Positions 1 to 37,897 of a stretch of 37,897 nucleotides of DNA are shown here, in pieces. The notes under the pieces were generated by a model. The model worked only from the letters and a program-made list of their open reading frames with translations, had not been told where the DNA came from and made no database searches. The DNA lies in the IMG/VR virus record IMGVR_UViG_3300047356_000273, positions 1 through 37,897 of that record; one strand, written 5' to 3'. The translations under genes and the position numbers were made by a program. Position 1 is the first letter of the stretch; each line of letters opens with the position of its first letter. Source of the DNA: a virus.

Positions 1-89
1 CGGGCTCCCTCTACCTTGTTACGGTAGCGACCCACGCCTACGGTGGTCATATCGTGGTTGAGTTCGTCTTGTGTGAGTTGTGTGTCCAT
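1..89. repeat. Terminal redundancy, left copy (assembly overlap)
   Basis: These 89 bases are identical to 37809-37897 and encode, on the minus strand, the first codons of the RNA polymerase gene. The ATG of that gene ends both copies. Because the repeat lies inside a coding sequence, it is more likely an assembler overlap of a circularly permuted contig than a true terminal repeat (inference). T7-type phages carry their direct terminal repeats between the large terminase gene and the early promoters. Confidence 0.9.
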
Positions 90-99
90 AGTCAAAAGA

Positions 100-117
100 T
101 TTGTCAGTGATTTGTCA
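100..117. repeat. Paired TTTGTCA repeat, RNA polymerase-proximal copy
   Basis: TTTGTCA at 100-106 and 111-117, one helical turn apart, lying 11 bases upstream of the RNA polymerase start codon. The same arrangement with one difference occurs at 337-354. Confidence 0.7.
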
Positions 118-234
118 CCTAGGCAAATAAAAAGTAAGAGACAAAACGGATAACAGTTTGTTTAAAAATGCTTAATTATCAATAGGGTTACAGCAATAGG
201 AGACAAAAAAGACATGTTGTATCCCATGAGGAGT

Positions 235-262
235 ATCGTAACTTTTTTTGCAACGGTGTCAA
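235..262 (-). promoter_or_regulatory. Possible sigma70-like promoter upstream of RNA polymerase
   Basis: On the minus strand there is a perfect TTGACA (complement of 257-262), a 16-base spacer containing an A7 run, and TACGAT (complement of 235-240). It points toward the RNA polymerase start at base 89 (= 37897), about 145 bases downstream. A host-type promoter for the phage polymerase would fit T7 biology. The -10 box matches only four of six positions. Confidence 0.35.
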
Positions 263-336
263 CTTATTGATTTTCAACAACCTTTTCATTTTATTGTCAC
301 CTAGCACTTGCCTTTGTTTTAGCTGTTTTGACAAAC

Positions 337-354
337 TTTGTCAGCGATTTGTCA
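337..354. repeat. Paired TTTGTCA repeat, distal copy
   Basis: TTTGTCA at 337-343 and 348-354, the same 11-base phasing as at 100-117. The first heptamer is also half of a TGACAAA/TTTGTCA palindrome at 329-343. The repeat overlaps the stop codon of the 66-residue ORF. Confidence 0.7.
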
Positions 355-541
355 CCCATTTATCTTTATCCATCCTTATAAACTGCTCTAAGTGGTGCAG
401 GTCTTCGGAGTAGATAGGGTTATCCGAGTGTATTGAGGTGAATCCAGCGAATCGCTTGAAGGGGTCAGCGCGAAAAGCAACAGCGACGTTGCATCGTTCC
501 CCTTGCTCGTTGTCCATTTCGAGTGTGTGGGTATATTTCAT
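341..541 (-). CDS. Hypothetical early protein (66 aa)
   Basis: Sixty-six codons following an A/C-rich leader ending in ACACCT before the ATG, the leader style of this early block. It lies 9 bases downstream of the 58-codon ORF and is the last gene before the RNA polymerase control region. No domain, membrane segment or signal was recognised; residues near the C-terminus are rich in Asp, His and Lys. It is called coding because of its leader, its packing in the operon, and the absence of a competing frame. Confidence 0.6.
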   Translation of the reverse strand: MKYTHTLEMDNEQGERCNVAVAFRADPFKRFAGFTSIHSDNPIYSEDLHHLEQFIRMDKDKWVTNR

Positions 542-550
542 AGGTGTTTA

Positions 551-727
551 TTATTGGTCGGGAGAATAGTCATCGACGGGAGTTAGCTTTGCTTTGAGCT
601 CGGCTATGTCCTCCTCCATCTTTTTAATGAGAAGCTCCTGTGCTTCACAAGCTTTGGTCATAGCGTTTAAGCCACTTGTGAGCAGTTGTGTTTCTGTAGG
701 TTTGAATAGTGTTGGTGCTGATTTCAT
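551..727 (-). CDS. Hypothetical early protein (58 aa), predicted coiled coil
   Basis: ATG at 725-727, tandem stops at 551-553 and 548-550, giving 58 residues. The C-terminal half (about residues 24-47) is rich in Glu, Lys, Leu and Ile with heptad-like spacing, suggesting a short amphipathic helix or coiled coil. It sits between the integrase (54 bases upstream) and the 66-residue ORF. The intervening leader contains the CAAACCGC motif (752-759). Function unknown. Confidence 0.6.
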   Translation of the reverse strand: MKSAPTLFKPTETQLLTSGLNAMTKACEAQELLIKKMEEDIAELKAKLTPVDDYSPDQ

Positions 728-751
728 AAGTATTGGTAGGTGCTGCCACAG

Positions 752-759
752 GCGGTTTG
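752..759 (-). promoter_or_regulatory. CAAACCGC early-leader motif (first of ten copies)
   Basis: One of ten copies of CAAACCGC (read on the minus strand) between 752 and 4306. Intergenic copies are at 752-759, 2357-2364, 2583-2590, 3254-3261, 3449-3456, 3972-3979 and 4299-4306; copies inside coding sequence are at 2101-2108, 2113-2120 and 2641-2648. The intergenic copies lie in the short leaders between the stop of one early ORF and the start of the next. None was noticed in the replication or virion genes. Confidence 0.65.
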
Positions 760-781
760 CTTGTGACAGCTTAATTGATTG

Positions 782-1804
782 TTAGTGTATGTGAGATTGT
801 TGAAGAGCGTTGCGCGCGTCAAGCATATTGGTGGGAGTAAGCTTTGCGTACCTCAAGGTCATCTCAAAGTTACGGTGACCCATCCACTCCTTGACTATCT
901 GAAGGGGAACATTGCGTTGCACTAACCTCGACGCGCATGTGTGCCTTGTAAGATAGAACACAAACTCCTTGTCGGCTGTCTCGTTGAGGGCTTCCCGTAT
1001 GAACCTCCAAGCTGTTGCTATCCTAGACTCGGTGAACCTAGCAAATGGGAACTGTTCATCCGATAAAGCAACGTAAGCCTTGTAAGCCCTGTCGGTAAGC
1101 CAGATGGTGCGCGGGTAGTTGTTCTTGGTCTTGCTCAAGTCTACCAGCCATCCGTGTTGTGGGTCTTCCCTTACGGCGGTTTGTGATATGTGGCGAGCTT
1201 CGATAGGACGCATACCTGTGTCTATTTGCCACTCAAAGAACCTCGCGAAGTCATCCTTACCAGATGCCTCTAAGGTGTCTATGATTTCATACTCCTCCTC
1301 CTCGGTAAGGAACCTCATGCGTCCGTTAGATAGCTTCTTCTGCTCTATCTTAGGCTTGTGCGTGAGGAACCCACGATCTACCCCAAAGGTAAGTATCCTA
1401 GACAGGCAAGACAGGCGGCGGTTTATTGTGGCCTTAGCCAGCCCTTTCTTCTCCAATGCAAAGATGAAGGTATCGACTGCTCCAACATCTAACTGGGAGA
1501 CATCGTAGCCTTCCCCGAAGTGTTCAATAACAATCTTTACATTAGATCGTTGGGAGCGCTCGTTGGCGGTTCCCTCCCAGTAACGAACCATTGTCTTGTC
1601 TGCTAGTTCTCCTAGCGTGATGAAGTCACCAGTGCCTTCTAAGAGCTCCGTGTAGGGTATCCCTAGGCGTATCCTCTTTTTAAGCTCTGACTCCCAAGCT
1701 GCCGCTTCCTCGTAGGTAGGCCATTGGCGGCGGTATCTTACACCTTTGACCATGAAGTCTGCCATGAACTTGTTTTCGTTTTTACCACTCTTTCTAATAC
1801 TCAT
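782..1804 (-). CDS. int: Tyrosine recombinase (phage integrase)
   Basis: Site-specific recombinase expected to integrate the phage between attP and a host attB. From the chosen ATG (1804) it is 340 residues. The N-terminal part resembles an AP2-like arm-binding region (about 1-55), followed by a SAM-like core-binding domain (about 60-165) and the catalytic domain. Visible catalytic residues: Arg199 in DTGMRP, a Lys in the SKTKNN turn, Arg287-His288 in YLTRHTCASR, His310 in WMGHRN and the nucleophile Tyr319 in LRYAKL. The first His of the usual HxxR box appears to be Tyr284. The frame is open further upstream, but the start at 1804 follows the CA-rich leader typical of this phage. Integrases upstream of the RNA polymerase are known in marine T7-like phages. 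Confidence 0.93.
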   Translation of the reverse strand: MSIRKSGKNENKFMADFMVKGVRYRRQWPTYEEAAAWESELKKRIRLGIPYTELLEGTGDFITLGELADKTMVRYWEGTANERSQRSNVKIVIEHFGEGYDVSQLDVGAVDTFIFALEKKGLAKATINRRLSCLSRILTFGVDRGFLTHKPKIEQKKLSNGRMRFLTEEEEYEIIDTLEASGKDDFARFFEWQIDTGMRPIEARHISQTAVREDPQHGWLVDLSKTKNNYPRTIWLTDRAYKAYVALSDEQFPFARFTESRIATAWRFIREALNETADKEFVFYLTRHTCASRLVQRNVPLQIVKEWMGHRNFEMTLRYAKLTPTNMLDARNALQQSHIH

Positions 1805-1950
1805 TATTAAGTCTTTCCGTGTGTGTGTTATTTCTAGTTTAAGACATTTAATCCTTTTTGTGAATCCTCCCTTTAGATATTCAAAGAATCGAATCTGTGA
1901 ATAAGTTTCTAACTGGTATCTATTCAATATATTTCAAAAGCGACGTTACG

Positions 1951-2172
1951 TTATAGCGTATCAAAACACCCGACTCGTTGATGAGATACGTGCGGCGGTT
2001 TCTTTACTCCCCGTCTATCCCAGAAAGCCTTCCAAGCTTCATCGACCATCTTTATGGTTTCTTGGCGGTATTCTCTGTCTATAGCGGCTACAGTTTTGTC
2101 GCGGTTTGTTACGCGGTTTGCGTTGTATAGATTGCGGTATTCTTTAGGGCGTGCGTGTAGTGGTGTTAGCAT
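1951..2172 (-). CDS. Hypothetical early protein (73 aa), basic
   Basis: Seventy-three residues, Arg/Lys-rich, unlike the acidic proteins around it. The middle carries the pattern TVAAIDREYRQETIKMVDEA, which looks helical. A 146-base AT-rich gap separates it from the integrase start. Two CAAACCGC copies fall within its coding sequence (2101-2120). No family recognised; a small DNA-binding or host-interacting protein is possible but not shown. Confidence 0.6.
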   Translation of the reverse strand: MLTPLHARPKEYRNLYNANRVTNRDKTVAAIDREYRQETIKMVDEAWKAFWDRRGVKKPPHVSHQRVGCFDTL

Positions 2173-2181
2173 GGTATTTAT

Positions 2182-2355
2182 TTATTTGGTGGTTAGTTTA
2201 CGTGCGTATTGAATGAGTGAATAAGTAACGTCTGGTGGCAAGTCTAATTGACTCGTGGCGTATCTTACGGCGGCTTCTGGTGTTCCCTGATGGGAAGCCA
2301 GCATGTTGTTTATTAGTATGCGTGCGAGGTTAAGGCGCTCGGTGATGTCTTGCAT
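2182..2355 (-). CDS. Hypothetical early protein (57 aa)
   Basis: ATG at 2353-2355, stop at 2182-2184, 57 residues, predicted mostly helical (for example LNLARILINNMLASHQG near residues 8-24). The start codon is one base after a CAAACCGC motif (2357-2364), with the previous gene ending at 2369. The stop is followed after 9 bases by the next start (2172). Function unknown. Confidence 0.6.
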   Translation of the reverse strand: MQDITERLNLARILINNMLASHQGTPEAAVRYATSQLDLPPDVTYSLIQYARKLTTK

Positions 2356-2368
2356 AGCGGTTTGTTAG

Positions 2369-2566
2369 TTAATCTTCCTCGCTCACTAGGCAGTTCTGCC
2401 ACCATTCAACAAACTTACTGTCTAAGTCTTTTTTGTCGAGGTTGTGGTGCGTGTAGAAAGTATCTATGATCTGGTAGGCTTCTGATATTTCTATGTGTCC
2501 TGCTAAGACCTCATAAACATCAGCACCGTATTGCTTACATTTATCTTCTATTTCTTGTTCGTTCAT
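2369..2566 (-). CDS. Hypothetical early protein (65 aa), acidic
   Basis: Sixty-five residues with a clear excess of Asp/Glu and an acidic end (VSEED). Its leader (2567-2594) carries the CAAACCGC motif at 2583-2590. No domain recognised. Position and composition match the pool of small host-modifying early proteins seen in T7-like phages (inference). Confidence 0.62.
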   Translation of the reverse strand: MNEQEIEDKCKQYGADVYEVLAGHIEISEAYQIIDTFYTHHNLDKKDLDSKFVEWWQNCLVSEED

Positions 2567-2594
2567 AGGTGGTAGCGCTGTGGCGGTTTGTTTG

Positions 2595-2777
2595 TTAGCT
2601 TGTGTGATTAGATGAAACTACTAGGTCGTGCACCTTTTCGGCGGTTTGCAAGCGGTGCTTAGCGGTCTCATATGTGAGCCCCTTTGCAACAGCATAGGAG
2701 CCGACGCTCTGGTAGTTCAACAGGTAATCGAGGTGATACGCTTGGAAGCGCTTTAGTGTGGTGGCTTGTTTGTCCAT
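2595..2777 (-). CDS. Hypothetical early protein (60 aa), possible helix-turn-helix
   Basis: The frame is open to 2849, but the start at 2777 is preferred because it follows the CA-rich leader seen before its neighbours and avoids overlapping the next gene. Sixty residues. Residues about 21-45 (QSVGSYAVAKGLTYETAKHR) look like a small helix-turn-helix of the kind that recognises DNA, as in sigma-like or transposase HTH segments. If so, this is one of the few early DNA-binding candidates; weakly supported. Confidence 0.55.
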   Translation of the reverse strand: MDKQATTLKRFQAYHLDYLLNYQSVGSYAVAKGLTYETAKHRLQTAEKVHDLVVSSNHTS

Positions 2778-2800
2778 AGTAGTGAGCGTGTAGTGGTTCC

Positions 2801-3004
2801 TTATCCCTCGTATTGAATAACATCCGTGTTGCATTGTGTGACAATACATCCCTTTTCCTCGAGATAATCCCAGACTTCATCAAAATGATCCAAGAATAAT
2901 TCGTGATCTGTGGAGGGTTTAAATTCTGGGGTAGCCTTTATGAACTTGTCATAAGCTCCCCAATCGCAGTTATCATTGTCGTTGATATATGTGTGTATTT
3001 TCAT
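2801..3004 (-). CDS. Hypothetical early protein (67 aa), acidic
   Basis: Sixty-seven residues, rich in Asp and aromatic residues, with DHFDEVWDYLEEKG near the middle. The leader is CACACACTACACACG immediately before the ATG. It follows the 73-residue ORF by 18 bases. No similarity recognised. Confidence 0.62.
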   Translation of the reverse strand: MKIHTYINDNDNCDWGAYDKFIKATPEFKPSTDHELFLDHFDEVWDYLEEKGCIVTQCNTDVIQYEG

Positions 3005-3022
3005 CGTGTGTAGTGTGTGTGG

Positions 3023-3244
3023 TTAGATGTAGCGGCTAAGAACCTCATATTCTTCTGCGGTTACTTCATTTAAGCTGTATAACTCCGCTTGTTGCTCCCA
3101 TTCATCTCCGCCAATATCGAAGGCTTCAATGACTTCCTTTTCTGCTGTTTTAATATCAGAAGAACGGAAGCAGTAGTTTGTGAGTGTTTCGTATTCTCCG
3201 TTGCGGATTGTTACTGTGGAGATGTAGTGTTTTTGTGTGTTCAT
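3023..3244 (-). CDS. Hypothetical early protein (73 aa), acidic
   Basis: Seventy-three residues beginning MNTQKHYISTVTIRNGEYE, a beta-like start followed by a helical, Glu-rich stretch (about 31-55). The N-terminal MNTQ is shared with the 84-residue ORF at 3687-3941 and resembles the 49-residue ORF (MNTH), hinting at duplication of start regions. The leader contains the CAAACCGC motif (3254-3261). Function unknown. Confidence 0.65.
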   Translation of the reverse strand: MNTQKHYISTVTIRNGEYETLTNYCFRSSDIKTAEKEVIEAFDIGGDEWEQQAELYSLNEVTAEEYEVLSRYI

Positions 3245-3268
3245 AGGTTTGCGGCGGTTTGTGTGTGG

Positions 3269-3418
3269 TTATAGGTTATCTGCAATGATGGTTACAATTA
3301 GCAGTATTGATGCGATTGTGATACAAGAGAACATAATAAAGGCGCTCTCTGTTTGGCTGTCTGTCTTGACTAGTTTAGTGGGCGCGCTGATGCGCTTAGT
3401 GTGTTTGTGTGTGTTCAT
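3269..3418 (-). CDS. Hypothetical small membrane protein (49 aa)
   Basis: ATG at 3416-3418, stop at 3269-3271. The first 27 residues are polar and basic (MNTHKHTKR), followed by one hydrophobic segment (about residues 28-46, FIMFSCITIASILLIVTII) consistent with a single transmembrane helix with the N-terminus in the cytoplasm. A 6-bp hairpin ends 2 bases before the start codon. An early membrane protein could serve in superinfection exclusion, but nothing shows this directly. Confidence 0.55.
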   Translation of the reverse strand: MNTHKHTKRISAPTKLVKTDSQTESAFIMFSCITIASILLIVTIIADNL

Positions 3419-3419
3419 A

Positions 3420-3435
3420 GTAAGGTCGGCCTTAC
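3420..3435 (-). promoter_or_regulatory. Hairpin abutting a start codon
   Basis: On the minus strand GTAAGG-CCGA-CCTTAC forms a 6-bp stem with a 4-base loop, ending one base before the ATG at 3418. A second, overlapping pairing GGCC/GGCC lies just upstream. Such a structure in the initiation region could limit translation of the 49-residue membrane protein. Confidence 0.5.
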
Positions 3436-3475
3436 GGCCTAGGGTGCGGCGGTTTGCCTGTGTGGTTGTGTGTTA

Positions 3476-3646
3476 TTAGTTGTTAATGTGGGTGATAGTA
3501 ATGCTAGCAATGACGCTATTTAGATCATCGCGATGTTTACAGAGAGTGTCATACAACTTCATATCGCCATCGCATATTTCTGCTAACATGATTTGCAGAT
3601 TGAGTAGGTCTCTGGAGGACATGAGTGAGTCGATTAGGTTTTGCAT
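3476..3646 (-). CDS. Hypothetical early protein (56 aa)
   Basis: The frame is open to 3709, but the ATG at 3646 follows ACACAACACACACACTATT, the phage's typical early leader, and gives no overlap with the preceding gene. Fifty-six residues, predicted helical (about residues 2-45), ending in a threonine/isoleucine-rich strand. No family recognised. Confidence 0.6.
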   Translation of the reverse strand: MQNLIDSLMSSRDLLNLQIMLAEICDGDMKLYDTLCKHRDDLNSVIASITITHINN

Positions 3647-3686
3647 AATAGTGTGTGTGTTGTGTGTAGGTGTGTTGTGTGGTTGA

Positions 3687-3941
3687 TTAGAATAGGCGAG
3701 TTGTAACAAGGTCGCACTTGTTGTCCTGTCCTCTGTTGAGTTCGCGCATGCGCTCTTCTGCTAAATCCATAGCGTCGATAATATCAAAGCCGTCATCATC
3801 AGAGAATTGCACCTCAATGTAAGACTGCTCAAATCCTTCTTGCCATCCAACGAAGTGAGAACCGATTACGTTCTCTTCATCGAAAGCTTCGACAGTTGAT
3901 AGTGTGTTATTGCGGAGGTCTGTTGTGTTTTGTGTGTTCAT
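3687..3941 (-). CDS. Hypothetical early protein (84 aa), strongly acidic
   Basis: Eighty-four residues with many Asp/Glu, including SDDDGFDIIDAMDLAEE near residues 47-63. The leader includes the CAAACCGC motif (3972-3979). Acidic early phage proteins of this size are often inhibitors that mimic DNA (for example Ocr in T7, known from the family), but no homology to such proteins was recognised here. Confidence 0.65.
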   Translation of the reverse strand: MNTQNTTDLRNNTLSTVEAFDEENVIGSHFVGWQEGFEQSYIEVQFSDDDGFDIIDAMDLAEERMRELNRGQDNKCDLVTTRLF

Positions 3942-3995
3942 AGTGTGGTTGCGCTGTCGCGCTCTGTGTGTGGCGGTTTGCCTGTTGGTGGTTAG

Positions 3996-4274
3996 TTATT
4001 TGCTTTCGCGGCGATTTTTAAGGAAAAGGATAGCGGGAATGAATGCCAGCCCTATAAGGCAACCGAGCGCTGTACCATTTGCCATGCCCAGATTGCCCGC
4101 TACGGCGCCGCCTAGCCAGTCACTAGTGGCATTACCTAGCCCAGCTCCTACGACCACGCCTAGCCCCTTCTGGAAGGCTTTAGGTAAGTAGTTCTCTACC
4201 TCGATGCCAGTCATGGCGCCGATGATCATTACTAGGTTGTCGATGATGCCGAAGATTATATATTCAAGTGTCAT
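3996..4274 (-). CDS. Putative membrane protein with glycine-rich helices (92 aa)
   Basis: Ninety-two residues with at least two hydrophobic segments: residues about 5-22 (YIIFGIIDNLVMIIGAM) and about 69-85 (GTALGCLIGLAFIPAILF), separated by a glycine-rich amphipathic region (about 35-65, many GxxxG-like spacings). The C-terminus KNRRESK is basic and probably cytoplasmic. Similar compact proteins occur in marine phages and bacteria without assigned function. An early membrane protein might take part in superinfection exclusion (inference). Confidence 0.65.
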   Translation of the reverse strand: MTLEYIIFGIIDNLVMIIGAMTGIEVENYLPKAFQKGLGVVVGAGLGNATSDWLGGAVAGNLGMANGTALGCLIGLAFIPAILFLKNRRESK

Positions 4275-4309
4275 AATAGTGTGGTTTGTGTGTTGTGTGC
4301 GGTTTGCTA

Positions 4310-4663
4310 TTAGTAATCGGAAATGAGTATGCCACCTTCAAAGCTGATTAGAGCGTGGTTTTCCTCAAGAAACTCAGTAAGGATGTCGCGAACCTTGGCG
4401 GTGTCGTTGAGATCAACGTCCTCAAGCAACCATTCGAGCTGATCGTCGTCCTTGTGTAGGCAGTCTGCCCAATCTTCAATGCTTTTGAACTCTGTGAACT
4501 CGCAACGTAGGGCGATGACGTCGAGTTCTAGCTCTATTCCGCAGTCATCCTCGATTTGCTCTAAATGTTCGGCCAAAGCTAAGGCACCCGACCAGCTGTA
4601 ACCTGCGAGTTCGTCCTTAACAAGTGTGCTGGCAATTTCATTTGTAGTGAGTGTAGTTTTCAT
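4310..4663 (-). CDS. Hypothetical early protein (117 aa), very acidic
   Basis: The largest uncharacterised early protein: 117 residues with about 30 Asp/Glu against 7 Lys/Arg. The central part (about 23-54) follows the pattern ALALAEHLEQIEDDCG...ELDVIALRCEFTEF, which I recognise as resembling uncharacterised phage and bacterial proteins, but I cannot name the family. Its composition is compatible with a DNA-mimicking inhibitor of restriction or of a host DNA-binding protein (inference). The leader is a long CA repeat before the ATG. Confidence 0.7.
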   Translation of the reverse strand: MKTTLTTNEIASTLVKDELAGYSWSGALALAEHLEQIEDDCGIELELDVIALRCEFTEFKSIEDWADCLHKDDDQLEWLLEDVDLNDTAKVRDILTEFLEENHALISFEGGILISDY

Positions 4664-4692
4664 AGTGTGTAGTGTGTGTGTGTTATTTGTGG

Positions 4693-4938
4693 TTAGTATT
4701 TGAAGGGAGTGTTGTCGGGCTGTTCAACCTTTAGACGGTCGATAGCATCAGCGATGGCTTCTTGCCTCCACTCAGTGACGTTCTCGCCGTAGCTTGTGAG
4801 TTGACTAACAGACTCGCCGTCGTTGAAGCTCCAACCGTAATTGGCTGTGACTTCGATCATTGAAAAATCTCTATCATCGATAGCCGTGCAGTTAAGGCTA
4901 TTAGCTAGGCGCTTGAGTTCTAGTAGTCTGCTTTTCAT
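4693..4938 (-). CDS. Hypothetical early protein (81 aa)
   Basis: Eighty-one residues, acidic, ending in DNTPFKY. The ATG follows AATAACACACACA, the same leader as the 91-residue neighbour. Contains a helical N-terminus (MKSRLLELKRLANSL) and a mixed middle. Function unknown. Confidence 0.65.
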   Translation of the reverse strand: MKSRLLELKRLANSLNCTAIDDRDFSMIEVTANYGWSFNDGESVSQLTSYGENVTEWRQEAIADAIDRLKVEQPDNTPFKY

Positions 4939-4983
4939 TGTGTGTGTTATTAGTGGTTAGTATTGTTGGAGGTTTGCTATTGA

Positions 4984-5259
4984 TTATTGAAGGAAGCAAA
5001 GAGCGGCTACTGCTTGATCCTCTGTGAACCCAAGCCCTGTCAATTCGTCTACAGACTTGTAGTTGCGGTTTTCGACGTAGTCCCAGCATCCGAGGTCTTC
5101 AGGAACCTCGTAGTAAGCTTTGAATTGTTCCTCGTCTATCTCAGTGCCAATTTGGCAATACATCCGATAGTGATCACCGAGGATTTCTAGAACGTCTGAG
5201 GTGAGCTCGGAGACGTTAAGGGTTTCTCTGAGTGTTTGAAGTGTGTCTGAATCGATCAT
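4984..5259 (-). CDS. Hypothetical early protein (91 aa), first gene of the early block
   Basis: Open to 5310, but the ATG at 5259 follows AATAACACACACA and matches the downstream genes, so 91 residues are preferred. The C-terminal part (about 66-88, VDELTGLGFTEDQAVAALCFL) resembles a UBA-like or other three-helix motif with the LGF/A-A-L pattern. Acidic overall. As the first early gene it would be transcribed soonest after entry. Confidence 0.62.
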   Translation of the reverse strand: MIDSDTLQTLRETLNVSELTSDVLEILGDHYRMYCQIGTEIDEEQFKAYYEVPEDLGCWDYVENRNYKSVDELTGLGFTEDQAVAALCFLQ

Positions 5260-5327
5260 TGTGTGTGTTATTTGTGTGGTTAATTTGTTGGTGAATTGAT
5301 TAGAAGACAATCAGAGGTTGTACCCCC

Positions 5328-5345
5328 ATGCAAGCTTTTTTGCAT
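5328..5345. repeat. Inverted repeat ATGCAA/TTGCAT
   Basis: ATGCAA (5328-5333) and TTGCAT (5340-5345) flank a 6-base loop, about 70 bases upstream of the first early gene. It could form a hairpin or be an operator. Confidence 0.5.
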
Positions 5346-5563
5346 AAATAATTGAAATAAATACATGGAAAGCTCGGAACCCGCTTGTTTACTGGGCTAG
5401 AAGCCGAAAGTTTTTTTGAGAAACACCACAAAAACACGCCTTTTAGGTAATAAATGGTCGTGCTAACGAGCACTCATAGTAGAAACTTTAAGTGTTCTTG
5501 TGGTGCACTTGTAGTGTCCTGTTAGCAGTCACGCCAGTGTTGCCGCGTGTCCTATGAGTAGAT

Positions 5564-5575
5564 GTTCGGCCGAAC
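5564..5575. promoter_or_regulatory. Perfect palindrome GTTCGGCCGAAC
   Basis: Twelve-base perfect palindrome within the repeat-rich early control region, between the first and second iteron copies. Such sites often bind dimeric repressors; no binding protein can be named. Confidence 0.5.
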
Positions 5576-5831
5576 GTGATGAGTGTCTTGTGAGAGGACG
5601 CGGAACAAGTCCGACGTGTGTCCTATGAGTGAGCATTGAGTGTCCTATGAGTGTCCTATGAGTGAGAACGCAAAAACACGCCATCTGCCAAAGACAGACG
5701 AACACCCAGAGGCGCCTCGAAACACACTCATTTACCAGCAAAATGGATTATATATCCTTCGCATGTCCATAGTAGCAAAGGCATGCCCCCCATGCGCTGA
5801 CAAAACGCTGACAGCAGACGCACAATCCCGA

Positions 5832-5852
5832 CCCCATTGGGGGGAATTTTTT
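5832..5852 (+). terminator. Weak terminator-like hairpin on the plus strand
   Basis: CCCC-ATT-GGGG followed by GGAA and a run of six T (5847-5852). The orientation is opposite to all genes, so it might stop antisense transcription, or be a replication or packaging structure. The stem is only four pairs. Confidence 0.25.
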
Positions 5853-6120
5853 CGCGGCTATATACGTATACCCCCTCAGATTTTTATACCAAAACAAAGA
5901 GAGCACTCATAGGACACTCAGGGGGAGCAGTTTTTACCATCATCTTAGGTCTTGAGTCTTGCTCAGGATACTCAACACATTCATAGAACACTCTGAGAGC
6001 CTCTAGAAAGCCTTTGTGTGCTCCACAAGGGTGTTACCATACGTAAAGACGCCCAGAGGCTTTTAAGGGTCACTCTGAGCGTCAACACACACACACAAAC
6101 AAACGTAACACACATATACG

Positions 6121-6375
6121 TTATAAAAAGTCTTCGTCGATGTCCTCGTCATCATCATCATCCACTTCTACCCACTCAAAGTCATCCTCGGACAACTGGA
6201 AGGTGTTCATAAAGGCATCGTGGTATTTCATGGACTCTATTAGGAGACCTGTAGTGGCAAAGGGGTCACTAGATGCCATATCAAAGGAGTGAGGGGCGTC
6301 CTCTGGCTGAACAATAAGAACATAGTTCCTGTAGTGCTCTCCGAGGAGTGCTTGGGCTTGTTCTAGAGGGGTCAT
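6121..6375 (-). CDS. Hypothetical protein with acidic tail (84 aa)
   Basis: Eighty-four residues, starting MTPLEQAQALLGEHYRNYV and containing SDPFATTGLL; I recognise this pattern from uncharacterised small proteins of marine T7-like phages. The last 15 residues are almost all Asp/Glu. It overlaps the stop of the 36-residue ORF in an ATGA junction, so the two are translationally linked. It is the last gene before the non-coding region. Function unknown. Confidence 0.75.
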   Translation of the reverse strand: MTPLEQAQALLGEHYRNYVLIVQPEDAPHSFDMASSDPFATTGLLIESMKYHDAFMNTFQLSEDDFEWVEVDDDDDEDIDEDFL

Positions 6376-6482
6376 TTCTTGGGTTTCTTAGGTATAGGCT
6401 TTTTGCTCCAGTCAATATCATCGTAGTTCTTACGCTGCTTGGCTGGGTTATGTCCTTTTCTTGGTTGGCATCCTTTTCCCAT
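6372..6482 (-). CDS. Small basic protein (36 aa)
   Basis: ATG at 6480-6482, stop overlapping the next start as ATGA (6372-6375). Thirty-six residues, MGKGCQPRKGHNPAKQRKNY followed by a DxDW motif and a Lys/Pro-rich tail. The MGKG-PR...YDxIDWSKK pattern recurs in tiny phage proteins of unknown role. Tight coupling to both neighbours supports it as a real gene. Confidence 0.65.
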   Translation of the reverse strand: MGKGCQPRKGHNPAKQRKNYDDIDWSKKPIPKKPKK

Positions 6483-6483
6483 A

Positions 6484-6678
6484 TTATAGATAAGAAGCTT
6501 TAAGGTGATTTATAAGTTCAAGGAGAATACCTCTGTGGTCACTAAGGGTGTCCTCGTGGATCGTTAGAACCTCTGCAAGTGTTTCGATGTTGTCCTCTGA
6601 AGCTCTAAGGGCCTTATGAAGCAGCACTAGTGACCCTGAGGTGACTAAGATATAAATTATTAGTAATGTGTGCTTCAT
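6484..6678 (-). CDS. Small membrane-anchored protein (64 aa)
   Basis: Residues 1-20 (MKHTLLIIYILVTSGSLVLL) form one hydrophobic segment, followed by a polar, Glu/His-rich helical region with heptad-like leucines. This could be a membrane-anchored coiled-coil protein, for example lysis-related or an additional i-spanin-like protein, but no partner lipoprotein overlaps it. It is the first gene after the terminase and the AT-rich gap. Confidence 0.6.
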   Translation of the reverse strand: MKHTLLIIYILVTSGSLVLLHKALRASEDNIETLAEVLTIHEDTLSDHRGILLELINHLKASYL

Positions 6679-6990
6679 TTATAGGGAATACTGGTTGGTA
6701 GTTATCACCTGTCAATACTTTACAGTGCTTTTAAAGGAACACTCTTATTCCAACATAAGGGACACTTTAAGGGAGGAACCTATTACCAGTACCTACTTAA
6801 TCACTCTTTTTCAAAGGATCACTAAGTGTTTCCTAGTAGGGACTATTTTAAGGTTTGTTCTTAATAGTAGTCAAGTTTATAAAAATATATTTCTTATTTG
6901 TTCTAATACCCTCTTCCCTTCTACCTATACTGTAGTCTCCTTAATTATTGTTGATTATCAAGGACTTATAGAACCACTTAAAAGGCTTTG
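6679..6990. other. AT-rich spacer after the large terminase, with short repeats
   Basis: 312 bases without a supported gene. It carries several related motifs such as CTTTTAAAGGAACACT (6728-6743), ACACTTTAAGGG (6764-6773 region), AAAGGATCACT (near 6813), ATTTTAAGG (near 6846) and CTTAAAAGG (near 6978); the same CTTTAAGG core recurs near 6498 and 6061. T7 has comparable short repeats beside its terminal repeats, so this spacer may be part of the concatemer junction (inference). Confidence 0.45.
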
Positions 6991-8655
6991 TTACCAAGTA
7001 AGAGTGTTACCTCCACCTTTGTTCTTATAGTAGGCATCTTGGAAGCTCTGTAGCTCCTTATCAAGCATCTCTACCTTCCTCTCAGCCATCTTTACTTCAG
7101 CATCTTGAGCCATTTGTTCTGTCCAATAGGCAACAGCCATAGACAAGGCATCAAGCCTGTCATCGTGGGTAATAGCTCCTCGGTCTCTTGTTAGTCGAGA
7201 CATCTGGTAGAACAGGGAGTATTTTAGTTGGGACTCGTGGGGATACTTCTGGATAGTCTTAAAGTCATCTTTGACCACATCGGGGTCTATAACAAGCCTG
7301 TGACCCGCCATGACGGGCTCTAGGGTGTCTATGATACGTTTTTCCTTCTGGGTGCTATGTCTGACCTCCTCAATACTCACAGGATAGATACGACTTAACA
7401 CAGGCTTTAGAACCTCATTGAACAACCCGTCACCAAAGTTACTCTCGGTAACGATGTAGTTCACCTTGTATTTCTTAGCTATCTCAGCGAGTTCCTCTAG
7501 GGTTTCCTCGGAGTAACCACCTGACAAACCACCAGCAGCAGGGACGTATAGAGTGCCGTTGAGCATCTTACAGACCGCATAGCCTGTTTCATCCTTACCT
7601 CTACCAGAGGGGTCAATAGAGAGCACACTACCAGTGTAAGGAACCATCTCTCCGAGTGTCTTAAAGGGTCGGTAATATCTCTCCCCTGCAAAGGCCACAT
7701 TGGGAACACTAGAGTCCCACTCAAGCTGAGGGTCTCTAGCCCACACGTAGCGCTCAGGGGCTACCTCGTTGTCAATGGATGTTACTATCAGGTCACTAAT
7801 CTTCAGAGGGAACTTCTCAACATCAGACAGCTTACTATCCAGCATGAACTGCATGGTATATCCAGCAGACCCATAACTGATCTTACGTTCCGCTAGGTCG
7901 ATGTCAGAGAACCGTAATGGCTCTGTAGACTTGTTCTCCATCTCTGGGTCTACACAGATGTCTGCAACACATCCTTCATAAATCTTTTCGTTGTGGCTTT
8001 GTGTGATGTAACTAGCGGGCCAAATCTTACTCTTATAGCCGCGTTCTTGGAGTTTTGTATAAATACTGTCAAAGGTCTGAGGTGTTCCTAGAAAGAGGAT
8101 TTTACAGGTATCGTCAGGTTTAAGGATAGCGTCGAACTCTTTTACTTGTTCCGATAGCTTCTCCCTCATGAGCATCGTAGCACTATTGTTGGCTACCTCG
8201 ATGTCATCCGCTACAATTATGTCCGCACGAGAACCTGTAAGTTGCGATGAGATACCTAGGGACTTCACTGAGGGAGCGTGAGAGGCTGGCGCTGGGCCAA
8301 CATCAAAGCTGATCTTAGATTGTCTCTGGTTGTCCTTAGGGCGCAAGTGGTGAAGTATCTCCATCTCGTTAATGAGACGAAGCGTGAAAGTAGAGAAGTC
8401 ATCACTACGGGTCTTACTAGCAGACACCACAAGGATGTTTAACGAGGGGTCTAAGAGTAACTGGTGAACCACATAAGCGGAACAAATCCAGCTCTTACCA
8501 CAACCACGAAACGCTTGCACAATGGCACGCCTATCCCCGTTCTGCATGTAATCCGCTATGTTGTATTGAAGCGGAGTAGGGTCAGGGAGGTTAAGCTGTT
8601 TCCAGCATAGAAATAGGAAGTTCTTAAAGTCTCTTAGCTGTGGGGGTACTTCCAT
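6991..8655 (-). CDS. terL: Terminase large subunit (DNA maturase B, gp19-like)
   Basis: Motor and nuclease that packages concatemeric DNA into the prohead through the portal. 554 residues (T7 gp19: 586). The ATPase domain shows a Walker A-type AFRGCGKSW with Lys54 and Walker B IIVADDIEV near residue 155. The nuclease domain begins around LSIDPSGRGKDETGYAV (about residue 346) with a C-terminal acidic cluster THDDRLDALSMAV (about 500). It follows the HNH ORF by 5 bases. Start at 8655 gives MEVPPQLRDFKNFL, the expected N-terminus of this family. Confidence 0.96.
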   Translation of the reverse strand: MEVPPQLRDFKNFLFLCWKQLNLPDPTPLQYNIADYMQNGDRRAIVQAFRGCGKSWICSAYVVHQLLLDPSLNILVVSASKTRSDDFSTFTLRLINEMEILHHLRPKDNQRQSKISFDVGPAPASHAPSVKSLGISSQLTGSRADIIVADDIEVANNSATMLMREKLSEQVKEFDAILKPDDTCKILFLGTPQTFDSIYTKLQERGYKSKIWPASYITQSHNEKIYEGCVADICVDPEMENKSTEPLRFSDIDLAERKISYGSAGYTMQFMLDSKLSDVEKFPLKISDLIVTSIDNEVAPERYVWARDPQLEWDSSVPNVAFAGERYYRPFKTLGEMVPYTGSVLSIDPSGRGKDETGYAVCKMLNGTLYVPAAGGLSGGYSEETLEELAEIAKKYKVNYIVTESNFGDGLFNEVLKPVLSRIYPVSIEEVRHSTQKEKRIIDTLEPVMAGHRLVIDPDVVKDDFKTIQKYPHESQLKYSLFYQMSRLTRDRGAITHDDRLDALSMAVAYWTEQMAQDAEVKMAERKVEMLDKELQSFQDAYYKNKGGGNTLTW

Positions 8656-8660
8656 ATAGG

Positions 8661-8885
8661 TTACTTGTTACGACCTCGGTTTTCCTTCTTGGATTGAATC
8701 CGTAGGTTACTTGTAGAATTATTCTTGGGGTTTCTGTCCTTGTGGTCAATGTCTTTACCAGCAAGCTTAGAAGACCCGTGTTTCTTTACCATGAGCCGCC
8801 TTGCTTGCTTTCTAGCGTCATTCCTTCGGCGCTGTTCGGGCTTCTTGTGGTAGCTCTCGTATTCCTTTTTGTAATCCCTATTCAT
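8661..8885 (-). CDS. HNH endonuclease-like small protein
   Basis: Seventy-four residues, very basic. The C-terminal half has DIDHKDRNPKNNSTSNLRI, the His-Asn-His-type signature in which DHxDxNxxNN...NLR is typical of small phage HNH nucleases. The N-terminal part (RRRNDARKQARR) is an Arg/Lys-rich helix for DNA contact. It sits exactly between the terminase subunits, where HNH proteins of other phages assist cos or pac cleavage; a free-standing homing endonuclease is the alternative. Confidence 0.78.
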   Translation of the reverse strand: MNRDYKKEYESYHKKPEQRRRNDARKQARRLMVKKHGSSKLAGKDIDHKDRNPKNNSTSNLRIQSKKENRGRNK

Positions 8886-9116
8886 CTATTTAGAAGCTAC
8901 GCGGTCAACACCTTCGTCATCAAAGGGAAGGATACTGACTAGGTTAGCCATAGGGTTGTCGTTGGTTACAGTCGCACTGATTTGGTTGTCCTTTAGGAGT
9001 TGCCGAGCAGCGTTAAGGTCACTAGGGGAAGCCTCTCCGCTCTGGATGCGATTTATAAACTCGTCAATCAGGAGGTCTTGGAGACCATAGAGTTTTTCGT
9101 TACTTTCTTTACTCAT
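8886..9116 (-). CDS. terS: Terminase small subunit (DNA maturase A, gp18-like)
   Basis: Seventy-six residues (T7 gp18: 89). Carries the family pattern LLIDEFINRIQSGEASPSD followed by LNAARQLLKDN, seen in T7-like small terminases that recognise concatemer DNA and regulate the large subunit. Its start overlaps the stop of the upstream 49-residue membrane protein (ATGA). The short length and acidic C-terminus (PFDDEGVDRV) fit the group. Confidence 0.9.
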   Translation of the reverse strand: MSKESNEKLYGLQDLLIDEFINRIQSGEASPSDLNAARQLLKDNQISATVTNDNPMANLVSILPFDDEGVDRVASK

Positions 9117-9262
9117 TTATTGTTTCTCTTGTTATGAAAATCAAAAAGTATTTTTACCTTTTCGCTTAGACTTTCGAGGTTGTAGTGCATACGGGCTAGG
9201 ATAATAACTAGGGTTACAAAACCCACGGCTACAGGCCATAAGGTTGCTATCCATTCACTCAT
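9113..9262 (-). CDS. Small membrane protein (49 aa), lysis-related candidate
   Basis: ATG at 9260-9262, 49 residues, with one strongly hydrophobic segment at about residues 5-23 (IATLWPVAVGFVTLVIILA) then a charged amphipathic tail (LESLSEKVKILFDF). Coupled by ATGA overlaps to the 53-residue ORF upstream and to the small terminase downstream. In T7 the holin gp17.5 occupies the slot between tail fibre and small terminase, so this or its neighbour is a holin candidate. Not detectable by length filters of 60 codons. Confidence 0.65.
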   Translation of the reverse strand: MSEWIATLWPVAVGFVTLVIILARMHYNLESLSEKVKILFDFHNKRNNK

Positions 9263-9420
9263 TTCTTTGTAATTTCTTTGTAGATTTTAATACCCAGATA
9301 GAACATTGTTAGAAGACCAACACCTATAGCTACGGCTGTGTTTACGTGGTCAAGGGTTAGTGTTCCTATAATTCCACTGGTGGCTATAAAGGGAGTTGTA
9401 TACGGGTTTTCAGGTATCAT
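9259..9420 (-). CDS. Small membrane protein (53 aa), holin candidate in the gp17.5 slot
   Basis: ATG at 9418-9420, stop overlapping the next start (ATGA). Two hydrophobic stretches (about residues 10-23 and 28-44, AVAIGVGLLTMFYLGI) joined by a short polar turn, and a basic C-terminus KIYKEITKK, the layout of class II holins. It directly follows the tail fibre gene, as T7 gp17.5 does. A second holin candidate exists at 24389-24577. Confidence 0.65.
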   Translation of the reverse strand: MIPENPYTTPFIATSGIIGTLTLDHVNTAVAIGVGLLTMFYLGIKIYKEITKK

Positions 9421-9447
9421 TTTGGGTTAAGGTATTGAGAGGATTAA

Positions 9448-10122
9448 TTAAGATATTCTGAGCCACAAGCCTGCGTAGCCTATAGTAGCACCACCACCAC
9501 ATCCAGACATGCATCGCCAAGTACCAGACTGACTAGAGTTAGTTCCATCGGTAACAGACCCGCCGCTTGAGTACATGATGCTTGAGTTATCGTTCTGCTG
9601 CCAAGCATGAAACGCTGTAGATGTAGCACCTATTGCTATAGCTCCAGTAGTTAAGGGTCTTCCAAAACTGTAAGCTCCAATAGCACCTGCGACTGGAATT
9701 GGGGCAGTAGCATCAGCTCCATCAGCTCCATCAGCACCAGCGACTCCTTGGATACCTTGAGGGCCTTGTGGGCCTATACCTTCGATGTTCGTCGAGGCAT
9801 TCTCAGAAACCTCTTGAGCCACAAACAAACCTTGTTGGTAAGCGGTGTCGAGGTCGCTCTCAGACAACCGTGAGCCGTTCTGGAAGTCCACTAGCTGTGT
9901 AGTTCCAGTGTTACGCCATACACGTATCTTTTGGTAAGCACTAGGTGCTCCGTCGAGTGTTACGGTCTTTGCTGAGGCGTCACGAGAAGAGACTGTAAGG
10001 TCACTCCAAGTGGTTCCGTTGTAGCCCTTCACGTTGACGTCCGTAATAGACAGAAAGTTGAAGGGAACGCTGTAGGTAGTTGCTGTGAGTCCTGAGGTAT
10101 ATTCAATGTAGCTGTTAGCCAT
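9448..10122 (-). CDS. Short tail fibre protein (gp17-like N-terminus)
   Basis: 224 residues (T7 gp17: 553). Residues 1-110 match the T7-type fibre N-terminus that attaches to the tail (EYTSGLTATTYSVPF, ...VWRNTGTTQLVDFQNGS, LDTAYQQGLFVAQE). A collagen-like Gly-X-Y stretch follows (about 116-140, GPQGPQGIQGVAGADGADG). The short C-terminal domain is Gly/Ser-rich with two Cys (RCMSGCGGG) and ends in GLWLRIS, a pattern seen at fibre ends. Much shorter than T7 gp17, it may be an adaptor for other host-binding proteins or a minimal fibre. Confidence 0.88.
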   Translation of the reverse strand: MANSYIEYTSGLTATTYSVPFNFLSITDVNVKGYNGTTWSDLTVSSRDASAKTVTLDGAPSAYQKIRVWRNTGTTQLVDFQNGSRLSESDLDTAYQQGLFVAQEVSENASTNIEGIGPQGPQGIQGVAGADGADGADATAPIPVAGAIGAYSFGRPLTTGAIAIGATSTAFHAWQQNDNSSIMYSSGGSVTDGTNSSQSGTWRCMSGCGGGATIGYAGLWLRIS

Positions 10123-10125
10123 AAT

Positions 10126-13100
10126 TTATTGGAGGTTGAGGGATTCTAGTAGACTTTCTGGGCGCTCGGAAAATGCCTCGCGTTCCTTTAAGATGTCATA
10201 GATGTTGTTATCGTCGCTATCTACATAATCTGTAGCAGCTTTGGAGTTGAGAATTTTGTCACGAGCTTCAGCACGATACTCAGAGATGACCTCTTTAATC
10301 ATCTCTATGCCTTCGTTGACATCAGTACCTTGCTCGTTTTGCTCGTAGCCTTTCTTGTATTCACGTTTGAAGTCCCTAGTCTTTACTAGTTTGTTCAAAG
10401 CTTGGCGTAGTGTTTTACCGCCCAAACGAGTTTCGCTTATGAGTTGCCCGTAGACACTATAGAGGTCTTCGTTATCTTCGTTGGTAAAGTTCTTTAGCTT
10501 CAGTCCAGAGATACTTGTAGGCACATCAGAGACGCTCTTGAAGCTCATAGCGTCCTCTAGGAGGATGTCGTCAATGGCTTCACGTTCAGGAACGGTCTTT
10601 CCAGCAAAAGGGATTAGGTAACTAGCTAGGGATGGTTCCTCTTTGATCTTAGGTTCACCTAGGAGCGTCAATCGGTAGTTACCCGTCTCTTGTCCTAATG
10701 AGGCGCTCAGAGTGGTATCAAAGAACTCCCCAGCAGTAGTATCAGTAACAAACTCTTCATCGAACTTATTAAAGTTACGAACTTCAGCGGGAACGGGAAT
10801 AAGGGAGCGAACTACGCCCATAACACCACGCTCTTGTGTTTCAGGGTTAGGAGACATCACCTGCGTCATATAGCGAACACCTGTAGCAAATGGAGAGTCC
10901 GTAGCAATAGATTTAGTAACCGAGGTAAGGAACTGGGTCATCGTTTGGTCTTCTGTGAGTGCTCCAGCGTCAGCAGCGGCTTGACGGCGAGCGTAGTCAG
11001 CACCAAGAGCAAAGACACCCTTGAGTGGCTCAAAGTATTTAAAGTCGTACTCAGAACCTCCCATGACAATCTTCCAGCTATTAGGAGCACCTTGTACTTT
11101 AGATACAGCTCGCTTCTGTTCTTCGGTCATCCAAGAGTCAGTACCAGCAACCTGTCCGTTCTTAGCCATCTCGTAGCCAAGGAAGAACAGCCCAGCGCCT
11201 ACTCCGAGTTTACCTAGGTCTTCGTAGTCCTTCTGCATCTTGAGGTCTTTAACGTCAGCTAGGGAGTTCTCTAGTTCTGCTAGTTTCTTTTCAGCGGTCT
11301 TAACCACATCGTCAGATTGTGACTTTAGGAGCGCTTTCTGTTCTTTAATATCAAGCTCTAGGTTAGAAATTTTCTTGTTATACTTACCAAAGGTAGCAAC
11401 GCTTCCCATTCTCGACTCGGCTCTACGAGCTACACCACCAGCCATGTTCTTTGTCACGTTGAGAGGAGCAGCGATGTAAGAGAGGTTAGCGCTCAAGGCA
11501 CGCATAGGAACACCAATGAACACGAAGAGTGTCCTAGCGAGTAGTCCAGCTTCATCCATGTTGCCTGATGTTTTCACAAGAGCTGAGATGATACCGTCCA
11601 CCATATCCTTACGAATATCCTTAGGGTCTAAATCCATAGCGCGGAAGTGGTCACGACGAGCAGTGTTAAAGATGTCAGCATACTCAGGATCATACTTAGC
11701 TTGTAGGCCACCACGAGAACGATCAAAGGCCGCTTCCATGTATTCCTCAGAGGACTTCCAGACGTTATCTGCACCTTCATCAATAGCGTTCTTGATGCCC
11801 TTAGCACGAGCAGCACGCATCGAGTGAGCAATCAAAGAGATTTCCTCAAGACCACCGATGAGCGAGATACCATAATCAAAGAAGAAGGCAGGAATTTGCG
11901 CTGGCTTACTATTTAGGATGGTGGCTTTAGCGTTAAGGTATTTACGAGCTAATTCAGATTGAGCTTCAGTGACAGCTTGTCTGCGCTGGGCTTGTTTGAT
12001 GCGTTTCTTGACTCTGTGGTTAGGCTCAGAGGCTTCTGCTAGTTGATCTTTGATATAAGCGTTACGATCACGATACAGGAAGTTACTATCACCTTTGTTT
12101 AAGATGGTATCCTTAGAGGAACGTAGAGTGTCCCCTAGGTGCTTTGTAATCATCCGAACATACTCATAGGTTCCTGAGATGTCAGCGGCGGCGTATTGAA
12201 CACGACGAGATACAGATACATTTTTTAGCTTTGCAGCCTTAACGATGTTGTATGGAGTGTTAATGATTGGACGTACTACCGACATAAAGGTAGCCGAAGG
12301 AACACCCACGAAAGCAGTTTTAGCTTGGTTAAGCATCTGCGTAAGACGTAGTGTAAAGTAAGCGTCAACGGCTTGCTGAAAGACGCCTACACGCTCTCCT
12401 GTGAAAGTCTTAGCCACTTGGTCAGCAATAGCGTCTAGTTTCTCCTCTTTAGAGAGCTTAGGAGCGCCTTCAGCTCTCTTTTTAGCATCTCCAGCAACCT
12501 TCTTAGCAACCTTTGGATCAATCGCTACGTCTTCGTCTACGAGCTTCTGTAGCATCCCTTTGAGAACGATAAGGTCTTCTGTGCGCTTGTTACCAGCAGC
12601 AGTGATACCAGCGGCGTAGTCCGTCATGCCATTATCCATAGCTTGACGGGTGTTCGCTTGGAGCTCTGAGCCTTGGGCGTAATTCATCTTGGATACATCA
12701 CGGTCAAACTCTGTGTATTTATCGATGCGACTAAGGATTTTCTTAGCGATAGCTATGTCTTTAGTCTTTAGTAGATCGTTGATGTCTCCAAAGAACTCCT
12801 GAGCGACTGCTCGAAAGTGGGATTTAACCTTACGTGTAACACGTGCGCCTTTACCACCTGTTCGGTCACCTGTGAGGATGTCGTTAATGGCGGCTATAGA
12901 AGCATCAATAGGGTCAGCTTCGGGTGCAACTTCGGGTGTCTTAGGAGCGGGGGCTTCAGAAGTAGGTTTACGTATTAGTTTCTGCTTACCTAGTCCATCA
13001 ACATTATCAGTGAAACCGAGACTCTTGTAATAATCGTCTAATTTGGCTCCATTACTGTTAGAAGGCGTTAAAACGACAGGTAGATTTTTTGAATCAGCAT

Positions 13101-15039
13101 ACGCTATAATATCTTTAATTATTTGAGTGCCTACGCCTTTACCTCTACTGGATTTCATCACAACGATTGTGTCTAACCCAATACCATTTTTACCAATAGT
13201 AACATTTAGTCGTTGGATGCTATCTTTAATGGGTTCTAATATATTCCGTAGTCCCTCTGGAAGATTAGTTAAGTCACCATCACCTGCTATACGCCCCGAC
13301 TCAACGCTAACACCATCTTCTAGATCAGCCTTTTTGGTGTATATGTTACCATCCAACTCATTCCTGAATGAACCTTCTGGAACAGCTTCTTTTGGTTTTG
13401 GTATCTCTACCCCTAGTTCCGCTAGTAGCTCAGCGTCGGACATCGCCTCTATCTCAGCGTCGGTCTTAGGGGCGGGGGCAGCCTCTGGGGTTTCTTTAGG
13501 TGTCGCTTGGGCTTTTCTAGCTTCTCTTTCAAGTTTAAATTTAGCAAAACTAATGTCATCCGCCAGCATCCGCGCTACTTGTTCTTCAGCAACAGATTTA
13601 CGACCTAGAAGAAAACCTCGGTCTTTCCCGTTTACTAATATATTAAAATTACCATCTTCAAGCTCTACTATTTTATATTCAGGCAACTCTAAACCTTCTG
13701 GAACATCTTTAAGTGCTGTAGAGGCGTCATAAGAAGCTGGCTTAGATAACATCTCTCCTTTGATATTCATTTCTAAGTCATCTCCTAAAACAATGTTAGC
13801 AGGGTCAAGTTCTGAAACCTGCTTGCTAGACGAAGGATTAAGTAAGGGCTCGCCATCGTAACCTACTCCGACACGTTCTCCGCTAATTTCATAAATTTTA
13901 CGGTTATCGCTGATGAGTTCAGGGAGCGTTTCTATAGACGCACCAAAATCTGTTTCATCCATAGCATTAGGCTGAATTATATATTTACCAGTTTTTTCGT
14001 CTTTGTATGCCAGATATACCGAGTGTCCTTCTTCGTATCCACCAGTTATATGGTTCTTAGAAGGGCCTTCAGGTAATTCTCCAAAGCGAACGTAAGTTCC
14101 TTCTGCCTTGTAAGGGATTCCTCCTTCGGTAAATTCTATCTCTGGAGCATCTTTAGGTGTCGCAGTGGTCGCTGGAGCTTCTGGGGCTTCTGAAGGTATC
14201 TTCTCGCCTCCTACAGTGACCTCTAAGGGTTGTGTCTCTCCTATGGTTTCCTCAATGACTTCCTTTTGAGGCATCTTAGGAGCCTCACCGATGTCCTCCA
14301 TAGCATCCGAGATGTCCTCAGCGAGAACCTCTCCTTTAGCTACCATTACATCTACTTCGTCGGCAGTCTTACCACTGATCTTGTTAAATAAATTCTTTGT
14401 CTTAGGCGCAAGAACCTTAGCACCTTCAATGCCTCCACCTAAAGCTGTACCAATAGTAGCACCAGCAACAGTACCAAAACCTAGCTCACCAAGAGTAGGC
14501 ATCCGTTGGTCATCAATAACAGCTACGGCTGTAACTTCTCCAGCACCTATAGCAGCACCTTGAGCGGCATGAGAACCGAGCTGTTTTGTAAGCATTGCTA
14601 GCTTTGTGCCTTGCTTAGCTTTACCGAGAAACGGAATGGTGTTTACTAGTCCTGCGAACAAAGCACGCCCTTGAGAGATGCCTTCTTGTCCTTCAGCTTT
14701 CTGAGCTGCTACTGAGCCAGCATAACCACCAGAGAAGGTAGTGCCAATCCAAGTAACAGGAGCAAAAGGCCCAGTAGCCGCTGAAGCAGGAACAGCACCC
14801 ATCTGAGCAGCACTACTAATAGCAATCTCTGCTGTGAGTCCTGCTATCTGTTGTTTAATGGTAGGGCCATCATTCTCTTCAGTCTCAATCTCCTCACGAA
14901 CATTACGAGCAACAAAGAGTGCTTCTTCGGGTGTCTCTGGTTCGACTGTAGGTGTTTCTAAGGTCTCACCTTGAGGCTGTAATACAATGTCCTCTTCAGG
15001 GGTTTCTGGAGCGGCTTCTAGGTTATCAAATAGTCCCAT
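10126..15039 (-). CDS. Giant internal virion protein (gp16-like) with GNAT-like domain
   Basis: 1,637 residues, the largest protein (T7 gp16: 1,318), in the gp16 position after gp14- and gp15-like genes. Proteins of this class form the ejectosome that crosses the host envelope. Residues about 60-215 are Ala/Gly-rich and hydrophobic. Residues about 250-720 are rich in Pro/Glu/Ala linkers and hold an inserted domain at about 580-693 with SSRGKGVGTQIIKDIIAYA and DDYYKSLGF, matching the acetyl-CoA-binding motif and end of GNAT N-acetyltransferases. The remainder is long helical sequence (about 740-1450). I see no clear N-terminal transglycosylase domain as in T7. Base composition around 13,000-14,100 looks more AT-rich than its flanks, hinting at acquired segments. 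Confidence 0.88.
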   Translation of the reverse strand: MGLFDNLEAAPETPEEDIVLQPQGETLETPTVEPETPEEALFVARNVREEIETEENDGPTIKQQIAGLTAEIAISSAAQMGAVPASAATGPFAPVTWIGTTFSGGYAGSVAAQKAEGQEGISQGRALFAGLVNTIPFLGKAKQGTKLAMLTKQLGSHAAQGAAIGAGEVTAVAVIDDQRMPTLGELGFGTVAGATIGTALGGGIEGAKVLAPKTKNLFNKISGKTADEVDVMVAKGEVLAEDISDAMEDIGEAPKMPQKEVIEETIGETQPLEVTVGGEKIPSEAPEAPATTATPKDAPEIEFTEGGIPYKAEGTYVRFGELPEGPSKNHITGGYEEGHSVYLAYKDEKTGKYIIQPNAMDETDFGASIETLPELISDNRKIYEISGERVGVGYDGEPLLNPSSSKQVSELDPANIVLGDDLEMNIKGEMLSKPASYDASTALKDVPEGLELPEYKIVELEDGNFNILVNGKDRGFLLGRKSVAEEQVARMLADDISFAKFKLEREARKAQATPKETPEAAPAPKTDAEIEAMSDAELLAELGVEIPKPKEAVPEGSFRNELDGNIYTKKADLEDGVSVESGRIAGDGDLTNLPEGLRNILEPIKDSIQRLNVTIGKNGIGLDTIVVMKSSRGKGVGTQIIKDIIAYADSKNLPVVLTPSNSNGAKLDDYYKSLGFTDNVDGLGKQKLIRKPTSEAPAPKTPEVAPEADPIDASIAAINDILTGDRTGGKGARVTRKVKSHFRAVAQEFFGDINDLLKTKDIAIAKKILSRIDKYTEFDRDVSKMNYAQGSELQANTRQAMDNGMTDYAAGITAAGNKRTEDLIVLKGMLQKLVDEDVAIDPKVAKKVAGDAKKRAEGAPKLSKEEKLDAIADQVAKTFTGERVGVFQQAVDAYFTLRLTQMLNQAKTAFVGVPSATFMSVVRPIINTPYNIVKAAKLKNVSVSRRVQYAAADISGTYEYVRMITKHLGDTLRSSKDTILNKGDSNFLYRDRNAYIKDQLAEASEPNHRVKKRIKQAQRRQAVTEAQSELARKYLNAKATILNSKPAQIPAFFFDYGISLIGGLEEISLIAHSMRAARAKGIKNAIDEGADNVWKSSEEYMEAAFDRSRGGLQAKYDPEYADIFNTARRDHFRAMDLDPKDIRKDMVDGIISALVKTSGNMDEAGLLARTLFVFIGVPMRALSANLSYIAAPLNVTKNMAGGVARRAESRMGSVATFGKYNKKISNLELDIKEQKALLKSQSDDVVKTAEKKLAELENSLADVKDLKMQKDYEDLGKLGVGAGLFFLGYEMAKNGQVAGTDSWMTEEQKRAVSKVQGAPNSWKIVMGGSEYDFKYFEPLKGVFALGADYARRQAAADAGALTEDQTMTQFLTSVTKSIATDSPFATGVRYMTQVMSPNPETQERGVMGVVRSLIPVPAEVRNFNKFDEEFVTDTTAGEFFDTTLSASLGQETGNYRLTLLGEPKIKEEPSLASYLIPFAGKTVPEREAIDDILLEDAMSFKSVSDVPTSISGLKLKNFTNEDNEDLYSVYGQLISETRLGGKTLRQALNKLVKTRDFKREYKKGYEQNEQGTDVNEGIEMIKEVISEYRAEARDKILNSKAATDYVDSDDNNIYDILKEREAFSERPESLLESLNLQ

Positions 15040-15044
15040 ATAAT

Positions 15045-17162
15045 TTATCTGTTAGCGAGGTTCCTAAGCGTCTCTTGAGCTTCCTCTAATTTGTAATAAT
15101 CTTCTACGCTGTCAAAGCCGTAAGCCTCCCACGTTTTGATAGCTTTCTTCTGTTCAGGAGTGCGTTCATCTTCTGACACACTTAGTCCCCTTAGGGCTGG
15201 TATCATGCTACGGAGAACATTATCACCTAGTAGAACGTCGCTGAAGCCCATGTCGGCATCACTCAGCATCTCTAGGTCAATAGAGTCCATCGTGGGAAAC
15301 CCGTAGTCTAGTAGGCTTGCTTGTAGTAGACGTTTCTTTTCGCTCTTAGTAAGACCACGTTTTGTTGTTTCAAGTGCTTTCAAAGCTTCACGATCACTGG
15401 ATAATTCAGCCGCAGTAACACCTTCTCCAGAGAATGATTTAAGGTCACCAACGATGCGATTGTCTCCCGCTTCCTCTAGTGCTTGTTTCTCTTTTGATGG
15501 TGGTAGGTTGACTTCTAGTAGGCTCTCGGTGTCTCCACGGAGGTCTGCGCGTCTCTTGTATTGTGCTTTAAGCTCATCAGCTTTGTCAGAGAGTAGTCCC
15601 TCATATACAGCAATGTCGCCTTTAGCTTGGCGATATAGGCTCGGTGCTACAGCGTCTAAGTCTGATTGAAGAGCTATAGCATACTCACCAGCGTAAGTTC
15701 CAAATCGACTGTCCTTACTACGAATAAACTTCTGAGCTTCACGAATAATAGAACCCTTTTGGCTAGGAACAGTTGCCCACTCGTAGTCCACCTTAATACG
15801 TCTCATCATTTCGATGTAGTCAGGGTCTTGTACGTTTACTTTACGACCATTAACGGACACGGGGAGGTATGTACGAGCTGTATTAGGGTTACGATCCATG
15901 ACAGTCCTAATGTCTGCTTCAAGTGTCCCCATGTCTTCTGGAGTGAATGTACCAATAGTAGAAGCACTACCACCGAAGTGATCGTCCCTAGCATTGCGTA
16001 TCATTTTTAATTGGTCATTGAGAAGATCGCGCATGTTCTCGTTTTCTGCGTTTCGAGTTAGGTCACGATAGGCATCCATCATAGCATCAATACCACCAGC
16101 AGAAGCAACCTCAGCGAATGTCTGCGCTTCTTCGTCGGATGCTCCAGCTCGTTTAGCCATACGCAGAGCAGATGCTTGTCGGTCTTCTAAAGACACATCT
16201 GGATCAGCTACGTCTTCTAACAAGGCATCTACGGAACGCCCTAAGCCTTTAGAGTTGTCCAAGAAGGAAACCTCAGAGGCTTCCCTAGCGGAACGGATAG
16301 ACCTACGAACTGTTGTAATCTCTTTCTTACCCGCAGCAGAGCCAAAGAGCTTAGCGTTACCGTGTAGGGAATAAGAAGAAGCCGCGTTTAACAGGGCTTC
16401 AGCTTGAGAGACTTTACCTTGCTCTATCAACACAGCAGCATCAGCAGTAACAATACCACGGAGCTTTATAGAGCGTTCCTTGGGAGAGATACCTAGTGCT
16501 TTATATTCATTGATTGCATAATCAAGACCGCTAGCGACACCCTTACTTTTCATCATTGTAGAGGCATCTGCTGAAATAAACATCTCCGTTTGTTGCTCTA
16601 GATTCTCCTTATAAATCTTCATGGAGTCGTCATAGATGCCATCAACGAAAACCGACGAAAGAGCTTGTAGAGCTTGCTCTCGGTGTGTGTCTCCACCAAA
16701 CATATCCCGTAACTCTTGGTTAAACATGTCGCGTTCTTTATCTAAGTTTGAGACGAACTCATTGATAGAAGCCATACGTTCCTCATCGGTAGCTCCTGTA
16801 GGAAGATTAGTTCTACCCGCTACGTTTTGGAAACGCTCTCGGAAAATCTCTTCGTTCATCGCAAAGTGACGCTTAACAAGGCCTTGTTGGTAAGCCTTAT
16901 TGTAACCAAGGATACCTTTAGATTCCTTATCTTGCATAGCGGCCTCTACGTCCATAGTAGATAAAGCAGCCTCAGCTCCTAGGTCTTTAGCGATGTTAGA
17001 GGCTTGTCCTAGAACTTGAGGGACGCGTCGTAACGCCTGTGCTAGCTGTAATGCTGAGTTGGTCTTAGGGGTTGGTGCAACAGCCACGCTGTATTGTCCT
17101 CCGCGTGCTGATGTGGGGCGTAGGGCTGGTGTTCCTAGGTCTAGTTGTACTTGTTTACGCAT
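15045..17162 (-). CDS. Internal virion core protein (gp15-like)
   Basis: 705 residues (T7 gp15: 747), almost entirely predicted helical, with no signal or membrane segment. Position between gp14- and gp16-like genes, size and helical nature indicate the periplasm-spanning tunnel component of the ejectosome. The N-terminus contains VAPTPKTNSALQLAQALRR, similar in style to gp15 relatives of marine podoviruses. Ends 5 bases before the giant gp16-like gene. Confidence 0.85.
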   Translation of the reverse strand: MRKQVQLDLGTPALRPTSARGGQYSVAVAPTPKTNSALQLAQALRRVPQVLGQASNIAKDLGAEAALSTMDVEAAMQDKESKGILGYNKAYQQGLVKRHFAMNEEIFRERFQNVAGRTNLPTGATDEERMASINEFVSNLDKERDMFNQELRDMFGGDTHREQALQALSSVFVDGIYDDSMKIYKENLEQQTEMFISADASTMMKSKGVASGLDYAINEYKALGISPKERSIKLRGIVTADAAVLIEQGKVSQAEALLNAASSYSLHGNAKLFGSAAGKKEITTVRRSIRSAREASEVSFLDNSKGLGRSVDALLEDVADPDVSLEDRQASALRMAKRAGASDEEAQTFAEVASAGGIDAMMDAYRDLTRNAENENMRDLLNDQLKMIRNARDDHFGGSASTIGTFTPEDMGTLEADIRTVMDRNPNTARTYLPVSVNGRKVNVQDPDYIEMMRRIKVDYEWATVPSQKGSIIREAQKFIRSKDSRFGTYAGEYAIALQSDLDAVAPSLYRQAKGDIAVYEGLLSDKADELKAQYKRRADLRGDTESLLEVNLPPSKEKQALEEAGDNRIVGDLKSFSGEGVTAAELSSDREALKALETTKRGLTKSEKKRLLQASLLDYGFPTMDSIDLEMLSDADMGFSDVLLGDNVLRSMIPALRGLSVSEDERTPEQKKAIKTWEAYGFDSVEDYYKLEEAQETLRNLANR

Positions 17163-17167
17163 TATTA

Positions 17168-17740
17168 TTATTTAAGAGTTGAATAAGTGGACATTCCTGT
17201 TTGAGCGCCACTAAGAGCAGCTCCGAGGTAATCAGGTTTTTCGATAGGCTTGTTGATACGAAGCATGTTGTTAGTGAAACTAAGCCCAGCATTTTCTAGC
17301 TGCATTGAGCGTCCTACGTCGTTCATCTGAGTCTGCTGTTGTGTAGCAAAGCTATATTCTGCTTCTTGCTTAGTAAGGTCATTGATAAGAGCATCAACAC
17401 TAAGTCCTGCTACTCCTGCTTCCCCAGCACTCACACGAGCCGTTGCACGAGCTTCACGGGCTTTCCTAGCAGACTCATTAACACGCTGTGCGGCTGCTAC
17501 TTGCTCTTGTCCTTGTTGGACACGCATAGAGGACACTTCTTGAAGGTAACGCTGACGTTCCGCTATTGAAGCATTCTTTTGGACTTTTGCTTGGGTCTTT
17601 GCTTGTTGGCTTTGTCCATGAATTTGCATTCCTGCAGAAGCTACACCGAGAGTGGTGGACACTGCGGCAGCTCCTACAGCTGCAGCGGATGCTTGCGAAG
17701 CGCCTAAAGCTAGGCCAATAGTTGTTAATGGTTCACACAT
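17168..17740 (-). CDS. Internal virion protein (gp14-like)
   Basis: 190 residues (T7 gp14: 196). An Ala/Gly-rich hydrophobic N-terminus (about 8-40, ALGASQASAAAVGAAAVSTT) could insert in the outer membrane, followed by a long Gln/Ala/Glu-rich helix (about 45-155) typical of gp14. Located directly after the gp13-like gene as in T7. Starts MCEPLTT, as do relatives in other marine T7-like phages. Confidence 0.85.
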   Translation of the reverse strand: MCEPLTTIGLALGASQASAAAVGAAAVSTTLGVASAGMQIHGQSQQAKTQAKVQKNASIAERQRYLQEVSSMRVQQGQEQVAAAQRVNESARKAREARATARVSAGEAGVAGLSVDALINDLTKQEAEYSFATQQQTQMNDVGRSMQLENAGLSFTNNMLRINKPIEKPDYLGAALSGAQTGMSTYSTLK

Positions 17741-17741
17741 A

Positions 17742-18212
17742 TTATTTAGAAGGGATTATAAATTCAAAGAAGGGTTGATTGCTAAAGGTAAGTTTACGAA
17801 TGAAGATTGCTCCACAGAATTTGAGCCACTTTAGGGCTACGTGGTTGTCCTCATGGACGAAGTTAAAGGTCGCTCCATAAGGCTTGGTTAATCGTTGAGT
17901 CCACTCACGGGACGCTTTGAGGAATTGATATGCGTTGTCAGAAACACTATCGGTTCCTAGACACCAGATATAAGCTAGGTTATCTACCTGTCCTACACCA
18001 AACATTGCAAAGGGAACGTCATCAGCATCTAGTGCTGTAAGGGTAACGTCGTCATCCTCTAGTGCTCCTAAGAGCGACTGACAGGGCTCGTGGCCCATAC
18101 AGGCTATCTCTATCTTGTCTGCTTTACGCAGGTGCGGATAGATCATTGCTACGTGGGCGTGGGTAGCTACAACTACCTTACAATCTCCATGCTTACTCAG
18201 GACTTTATCCAT
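17742..18212 (-). CDS. gp13-like protein with GNAT-type fold
   Basis: 156 residues from the ATG at 18212; the frame is open to 18365, but that start would lie deep in the tail tube gene. The chosen start overlaps the tail tubular gene by only 8 bases. The C-terminal segment W-x-LTKPYGATFNFVHEDN and HVALKWLKFCGAIF has the acetyltransferase-like ending with the Asn-x-x-Ala-x-x-Trp-Leu pattern seen in T7 gp13 (internal virion/assembly protein) and relatives. In T7, gp13 helps form infectious particles. Confidence 0.8.
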   Translation of the reverse strand: MDKVLSKHGDCKVVVATHAHVAMIYPHLRKADKIEIACMGHEPCQSLLGALEDDDVTLTALDADDVPFAMFGVGQVDNLAYIWCLGTDSVSDNAYQFLKASREWTQRLTKPYGATFNFVHEDNHVALKWLKFCGAIFIRKLTFSNQPFFEFIIPSK

Positions 18213-21075
18213 ATCGGTTAGAGCGGGAGTGAACAAAGGATTCAAACTCGGCACTCTGGAATGTGCTAGGGAGAGCACTCTCGTTTTCGATGGTAATAGT
18301 TGTATCTTGGGGTTTGGTGAACACAGGGAAGCGATAGAAACCGCTGTCGAGGCTAAGAGAACCAAGAGTAGAAGAACCTACTACATCAGGAGTAAAGATG
18401 TTCTCGTAGGTATCACGGAACTTAGGGGTCACCTTAACTTTGAAGTAAGCAGATTTGTCGTAGTAGAGAGAACCATTACGGATCATCATCTTGGCGGCAT
18501 TAGAGGGACTCCTACCGTTTCCTGCTTTAGCTTTGAATAGCTGCTCAGAGAACGTGTATTTCATTGTGTAGGGGAGACCTACCCAGACGTCTGTATCGGC
18601 GGACACATCGCTACTGAGGGTGACTGTAGAGCCTACATTAGAACAGTTAAGGGCTAACCCGTCAGTCGTGTAGACTTCCACTGAGTCATCCTCTGGAGTG
18701 TAAGGAAGGTTGATTACAGCGTCACCATTTAGGACTGTATCAGCTACTCGCATATCAAGGTGAGTAACATAGCCAGCATCGTCCTTTAAACCAGACTCTA
18801 AGGGTATTTCTACGAGATTCGTTTCTGTGGCGTTAGTAACAATTAAGAAGAGAGTTGAGTCAATGAACTCCATTCCTCTTACCTCACCATCCAATGTAAA
18901 CTTAGACCAAGCACTAAGAACTTTTTGATTGTTGTTCCAGAAGTAATTGTAGATATATAGGGAACCTTTTTCATTAGCACTCAGGAGAGCAATGACGTCC
19001 TCCGATGTAGTCCCAGTCATTGCTATAATGTTACTAGGAATGTAAGCAGGGACGTGCTCGGTTACCTCTACAGCATCATAGGTCTCTGTGTTAGCACTGA
19101 GCGCTAACTCACGGACTCCAGTGAAGGAACCACGAGTGAAAGGGAAGTAAACGTAGGAGCCTAGCGGAAGAGGGTCTACTGAGTCGTCTAAACTAAAGTT
19201 AGTTGTAGGAGACACCGAGATAGTCTTAGGTGTAAACAAGTCTCCACCCTTCATCACGAACTGGACGTTGTCCGCAAACAACATCAAGTTCTCTTGGAAG
19301 ATTGTAGCGGCCTTTAGCTTAGTGACATTGGTGCTACTAACAGTTATATCAATAGGAGCTGAGTCTAATAGGGACGATACGGTGGTTCTGAAGAAGTTAA
19401 AGAACTCACCCGCCTCAGAGAACACAACCGTTTCATTAGTAATAAATCCTAAACGATTCTTAAAGAATACAATGTCATTAATCCCTTGCCCAACAAACGA
19501 AGGGTTAGGGTTTGTGTCTTCATCCCCCGCGCTCCTCTTGGCGTAGTCTAACGTTTCAATTTCAAGTGTATTGAAGTTAGTGCTTCGGATAGTCATAGGC
19601 ATAGTTGATGCGTCTAAACCGTCTGATACATTAGGAGCTACGTATTCTTCCCAAGCACCTTCTCCGAAATCTGTTCCATTATTAGTAGTGAATCTTACCC
19701 AGTAGTTGTCTTGATCTAAATCAGCATCTCCTACAATTTCTATTACGAAGTTGTTTGGAGCTTTGGTTGGAAGATCCGAGAGAGAATCAATACGCTTGTA
19801 AACATCCTTAATCCCATTACCCGCAAGTCCGTCCTCAGTTTCTAAGGTAAAGTCTGCGCCTGCTACATTACTTTCAATAATAATAGTGTTTGCTTCTCGC
19901 GAAGCCGTAAGGGGAGGGTTAGGGAAGAGAGTGCCAACACTAAATATATTCCCTTGCGCGTCATAGCTGTCGGCGTTGGCTGAATCATCAACCTTTATAG
20001 GGTTGGTAACAAACGAAGCTCGATGGGGTGAATCATCAAATATGGATCTTGCTATTACAGCCGTATCTGCGAGTACAGCTTCGGTATCATTAGCACCTGT
20101 GGTAGAAAAAGAGTATTGTGTGCCAGTAATAGTGTCTCCCTGAACAACGCCAGATATACTAGCATTATAACTGTCCGCAAAGCTATTTCCTGTATAACTC
20201 GCTATGTGCTGTCCAAACATTCCTACATCCTCAATGGTTGCGGTGGCTATCCTTTTAGTTCCGTTTGAAACTCCGTTTGCATCTAGCGTACCATCGTCCT
20301 CAAAGGTGACTCGAATGACTGGCATTCTGTCAATAGTGTTATAAGTAGCAAATTGAACCGTTGCGCCTAAAGTTCCCCAATTAAAAACTAGTTCTAAAAC
20401 ATCTGGTGTTGTTGATGCGTATCCTGAACCTGCGTTAGTTATACTTACACTACTTCCTACGCCTCCAGCGACCCTAAATTTTGACCAGCTTCCATACCAA
20501 GCATAACTTTCGACAGCGATGTCAAAGGTCGCTTGGTCATTTGTAACAACACCGTTAATGTTTCCTCCAACATTGACTTGATACTTTTTCTCGTAGTCTC
20601 CTTGAGCTACGTAAACAAATCCTTTCTTATCGAGAGGTGCTGTTTTAGTTGGTGATAACCCAACACTAACATCTTTATTAACAATGAAAGTATTATCTGC
20701 TACCGTGAGTGCCTTGAGGCTTTCTTTGGGCGTATTGGTGGATAGATAATTAGGAGGAGTTAAGGGCGTTGTGTAACCGTTTATTGAACACTTAACACCT
20801 GAGATTATGTTCCACGCTTCTATTCCTGTGCCTGTATGTATGACTACATACTTCTCGTTGTCATCGCGGTTGATAAAGTGAACAAAACTATTCTCATCAA
20901 TAGCGGTTGTAAGCAACCTAGCGATGTGCCTAGTATTAGGACGCTTCTTCAATCCCTCTGCAACAGAGCTAAGAGCGTTTTCCTGCTCCTCACATTGGCC
21001 ATCGAAACGAGTGGCATCAGGTTGTTGAGAGACACCTTGAATAAGGTTAGGAACCGAAGTGTTAATTAAAGCCAT
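18205..21075 (-). CDS. Tail tubular protein B (gp12-like, tail nozzle)
   Basis: 956 residues (T7 gp12: 794). The N-terminus INTSVPNLIQGVSQQPD with the following CEEQENALSSVAEGLKKRP is diagnostic for this family of tail nozzle proteins. The next several hundred residues are beta-rich. The extra 160 residues appear to lie within about residues 130-480, where Gly/Thr/Asn-rich sequence and a more AT-rich composition suggest inserted domains. Start overlaps the stop of tail tubular A as TAATG. Confidence 0.95.
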   Translation of the reverse strand: MALINTSVPNLIQGVSQQPDATRFDGQCEEQENALSSVAEGLKKRPNTRHIARLLTTAIDENSFVHFINRDDNEKYVVIHTGTGIEAWNIISGVKCSINGYTTPLTPPNYLSTNTPKESLKALTVADNTFIVNKDVSVGLSPTKTAPLDKKGFVYVAQGDYEKKYQVNVGGNINGVVTNDQATFDIAVESYAWYGSWSKFRVAGGVGSSVSITNAGSGYASTTPDVLELVFNWGTLGATVQFATYNTIDRMPVIRVTFEDDGTLDANGVSNGTKRIATATIEDVGMFGQHIASYTGNSFADSYNASISGVVQGDTITGTQYSFSTTGANDTEAVLADTAVIARSIFDDSPHRASFVTNPIKVDDSANADSYDAQGNIFSVGTLFPNPPLTASREANTIIIESNVAGADFTLETEDGLAGNGIKDVYKRIDSLSDLPTKAPNNFVIEIVGDADLDQDNYWVRFTTNNGTDFGEGAWEEYVAPNVSDGLDASTMPMTIRSTNFNTLEIETLDYAKRSAGDEDTNPNPSFVGQGINDIVFFKNRLGFITNETVVFSEAGEFFNFFRTTVSSLLDSAPIDITVSSTNVTKLKAATIFQENLMLFADNVQFVMKGGDLFTPKTISVSPTTNFSLDDSVDPLPLGSYVYFPFTRGSFTGVRELALSANTETYDAVEVTEHVPAYIPSNIIAMTGTTSEDVIALLSANEKGSLYIYNYFWNNNQKVLSAWSKFTLDGEVRGMEFIDSTLFLIVTNATETNLVEIPLESGLKDDAGYVTHLDMRVADTVLNGDAVINLPYTPEDDSVEVYTTDGLALNCSNVGSTVTLSSDVSADTDVWVGLPYTMKYTFSEQLFKAKAGNGRSPSNAAKMMIRNGSLYYDKSAYFKVKVTPKFRDTYENIFTPDVVGSSTLGSLSLDSGFYRFPVFTKPQDTTITIENESALPSTFQSAEFESFVHSRSNRYG

Positions 21076-21668
21076 TATGTAAGATCGTAGTTACGGTTGA
21101 TACCAATTCTGGAAGCGGCGTCGTAGTTGTCAAATATAGTCCTGTCAGAGCTACCACTGTCATAATCCATGAGTGCTCCATAGGCTTTGTATTCGTCACG
21201 AGCTATTAGTGCTTCTAGCTCACGAGAGCCTACGATACGTCCTTGAAACACACGGGAAGCACGCAGAGTGATGTAACGACGCGCTTGCTCAGGTAGGGAT
21301 TCCCACTCAAGAAGGCGTGTCTGGTTTACTTTGAGGTCAGAGGTAAACACTGTGGTGTTATTAGAGCGATCAAAGAGGCTTAAACCGCGCTGTACGACAT
21401 CTATTGAAGTGTCGATGGGGTCTAGCTCAAGGATGTCCTCTGAGAGAGTTATAGTGCCATCCCCAGCAGGGCTCAGGGTGACGTTTACTTCTGTGTTAAA
21501 TTGCCATCCTACAGACTGAACAGCACGACTAACCTCATCAAGAGCAGAGATAGCTGTAGCAGCGGAAACTGGGAGTGCGTTGGTGTTGCTGATACTGTTC
21601 ACAGGGCTTTCACCAATGTGTCCTAGCATCGAATTTACTGCTTCTAATTTAGATGTCAGAGTAGGCAT
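21075..21668 (-). CDS. Tail tubular protein A (gp11-like, adaptor)
   Basis: 197 residues (T7 gp11: 196). N-terminal LTSKLEAVNSMLGHIGESPV and the DEVSRAVQSVGWQFNTE segment are typical of gp11, the dodecameric adaptor joining portal and nozzle. The C-terminal third holds the LPEQARRYITLRASRVFQ stretch, also conserved. Follows the capsid gene and its terminator. Confidence 0.94.
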   Translation of the reverse strand: MPTLTSKLEAVNSMLGHIGESPVNSISNTNALPVSAATAISALDEVSRAVQSVGWQFNTEVNVTLSPAGDGTITLSEDILELDPIDTSIDVVQRGLSLFDRSNNTTVFTSDLKVNQTRLLEWESLPEQARRYITLRASRVFQGRIVGSRELEALIARDEYKAYGALMDYDSGSSDRTIFDNYDAASRIGINRNYDLT

Positions 21669-21695
21669 ATTATTTATATAAAGTTAAAGGGATTT

Positions 21696-21732
21696 AAAAA
21701 GAGACCCCAAGGGGATTGTCCCAAGGGGTCTC
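21696..21732 (-). terminator. Strong intrinsic terminator after the capsid gene
   Basis: On the minus strand GAGACCCC (from 21732) pairs with GGGGTCTC (to 21701), with inner GGGA/TCCC pairing, followed at once by TTTTT (21700-21696). It lies 18 bases after the capsid stop and before tail tubular A, exactly where T7 has its phage RNA polymerase terminator T-phi. Confidence 0.88.
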
Positions 21733-21749
21733 AGCTTAATTGGTATTAC

Positions 21750-22787
21750 TTACGCAGGGAGAACCTTAACGGCACACTCAGGGCGTAACGCACCGTGGCC
21801 CATTGCATATTTAGCAACGAACAGAGTGCCTTGGCGTTGGATTTGGTACTCGGACTCTGTAGCGAGGTCGAGCAACTTAACCGTACCGATAGCTTCCTTA
21901 GTACCTGCAAGGAATCCCTTAGCAGTACCAGTGCCGCTCAATGCGGAGAAGTCACCGTTGTAGCCAGTACCACCAGCACCGAACACATCATTGTTAGATG
22001 CGCCATCACCAGTAGCTACAGCAGAGTCATCACCACCAGCAATGATGCTGTCGAGATGGTTGCTCTTGAAGAGGCTGATACCAGCAACTTGAGCAATCTT
22101 ACCTGTTGAAACATCACCAACACCACCTGTGTCACGATTGATCGCAACATTGTCAGCAGTGAGGAGAGTGTAGTATTGGCTTGGAGTGAGAACAGCAAAA
22201 CGACCTTCTTCAGGAGCGTCTTTCTCGTCAAGCGAGCGAGCCACAGCGTAGAGCGAGTCAACAAGACCAGCGGCAGTTGTGGTAGTAGCACCAGAGACGC
22301 TTGTGCCTCCGTTGCCTCCGATTTCGGACGAACCACCAGCAGCAGCGAAGAGAGTCTTCATTGTTGCGATGTCGAAGCGCTTAGCAAGAGCCTTACCGAG
22401 TTCCTTAGCGTAGATGCTACGGACGTCGTAGTGGTTCTTGAGCTCATCGATATTGGCGATGAACGTCGAAGCAATCAGAACGTCATCAATGTTGATGGTG
22501 CGCTCAGCGTGCTTGATGTTGGATAGGTAGCTGTTAGAGCTGTCCACGATGTCTTCACCGACTGTGTGGTATTTAGCTTCAGCAACACCTGTGACAGGGA
22601 ACTGAGCTGTTTTACCAGACGAGATGGTGCGAACCATGTGCAGGTCTTTCATGATGTTCTGCTCCTCAAAGGTAGTCAGGATTTCTCCTGAGAACACTTT
22701 AAGAAAGAGAGCATTAGCATCTCCCGTATTTGGGAGCGCTCCGTCATAATTTACTTGTCCCAAACGGGACGGACTTGTATTAGCCAT
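21750..22787 (-). CDS. Major capsid protein (gp10-like)
   Basis: 345 residues, equal to T7 gp10A. Features typical of the family: MANTSPSRLGQVNYDGALPN at the start, a Phe-Ser-Gly-Glu (FSGEILTTFEEQN) segment near residue 30, and RTISSGKTAQFPVTG near 53, followed by the HK97-fold body and the ending GHGALRPECAVKVLP. A Gly/Ser/Asn-rich loop (about 250-285) is probably surface exposed. Preceded by 150 non-coding bases. Confidence 0.96.
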   Translation of the reverse strand: MANTSPSRLGQVNYDGALPNTGDANALFLKVFSGEILTTFEEQNIMKDLHMVRTISSGKTAQFPVTGVAEAKYHTVGEDIVDSSNSYLSNIKHAERTINIDDVLIASTFIANIDELKNHYDVRSIYAKELGKALAKRFDIATMKTLFAAAGGSSEIGGNGGTSVSGATTTTAAGLVDSLYAVARSLDEKDAPEEGRFAVLTPSQYYTLLTADNVAINRDTGGVGDVSTGKIAQVAGISLFKSNHLDSIIAGGDDSAVATGDGASNNDVFGAGGTGYNGDFSALSGTGTAKGFLAGTKEAIGTVKLLDLATESEYQIQRQGTLFVAKYAMGHGALRPECAVKVLPA

Positions 22788-22937
22788 TGTATTAGTTTTT
22801 CTTTTTGAGTTAGTTTACTTAGTAGCAACTCCCAGAGTGGGGGTTACAGGTTAGGTGTTCTTACTCACTTGGTTCACCGCTAGGTTATCCTCCTCGGAGG
22901 GCAAAGCTGTTACTTCTTGCGGATGGGAACGAAAGGT

Positions 22938-23195
22938 TTATTTCTTTTTATTAACGCGCAAAGACACGCGAGCAGCCTTAGTATTTGAAACAAACTGCTT
23001 ACCTTTAGAGCCAGCTTTCTTTTTCTTTTTAGCTGTAGATGCTCGTTCTGATTTACTGAGGCTTCTAGCTTTAGCGATGGGAAGGCATCGGTCAGGGTTC
23101 TTCTTATTCTTGGAAGTGCCACACTCACCTTTGATGTTTCCATCGGTTCCAATACGAACCCAGCGTTGGGCTCTCCATTTTGCTAGTTCTCCCAT
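22938..23195 (-). CDS. Small Lys-rich protein (85 aa) upstream of capsid
   Basis: Eighty-five residues with about 30% Lys/Arg. Begins MGELAKWRAQRWVRIGTDG and contains GECGTSKNKKNPDRCLPIAK, a pattern I have seen in small uncharacterised proteins of marine phages and algal viruses; two Cys flank the Asn-Pro-Asp-Arg core. The C-terminal half is a Lys run. It follows the 50-residue ORF by one base and is the last gene before the capsid. Function unknown; nucleic-acid binding is plausible. Confidence 0.75.
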   Translation of the reverse strand: MGELAKWRAQRWVRIGTDGNIKGECGTSKNKKNPDRCLPIAKARSLSKSERASTAKKKKKAGSKGKQFVSNTKAARVSLRVNKKK

Positions 23196-23196
23196 G

Positions 23197-23349
23197 TTAC
23201 TTTTTCTTTTTGACTTTTAGGTTCTTACGCCCTTTGCCATAATTAGGGTCTTTGCAATATTTAGATGCCGCCATGTTTGCATAAGCAGATGGGTATTTGT
23301 CGAAGGTGCGCTTTGCCCAAGCGATTCCTTTAGGGCATATTTTAGCCAT
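23197..23349 (-). CDS. Small basic protein (50 aa)
   Basis: ATG at 23347-23349, stop at 23197-23199. Contains CPKGIAWAKRTFDKYPSAYA followed by NMAASKYC and a Lys-rich tail. The CPKG...KxKFxxYPSAYAN..ASK.C pattern recurs in small proteins of aquatic phages and large DNA viruses. Its start overlaps the preceding stop by one base (TAATG) and it is followed directly by the 85-residue gene, so it is part of a translationally linked set. Confidence 0.72.
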   Translation of the reverse strand: MAKICPKGIAWAKRTFDKYPSAYANMAASKYCKDPNYGKGRKNLKVKKKK

Positions 23350-23429
23350 TAGTATTTTTTGGGTTTAGATTTTTTGATTGTTAGTTTCTTACGTTTCATA
23401 GCACATTTTGAACATCCACAGTTTTTCAT
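23349..23429 (-). CDS. Tiny Cys/Lys-rich peptide (26 aa)
   Basis: ATG at 23427-23429, stop 23349-23351 overlapping the next ATG (TAATG). Twenty-six residues with CGCSKC near the N-terminus and a Lys-rich remainder. Coding potential is supported only by the exact stop-start coupling with the next gene and by its position 3 bases after the 80-residue gene. Could bind metal or nucleic acid. Confidence 0.5.
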   Translation of the reverse strand: MKNCGCSKCAMKRKKLTIKKSKPKKY

Positions 23430-23432
23430 AGG

Positions 23433-23675
23433 TCAGCACTTCCACTTTCTAAGGGCGAGAGCTTTGCGAGTAGGACGTCCTTTGGAGTCTTTCATAGGCC
23501 CCTTGACACCACTCATACGAGCACAGAAAGAGCGTTTTCTAGCGCCTCCTTTAGGTTGAGGTGCTTTTAGGTTAGAACCAGTCTTACGATTGTAGTAGTC
23601 TCTGCCTTTCTTGGAGAGACCTCCACTCTTAGACTTATGTTCTTTCCGTAGGCTTACGCCTTTTCTCTTTGCCAT
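23433..23675 (-). CDS. Small Lys/Arg-rich protein (DUF6321-like, 80 aa)
   Basis: Eighty residues, about 30% basic. Contains GGLSKKGRDYYNRKTGSNLK and the following APQPKGGARKRSFCARMSG, then ALRKWKC at the end. This GGLxxKGRxxYN...SNLKxPQPxGG...SFCxRMxG...ALRKWxC pattern is that of an uncharacterised domain (DUF6321) common in marine phages. Overlaps the endolysin 3' end by 41 bases. Role unknown; found mostly near virion genes. Confidence 0.8.
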   Translation of the reverse strand: MAKRKGVSLRKEHKSKSGGLSKKGRDYYNRKTGSNLKAPQPKGGARKRSFCARMSGVKGPMKDSKGRPTRKALALRKWKC

Positions 23676-24132
23676 TTATGTAGTTATTTATTATTGGGGT
23701 TGCCCTACTTCTGTAGGTATTAAGATTGATTTGCTTCTGGTCAGCTTGTGGGTTCTCAACACGTTTCCAAGCTCCACCACCTCCGTTCCAGATGAACAGC
23801 ATGTGGTCAGCCGTAGGTGTAATCCCAGAGGCTTGAATGTGCTTCGCGTAGTGGCTCAGAACAGCATAGGCGATACGCTCCCCGACCACTGGGTCAAAGG
23901 CGTCCGTATGAGTGGCTTTAGAACCAGTAATACGGTTGTAATCATCTACCATTACCTTGTGTATCTGGTAGTGCCCATAAGCAGCCCCATTGTCACCCAC
24001 TATTGTGTGAGGACTGTCGGGGTAGACTTCCCACTGAGGGATTAACTTAACGAAGTCTTTAAGGGTTATTGAGGTGTCTGCTTGGCAACACCCAAACAGT
24101 AAAAGGGATGCGAGTATGAGTTTAATTAACAT
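23635..24132 (-). CDS. Exported lysozyme-like endolysin
   Basis: 165 residues. Residues 1-18 (MLIKLILASLLLFGCCQA) form a signal-peptide-like segment; LFGC only loosely resembles a lipobox. The rest shows the lysozyme/transglycosylase-like pattern: WEVYPDSPHTIVGDNGAAYG with candidate catalytic Glu, YGHYQIHKVMVDDYNR, and WNGGGGAWKR. Similar secreted lysozyme-like proteins are found in several aquatic phages. A Sec signal implies export independent of a large-hole holin. Its start overlaps the o-spanin stop by 11 bases, placing it in the lysis cassette. Confidence 0.82.
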   Translation of the reverse strand: MLIKLILASLLLFGCCQADTSITLKDFVKLIPQWEVYPDSPHTIVGDNGAAYGHYQIHKVMVDDYNRITGSKATHTDAFDPVVGERIAYAVLSHYAKHIQASGITPTADHMLFIWNGGGGAWKRVENPQADQKQINLNTYRSRATPIINNYINGKEKRRKPTERT

Positions 24133-24316
24133 CGTTTTCTAGGTCATTAACGTAGTCGAGGATGTCCCCGATGGTTTCCCTCTCAGAGGAACTAAACTCG
24201 TGTTGGTCTAGCTCCTCTATAAACTCAGGAATCCTGCTTTGTCTCAGTGTCGCGCACCCACTCATCAATACGAGTGCGGTGCTCAGCGTGACGACGATTA
24301 GCCAATTCTTTGACAT
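24122..24316 (-). CDS. Outer-membrane spanin lipoprotein (Rz1-like o-spanin)
   Basis: Sixty-four residues. Residues 4-17 are hydrophobic and end in LMSGC, a good lipobox with lipidation at Cys21. The mature part is polar and helical (RIPEFIEELDQHEF, acidic end). The gene starts inside the preceding ORF in another frame, overlapping it by 92 bases, which is the classic Rz/Rz1 arrangement. It would link to the i-spanin and fuse the membranes at the end of lysis. Confidence 0.75.
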   Translation of the reverse strand: MSKNWLIVVTLSTALVLMSGCATLRQSRIPEFIEELDQHEFSSSERETIGDILDYVNDLENDVN

Positions 24317-24392
24317 ATTCAGAACGTATCGTTAGCAACAGCTTTCCTATTTTAGGGAACGCTATTAGTAATTGAACGACAGTAGCTATCAC
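24225..24392 (-). CDS. Inner-membrane spanin (Rz-like i-spanin), GTG start
   Basis: A 55-residue ORF starting with GTG at 24390-24392, overlapping the stop of the upstream holin candidate as GTGA. Residues 1-22 (MIATVVQLLIAFPKIGKLLL) are hydrophobic, followed by a strongly charged helix (EYVKELANRRHAEHRTRIDE). It hosts the start of the lipoprotein gene in the +1 frame. Architecture (membrane anchor, periplasmic helix, nested lipoprotein) identifies it as an i-spanin although it is very short; T7 gp18.5 is about 143 residues. Confidence 0.68.
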   Translation of the reverse strand: MIATVVQLLIAFPKIGKLLLTIRSEYVKELANRRHAEHRTRIDEWVRDTETKQDS

Positions 24393-24577
24393 TTGTCTTT
24401 AGCTTTACCGATGTTAAGGGCTAGCCAATCAATGACCTTGTAAGCTTTAGCAACAAAAGCGTCATCTGAAGGGGTAGGGGTGAGAGCAGCTACAGCAGAA
24501 GCGGCAGCTACGATAGCAGAAACAGTAAGTAGAATACTGTCCACGTTAGATACTAGGTATGAGATAATTTCTTTCAT
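24389..24577 (-). CDS. Holin candidate (62 aa)
   Basis: Sixty-two residues with one long hydrophobic segment (about 10-33, DSILLTVSAIVAAASAVAAL) and a C-terminal amphipathic region ending ALNIGKAKDK. The TPTPSDD...VAKAYKVIDWLALN pattern is shared with small membrane proteins of many marine phages, often annotated as holins. It precedes the spanins and endolysin, as expected for a holin. With an exported endolysin it may act as a pinholin (inference). Confidence 0.65.
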   Translation of the reverse strand: MKEIISYLVSNVDSILLTVSAIVAAASAVAALTPTPSDDAFVAKAYKVIDWLALNIGKAKDK

Positions 24578-24596
24578 AATAATTTACTTTGTTGGT

Positions 24597-25418
24597 TTAA
24601 AATATTGAGGAAACGGACATCCGCTTTTCTACGTTTTCACGGTAAGCTGGATCACTAGCATAACGAGGGTCACGCATAGCTTCAGTAACTTGCGCAGTAG
24701 AACCAAAGGGCTTTACACCTGAGTCACCTGAAGTGGAACCTTGAACGAGAGAAGGGCCTTTGCCTCCAGCGGCTTGGAACTGAGCATACAGTCCTTTAAC
24801 AGCTACACGGGCTTGCTCTACTGAGTTGCCTTCTACAATGTCGTTAAACGCGTCAAGGTCAGTGTCAGCGAGATTCTCAGAAGCCCACTCAGCCATAGCC
24901 TCGTAGTTTCCAGCGCCACCAATCGACTCTTGAATAGTAGCAGCTTGCTGAACAGACATAGCTTCTTGACCAGCGATGTATTGCTCAACGAACTCACGGG
25001 GTAACCCAGCGGCCTCAAGAGCATCAAAGGTCTTGTCAGACAACTCACCAGCCTCAGCGAACTCGCCACGAGCCGCATCAATAGCGCCTGTAGTTGCCTC
25101 TGTAGGAGATGACTCCTCTGTTGTAGCCTTCTTGTCTGACTTTGGCTTGGACATCTTCTTCTGAAGCTCCTTGTAAGCCTTAGCCATTTCTTCGGGACTC
25201 TCAAACTTCTCATCAAGCCACTCAGGACGTTCCTCTTCGGTAGCCTCTTCTTCTTCATTAAGTTGCTCTTCGATAGTTTCCTTGCCCTCGTTGGGGTCGG
25301 CTTCAAGCGTTTGGTTACGCTGGTTAGCTGCTTCGTCTTGCATAGCAGCCTGTTTTTCTAGGGAGATATTCTCTTCCTCGTTTGTTTCGTTGATCTGTAC
25401 TTGATGTAGGTCAGCCAT
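24597..25418 (-). CDS. Scaffold (capsid assembly) protein (gp9-like)
   Basis: 273 residues (T7 gp9: 307). Very acidic and helical N-terminal half (about 14-80, many Glu), then Lys/Ser/Ala stretches and a Gly-rich linker, with a basic, structured C-terminus (VTEAMRDPRYASDPAYRENV, then EKRMSVSSIF), the conserved tail that binds the capsid protein in T7-like scaffolds. Located between portal and the capsid, but separated from the capsid by the lysis cassette. Confidence 0.9.
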   Translation of the reverse strand: MADLHQVQINETNEEENISLEKQAAMQDEAANQRNQTLEADPNEGKETIEEQLNEEEEATEEERPEWLDEKFESPEEMAKAYKELQKKMSKPKSDKKATTEESSPTEATTGAIDAARGEFAEAGELSDKTFDALEAAGLPREFVEQYIAGQEAMSVQQAATIQESIGGAGNYEAMAEWASENLADTDLDAFNDIVEGNSVEQARVAVKGLYAQFQAAGGKGPSLVQGSTSGDSGVKPFGSTAQVTEAMRDPRYASDPAYRENVEKRMSVSSIF

Positions 25419-25430
25419 TTTCTATTTCTC

Positions 25431-26975
25431 TTATTCCTCTACGGGAGCTTGTTCTTGTTGTACTTTCGCTTGGTCAGAAATAGCTTTGATCCCTGCTGGG
25501 CCTAGCTTTTCTGCCATTTGCATTTGTTGGGCTTGTTGGGCTTCTTGAGCCATTTGTTCTTCTGTCTTTACTAATCCATCAGTTTTAATACCGAGGGAGG
25601 TAGCACGACGTTTAAAGTATTCTCCGACACTCACATATTGAGCTACGGCTTGAGGGCCTACTACTTGAGCAGCACCAGCTAGGAACATATCCAGCTTCTG
25701 TAAATCGTTACCACGACCAAGGGCTTCTACACCTGTAATGATAACAGGATTGATAATGTCCTTAGGCATCTTAGGGAGCTTCTTCTTCTTACGCATGACA
25801 TCCATCAAGCGATTAACCATAGGCATCTGAAGCTCTACTGAGAGTAACGAATAGAGACCACCAATAGCGACCTCTAGTTCTTGTCCTAGCATACGTATCT
25901 CTTCTGCTGTAACACGCTCAGCGTTACGAACAACACCTGAGGTCAACAGGAAGGCGTGACCGAGACGCTCTTCAATCTTCTGGATGCTCTCTTGGACAAC
26001 TCGGAAGTCATTGAACTTGTTGAGCTGGAGAACGGACACATCAGCAGCGTTACCTTGAGCGATAGCACCATTAGGGGATTCAGCAAGTGTCTTAGCGCGA
26101 GTTGTGCCGTTGGGATTAACGAGGAAGAGTACCTTAGCAGCGGCTGCCGAGCCTTCTACAAGAGCTCTTTGGAGGCTCTCAAGAGATTGCAAGTCACCTA
26201 GATACTCTTCAACGTATCCACGCCCATAATCCTCACCATCGATGCGGGAGAAGCGGAGCGGGATAAAGGGGTTCTTGTCTAGTGGGTAGAAGCCTTCACT
26301 ATCAGGAATAAGGTTGCCATTGATTTCTTGCCATACCTTCCATCCATTCTCCTTGCGGCACACAGCAGTGAACAGGTTGACGTCATTGTCAGCGCCTTGT
26401 CCATCAGTGTTACCAGCAATGTCTTTCATCTCTTGTGAGAGGGACATATAGGATAGCTGCTCTTTGGTGCAGATGTAGAGAATGTTACCCATTGGGTCAC
26501 GCTCTACGCAGAAACGGTCAAGATGGAACACACGCATACCTCCATCTTCAGGAAGGTAGACTAGAGAATTACCTGTTATGATAAGGTGCTTTAGGGCCTC
26601 ATGGAGAGCAGTGCGATATGTCTCACGACTAATCTCGTCCATAACGGACTCTTCAACTTGCTGAAGGGATTTCTCAATCTCGGAGATTAACTCTGGTGGA
26701 GCGCCCTCTTGTTCAAGTCCATGATTGTCTACGTTAAGACGAAAGAAAGGGGCATTAGGTGGCAGGAGTGCTAACAGTAATTTAGAAGCTAGGTTATTTA
26801 CTCCACGAGCACCGATGCCTTGAAAGGGTGTTTCTAGGCGGCTATGTGCGCCAAAGCCCTCATCAGTAATGATGTAGGGTAGAGTTAGTTTGGAACACTG
26901 GCGAGCACGATCTACGTATTGGTATCGCTTACCTTCCAGTTTGGAGTAGAGTGCTTGAGCTGTTTCAGTATTCAT
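25431..26975 (-). CDS. Portal protein (head-tail connector, gp8-like)
   Basis: 514 residues (T7 gp8: 536). The N-terminal YSKLEGKRYQYVDRARQCSK with LTLPYII, and FQGIGARGVNNLASKLLLAL, are signatures of T7-type portals. The C-terminal 40 residues are Gln/Ala-rich, as usual. Dodecameric ring at one capsid vertex through which DNA passes. The ATG follows an A/T-rich leader without SD. Confidence 0.95.
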   Translation of the reverse strand: MNTETAQALYSKLEGKRYQYVDRARQCSKLTLPYIITDEGFGAHSRLETPFQGIGARGVNNLASKLLLALLPPNAPFFRLNVDNHGLEQEGAPPELISEIEKSLQQVEESVMDEISRETYRTALHEALKHLIITGNSLVYLPEDGGMRVFHLDRFCVERDPMGNILYICTKEQLSYMSLSQEMKDIAGNTDGQGADNDVNLFTAVCRKENGWKVWQEINGNLIPDSEGFYPLDKNPFIPLRFSRIDGEDYGRGYVEEYLGDLQSLESLQRALVEGSAAAAKVLFLVNPNGTTRAKTLAESPNGAIAQGNAADVSVLQLNKFNDFRVVQESIQKIEERLGHAFLLTSGVVRNAERVTAEEIRMLGQELEVAIGGLYSLLSVELQMPMVNRLMDVMRKKKKLPKMPKDIINPVIITGVEALGRGNDLQKLDMFLAGAAQVVGPQAVAQYVSVGEYFKRRATSLGIKTDGLVKTEEQMAQEAQQAQQMQMAEKLGPAGIKAISDQAKVQQEQAPVEE

Positions 26976-26997
26976 ATGTTGTATATTTATAAATAAT

Positions 26998-27079
26998 CCC
27001 TGTCCGAACGGTGGGCTTCCTTCTGTTGGTCATAAAATCTCACCGATTGAGGTTAAGGAGCGCTACGGAACGGACAGGG
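26998..27079 (-). other. Structured inverted repeat upstream of the portal gene
   Basis: CCCTGTCCG (26998-27006) and CGGACAGGG (27071-27079) form a 9-bp stem enclosing 64 bases, inside which CGGTG (27009-27013) pairs with CACCG (27041-27045) and TCTCACC...TTGAGG offers a further hairpin. It lies between the 78-residue ORF and the portal gene. A multi-branched RNA here could be an RNase III-type processing site, a terminator-like element or a small structured RNA. Confidence 0.55.
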
Positions 27080-27092
27080 TTAAAGGGGGTAA

Positions 27093-27329
27093 TTAAGGGT
27101 TATCTTCGATGGTGTCAGGGATTGCGTAGGTGTCAACGGTGGAAGTCTCCTCAAGGTCGTCGAGGTCATACTCAGAAACATCTAAAGCCCACATGCCGTC
27201 AGCCGTAGGGACTGGCTTAGTCACCCAGCGTGTTGTTCCTCCAGTAGTCCAGTAGGGGAAGTTACGGTCTTTACCTTCTTCGTCGGCACGTTCGATGCCT
27301 GCTTCTTCGCTTGCGTATATTAGATACAT
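27093..27329 (-). CDS. Small acidic protein linked to the LamG-like gene (78 aa)
   Basis: Seventy-eight residues, acidic (EYDLDDLEETSTVDTYAIP), no membrane segment. Its start overlaps the stop of the LamG-like gene by one base (TAATG), so translation is coupled. Small proteins directly downstream of fibre or adhesin genes are sometimes assembly chaperones; here that is only a guess. Contains YWTTGGTTRWVTKPVP, which may form a small beta structure. Confidence 0.65.
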   Translation of the reverse strand: MYLIYASEEAGIERADEEGKDRNFPYWTTGGTTRWVTKPVPTADGMWALDVSEYDLDDLEETSTVDTYAIPDTIEDNP

Positions 27330-28591
27330 TAGTAGATGTCGTATTGATTGTTAATGTTAGCTTCGATGGCTGCACGATTAGAAGTTTGGTCAGTAGCGTA
27401 AAAGACAACTTCATTGACAGTTCCGTTCCAGTGGTTAGACGAAGAACTTCCACCAATGTTTAAGACTTTACTACTGACCGTTCTGGTGCCAATGTTTGTG
27501 TCAGCCGAGGATACAAGTGTTCCGTTAGCAAAAAAGTTAGCTGTTCCTCCAGAGCTATTTAAAGTAGAGATAGTAGTCCAAAGTTCTTCGTCCGAACCAA
27601 GAGTTCCTGAGTTAGCATTAGCCCCAGCATACGCCCTGCGAACACCACCAGCAGTATTGTAAACAATATAATCAGAAACAAATCTAAATAGGTATGCGGC
27701 TTCATCTCCATCTGATTTATTAGTAATAAACGTAGACAGCGTAGTTCCACTTGCAAATGAGAACGTGCCAGCAGTTTCTAGTTTTTGAGCATCGTCAAAG
27801 CGAAGACCACCAGTTACTAGGCTACCAGAACTTACAATCTTAGGTTGGCTTGTAGAGGTAGGCTGAACGGCATCGTTACCATTACCTGACTGGTCATACC
27901 ATTTGGATACGAAGCCATCATTACCTGCTCCAACCCAAGCTGTGAGCGTTCCATTAGATACTTCTTTGGCTAAGAAGGCTTGCTCTCCACCGCTAGAACG
28001 TCTTACGTCAACAACCTTGTTGTTACCCGCTTTGTCGTTGAGGTCACGTAGGCTGTAAGCTGCTGCTGCTCCACCTACTACTTTACTTAGTAGTGGCTCG
28101 ATGTCCCTCTTGATGGTAATACTTTGAGAACCACCAAAGGTTGTTTCTTTGGCTACGGTCTTGGGAACCGCTGTGTGGTCTACTGTGAGGGTTTCTGGGA
28201 CAGGAGCCATAAGTAGGATACCTGTGTCAGTCTCTTTCCAAGGTCTGGAATCTGTTTCAGAAACTAAGCCACTACCGAAAGTTGAGTAGGGGTTACCATC
28301 AGAATTATCGGACACCAACCAGTGATAATTATACTGACTGTTTTGCTCGCGAACAATCTGACCATTGCCCCCCTGTTGCGCCCAGTCGAAGCCCGAACCA
28401 CCGCTAGTTAGGTTATATATACCACTAAGGTCAGCGTGTCCCGCAACGGTTACTTGGATTGAGGTGGTGTTGGCGTCCAGAGGTTGACCCGTCACCTCCA
28501 TACTCCGAACCCCCGCGAACTTGTCACGGTTGATAGTATAAGTTTCACTGTCTCCATCTGCGTGGTTAATCGTGAGGGTTCGGTCTGCCAT
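27329..28591 (-). CDS. LamG/arabinofuranosidase-like lectin-fold protein, putative host-binding or head fibre
   Basis: 420 residues. The C-terminal part (about 172-420) has AAYSLRDLNDKAGNNKVVDV, then WYDQSGNGNDAVQPT, typical of LamG/concanavalin-like jelly-roll domains often found in phage receptor-binding proteins (the WYDQSGNGNDA motif also occurs in arabinofuranosidase catalytic domains). The N-terminal half (about 1-150) is beta-rich, Gly/Ser/Thr-rich, of unknown fold. It lies upstream of the portal, where T7 has only small genes (7.3-7.7), so it may be a head-decorating or tail-associated adhesin. Confidence 0.78.
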   Translation of the reverse strand: MADRTLTINHADGDSETYTINRDKFAGVRSMEVTGQPLDANTTSIQVTVAGHADLSGIYNLTSGGSGFDWAQQGGNGQIVREQNSQYNYHWLVSDNSDGNPYSTFGSGLVSETDSRPWKETDTGILLMAPVPETLTVDHTAVPKTVAKETTFGGSQSITIKRDIEPLLSKVVGGAAAAYSLRDLNDKAGNNKVVDVRRSSGGEQAFLAKEVSNGTLTAWVGAGNDGFVSKWYDQSGNGNDAVQPTSTSQPKIVSSGSLVTGGLRFDDAQKLETAGTFSFASGTTLSTFITNKSDGDEAAYLFRFVSDYIVYNTAGGVRRAYAGANANSGTLGSDEELWTTISTLNSSGGTANFFANGTLVSSADTNIGTRTVSSKVLNIGGSSSSNHWNGTVNEVVFYATDQTSNRAAIEANINNQYDIY

Positions 28592-28603
28592 ATTTGTATT
28601 TAA

Positions 28604-28804
28604 TTAGTAATTGATATTAGCGCCACTGCCAGATGAACCAGTGTTCACTGTAGAGCGACGAACTGTAAGAGCAGAAGTGCCACGCTTTTTGGAGCTTTGA
28701 CGTTTCTTGAGAGCCTTGTTCTCTACCTTTTTAGCTGTCTCCGTAGGAGGGGGAGGAGGAGCGGGAGGAGGAGCTGGCTTAGGGATGTCTGGTTTTGAGC
28801 ACAT
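28604..28804 (-). CDS. gp7.3/gp6.7-like small virion protein (66 aa)
   Basis: Sixty-six residues. A Pro-rich N-terminus (MCSKPDIPKPAPPPAPP) follows an initial Met-Cys as in T7 gp6.7, then a Lys/Arg-rich middle, and it ends SALTVRRSTVNTGSSGSG and ANINY, close to the C-terminal pattern of T7 gp7.3. T7 gp7.3 is a small virion protein needed for tail assembly and adsorption. Position upstream of the portal region agrees. Confidence 0.72.
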   Translation of the reverse strand: MCSKPDIPKPAPPPAPPPPPTETAKKVENKALKKRQSSKKRGTSALTVRRSTVNTGSSGSGANINY

Positions 28805-28811
28805 ATTAGTA

Positions 28812-29012
28812 TTACTTTGGGTTGATTATATTTTCAGTTTGAAGTTGATAGTGATGCTTAATGAAATTTACCACAGATCGTTGTCCATAGTGAAAGTTGA
28901 GCATAGGAACACTGTCAGTTGCAGGGAAGTCCTGTGCTGGAAAGGAACTCTCTAGGGCGTCTAGGAGCGCCTTGTTTATGGGGGGCATTTCTGCTTGATT
29001 GTCTATTTCCAT
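28812..29012 (-). CDS. Conserved small protein of T7-like phages (66 aa)
   Basis: Sixty-six residues with PPINKALLDALESSFPAQDF and GQRSVVNFIKHHYQLQTE. The LLDALxxxFP...GQRSVVxF pattern recurs next to gp7-type genes in marine T7-like phages; function unknown. Follows the DUF5664 gene by 20 bases and precedes the gp7.3-like gene by 7. Confidence 0.72.
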   Translation of the reverse strand: MEIDNQAEMPPINKALLDALESSFPAQDFPATDSVPMLNFHYGQRSVVNFIKHHYQLQTENIINPK

Positions 29013-29032
29013 CGTTACGGTCTCTTCAATAA

Positions 29033-29536
29033 TTATTGGTTGTGCTTGTTTACCATCTCTTCTGCCTTCTTATTTAGCTCTTTAATAAACCCAAGGCTCT
29101 CTTTAGGGCGGTCATCTATCCAGTTATCTTGCATCATTGCATCCCTAAGAACCGCTAAGCCTGTGATTGCATGGGATAGGTGATGGATGCCAGAGTCTGG
29201 GTCTAAGTCTTCGCCCTCCCACCAAGCGGCTAGGTGTCTAAAGCAAGCATCATAATATACAGAACCACGCACTCCAGCGTCCCTCCAGTTGTAACGACCA
29301 TATTTAAGGTCACCGTGTAGCTTTACTAATCCAGACTCTAGGAGCACTGGTACGGGCATCCCTGAGATAGGAACCTTCTTGATACCACAGGCATCTTTAG
29401 GGTTAGTTGGTTTCACGTCATCGGGTGTTGGGTCGAGGCGCTCCTCTGCTGCTACTATTACGTTTGTCATATTCTGTGTGTGTCTTTTGTTAGCTTGTTC
29501 GATGTCATATAAAAGTTTGTCTATTGAGTTGGTCAT
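29033..29536 (-). CDS. DUF5664 / MazZ-type dATP/dGTP diphosphohydrolase-like protein
   Basis: 167 residues. The core (about 44-130) has NPKDACGIKKVPISGMPVPV, LVKLHGDLKYGRYNW, YYDACFRHLAAWWEGEDLD and GIHHLSHAITGLAVL, diagnostic of DUF5664, the family that includes MazZ of cyanophage S-2L (dATP/dGTP pyrophosphohydrolase). Glu/His/Asp residues in the RHLAAWWEGED and HHLSHA segments are the likely metal ligands. Start at 29536 overlaps the exonuclease stop (ATGA). An internal ATG at 29470 follows a CA-rich stretch GACACACACAGAAT and could be the actual or second start. No PurZ or DatZ was seen, so a 2-aminoadenine genome is not implied. Confidence 0.8.
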   Translation of the reverse strand: MTNSIDKLLYDIEQANKRHTQNMTNVIVAAEERLDPTPDDVKPTNPKDACGIKKVPISGMPVPVLLESGLVKLHGDLKYGRYNWRDAGVRGSVYYDACFRHLAAWWEGEDLDPDSGIHHLSHAITGLAVLRDAMMQDNWIDDRPKESLGFIKELNKKAEEMVNKHNQ

Positions 29537-30279
29537 TTCTTAGGCGTCCAGAGAGTTACTTCGTGAGTGTCAAAGTCGTAGTCACCATCCCGTAGGATAC
29601 GTGCTAGACGAGCAGTAAGCAGTGCTTCATATTCGGTTTCCCCTTTGGCTTTGTAGGCATCCACAACGGTCTTCCAAGTAGCACCGTTCTTCTCTAGGAG
29701 TTTCTTAGCGGTCATAGGGCCACAGCCTTTGATACCTCCGAAGCCATCAGTAGAGTCTCCCATGAGGGATTGGACTAGATGGAAGTGGTCTGCTTCTTCT
29801 TTGGTTATAATACGCAAGGTGTCCTTGAGGTGATTGTACCAATGGATAGGAAGGGTGGCGAAGTCCTTATCACCAGAGACAGCCACACGGTTCTCAGGGT
29901 CTTCAGTAGCCCAGATACCGATAGCGTCATCAGCCTCAATGTTAGGATAGAGTTCAGAGTCATACTCCTCCATCATCCAATCACGAAGCTCACCAATGCC
30001 TAGTGGCTTACGCTTGTCTTTACGGTTGGCTTTGTAAGCGGGCCAAAGGTTGTGACGGAACGTGCGACTAGGAGAGAAGAACACCTTGATCTTCTTACTC
30101 TTGAGAGCGTTACTGATGCTATCAATGTTACGGTCTGCTTCAGCCTTAGCTTCCACCATGTTGGTTTGAAGTGTCCAAGTGTCATCATCCCAGCGCATCT
30201 CTTGCTCAGCCGCACAAGCAGCCTTGTAGAGTATCATATCGCCATCAATGAGAAGTAGTTTGTTTTTTGTTTCTTTCAT
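29533..30279 (-). CDS. 5'-3' exonuclease (gp6-like)
   Basis: 248 residues, 5'-nuclease (PIN/FLAP) fold. Metal-binding acidic motifs LLLIDGDMI (Asp12, Asp14), NIEADDAIGIWA, VSGDKDFATL and GDSTDGFGG, then a helix-hairpin-helix-like GIKGCGPMTAKKLL (about 186-199). In T7 the protein degrades host DNA and removes RNA primers. The ATG follows AATACACACC, the CA-rich leader. Directly downstream of the DNA polymerase gene. Confidence 0.94.
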   Translation of the reverse strand: MKETKNKLLLIDGDMILYKAACAAEQEMRWDDDTWTLQTNMVEAKAEADRNIDSISNALKSKKIKVFFSPSRTFRHNLWPAYKANRKDKRKPLGIGELRDWMMEEYDSELYPNIEADDAIGIWATEDPENRVAVSGDKDFATLPIHWYNHLKDTLRIITKEEADHFHLVQSLMGDSTDGFGGIKGCGPMTAKKLLEKNGATWKTVVDAYKAKGETEYEALLTARLARILRDGDYDFDTHEVTLWTPKK

Positions 30280-30287
30280 GGTGTGTA

Positions 30288-32084
30288 TTAGTGTGTTTCT
30301 TTCCAGTTAGCCCCGACAGAGAACTCTCCATCTAGTGGGCAGTTAAACTTGAGAACCTCTCCAGCTTTCCCTAGAGCGTTACAGAATGTCCTACCGAGTT
30401 CGTCAGCGTGCTTAGGGTCACACGAGAACTGAACCTCATCGTGAACATTAGCGTGCATCTCGTAGGGTAGCTTTGCCATCCTTACAAACTCAATGAGTGC
30501 TTGCTTCATTACTACTGCACCTGCTGACTGAAGTAGTAGGTTCACAGCAGAGTGAGGAGAACGACAAGGCAGAGGACGTCCATCGATACCTCTTAGCATA
30601 CCCTTAGTTTCCAGAGCGTTAGCTACAGCGTCATAGAGTTTCTTGATGGAGGGTGTCTTACGCATGAAAGCTGTTTTGAGAGCTTTACCTTGCTTAGCGT
30701 TACCACCAACAATAGAACCAATCTTGGAATCCCCTGCGCCATACAGGAAAGCGTAGATGAATGTCTTAGCGTCATCACGAGTAGGTAACCCAGCAGCCTT
30801 TTGGTTTGCTGTGTGGATGTCACCTTCAAGAATAGTCTTAGCGTATTCCTTATCTCCGAACAGAGCTAGGTAGTGAGCTAGGCATCTCAACTCCAGGCCA
30901 CTAGCGTCAGCACCTACTAGCACCTTACCTTCTGGGACTGTGAAGCAAGAGCGACACTCGCCACCATAAGGCGCACGAGTAGACGGAACTTGAGCCACGT
31001 TCGGATTTCGGTGTGTGCATCGGCCTGAAACCGCACCGTTGGTATTCACTGAACCGTGGATACGTCCGTTGCGCTCTAGCTTGAGCCACGCTTGTTTACC
31101 CTCAGCCACTTGACCGAGACGCTTGGTGACGAGGAGGTACTCAAGGAGCTTTTCGGATTGGGGTGTTCCGATGTCCTTGAGCACCGCCTCGTTGATTGCT
31201 GGTCGTTTGCCCTCGTAGGAGCTAGGCTTCCAGCCGTTAGCCATTAGTCGTTCGGCGATCTGGTCACGACTGTTGGGGTTGAACGGGATGAGCTTAACAA
31301 CAGGCTCTCCCTTAGTTATCTCCTTAGCTTTGTAGCCCTTCTCGACCAAGGCTTTCTTGGTGCGGGACTTTGTGCCATCGGGAGCGAGCCACCAGCTACT
31401 CTTGGTGACTTCTTCAGTAGGCGCGAATAACTCACGCAATTCTATGTCAAGAGCAGCACGACGACCCATAAGGGTAGCTGTAAGTTCTTCTGCTGCTTTA
31501 ACGTCAAAAGGGAATCCGTTCATCTCTTGGATACGGATAGCTTTAGCAAAGGCGTGCTCTAGGTCACTTACTTGCTGTAGTCCACCTAGTCCCTTCTTTA
31601 GAAAGAACTCATAGAGAGACTTGGTGACCTCCACATCTTGGACACAATAGTCTTCCATCTCTTGAGACCACGTAGACCAGTCTTCGGTTTCCCCGTGGTC
31701 ACTCTTGTTGTTACCTATACGATAACCCCAAGCCTTCAAGCTGTGGGAACCAATGAGTTCTTTAGGGAAGCCTTCACGTTTGAAGTCATCGTTGCGAACA
31801 TCGGGAAACATAAACCTAGCAATAACAGCGGAGTCTAATACACCAGCGTGACGGTAGCCGTAGAGCTTCCAAAGGGCGATAGCATCAAAGCCAATACTGT
31901 TGTGTCCTACGATATGGTCAGCTTGTGAGAGACGGTCTAATCCTTGTTGGATACTGTCTGCTCGGTATGCTCCTGTTCCGTTCTGGTCAATTACCACAAG
32001 GCAGTGAAGGTCTTTAAGGTCACTTAGAGTTGACCAGTCCGTGATGCCGTTGGTTTCTATGTCGAAGTAAGCTATTGTTTTCAT
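30288..32084 (-). CDS. DNA polymerase, family A (gp5-like)
   Basis: 598 residues from the ATG at 32084 (T7 gp5: 704). The proofreading exonuclease domain has YFDIETNG (Asp8, Glu10), VGHNSIGFDA and DYCVQDVEV. Polymerase motifs: A, GADASGLELRCLAHY (Asp393); B, RDDAKTFIYAFLYGAG; C, NVHDEVQF (Asp549, Glu550). The frame is open a further 19 codons upstream, but the chosen start overlaps the previous stop as ATGA and begins at the exonuclease motif as in T7. The stretch corresponding to T7's thioredoxin-binding loop is much shorter. Confidence 0.96.
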   Translation of the reverse strand: MKTIAYFDIETNGITDWSTLSDLKDLHCLVVIDQNGTGAYRADSIQQGLDRLSQADHIVGHNSIGFDAIALWKLYGYRHAGVLDSAVIARFMFPDVRNDDFKREGFPKELIGSHSLKAWGYRIGNNKSDHGETEDWSTWSQEMEDYCVQDVEVTKSLYEFFLKKGLGGLQQVSDLEHAFAKAIRIQEMNGFPFDVKAAEELTATLMGRRAALDIELRELFAPTEEVTKSSWWLAPDGTKSRTKKALVEKGYKAKEITKGEPVVKLIPFNPNSRDQIAERLMANGWKPSSYEGKRPAINEAVLKDIGTPQSEKLLEYLLVTKRLGQVAEGKQAWLKLERNGRIHGSVNTNGAVSGRCTHRNPNVAQVPSTRAPYGGECRSCFTVPEGKVLVGADASGLELRCLAHYLALFGDKEYAKTILEGDIHTANQKAAGLPTRDDAKTFIYAFLYGAGDSKIGSIVGGNAKQGKALKTAFMRKTPSIKKLYDAVANALETKGMLRGIDGRPLPCRSPHSAVNLLLQSAGAVVMKQALIEFVRMAKLPYEMHANVHDEVQFSCDPKHADELGRTFCNALGKAGEVLKFNCPLDGEFSVGANWKETH

Positions 32085-32308
32085 GTGAATAAGATAGTGT
32101 AGTTTTGAGGTTGAACACCCATGATGTTGTACTCTACCCACTCGATTGCTTCATCTATTGTCATCCCATCGGCTTCAAATATCTGAACAAGTTTAGTGTG
32201 CTGGTAGACTGCAAAACCATTTTGGTCGTGGCCTACAATAGCCGAGGAGCATCCATCAAATAGGAAGGCTTCGTCCGCTAGGTCTTCTAAGTATTCTGTA
32301 GTTTTCAT
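32081..32308 (-). CDS. Hypothetical acidic protein between nuclease-like gene and DNA polymerase (75 aa)
   Basis: The frame is open to 32329, but the ATG at 32308 follows AAAGAACACACACAA, the phage's CA leader. Seventy-five residues, acidic, with EADGMTIDEAIEWVEYNIMG near the C-terminus. Stop overlaps the DNA polymerase start (ATGA), so it may tune polymerase translation. No function recognised. Confidence 0.65.
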   Translation of the reverse strand: MKTTEYLEDLADEAFLFDGCSSAIVGHDQNGFAVYQHTKLVQIFEADGMTIDEAIEWVEYNIMGVQPQNYTILFT

Positions 32309-32332
32309 TTGTGTGTGTTCTTTAATCAATGT

Positions 32333-32839
32333 TTACTGTTCATCTGTGTCAACGTCTTTTGCCCAGAGCTGGTGATACAGCGCTAGAACATCTGTCATCT
32401 TCACGATTGATAGGAGGTCTTTACGTCCCTTGCGTTGGTAGCCTTTGTAAAGGGCGTCCCTTCCTACAGCTACTCGGTCACCTAGGTCACATAACTTCTC
32501 ACCCATGAGGGCTAGGTCGTGACGCTTAACAAGAACGAAGTCGAGTAGGCGCTCAAAGGCAATCCAGTCGGCTTTCCCGTAGAGCCATCCAAACTTACCT
32601 TGGACGTTCTTGAACTCAAGCCATACAAGGTCATCTTGAACATCGTCATCTTTACGGGCAACACGCTTACGTGCTTTGACATCAATCTTACCGAAGTCAG
32701 AGACGTAATCTACGTGAGAGAACTGTTCCATAAGGTCAGCCGCTCGTGCTTCTGTTGCTCGTTCGTTTAACAGTTTAGCGAACATGGCTTCTACGCCTTG
32801 GCCTCGCTTCCATGATGAATCTTGTATCCATTTACTCAT
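32333..32839 (-). CDS. Putative PD-(D/E)XK-type nuclease-like protein
   Basis: 168 residues. Pattern Glu17 (QGVEAMFAKLL), Asp53 in GKIDVKARK, then LEFKNVQGKFGWLYG with Glu75-x-Lys77, followed by a helix (ADWIAFERLLDFVLV); this order of Glu, Asp and ExK in a beta-rich core is the PD-(D/E)XK signature. Similar ORFs occur between primase-helicase and polymerase in marine T7-like phages without assigned function. The remaining sequence (about 110-160) is basic and helical. Confidence 0.6.
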   Translation of the reverse strand: MSKWIQDSSWKRGQGVEAMFAKLLNERATEARAADLMEQFSHVDYVSDFGKIDVKARKRVARKDDDVQDDLVWLEFKNVQGKFGWLYGKADWIAFERLLDFVLVKRHDLALMGEKLCDLGDRVAVGRDALYKGYQRKGRKDLLSIVKMTDVLALYHQLWAKDVDTDEQ

Positions 32840-32857
32840 ATACTCCTTGGGTTGGGG

Positions 32858-34327
32858 TTAGTGTCCGAAGCCTGATGTCACATCTTCGGTGTCCTCAAAG
32901 AGGGGGTTAGTGTCCTCTGAGAGACGGCAAGTTTCTTTGTCATAAAGCAGGTTACAAGCTACGCCTGTCTCACCACTGAAACGGTTCTTTAGGACACGTA
33001 GGGTTGTCCTGTTTTTGTTCTCTACGTCTTGCTGGTTACGCTCTAGTCCGATGCACATATCAGATAGCTGAGCGATAGCCGCAGAGCCTCGTAGTTGTGC
33101 TAGGGATGTCGCGGCACCTTCCTCGTGTCCCTTGCCTTCAGGGCGCTTTAGGTGACTTACGAGAACAACACCGATGTTAGTTTCTTCAACAAGTGACCGT
33201 AGCTTGGTCATTGTGTTATCGATCATACGGCGCTCGTCGCCATCACCCATACCAGATACAATGATAGAGAGGTGATCCAGAACCACGTAGTCTACATCCA
33301 TAGCCTTAGCCATGTAGCGGATGTGTCCAAGTAGGTTGTCACTGTCTAGGGAACCCCAATGGTCATACAGGTAAAATCGCCCTGATCCGACTGTCTTCTT
33401 GTAAGCCTCGTTGTATTTAGCATCTGGAGTGAAGGGCTCTAGGTGTAACGGCTTAGACATTTCCAGACCGATAATACCGTTAGCTGTGCGCTCAATGGAT
33501 TCCTCAAGGGCTATGTAACCAAGCTTACGATCAGTAGTCTTGAGAACGTGTAGAGCAATCTCTTTACAAACAGCAGATTTACCGATGCCTGAGCCAGCAC
33601 AGAAGGTAACAATCTCACCTTTGCGGAGACCGTGGGTAAGAGAGTTAAGTCCATAGTAAGGGTAAGGGATGCTATCGTTTTCCTTGGGAACCGTGAGGCG
33701 CTCATAAAGCTCAGTGCCATCTACAATGTCATCGGGACGCCATACCTTAGCGTTCCAAAAAGCTTGGATTACTTCTTCACCTTTGTTGGCTAGAAGCATC
33801 TCGTTAGGGTCTTTCATAGACAACCTAGCAATCTTGCAAGTGCCAGCAGGAAGGATGTGAGCAACACTCTCAGCAGCCTCACGACCAGCCTTGTCTTCGT
33901 CAAACATAACGATGACTTCCTCCCAAGAGGATAGCCATTCAAGTTGCTTCTTAAAGATTGTCTTGGCTGACTGAGCACCACTGGGTAGCGATACTACAGG
34001 CCACTTGTTACCTTGGAGCTGGCTAACAGTAAGGCAATCAATCTCACCTTCAGTGATGACTAGCTTCTTACCGCCATTGGGCCATAGGTTCTGACCAAAG
34101 AAATAGTTAGGTGAGCCATTGCAGTGAAAGCTCTTGTCTGCAAAGCGATACTTCTGAGCTACCTGTGTTCCATCTAGGTTGCGATAGTTAGCAACGTGAC
34201 AGGGCTTACCGTTAAGCTCCCCTATTTGATAACCATACTTTACGCATGTGTCTTTGTGGATACCCCGTGGGGCTATTTCCATGAACTCTCCGTTTACAAA
34301 TCCTAGTGGTGATACTTGTGCTTCCAT
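32858..34327 (-). CDS. Alternative product: helicase without zinc domain (gp4B-like internal start)
   Basis: An in-frame ATG at 34327 is preceded by ACACCAACACATAACACACAA, the leader style of this phage's independently started genes, although it lies within coding sequence. Initiation there would give a 489-residue protein lacking the four-cysteine zinc domain. T7 makes the same pair, gp4A (566) and gp4B (503), from one gene. Shown as a nested product. Confidence 0.6.
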   Translation of the reverse strand: MEAQVSPLGFVNGEFMEIAPRGIHKDTCVKYGYQIGELNGKPCHVANYRNLDGTQVAQKYRFADKSFHCNGSPNYFFGQNLWPNGGKKLVITEGEIDCLTVSQLQGNKWPVVSLPSGAQSAKTIFKKQLEWLSSWEEVIVMFDEDKAGREAAESVAHILPAGTCKIARLSMKDPNEMLLANKGEEVIQAFWNAKVWRPDDIVDGTELYERLTVPKENDSIPYPYYGLNSLTHGLRKGEIVTFCAGSGIGKSAVCKEIALHVLKTTDRKLGYIALEESIERTANGIIGLEMSKPLHLEPFTPDAKYNEAYKKTVGSGRFYLYDHWGSLDSDNLLGHIRYMAKAMDVDYVVLDHLSIIVSGMGDGDERRMIDNTMTKLRSLVEETNIGVVLVSHLKRPEGKGHEEGAATSLAQLRGSAAIAQLSDMCIGLERNQQDVENKNRTTLRVLKNRFSGETGVACNLLYDKETCRLSEDTNPLFEDTEDVTSGFGH

Positions 34328-34486
34328 TTGTGTGTTATGTGTTGGTGTGTTTGTTTTGTTTCTGTTCGGTGTGAAGAGACCGCAGGAATAGCACTTGGTG
34401 CTTCCGTCAGAGTTGTGTGATAGGGCGTCGCTGCTTCCGCAGTCATCGCAAGGTTGGTGTGTGGCTACTGCCGTTAAGTCGTCCAT
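32858..34486 (-). CDS. DNA primase-helicase (gp4A-like)
   Basis: 542 residues from the ATG at 34486 (T7 gp4A: 566). A zinc-binding domain with Cys13, Cys16, Cys32 and Cys35 has the same spacing as T7. A TOPRIM primase core includes VITEGEIDCLTVSQL and IVMFDEDKAGREA. The RecA-like helicase has Walker A AGSGIGKSAV (Lys303), YIALEE, VVLDHLSIIVSG and LRGSAAIAQLSD. The C-terminus is acidic and ends EDVTSGFGH. A longer reading to 34663 adds 59 codons lying within endonuclease I in another frame and lacks family similarity. Overlaps endonuclease I by 13 bases. Confidence 0.95.
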   Translation of the reverse strand: MDDLTAVATHQPCDDCGSSDALSHNSDGSTKCYSCGLFTPNRNKTNTPTHNTQMEAQVSPLGFVNGEFMEIAPRGIHKDTCVKYGYQIGELNGKPCHVANYRNLDGTQVAQKYRFADKSFHCNGSPNYFFGQNLWPNGGKKLVITEGEIDCLTVSQLQGNKWPVVSLPSGAQSAKTIFKKQLEWLSSWEEVIVMFDEDKAGREAAESVAHILPAGTCKIARLSMKDPNEMLLANKGEEVIQAFWNAKVWRPDDIVDGTELYERLTVPKENDSIPYPYYGLNSLTHGLRKGEIVTFCAGSGIGKSAVCKEIALHVLKTTDRKLGYIALEESIERTANGIIGLEMSKPLHLEPFTPDAKYNEAYKKTVGSGRFYLYDHWGSLDSDNLLGHIRYMAKAMDVDYVVLDHLSIIVSGMGDGDERRMIDNTMTKLRSLVEETNIGVVLVSHLKRPEGKGHEEGAATSLAQLRGSAAIAQLSDMCIGLERNQQDVENKNRTTLRVLKNRFSGETGVACNLLYDKETCRLSEDTNPLFEDTEDVTSGFGH

Positions 34487-34851
34487 TCGTGTGGGAGCTT
34501 TTTCTCGCACCACAGGAACCCGTGTTTGTCGCACCAGTCCCCGTATGTGGTCTTGCTCTTTTTGCTTAGTGTGTTTGATGCTCGTTGAAATACAAAGCGG
34601 ATGTCCAGTTCGGGATGTGCTTCCCTCACTCGTAGGTGTTTGGTTCGGTCTGACGCTACCCAATAGCCCTTTACCTCCAGTATAATTCCATTGTCTAAAA
34701 CGAAGTCAGGCGTGTATTTGCACTCCTTCGTGTAAGTCAGTTTCATCGACTCGTAAGAGTGGGTAACCCCCGCCGCATTTAAGGCGGAGGCTACTGTCTC
34801 TTCGAACTTAGAACGGAACTTAGAACGGCGCGTTGGTCGTTTCCGCTTCAT
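34474..34851 (-). CDS. Endonuclease I (Holliday-junction resolvase, gp3-like)
   Basis: 125 residues (T7 gp3: 149). Catalytic residues align with T7: Glu17 (E20), Asp49 (D55) in YTPDFVL, Glu59 (E65) and Lys61 (K67) in GIILEVKGYW. The segment TKHLRVREAHPELDIRFVFQ is strongly T7-like. It resolves branched DNA and helps digest host DNA. Overlaps the SSB gene by 32 bases and the primase-helicase by 13. Confidence 0.95.
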   Translation of the reverse strand: MKRKRPTRRSKFRSKFEETVASALNAAGVTHSYESMKLTYTKECKYTPDFVLDNGIILEVKGYWVASDRTKHLRVREAHPELDIRFVFQRASNTLSKKSKTTYGDWCDKHGFLWCEKKLPHEWTT

Positions 34852-35422
34852 CAGCTACCGCGAAGGCATCATTGAGTGATTCCCCACTACCTACGTAGCC
34901 ATCTGCTTCAGCACCAAAGCCGAAGGAGCTATCACCTCCACCATACTCAATTAGGTCGAGCACTTGGACTGCGCGGAGACGCAAGGAGTAACCGAAGCCC
35001 TGACTTGGAACAAACCAAGTGTTTACTTCGACTGCCATCTTGAGGGTAGAACCGCTACCAATCTTAGGCATGGCAATCTTTTTACCTTGGCTGTCTACTG
35101 CCGCGATAGAGAACTCTAGTGTTCCCTTGGACTTGGTGTGAACCTTAGCCTTTTGCTTAGCGTAGATTTCGTGGTCGCCCTCGTCGGTAATACGCAGAGG
35201 AGCTGATGCTGCCATACGTATCTTGTCTTTACCTTGACGGCTACACTCTGCCTCGTAAGCGGCATCAAGTGTTGGCTGGACTAAAGCCTCGAAAGCTTTG
35301 AAGTCTCCTTCACTTACGTGGAGCTTACAACTATAAACGCCATCCTCATCAAACTTGGTGTCTGGTGTGTCTATGCGGGGCCATACTGCTTTACCTTTTG
35401 GTGTTGTTATTACTTTACTCAT
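34820..35422 (-). CDS. Single-stranded DNA-binding protein (gp2.5-like)
   Basis: 200 residues (T7 gp2.5: 232). An OB-fold-like body with family features (WPRIDTPDTKFDEDGVYSC; LRITDEGDHEIYAKQKAKVH; WFVPSQGFGYSLRLRAVQVL). The last 30 residues form an acidic tail (NDAFAVADEAE...) ending in Phe, as in T7 where the terminal Phe contacts polymerase and helicase. Located after RNA polymerase with a 54-base gap. Confidence 0.92.
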   Translation of the reverse strand: MSKVITTPKGKAVWPRIDTPDTKFDEDGVYSCKLHVSEGDFKAFEALVQPTLDAAYEAECSRQGKDKIRMAASAPLRITDEGDHEIYAKQKAKVHTKSKGTLEFSIAAVDSQGKKIAMPKIGSGSTLKMAVEVNTWFVPSQGFGYSLRLRAVQVLDLIEYGGGDSSFGFGAEADGYVGSGESLNDAFAVADEAETTNAPF

Positions 35423-35476
35423 GTTGTTTTACTATTACCTGTTATCGGTGGTTTTTACTGCTCAACTAACGGACTG

Positions 35477-37897
35477 TTAGCTGAAGAAATACGTGCTATC
35501 TTTGATTTTGGAGATGTCAGCAGTTCCATATTCTGGAGGCTCTGGAAGTTCTAATCCCGATTGCTGTTCTAGTTGATGTTTCCAATCTTTAAGGAGGTCA
35601 ACGCTAAACATAGAAATGAATACATCTCTCAAACTTTTACTCAGAGCTTCGCACCCTGTAGCGTGTGTTCCATAGCTGTCGTGGATAAATGCAAAGTCAT
35701 AGATTCCTTCTTCCTCGTTGGCTTTGATGATTGTTTTATGGAGAGCCGCAGCATCTAGTGAGTGAACAAAGTTAGGGGACACTCCGTTGCGCTGGCGAAC
35801 CTTGGATAGCTTATCGTCGTTCTCACGGAAACGAATGTGAGTAGCTGTTCCGCTAATCCAAGTCTTGATGTTCTTACTTGTGAAGTTGAAATACTCTTGG
35901 TGAACAGGGAAGCCACTGGGTGTAACCCAAGTAACAGGAAGCTCAGCATCGGTAAGCAAAGCAGCACAGTCTTGGAACCACTTCATACATTCCTTGGGCT
36001 TCTCTAAGACACTCTCAATACCCTTCCAGACTGCTTTGGCTAGAACGTGAACAGCCAGATACTTCTCCTTCTCATCAAAGGGTCTCGTGCGTCCTTCTCC
36101 GTGTATCTGGTCTTCATACCAGTCAGCTATATACAAGCGGTTGCTGTATTCAGTGAGCCCATAAGAGTAACACATAACAGGGCGCTTGGTTGTCTTACGG
36201 TCTATCCCAAAGGTTACCCAAGCATTAGAGATAGCATCACCTTCTTCTGCTTGTTTCTTGAGGATGATCTCCGCTTGTTTTGCAACGACCCCGTAGATGT
36301 CTGCTGGGGAGTCCGTAGGTAGGACATTCGTAGCAGTCATCCCGTAGGGGTCACGGGTAAGCATAGAGAGAATCTGAAGGCCGTTATTGGTGGCATCCAT
36401 ATTCACTGGGAGAAAGGTATCTAGCTTACCCGTGTTCTGTAGTGTGGCCCATTCAAAGCACCACGCAAGGAATTGCCAAGGGTCACCCGCTTCTGTCCAT
36501 AATAACTCCTTGGTAGGGTTAGCAGCGATACGGATAGCGTCCTTGGAAAAGTTCTCAGCCCACTCAGCACGTTGGTCGAGTGTGACTTTATCGTAGCCCC
36601 AAGTGTTAGCGCCTTGAATGGCTAACCACTTACGGTCTGTTGCTGTCTTAATACGTTGAGGTCTAGCAAACCGAAGTAAACCACGGCACATGTCAGGGCC
36701 TTGGATACCTAGGAAGGCAGGGATGTTATATACACGACCTCGGAAGTCACAGTGTGACGGATAGAAGAACCGACTACCTGTAAGCTTCTCTGCTAGGTAA
36801 AGCACCTTAGCGACCAGTAGGCGTCTTGAGCGCGTGCTCATGTTGCGCTTGTGGACACCTGAAGCCATCGTGCGCCACTGAAGGTTTACTATCTTGTTTT
36901 CGTGGAAGTCATCGGGGATGTCAGGCATCACCTCATCGTCACGGCTAGGTAGTCCTCCTACCTTTACTGAGTTCTTCCAAGCCCACTGCATGGTCTGGAG
37001 AACGTCCTCGTTAATCTTCCAAGGTGTTTGCTGGATAAGGTTACAAGCCTCCATAGGCTCGTCTAGTTTACCTTCAATACCCCGAAGGAACTCCATGTTG
37101 GTGGTCTTGATAAATGGAAGCTTAGGCAGCGATGTATCTTCAAGACGGTAGCCACCTTCCCAGACGTTTTTCCACTCCATTGGTGTGTCCACTGTAGGTA
37201 ACCAGAAAGGGCTTATGATTTCCTTGTGATAGTTAAACTCATCAATCCACTTGAGGGTCTCTGCTGAGGCTGTGACGTAGCGTGTTGGGTTTCTACGGCC
37301 TGTGTCTGTGATGAACCGATACTCAATGATCCCCGTGACATCCCTGAGGAGTTCTACAAGGTTGATACCTGTTGTGGCTACATCTCTACGAGTCCACGAG
37401 TGTGGCTCCTCCATCAGACCCTTCTCTACCTCGTGCTTGGTGCTGACTCGGATGTGGTTCTTGGTAGCTTGCCATCCACTCTTACGGGTAGCCCCTAGAA
37501 CAATCCCTTCACCCTTTGGGTTGTTACGAACAAGGAACTCGGAGCGGCGCTGATAGTCGATGACGTTGCCCACCTTGGTGCACATGGCGGTCATCTTGGA
37601 GTTCTGTGTAAGCTGGTCTAGGACGGTGCGGATAACAAGAAACCCAATCTTCTCTGAAGGGATTTCTAAGAGGTCTATCTGCCACCGACCTTTGTTCTTA
37701 ATTAGACGCCACTTTTCTTTCACCTCATCGATGGCCTTGATATATGAAGGAAGCGCCCCACGTATCAGTCTCTGACCATAAGACGTCTCAGATTCCATAC
37801 CACGAGCGCGGGCTCCCTCTACCTTGTTACGGTAGCGACCCACGCCTACGGTGGTCATATCGTGGTTGAGTTCGTCTTGTGTGAGTTGTGTGTCCAT
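35477..37897 (-). CDS. Single-subunit DNA-dependent RNA polymerase (T7-like, gp1)
   Basis: 806 residues (T7: 883), complete once the circle is closed; its ATG is at 37897 (= 89). Catalytic residues align with T7: Asp501 in VNMDATNNGLQILSMLTRD (motif A), Lys571 and Tyr579 in RKTTKRPVMCYSYG (motif B), Asp740 in HDSYGTH (motif C). The C-terminus ends YFFS. It transcribes the middle and late genes from phage-specific promoters. The start follows the paired TTTGTCA repeats directly, so its expression may be controlled there. Confidence 0.97.
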   Translation of the reverse strand: MDTQLTQDELNHDMTTVGVGRYRNKVEGARARGMESETSYGQRLIRGALPSYIKAIDEVKEKWRLIKNKGRWQIDLLEIPSEKIGFLVIRTVLDQLTQNSKMTAMCTKVGNVIDYQRRSEFLVRNNPKGEGIVLGATRKSGWQATKNHIRVSTKHEVEKGLMEEPHSWTRRDVATTGINLVELLRDVTGIIEYRFITDTGRRNPTRYVTASAETLKWIDEFNYHKEIISPFWLPTVDTPMEWKNVWEGGYRLEDTSLPKLPFIKTTNMEFLRGIEGKLDEPMEACNLIQQTPWKINEDVLQTMQWAWKNSVKVGGLPSRDDEVMPDIPDDFHENKIVNLQWRTMASGVHKRNMSTRSRRLLVAKVLYLAEKLTGSRFFYPSHCDFRGRVYNIPAFLGIQGPDMCRGLLRFARPQRIKTATDRKWLAIQGANTWGYDKVTLDQRAEWAENFSKDAIRIAANPTKELLWTEAGDPWQFLAWCFEWATLQNTGKLDTFLPVNMDATNNGLQILSMLTRDPYGMTATNVLPTDSPADIYGVVAKQAEIILKKQAEEGDAISNAWVTFGIDRKTTKRPVMCYSYGLTEYSNRLYIADWYEDQIHGEGRTRPFDEKEKYLAVHVLAKAVWKGIESVLEKPKECMKWFQDCAALLTDAELPVTWVTPSGFPVHQEYFNFTSKNIKTWISGTATHIRFRENDDKLSKVRQRNGVSPNFVHSLDAAALHKTIIKANEEEGIYDFAFIHDSYGTHATGCEALSKSLRDVFISMFSVDLLKDWKHQLEQQSGLELPEPPEYGTADISKIKDSTYFFS
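37809..37897. repeat. Terminal redundancy, right copy
   Basis: Exact copy of bases 1-89, reading into the start codon of the RNA polymerase gene on the minus strand. Removing one copy gives a circle of about 37,808 bases in which the sequence upstream of the RNA polymerase is the 90-340 gap. Confidence 0.9.

Follow-up and report, generated by a model that had tools for sequence, protein, structure and literature searches.

The early region of a marine T7-like phage carries a short asymmetric word, AAACCGC(C), that is most likely, although we hold this tentatively, a stoperator-like recognition site read by a trans-acting factor, probably a landing site for a putative control factor. The window, that is the whole stretch of 37,897 nt analysed here, comes from the virus IMGVR_UViG_3300047356_000273, whose host group is bacteria, and its contig ends are duplicated (37809-37897 repeats 1-89). 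On the minus strand, the early region (90..5310) is made of a string of small ORFs and a tyrosine integrase gene (782..1804, 340 aa, PHROG integrase match), which lies toward the downstream side of the motif cluster, and it is followed downstream by the gene for the phage single-subunit RNA polymerase (35477..37897, minus strand), whose coordinates include the 37809-37897 repeat. The early region showed no DNA similarity to known phages, tRNA and Rfam searches returned no matches, and a scan of GTDB genomes with the integrase gave best matches of 34% identity, with neither a close prophage nor a host found.

The octamer CAAACCGC is present in 11 exact copies within 752-4306 (left coordinates 752, 1176, 2101, 2113, 2357, 2583, 2641, 3254, 3449, 3973 and 4299), vs. 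a mean of 0.61 and a maximum of 3 under dinucleotide shuffles, and is absent from the rest of the window. The original prediction had listed ten copies; the cluster is real and its single orientation is borne out, all 11 copies being on the minus strand, but the copy at 1176 in the integrase gene had been missed and the one placed at 3972 starts at 3973. Seven CAAACCGC copies are in leaders, as had been reported, vs. 0.04-0.15 expected when leader composition is modelled, and the four others are in ORFs (2641; 2113 and 2101; 1176). The description of the motif as mostly located in gene leaders is not supported for the core AAACCGC(C), as half of its 14 sense copies in the window are inside ORFs, where all three reading frames are represented, the remaining seven being in leaders. 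The motif is always oriented along transcription: AAACCGC has no antisense copy in the early region of the window and no sense copy in the other 32.6 kb, so that the equal frequency in late genes evoked as a counter-argument was not seen. The core showing the strongest enrichment among relatives is AAACCGCC, and variants with one mismatch, the count of which had been proposed as a check, are rare. AC-repeat 8-mers, e.g. ACACACAC, are as frequent as the motif in leaders but are simple repeats.

Along the direction of transcription, the minus-strand copies begin with the weakest member, restricted to the core 7-mer AAACCGC followed by A (5065..5071), within the 91-aa ORF 4984-5259. Then come CAAACCGC followed by A, unpaired in the leader of a 92-aa ORF (4299..4306), and a series of CAAACCGCC copies in the leaders of an 84-aa ORF (3972..3980) and a 49-aa ORF (3448..3456), where they are followed by the hairpins GCGC-GACA-GCGC and GGCC-GTAA-GGCC, respectively, in the leader of the 73-aa ORF 3023-3244 (3253..3261), within the 60-aa HTH-like ORF 2595-2777 (2640..2648) and in the leader of a 65-aa ORF (2582..2590). 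This latter copy forms the left junction of a gene gain or loss, the right junction of which is the CAAACCGC copy in the leader of a 57-aa ORF (2357..2364); gene gains and losses are often found at motif copies, which is a secondary feature. Another 73-aa ORF (1951-2172) harbours CAAACCGC twice (2113..2120 and 2101..2108) and AAACCGCC once (1994..2001), and the integrase gene harbours AAACCGCC (1417..1424) and CAAACCGCC (1175..1183, alignment codons 210-212). The copies at 2101..2108, 1994..2001 and 1175..1183 are invariant in five motif-bearing phages and are interrupted by synonymous changes in the close relative L004 and, for 2101..2108 and 1175..1183, in L005 as well. The last copy, CAAACCGCC at 751..759, sits in the loop of a 9-bp hairpin in the leader of the 58-aa ORF 551-727.

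Comparison with relatives suggests that the word itself is under preservation at the nucleotide level. In six related phages pooled, which are kin and whose motif counts are hence not independent, AAACCGC is found 68 times in sense and never in antisense over 22.7 kb of early region, vs. 0 sense and 3 antisense copies over the 69 kb elsewhere. Each fully covered motif-bearing phage has 4-9 coding copies, in all frames, vs. 0.4-0.8 under synonymous shuffling, i.e. an excess of about tenfold. These coding copies are conserved in 7/8 cases between L006 and L011 (7-mer background of 19%), 3/4 between L006 and L106 (9.5%) and 5/5 between L006 and L003 (37%), and in the integrase, where five phages share an unchanged sequence in only 2.4% of the 8-nt windows, the motif is one of the eight invariant runs. 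In the close lineage L004/L005, every motif copy has been lost, from the leaders of the same genes as well, while the genes are kept and the changes are mostly synonymous; a search for a replacement word in this lineage found none. None of the nine coding copies is kept in L004 vs. a background of 52% (P = 0.0015), six of them being lost by synonymous changes. Loss of the motif in close relatives retaining the genes had been held to speak against a control function; such a loss does occur here, yet the coding copies disappeared too, mostly at synonymous positions, a pattern that suggests a role for the word itself rather than chance. The proposal of a dedicated early-gene control element thus gains support from a word limited to the early region, one-way and kept at synonymous sites.

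In the sister Ayaqvirus clade, a different one-way word, ATCGTTGGGC, is located in and around the integrase gene, immediately ahead of the RNA polymerase gene, with 41 distinct sense contexts and no antisense one, and 5-6 coding copies vs. 0.1-0.3 expected. The occurrence of different words in different clades fits a divergence of the recognising factor. In nine phages annotated with a MarR or regulator, the scan revealed no strong polar word.

Regarding the mechanism, a sequence-specific trans-acting factor would read AAACCGC(C) in the direction of transcription at same-facing sites distributed throughout the early region, which contains the integrase gene and is followed downstream by the phage RNA polymerase gene. 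A repressor-like protein sitting on these sites would hinder the host RNA polymerase travelling toward the phage polymerase gene, and the copies would consequently act together to slow down early and lytic expression, as proposed here. Stoperators of cluster A phages are likewise one-way with transcription and vary in motif among phages (PMC6550527). We infer that the word is bound by a protein, that it is read as DNA rather than RNA and that it affects transcription. The 60-aa early protein (2595..2777, minus strand), predicted to be three-helix and HTH-like, is a candidate only: its model mostly retrieved HTH folds with Foldseek, all with E above 1 and not significant, and differences in its recognition helix do not track motif loss. 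The model of the 73-aa protein is of low confidence, and the early ORFs tested for repressor families gave no match. Against the stoperator-like reading, a site of 8 bp is on the short side for a repressor, promoter-like sites are not in excess (10 vs. 8.4 expected) with no motif copy at a recognised promoter, and L004/L005 lost the word and show no replacement.

Besides, the word could act in early mRNA, where a phage or host RNA-binding protein, an endoribonuclease or a small RNA would recognise AAACCGCC and set transcript stability or translation, in a role analogous to that of T4 RegB, which acts on early mRNAs. A strict 8-nt word, on the sense strand only, in the early region only and in leaders as well as all coding frames is what such a site would look like, but the copies share no common structure (the one at 752 is in a hairpin loop, the one at 4299 is unpaired and that of the L003-type leader is on the side of a stem), avoidance of the word in late genes, which a harmful effect on mRNA should entail, amounts to a non-significant trend in the window, and GGCGGTTT, which a phage pairing RNA co-transcribed with the other genes would need, is absent from the window sense strand; we consider this possible but improbable. 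The Chi-like, cassette-linker and phage-RNA-polymerase-signal readings are less likely. As a Chi-like site, the octamer GGCGGTTT of the bottom strand would be met by host RecBCD/AddAB entering the linear virion DNA at its left end, on the side of the early genes, for genome protection or a recombination boost. Known Chi words are G-rich, one-way and of 5-8 nt (PMC5959072), phages without RecBCD inhibitors enrich Chi (PMC3784561), and the present word is a strict asymmetric octamer in one orientation, over-represented independently of the reading frame and near the inferred left end, the left terminal repeat of LUZ100 being just before its early genes. The G-rich strand would face the presumed enzyme-entry end in the window clade but is opposite in the sister clade, where ATCGTTGGGC has its G-rich strand on the sense side, which the Chi logic would not accommodate. 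Nor would a Chi function lead one to expect that L004/L005 lost all copies, and seven bacterial genomes, none of them known to be the phage's host, displayed no marked GGCGGTTT enrichment; this reading is unlikely.

Slightly less probable again is a cassette linker, in which the word would be a shared leader patch for the gain, loss and swap of small early genes by short-homology recombination, its copy number being a by-product. Leader modules are indeed swapped among orthologous genes, L007 and L008, which are nearly identical, are set apart by one gene with boundaries at AAACCGCC, the 65-aa ORF of the window has a copy on either side at a place where L002/L010 carry a single one, and 16/27 similarity-block ends are within 30 nt of a copy vs. 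8.8 expected within leaders (P = 0.006, the pairs not being independent), but similarity blocks naturally run on through a shared word. This reading is insufficient as a full explanation, since it leaves unexplained the copies kept at synonymous sites in the integrase and other ORFs as well as the sister-clade words inside the integrase; the coding-site tests led us to give up our initial view, in which the word was nothing more than a leader or cassette linker. A pause or termination signal in the manner of the T7 class II signals, which are themselves short and asymmetric, would keep the phage RNA polymerase out of the early region and would agree with a polar, hairpin-free and clade-specific word; it is nonetheless very unlikely, the RNA polymerase of L004 (0 copies) being 98% identical to that of L008 (14 core copies). 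Recognition by the phage RNA polymerase as the cause of the L004 loss is likewise unsupported, site loss not tracking polymerase divergence. Least probable of all is the proposal of the original prediction, in which the word would be a leader or translation element serving initiation in the absence of a Shine-Dalgarno sequence. The early-gene starts have no SD-like sequence (0/15), the leaders are AC-rich and seven of them carry the motif, but what leaders share is the AC-richness rather than the word, half of the copies are in genes, and L004/L005 leaders serve the same genes without it. The suggested positional conservation relative to start codons did not materialise, the distance to the ATG varying from 9 to 39 nt, and pairing with the usual 16S 3' tail would need a purine-rich stretch, which the word does not have.

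The word gives a concrete handle on how integrase-bearing T7-like phages silence their RNA polymerase gene. For LUZ100, MarR control of temperate T7-like phages was proposed by the authors, stable lysogens being not obtained (PMC10134795). Here, the word is strict, one-way and clade-specific, and covers exactly the region upstream of the polymerase gene, embedded in coding sequences by synonymous choice. It is conceivable, at a rather speculative level, that in marine T7-like phages that carry an integrase but no recognisable MarR-type regulator, clade-specific one-way words (AAACCGCC, or ATCGTTGGGC in the Ayaqvirus relatives) running through leaders and coding sequences of the early/integrase region constitute a previously undescribed polar control system guarding the RNA polymerase gene, lineage-specific in the manner of immunity specificity. 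It is predicted that a recognising factor exists and that the L004/L005 lineage should not respond to control by such a factor through the word.

Among known systems, LUZ100 exhibits the same order of early genes, regulator, integrase and RNA polymerase (PMC10134795), but no MarR gene was detected among the early ORFs of the window. In T4-type phages, the PeSL mobile regulatory cassettes, as summarised in PMC4503421, involve small early genes shuffled among relatives with recurring leader/hairpin modules between them, as here; PeSLs associate an early promoter and a stem-loop, whereas the present region has no promoter excess and hairpins in some leaders only. Chi sites in phage genomes are also strict polar octamers under selection, found within genes as well (PMC3784561), but the present word is confined to one 2-4 kb region and the G-rich strand differs between two clades. 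The start-associated sequences (SAS/ESAS) of cluster K mycobacteriophages resemble the present word in being short asymmetric repeats in one orientation, limited to non-structural genes and of unknown function (PMC3203893); these are 13 bp long with a Shine-Dalgarno core 3-7 bp before starts, vs. no SD core, 9-39 nt and half of the copies in genes here. Cluster A stoperators, as in L5 and TipsytheTRex, differ in being 13-14 bp long, genome-wide, located for the most part in short intergenic spaces and recognised by a known repressor, vs. 8 bp, early-only, half in ORFs and no repressor found among the early ORFs tested, but they resemble the present word in their many asymmetric, transcription-oriented sites, in a motif varying between related phages and in belonging to temperate phages (PMC6550527, PMC9283540).

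The word CAAACCGC occurs 11 times in the window, always on the minus strand, i.e. in the direction of transcription, and always inside 752-4306; the one-way cluster of the original prediction is upheld but its count of ten is not, the copy at 1176 having been overlooked. Among relatives gathered via integrase and via RNA polymerase, the top enriched word is AAACCGCC, which was selected on data including the test set, so that P values must be read accordingly, while effect sizes are large. Over the window and five related phage genomes (L003, L006, L009, L011 and L106), the core AAACCGC shows 68 sense copies in a total of 22.7 kb of early region and AAACCGCC 57 copies vs. 1.2 expected, counts that are not independent in such kin genomes, though the contexts of leader copies differ. 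In this pooled set, AAACCGC has no antisense copy in the early region and no sense copy in the 69 kb outside it, bearing out the early-only placement, and single-base variants of AAACCGCC are scarce.

The window looks like a complete contig of a T7-like (Autographivirales) phage. An 89-bp direct repeat links its ends (1-89 and 37809-37897), pointing to a complete, circularly permuted assembly, both ends of which lie in the first part of the RNA polymerase gene. Genes lie on the minus strand, including the RNA polymerase (35477-37897), the terminase (6991-8655) and the integrase (782-1804), which, taken by itself, suggests that the phage may be temperate. In the early region, from about 5310 down to 90, small ORFs stand in a row with the integrase, and the RNA polymerase gene comes next. 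Immediately ahead of this region, three ACTCATAGGACAC and four TCATAGGACAC repeats (about 5547-5663) are possibly close to the physical genome end, and a conserved block of inverted-repeat character upstream of the integrase (1840-1925; TTGAATATCTAAAGGGAGGATTCACAA) is a candidate attP. Outside the early region, the E. coli Chi word GCTGGTGG (8 copies) is among the commonest sense 8-mers, probably deriving from repeats within one long late-region ORF.

Regarding location, the 14 AAACCGC copies of the window are equally shared between leaders and ORFs (7 each). A leader-specific element is not retained, since coding AAACCGCC exceeds a shuffle preserving protein sequence and codon usage in the window (4 vs. 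0.48), L003 (7 vs. 0.47), L006 (9 vs. 0.70) and L011 (9 vs. 0.65), in all three frames, and the spacing from leader copy to ATG ranges between 9 and 39 nt. Shine-Dalgarno sequences precede 0 of 15 early starts and 1 of 28 late genes, the early leaders being AC-rich with C-T ahead of ATG and the late ones A-rich; the SD-less, AC-rich context is common to early leaders with and without the word.

Coding copies are also conserved. Integrases of the window and L106 share only 59% DNA identity, yet CAAACCGCC at codons 210-212 is identical in the window, L003, L006, L009 and L106, over which only 2.4% of integrase 8-nt windows are invariant; in the 73-aa early gene, the word accounts for two of the four invariant runs. 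Most motif-bearing pairs retain coding copies above the 7-mer background, namely L006-L011 (7/8 vs. 19%, P = 0.0001), L006-L106 (3/4 vs. 9.5%, P = 0.003) and L006-L003 (5/5 vs. 37%, P = 0.007), L006-window being not significant (4/9 vs. 28.5%). Loss of the motif in close relatives keeping the genes, which the original prediction held to count against a control element, was seen in L004 and L005: near L006 (L004 integrase, 92.5% DNA identity), they retain the early genes without any copy in the entire early region (L004 keeps 0/9 coding copies vs. 52% background, P = 0.0015; 6/9 changes synonymous). Coding copies were thus both gained and lost through substitution, and not by repeat insertion or deletion.

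Early genes are also exchanged at leaders. L007 and L008 differ by one extra gene with both its ends at AAACCGCC and flanks 99-100% identical; the 65-aa gene of the window is bracketed by two copies, and the gene that follows the hairpin leaders GGCCGTAAGGCC and GCGCGACAGCGC varies from phage to phage. Of 27 similarity-block ends, 16 fall no more than 30 nt from a copy vs. 8.8 expected within leaders, in comparisons that are not independent, and gene shuffling at word copies is considered secondary. Besides, a leader module, AACAAGTTTGCGGACCTTT(C/A)AAACCGCCTTTAA, recurs ahead of unrelated small genes (L003 1-1500, L099, L006-L008), and L099 (reverse complement, about 2900-6750) carries, downstream of early genes, an extended family of MKKLSETYKELGIAFSFPI ORFs with internal repeats.

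A sister clade, comprising Ayaqvirus S45C18 (AP013544) together with some dozen IMG/VR contigs whose RNA polymerase shares about 41% identity with the window enzyme, has its own word, (A)TCGTTGGG(C), in sense only and concentrated in and around the integrase immediately upstream of the RNA polymerase gene. There, ATCGTTGGGC shows 41 distinct sense contexts, many of them orthologous, vs. 0 antisense, and coding TCGTTGGG reaches 5-6 vs. 0.1-0.3 expected. In the same word scan, 3 of 61 cellular loci fell below E = 1e-5, and one weak cluster alone would therefore mean little; window-clade contigs with better coverage reached 1e-9 to 1e-26. Pelagibacter phage HTVC019P (L151) has its own repeated leader, AATCAACAATCAAC, ahead of several early genes (1027-2370).

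A factor would thus read a short asymmetric word along the direction of transcription, over the stretch that runs from the early start to the RNA polymerase gene. The best fit is given by a stoperator-like roadblock or an early-mRNA binding/processing site, two readings that sequence cannot separate, and a clade-specific word with total loss in one lineage fits a factor changing in specificity or presence. Chi-like action fits in part, the octamer form and the position near the inferred left end agreeing with it and the strand of the sister-clade word disagreeing. A role of the phage RNA polymerase in reading the word is disfavoured, as the polymerases of L004 and L008 are 98% identical for 0 vs. 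14 copies, the latter inside 2.0 kb. As for the factor, no repressor was identified among the tested early ORFs of the window; the 60-aa early protein, whose predicted model (mean pLDDT 83) is HTH-like, has three helices and finds no significant match among known folds, is only a candidate.

No strong word was found in nine named isolates (CRP-227, CRP-114, CRP-804, CRP-171, HTVC119P, HTVC200P, HTVC019P, LUZ100, Lo5R7ANS) or in S28C10, most of which have an annotated MarR-type regulator. No such regulator was found among the window early ORFs, and in S45C18 a 103-aa ORF lying between the integrase and polymerase genes gives a weak winged-helix match. Upstream of the window RNA polymerase gene, two 19-bp direct repeats, GTGACAAATCRCTGACAAA (100-118 and 337-355), lie on either side of a promoter-like site, TTGACA-16-TACGAT (235-262), an arrangement resembling the operator layout that has been suggested for MarR-controlled temperate T7-like phages.
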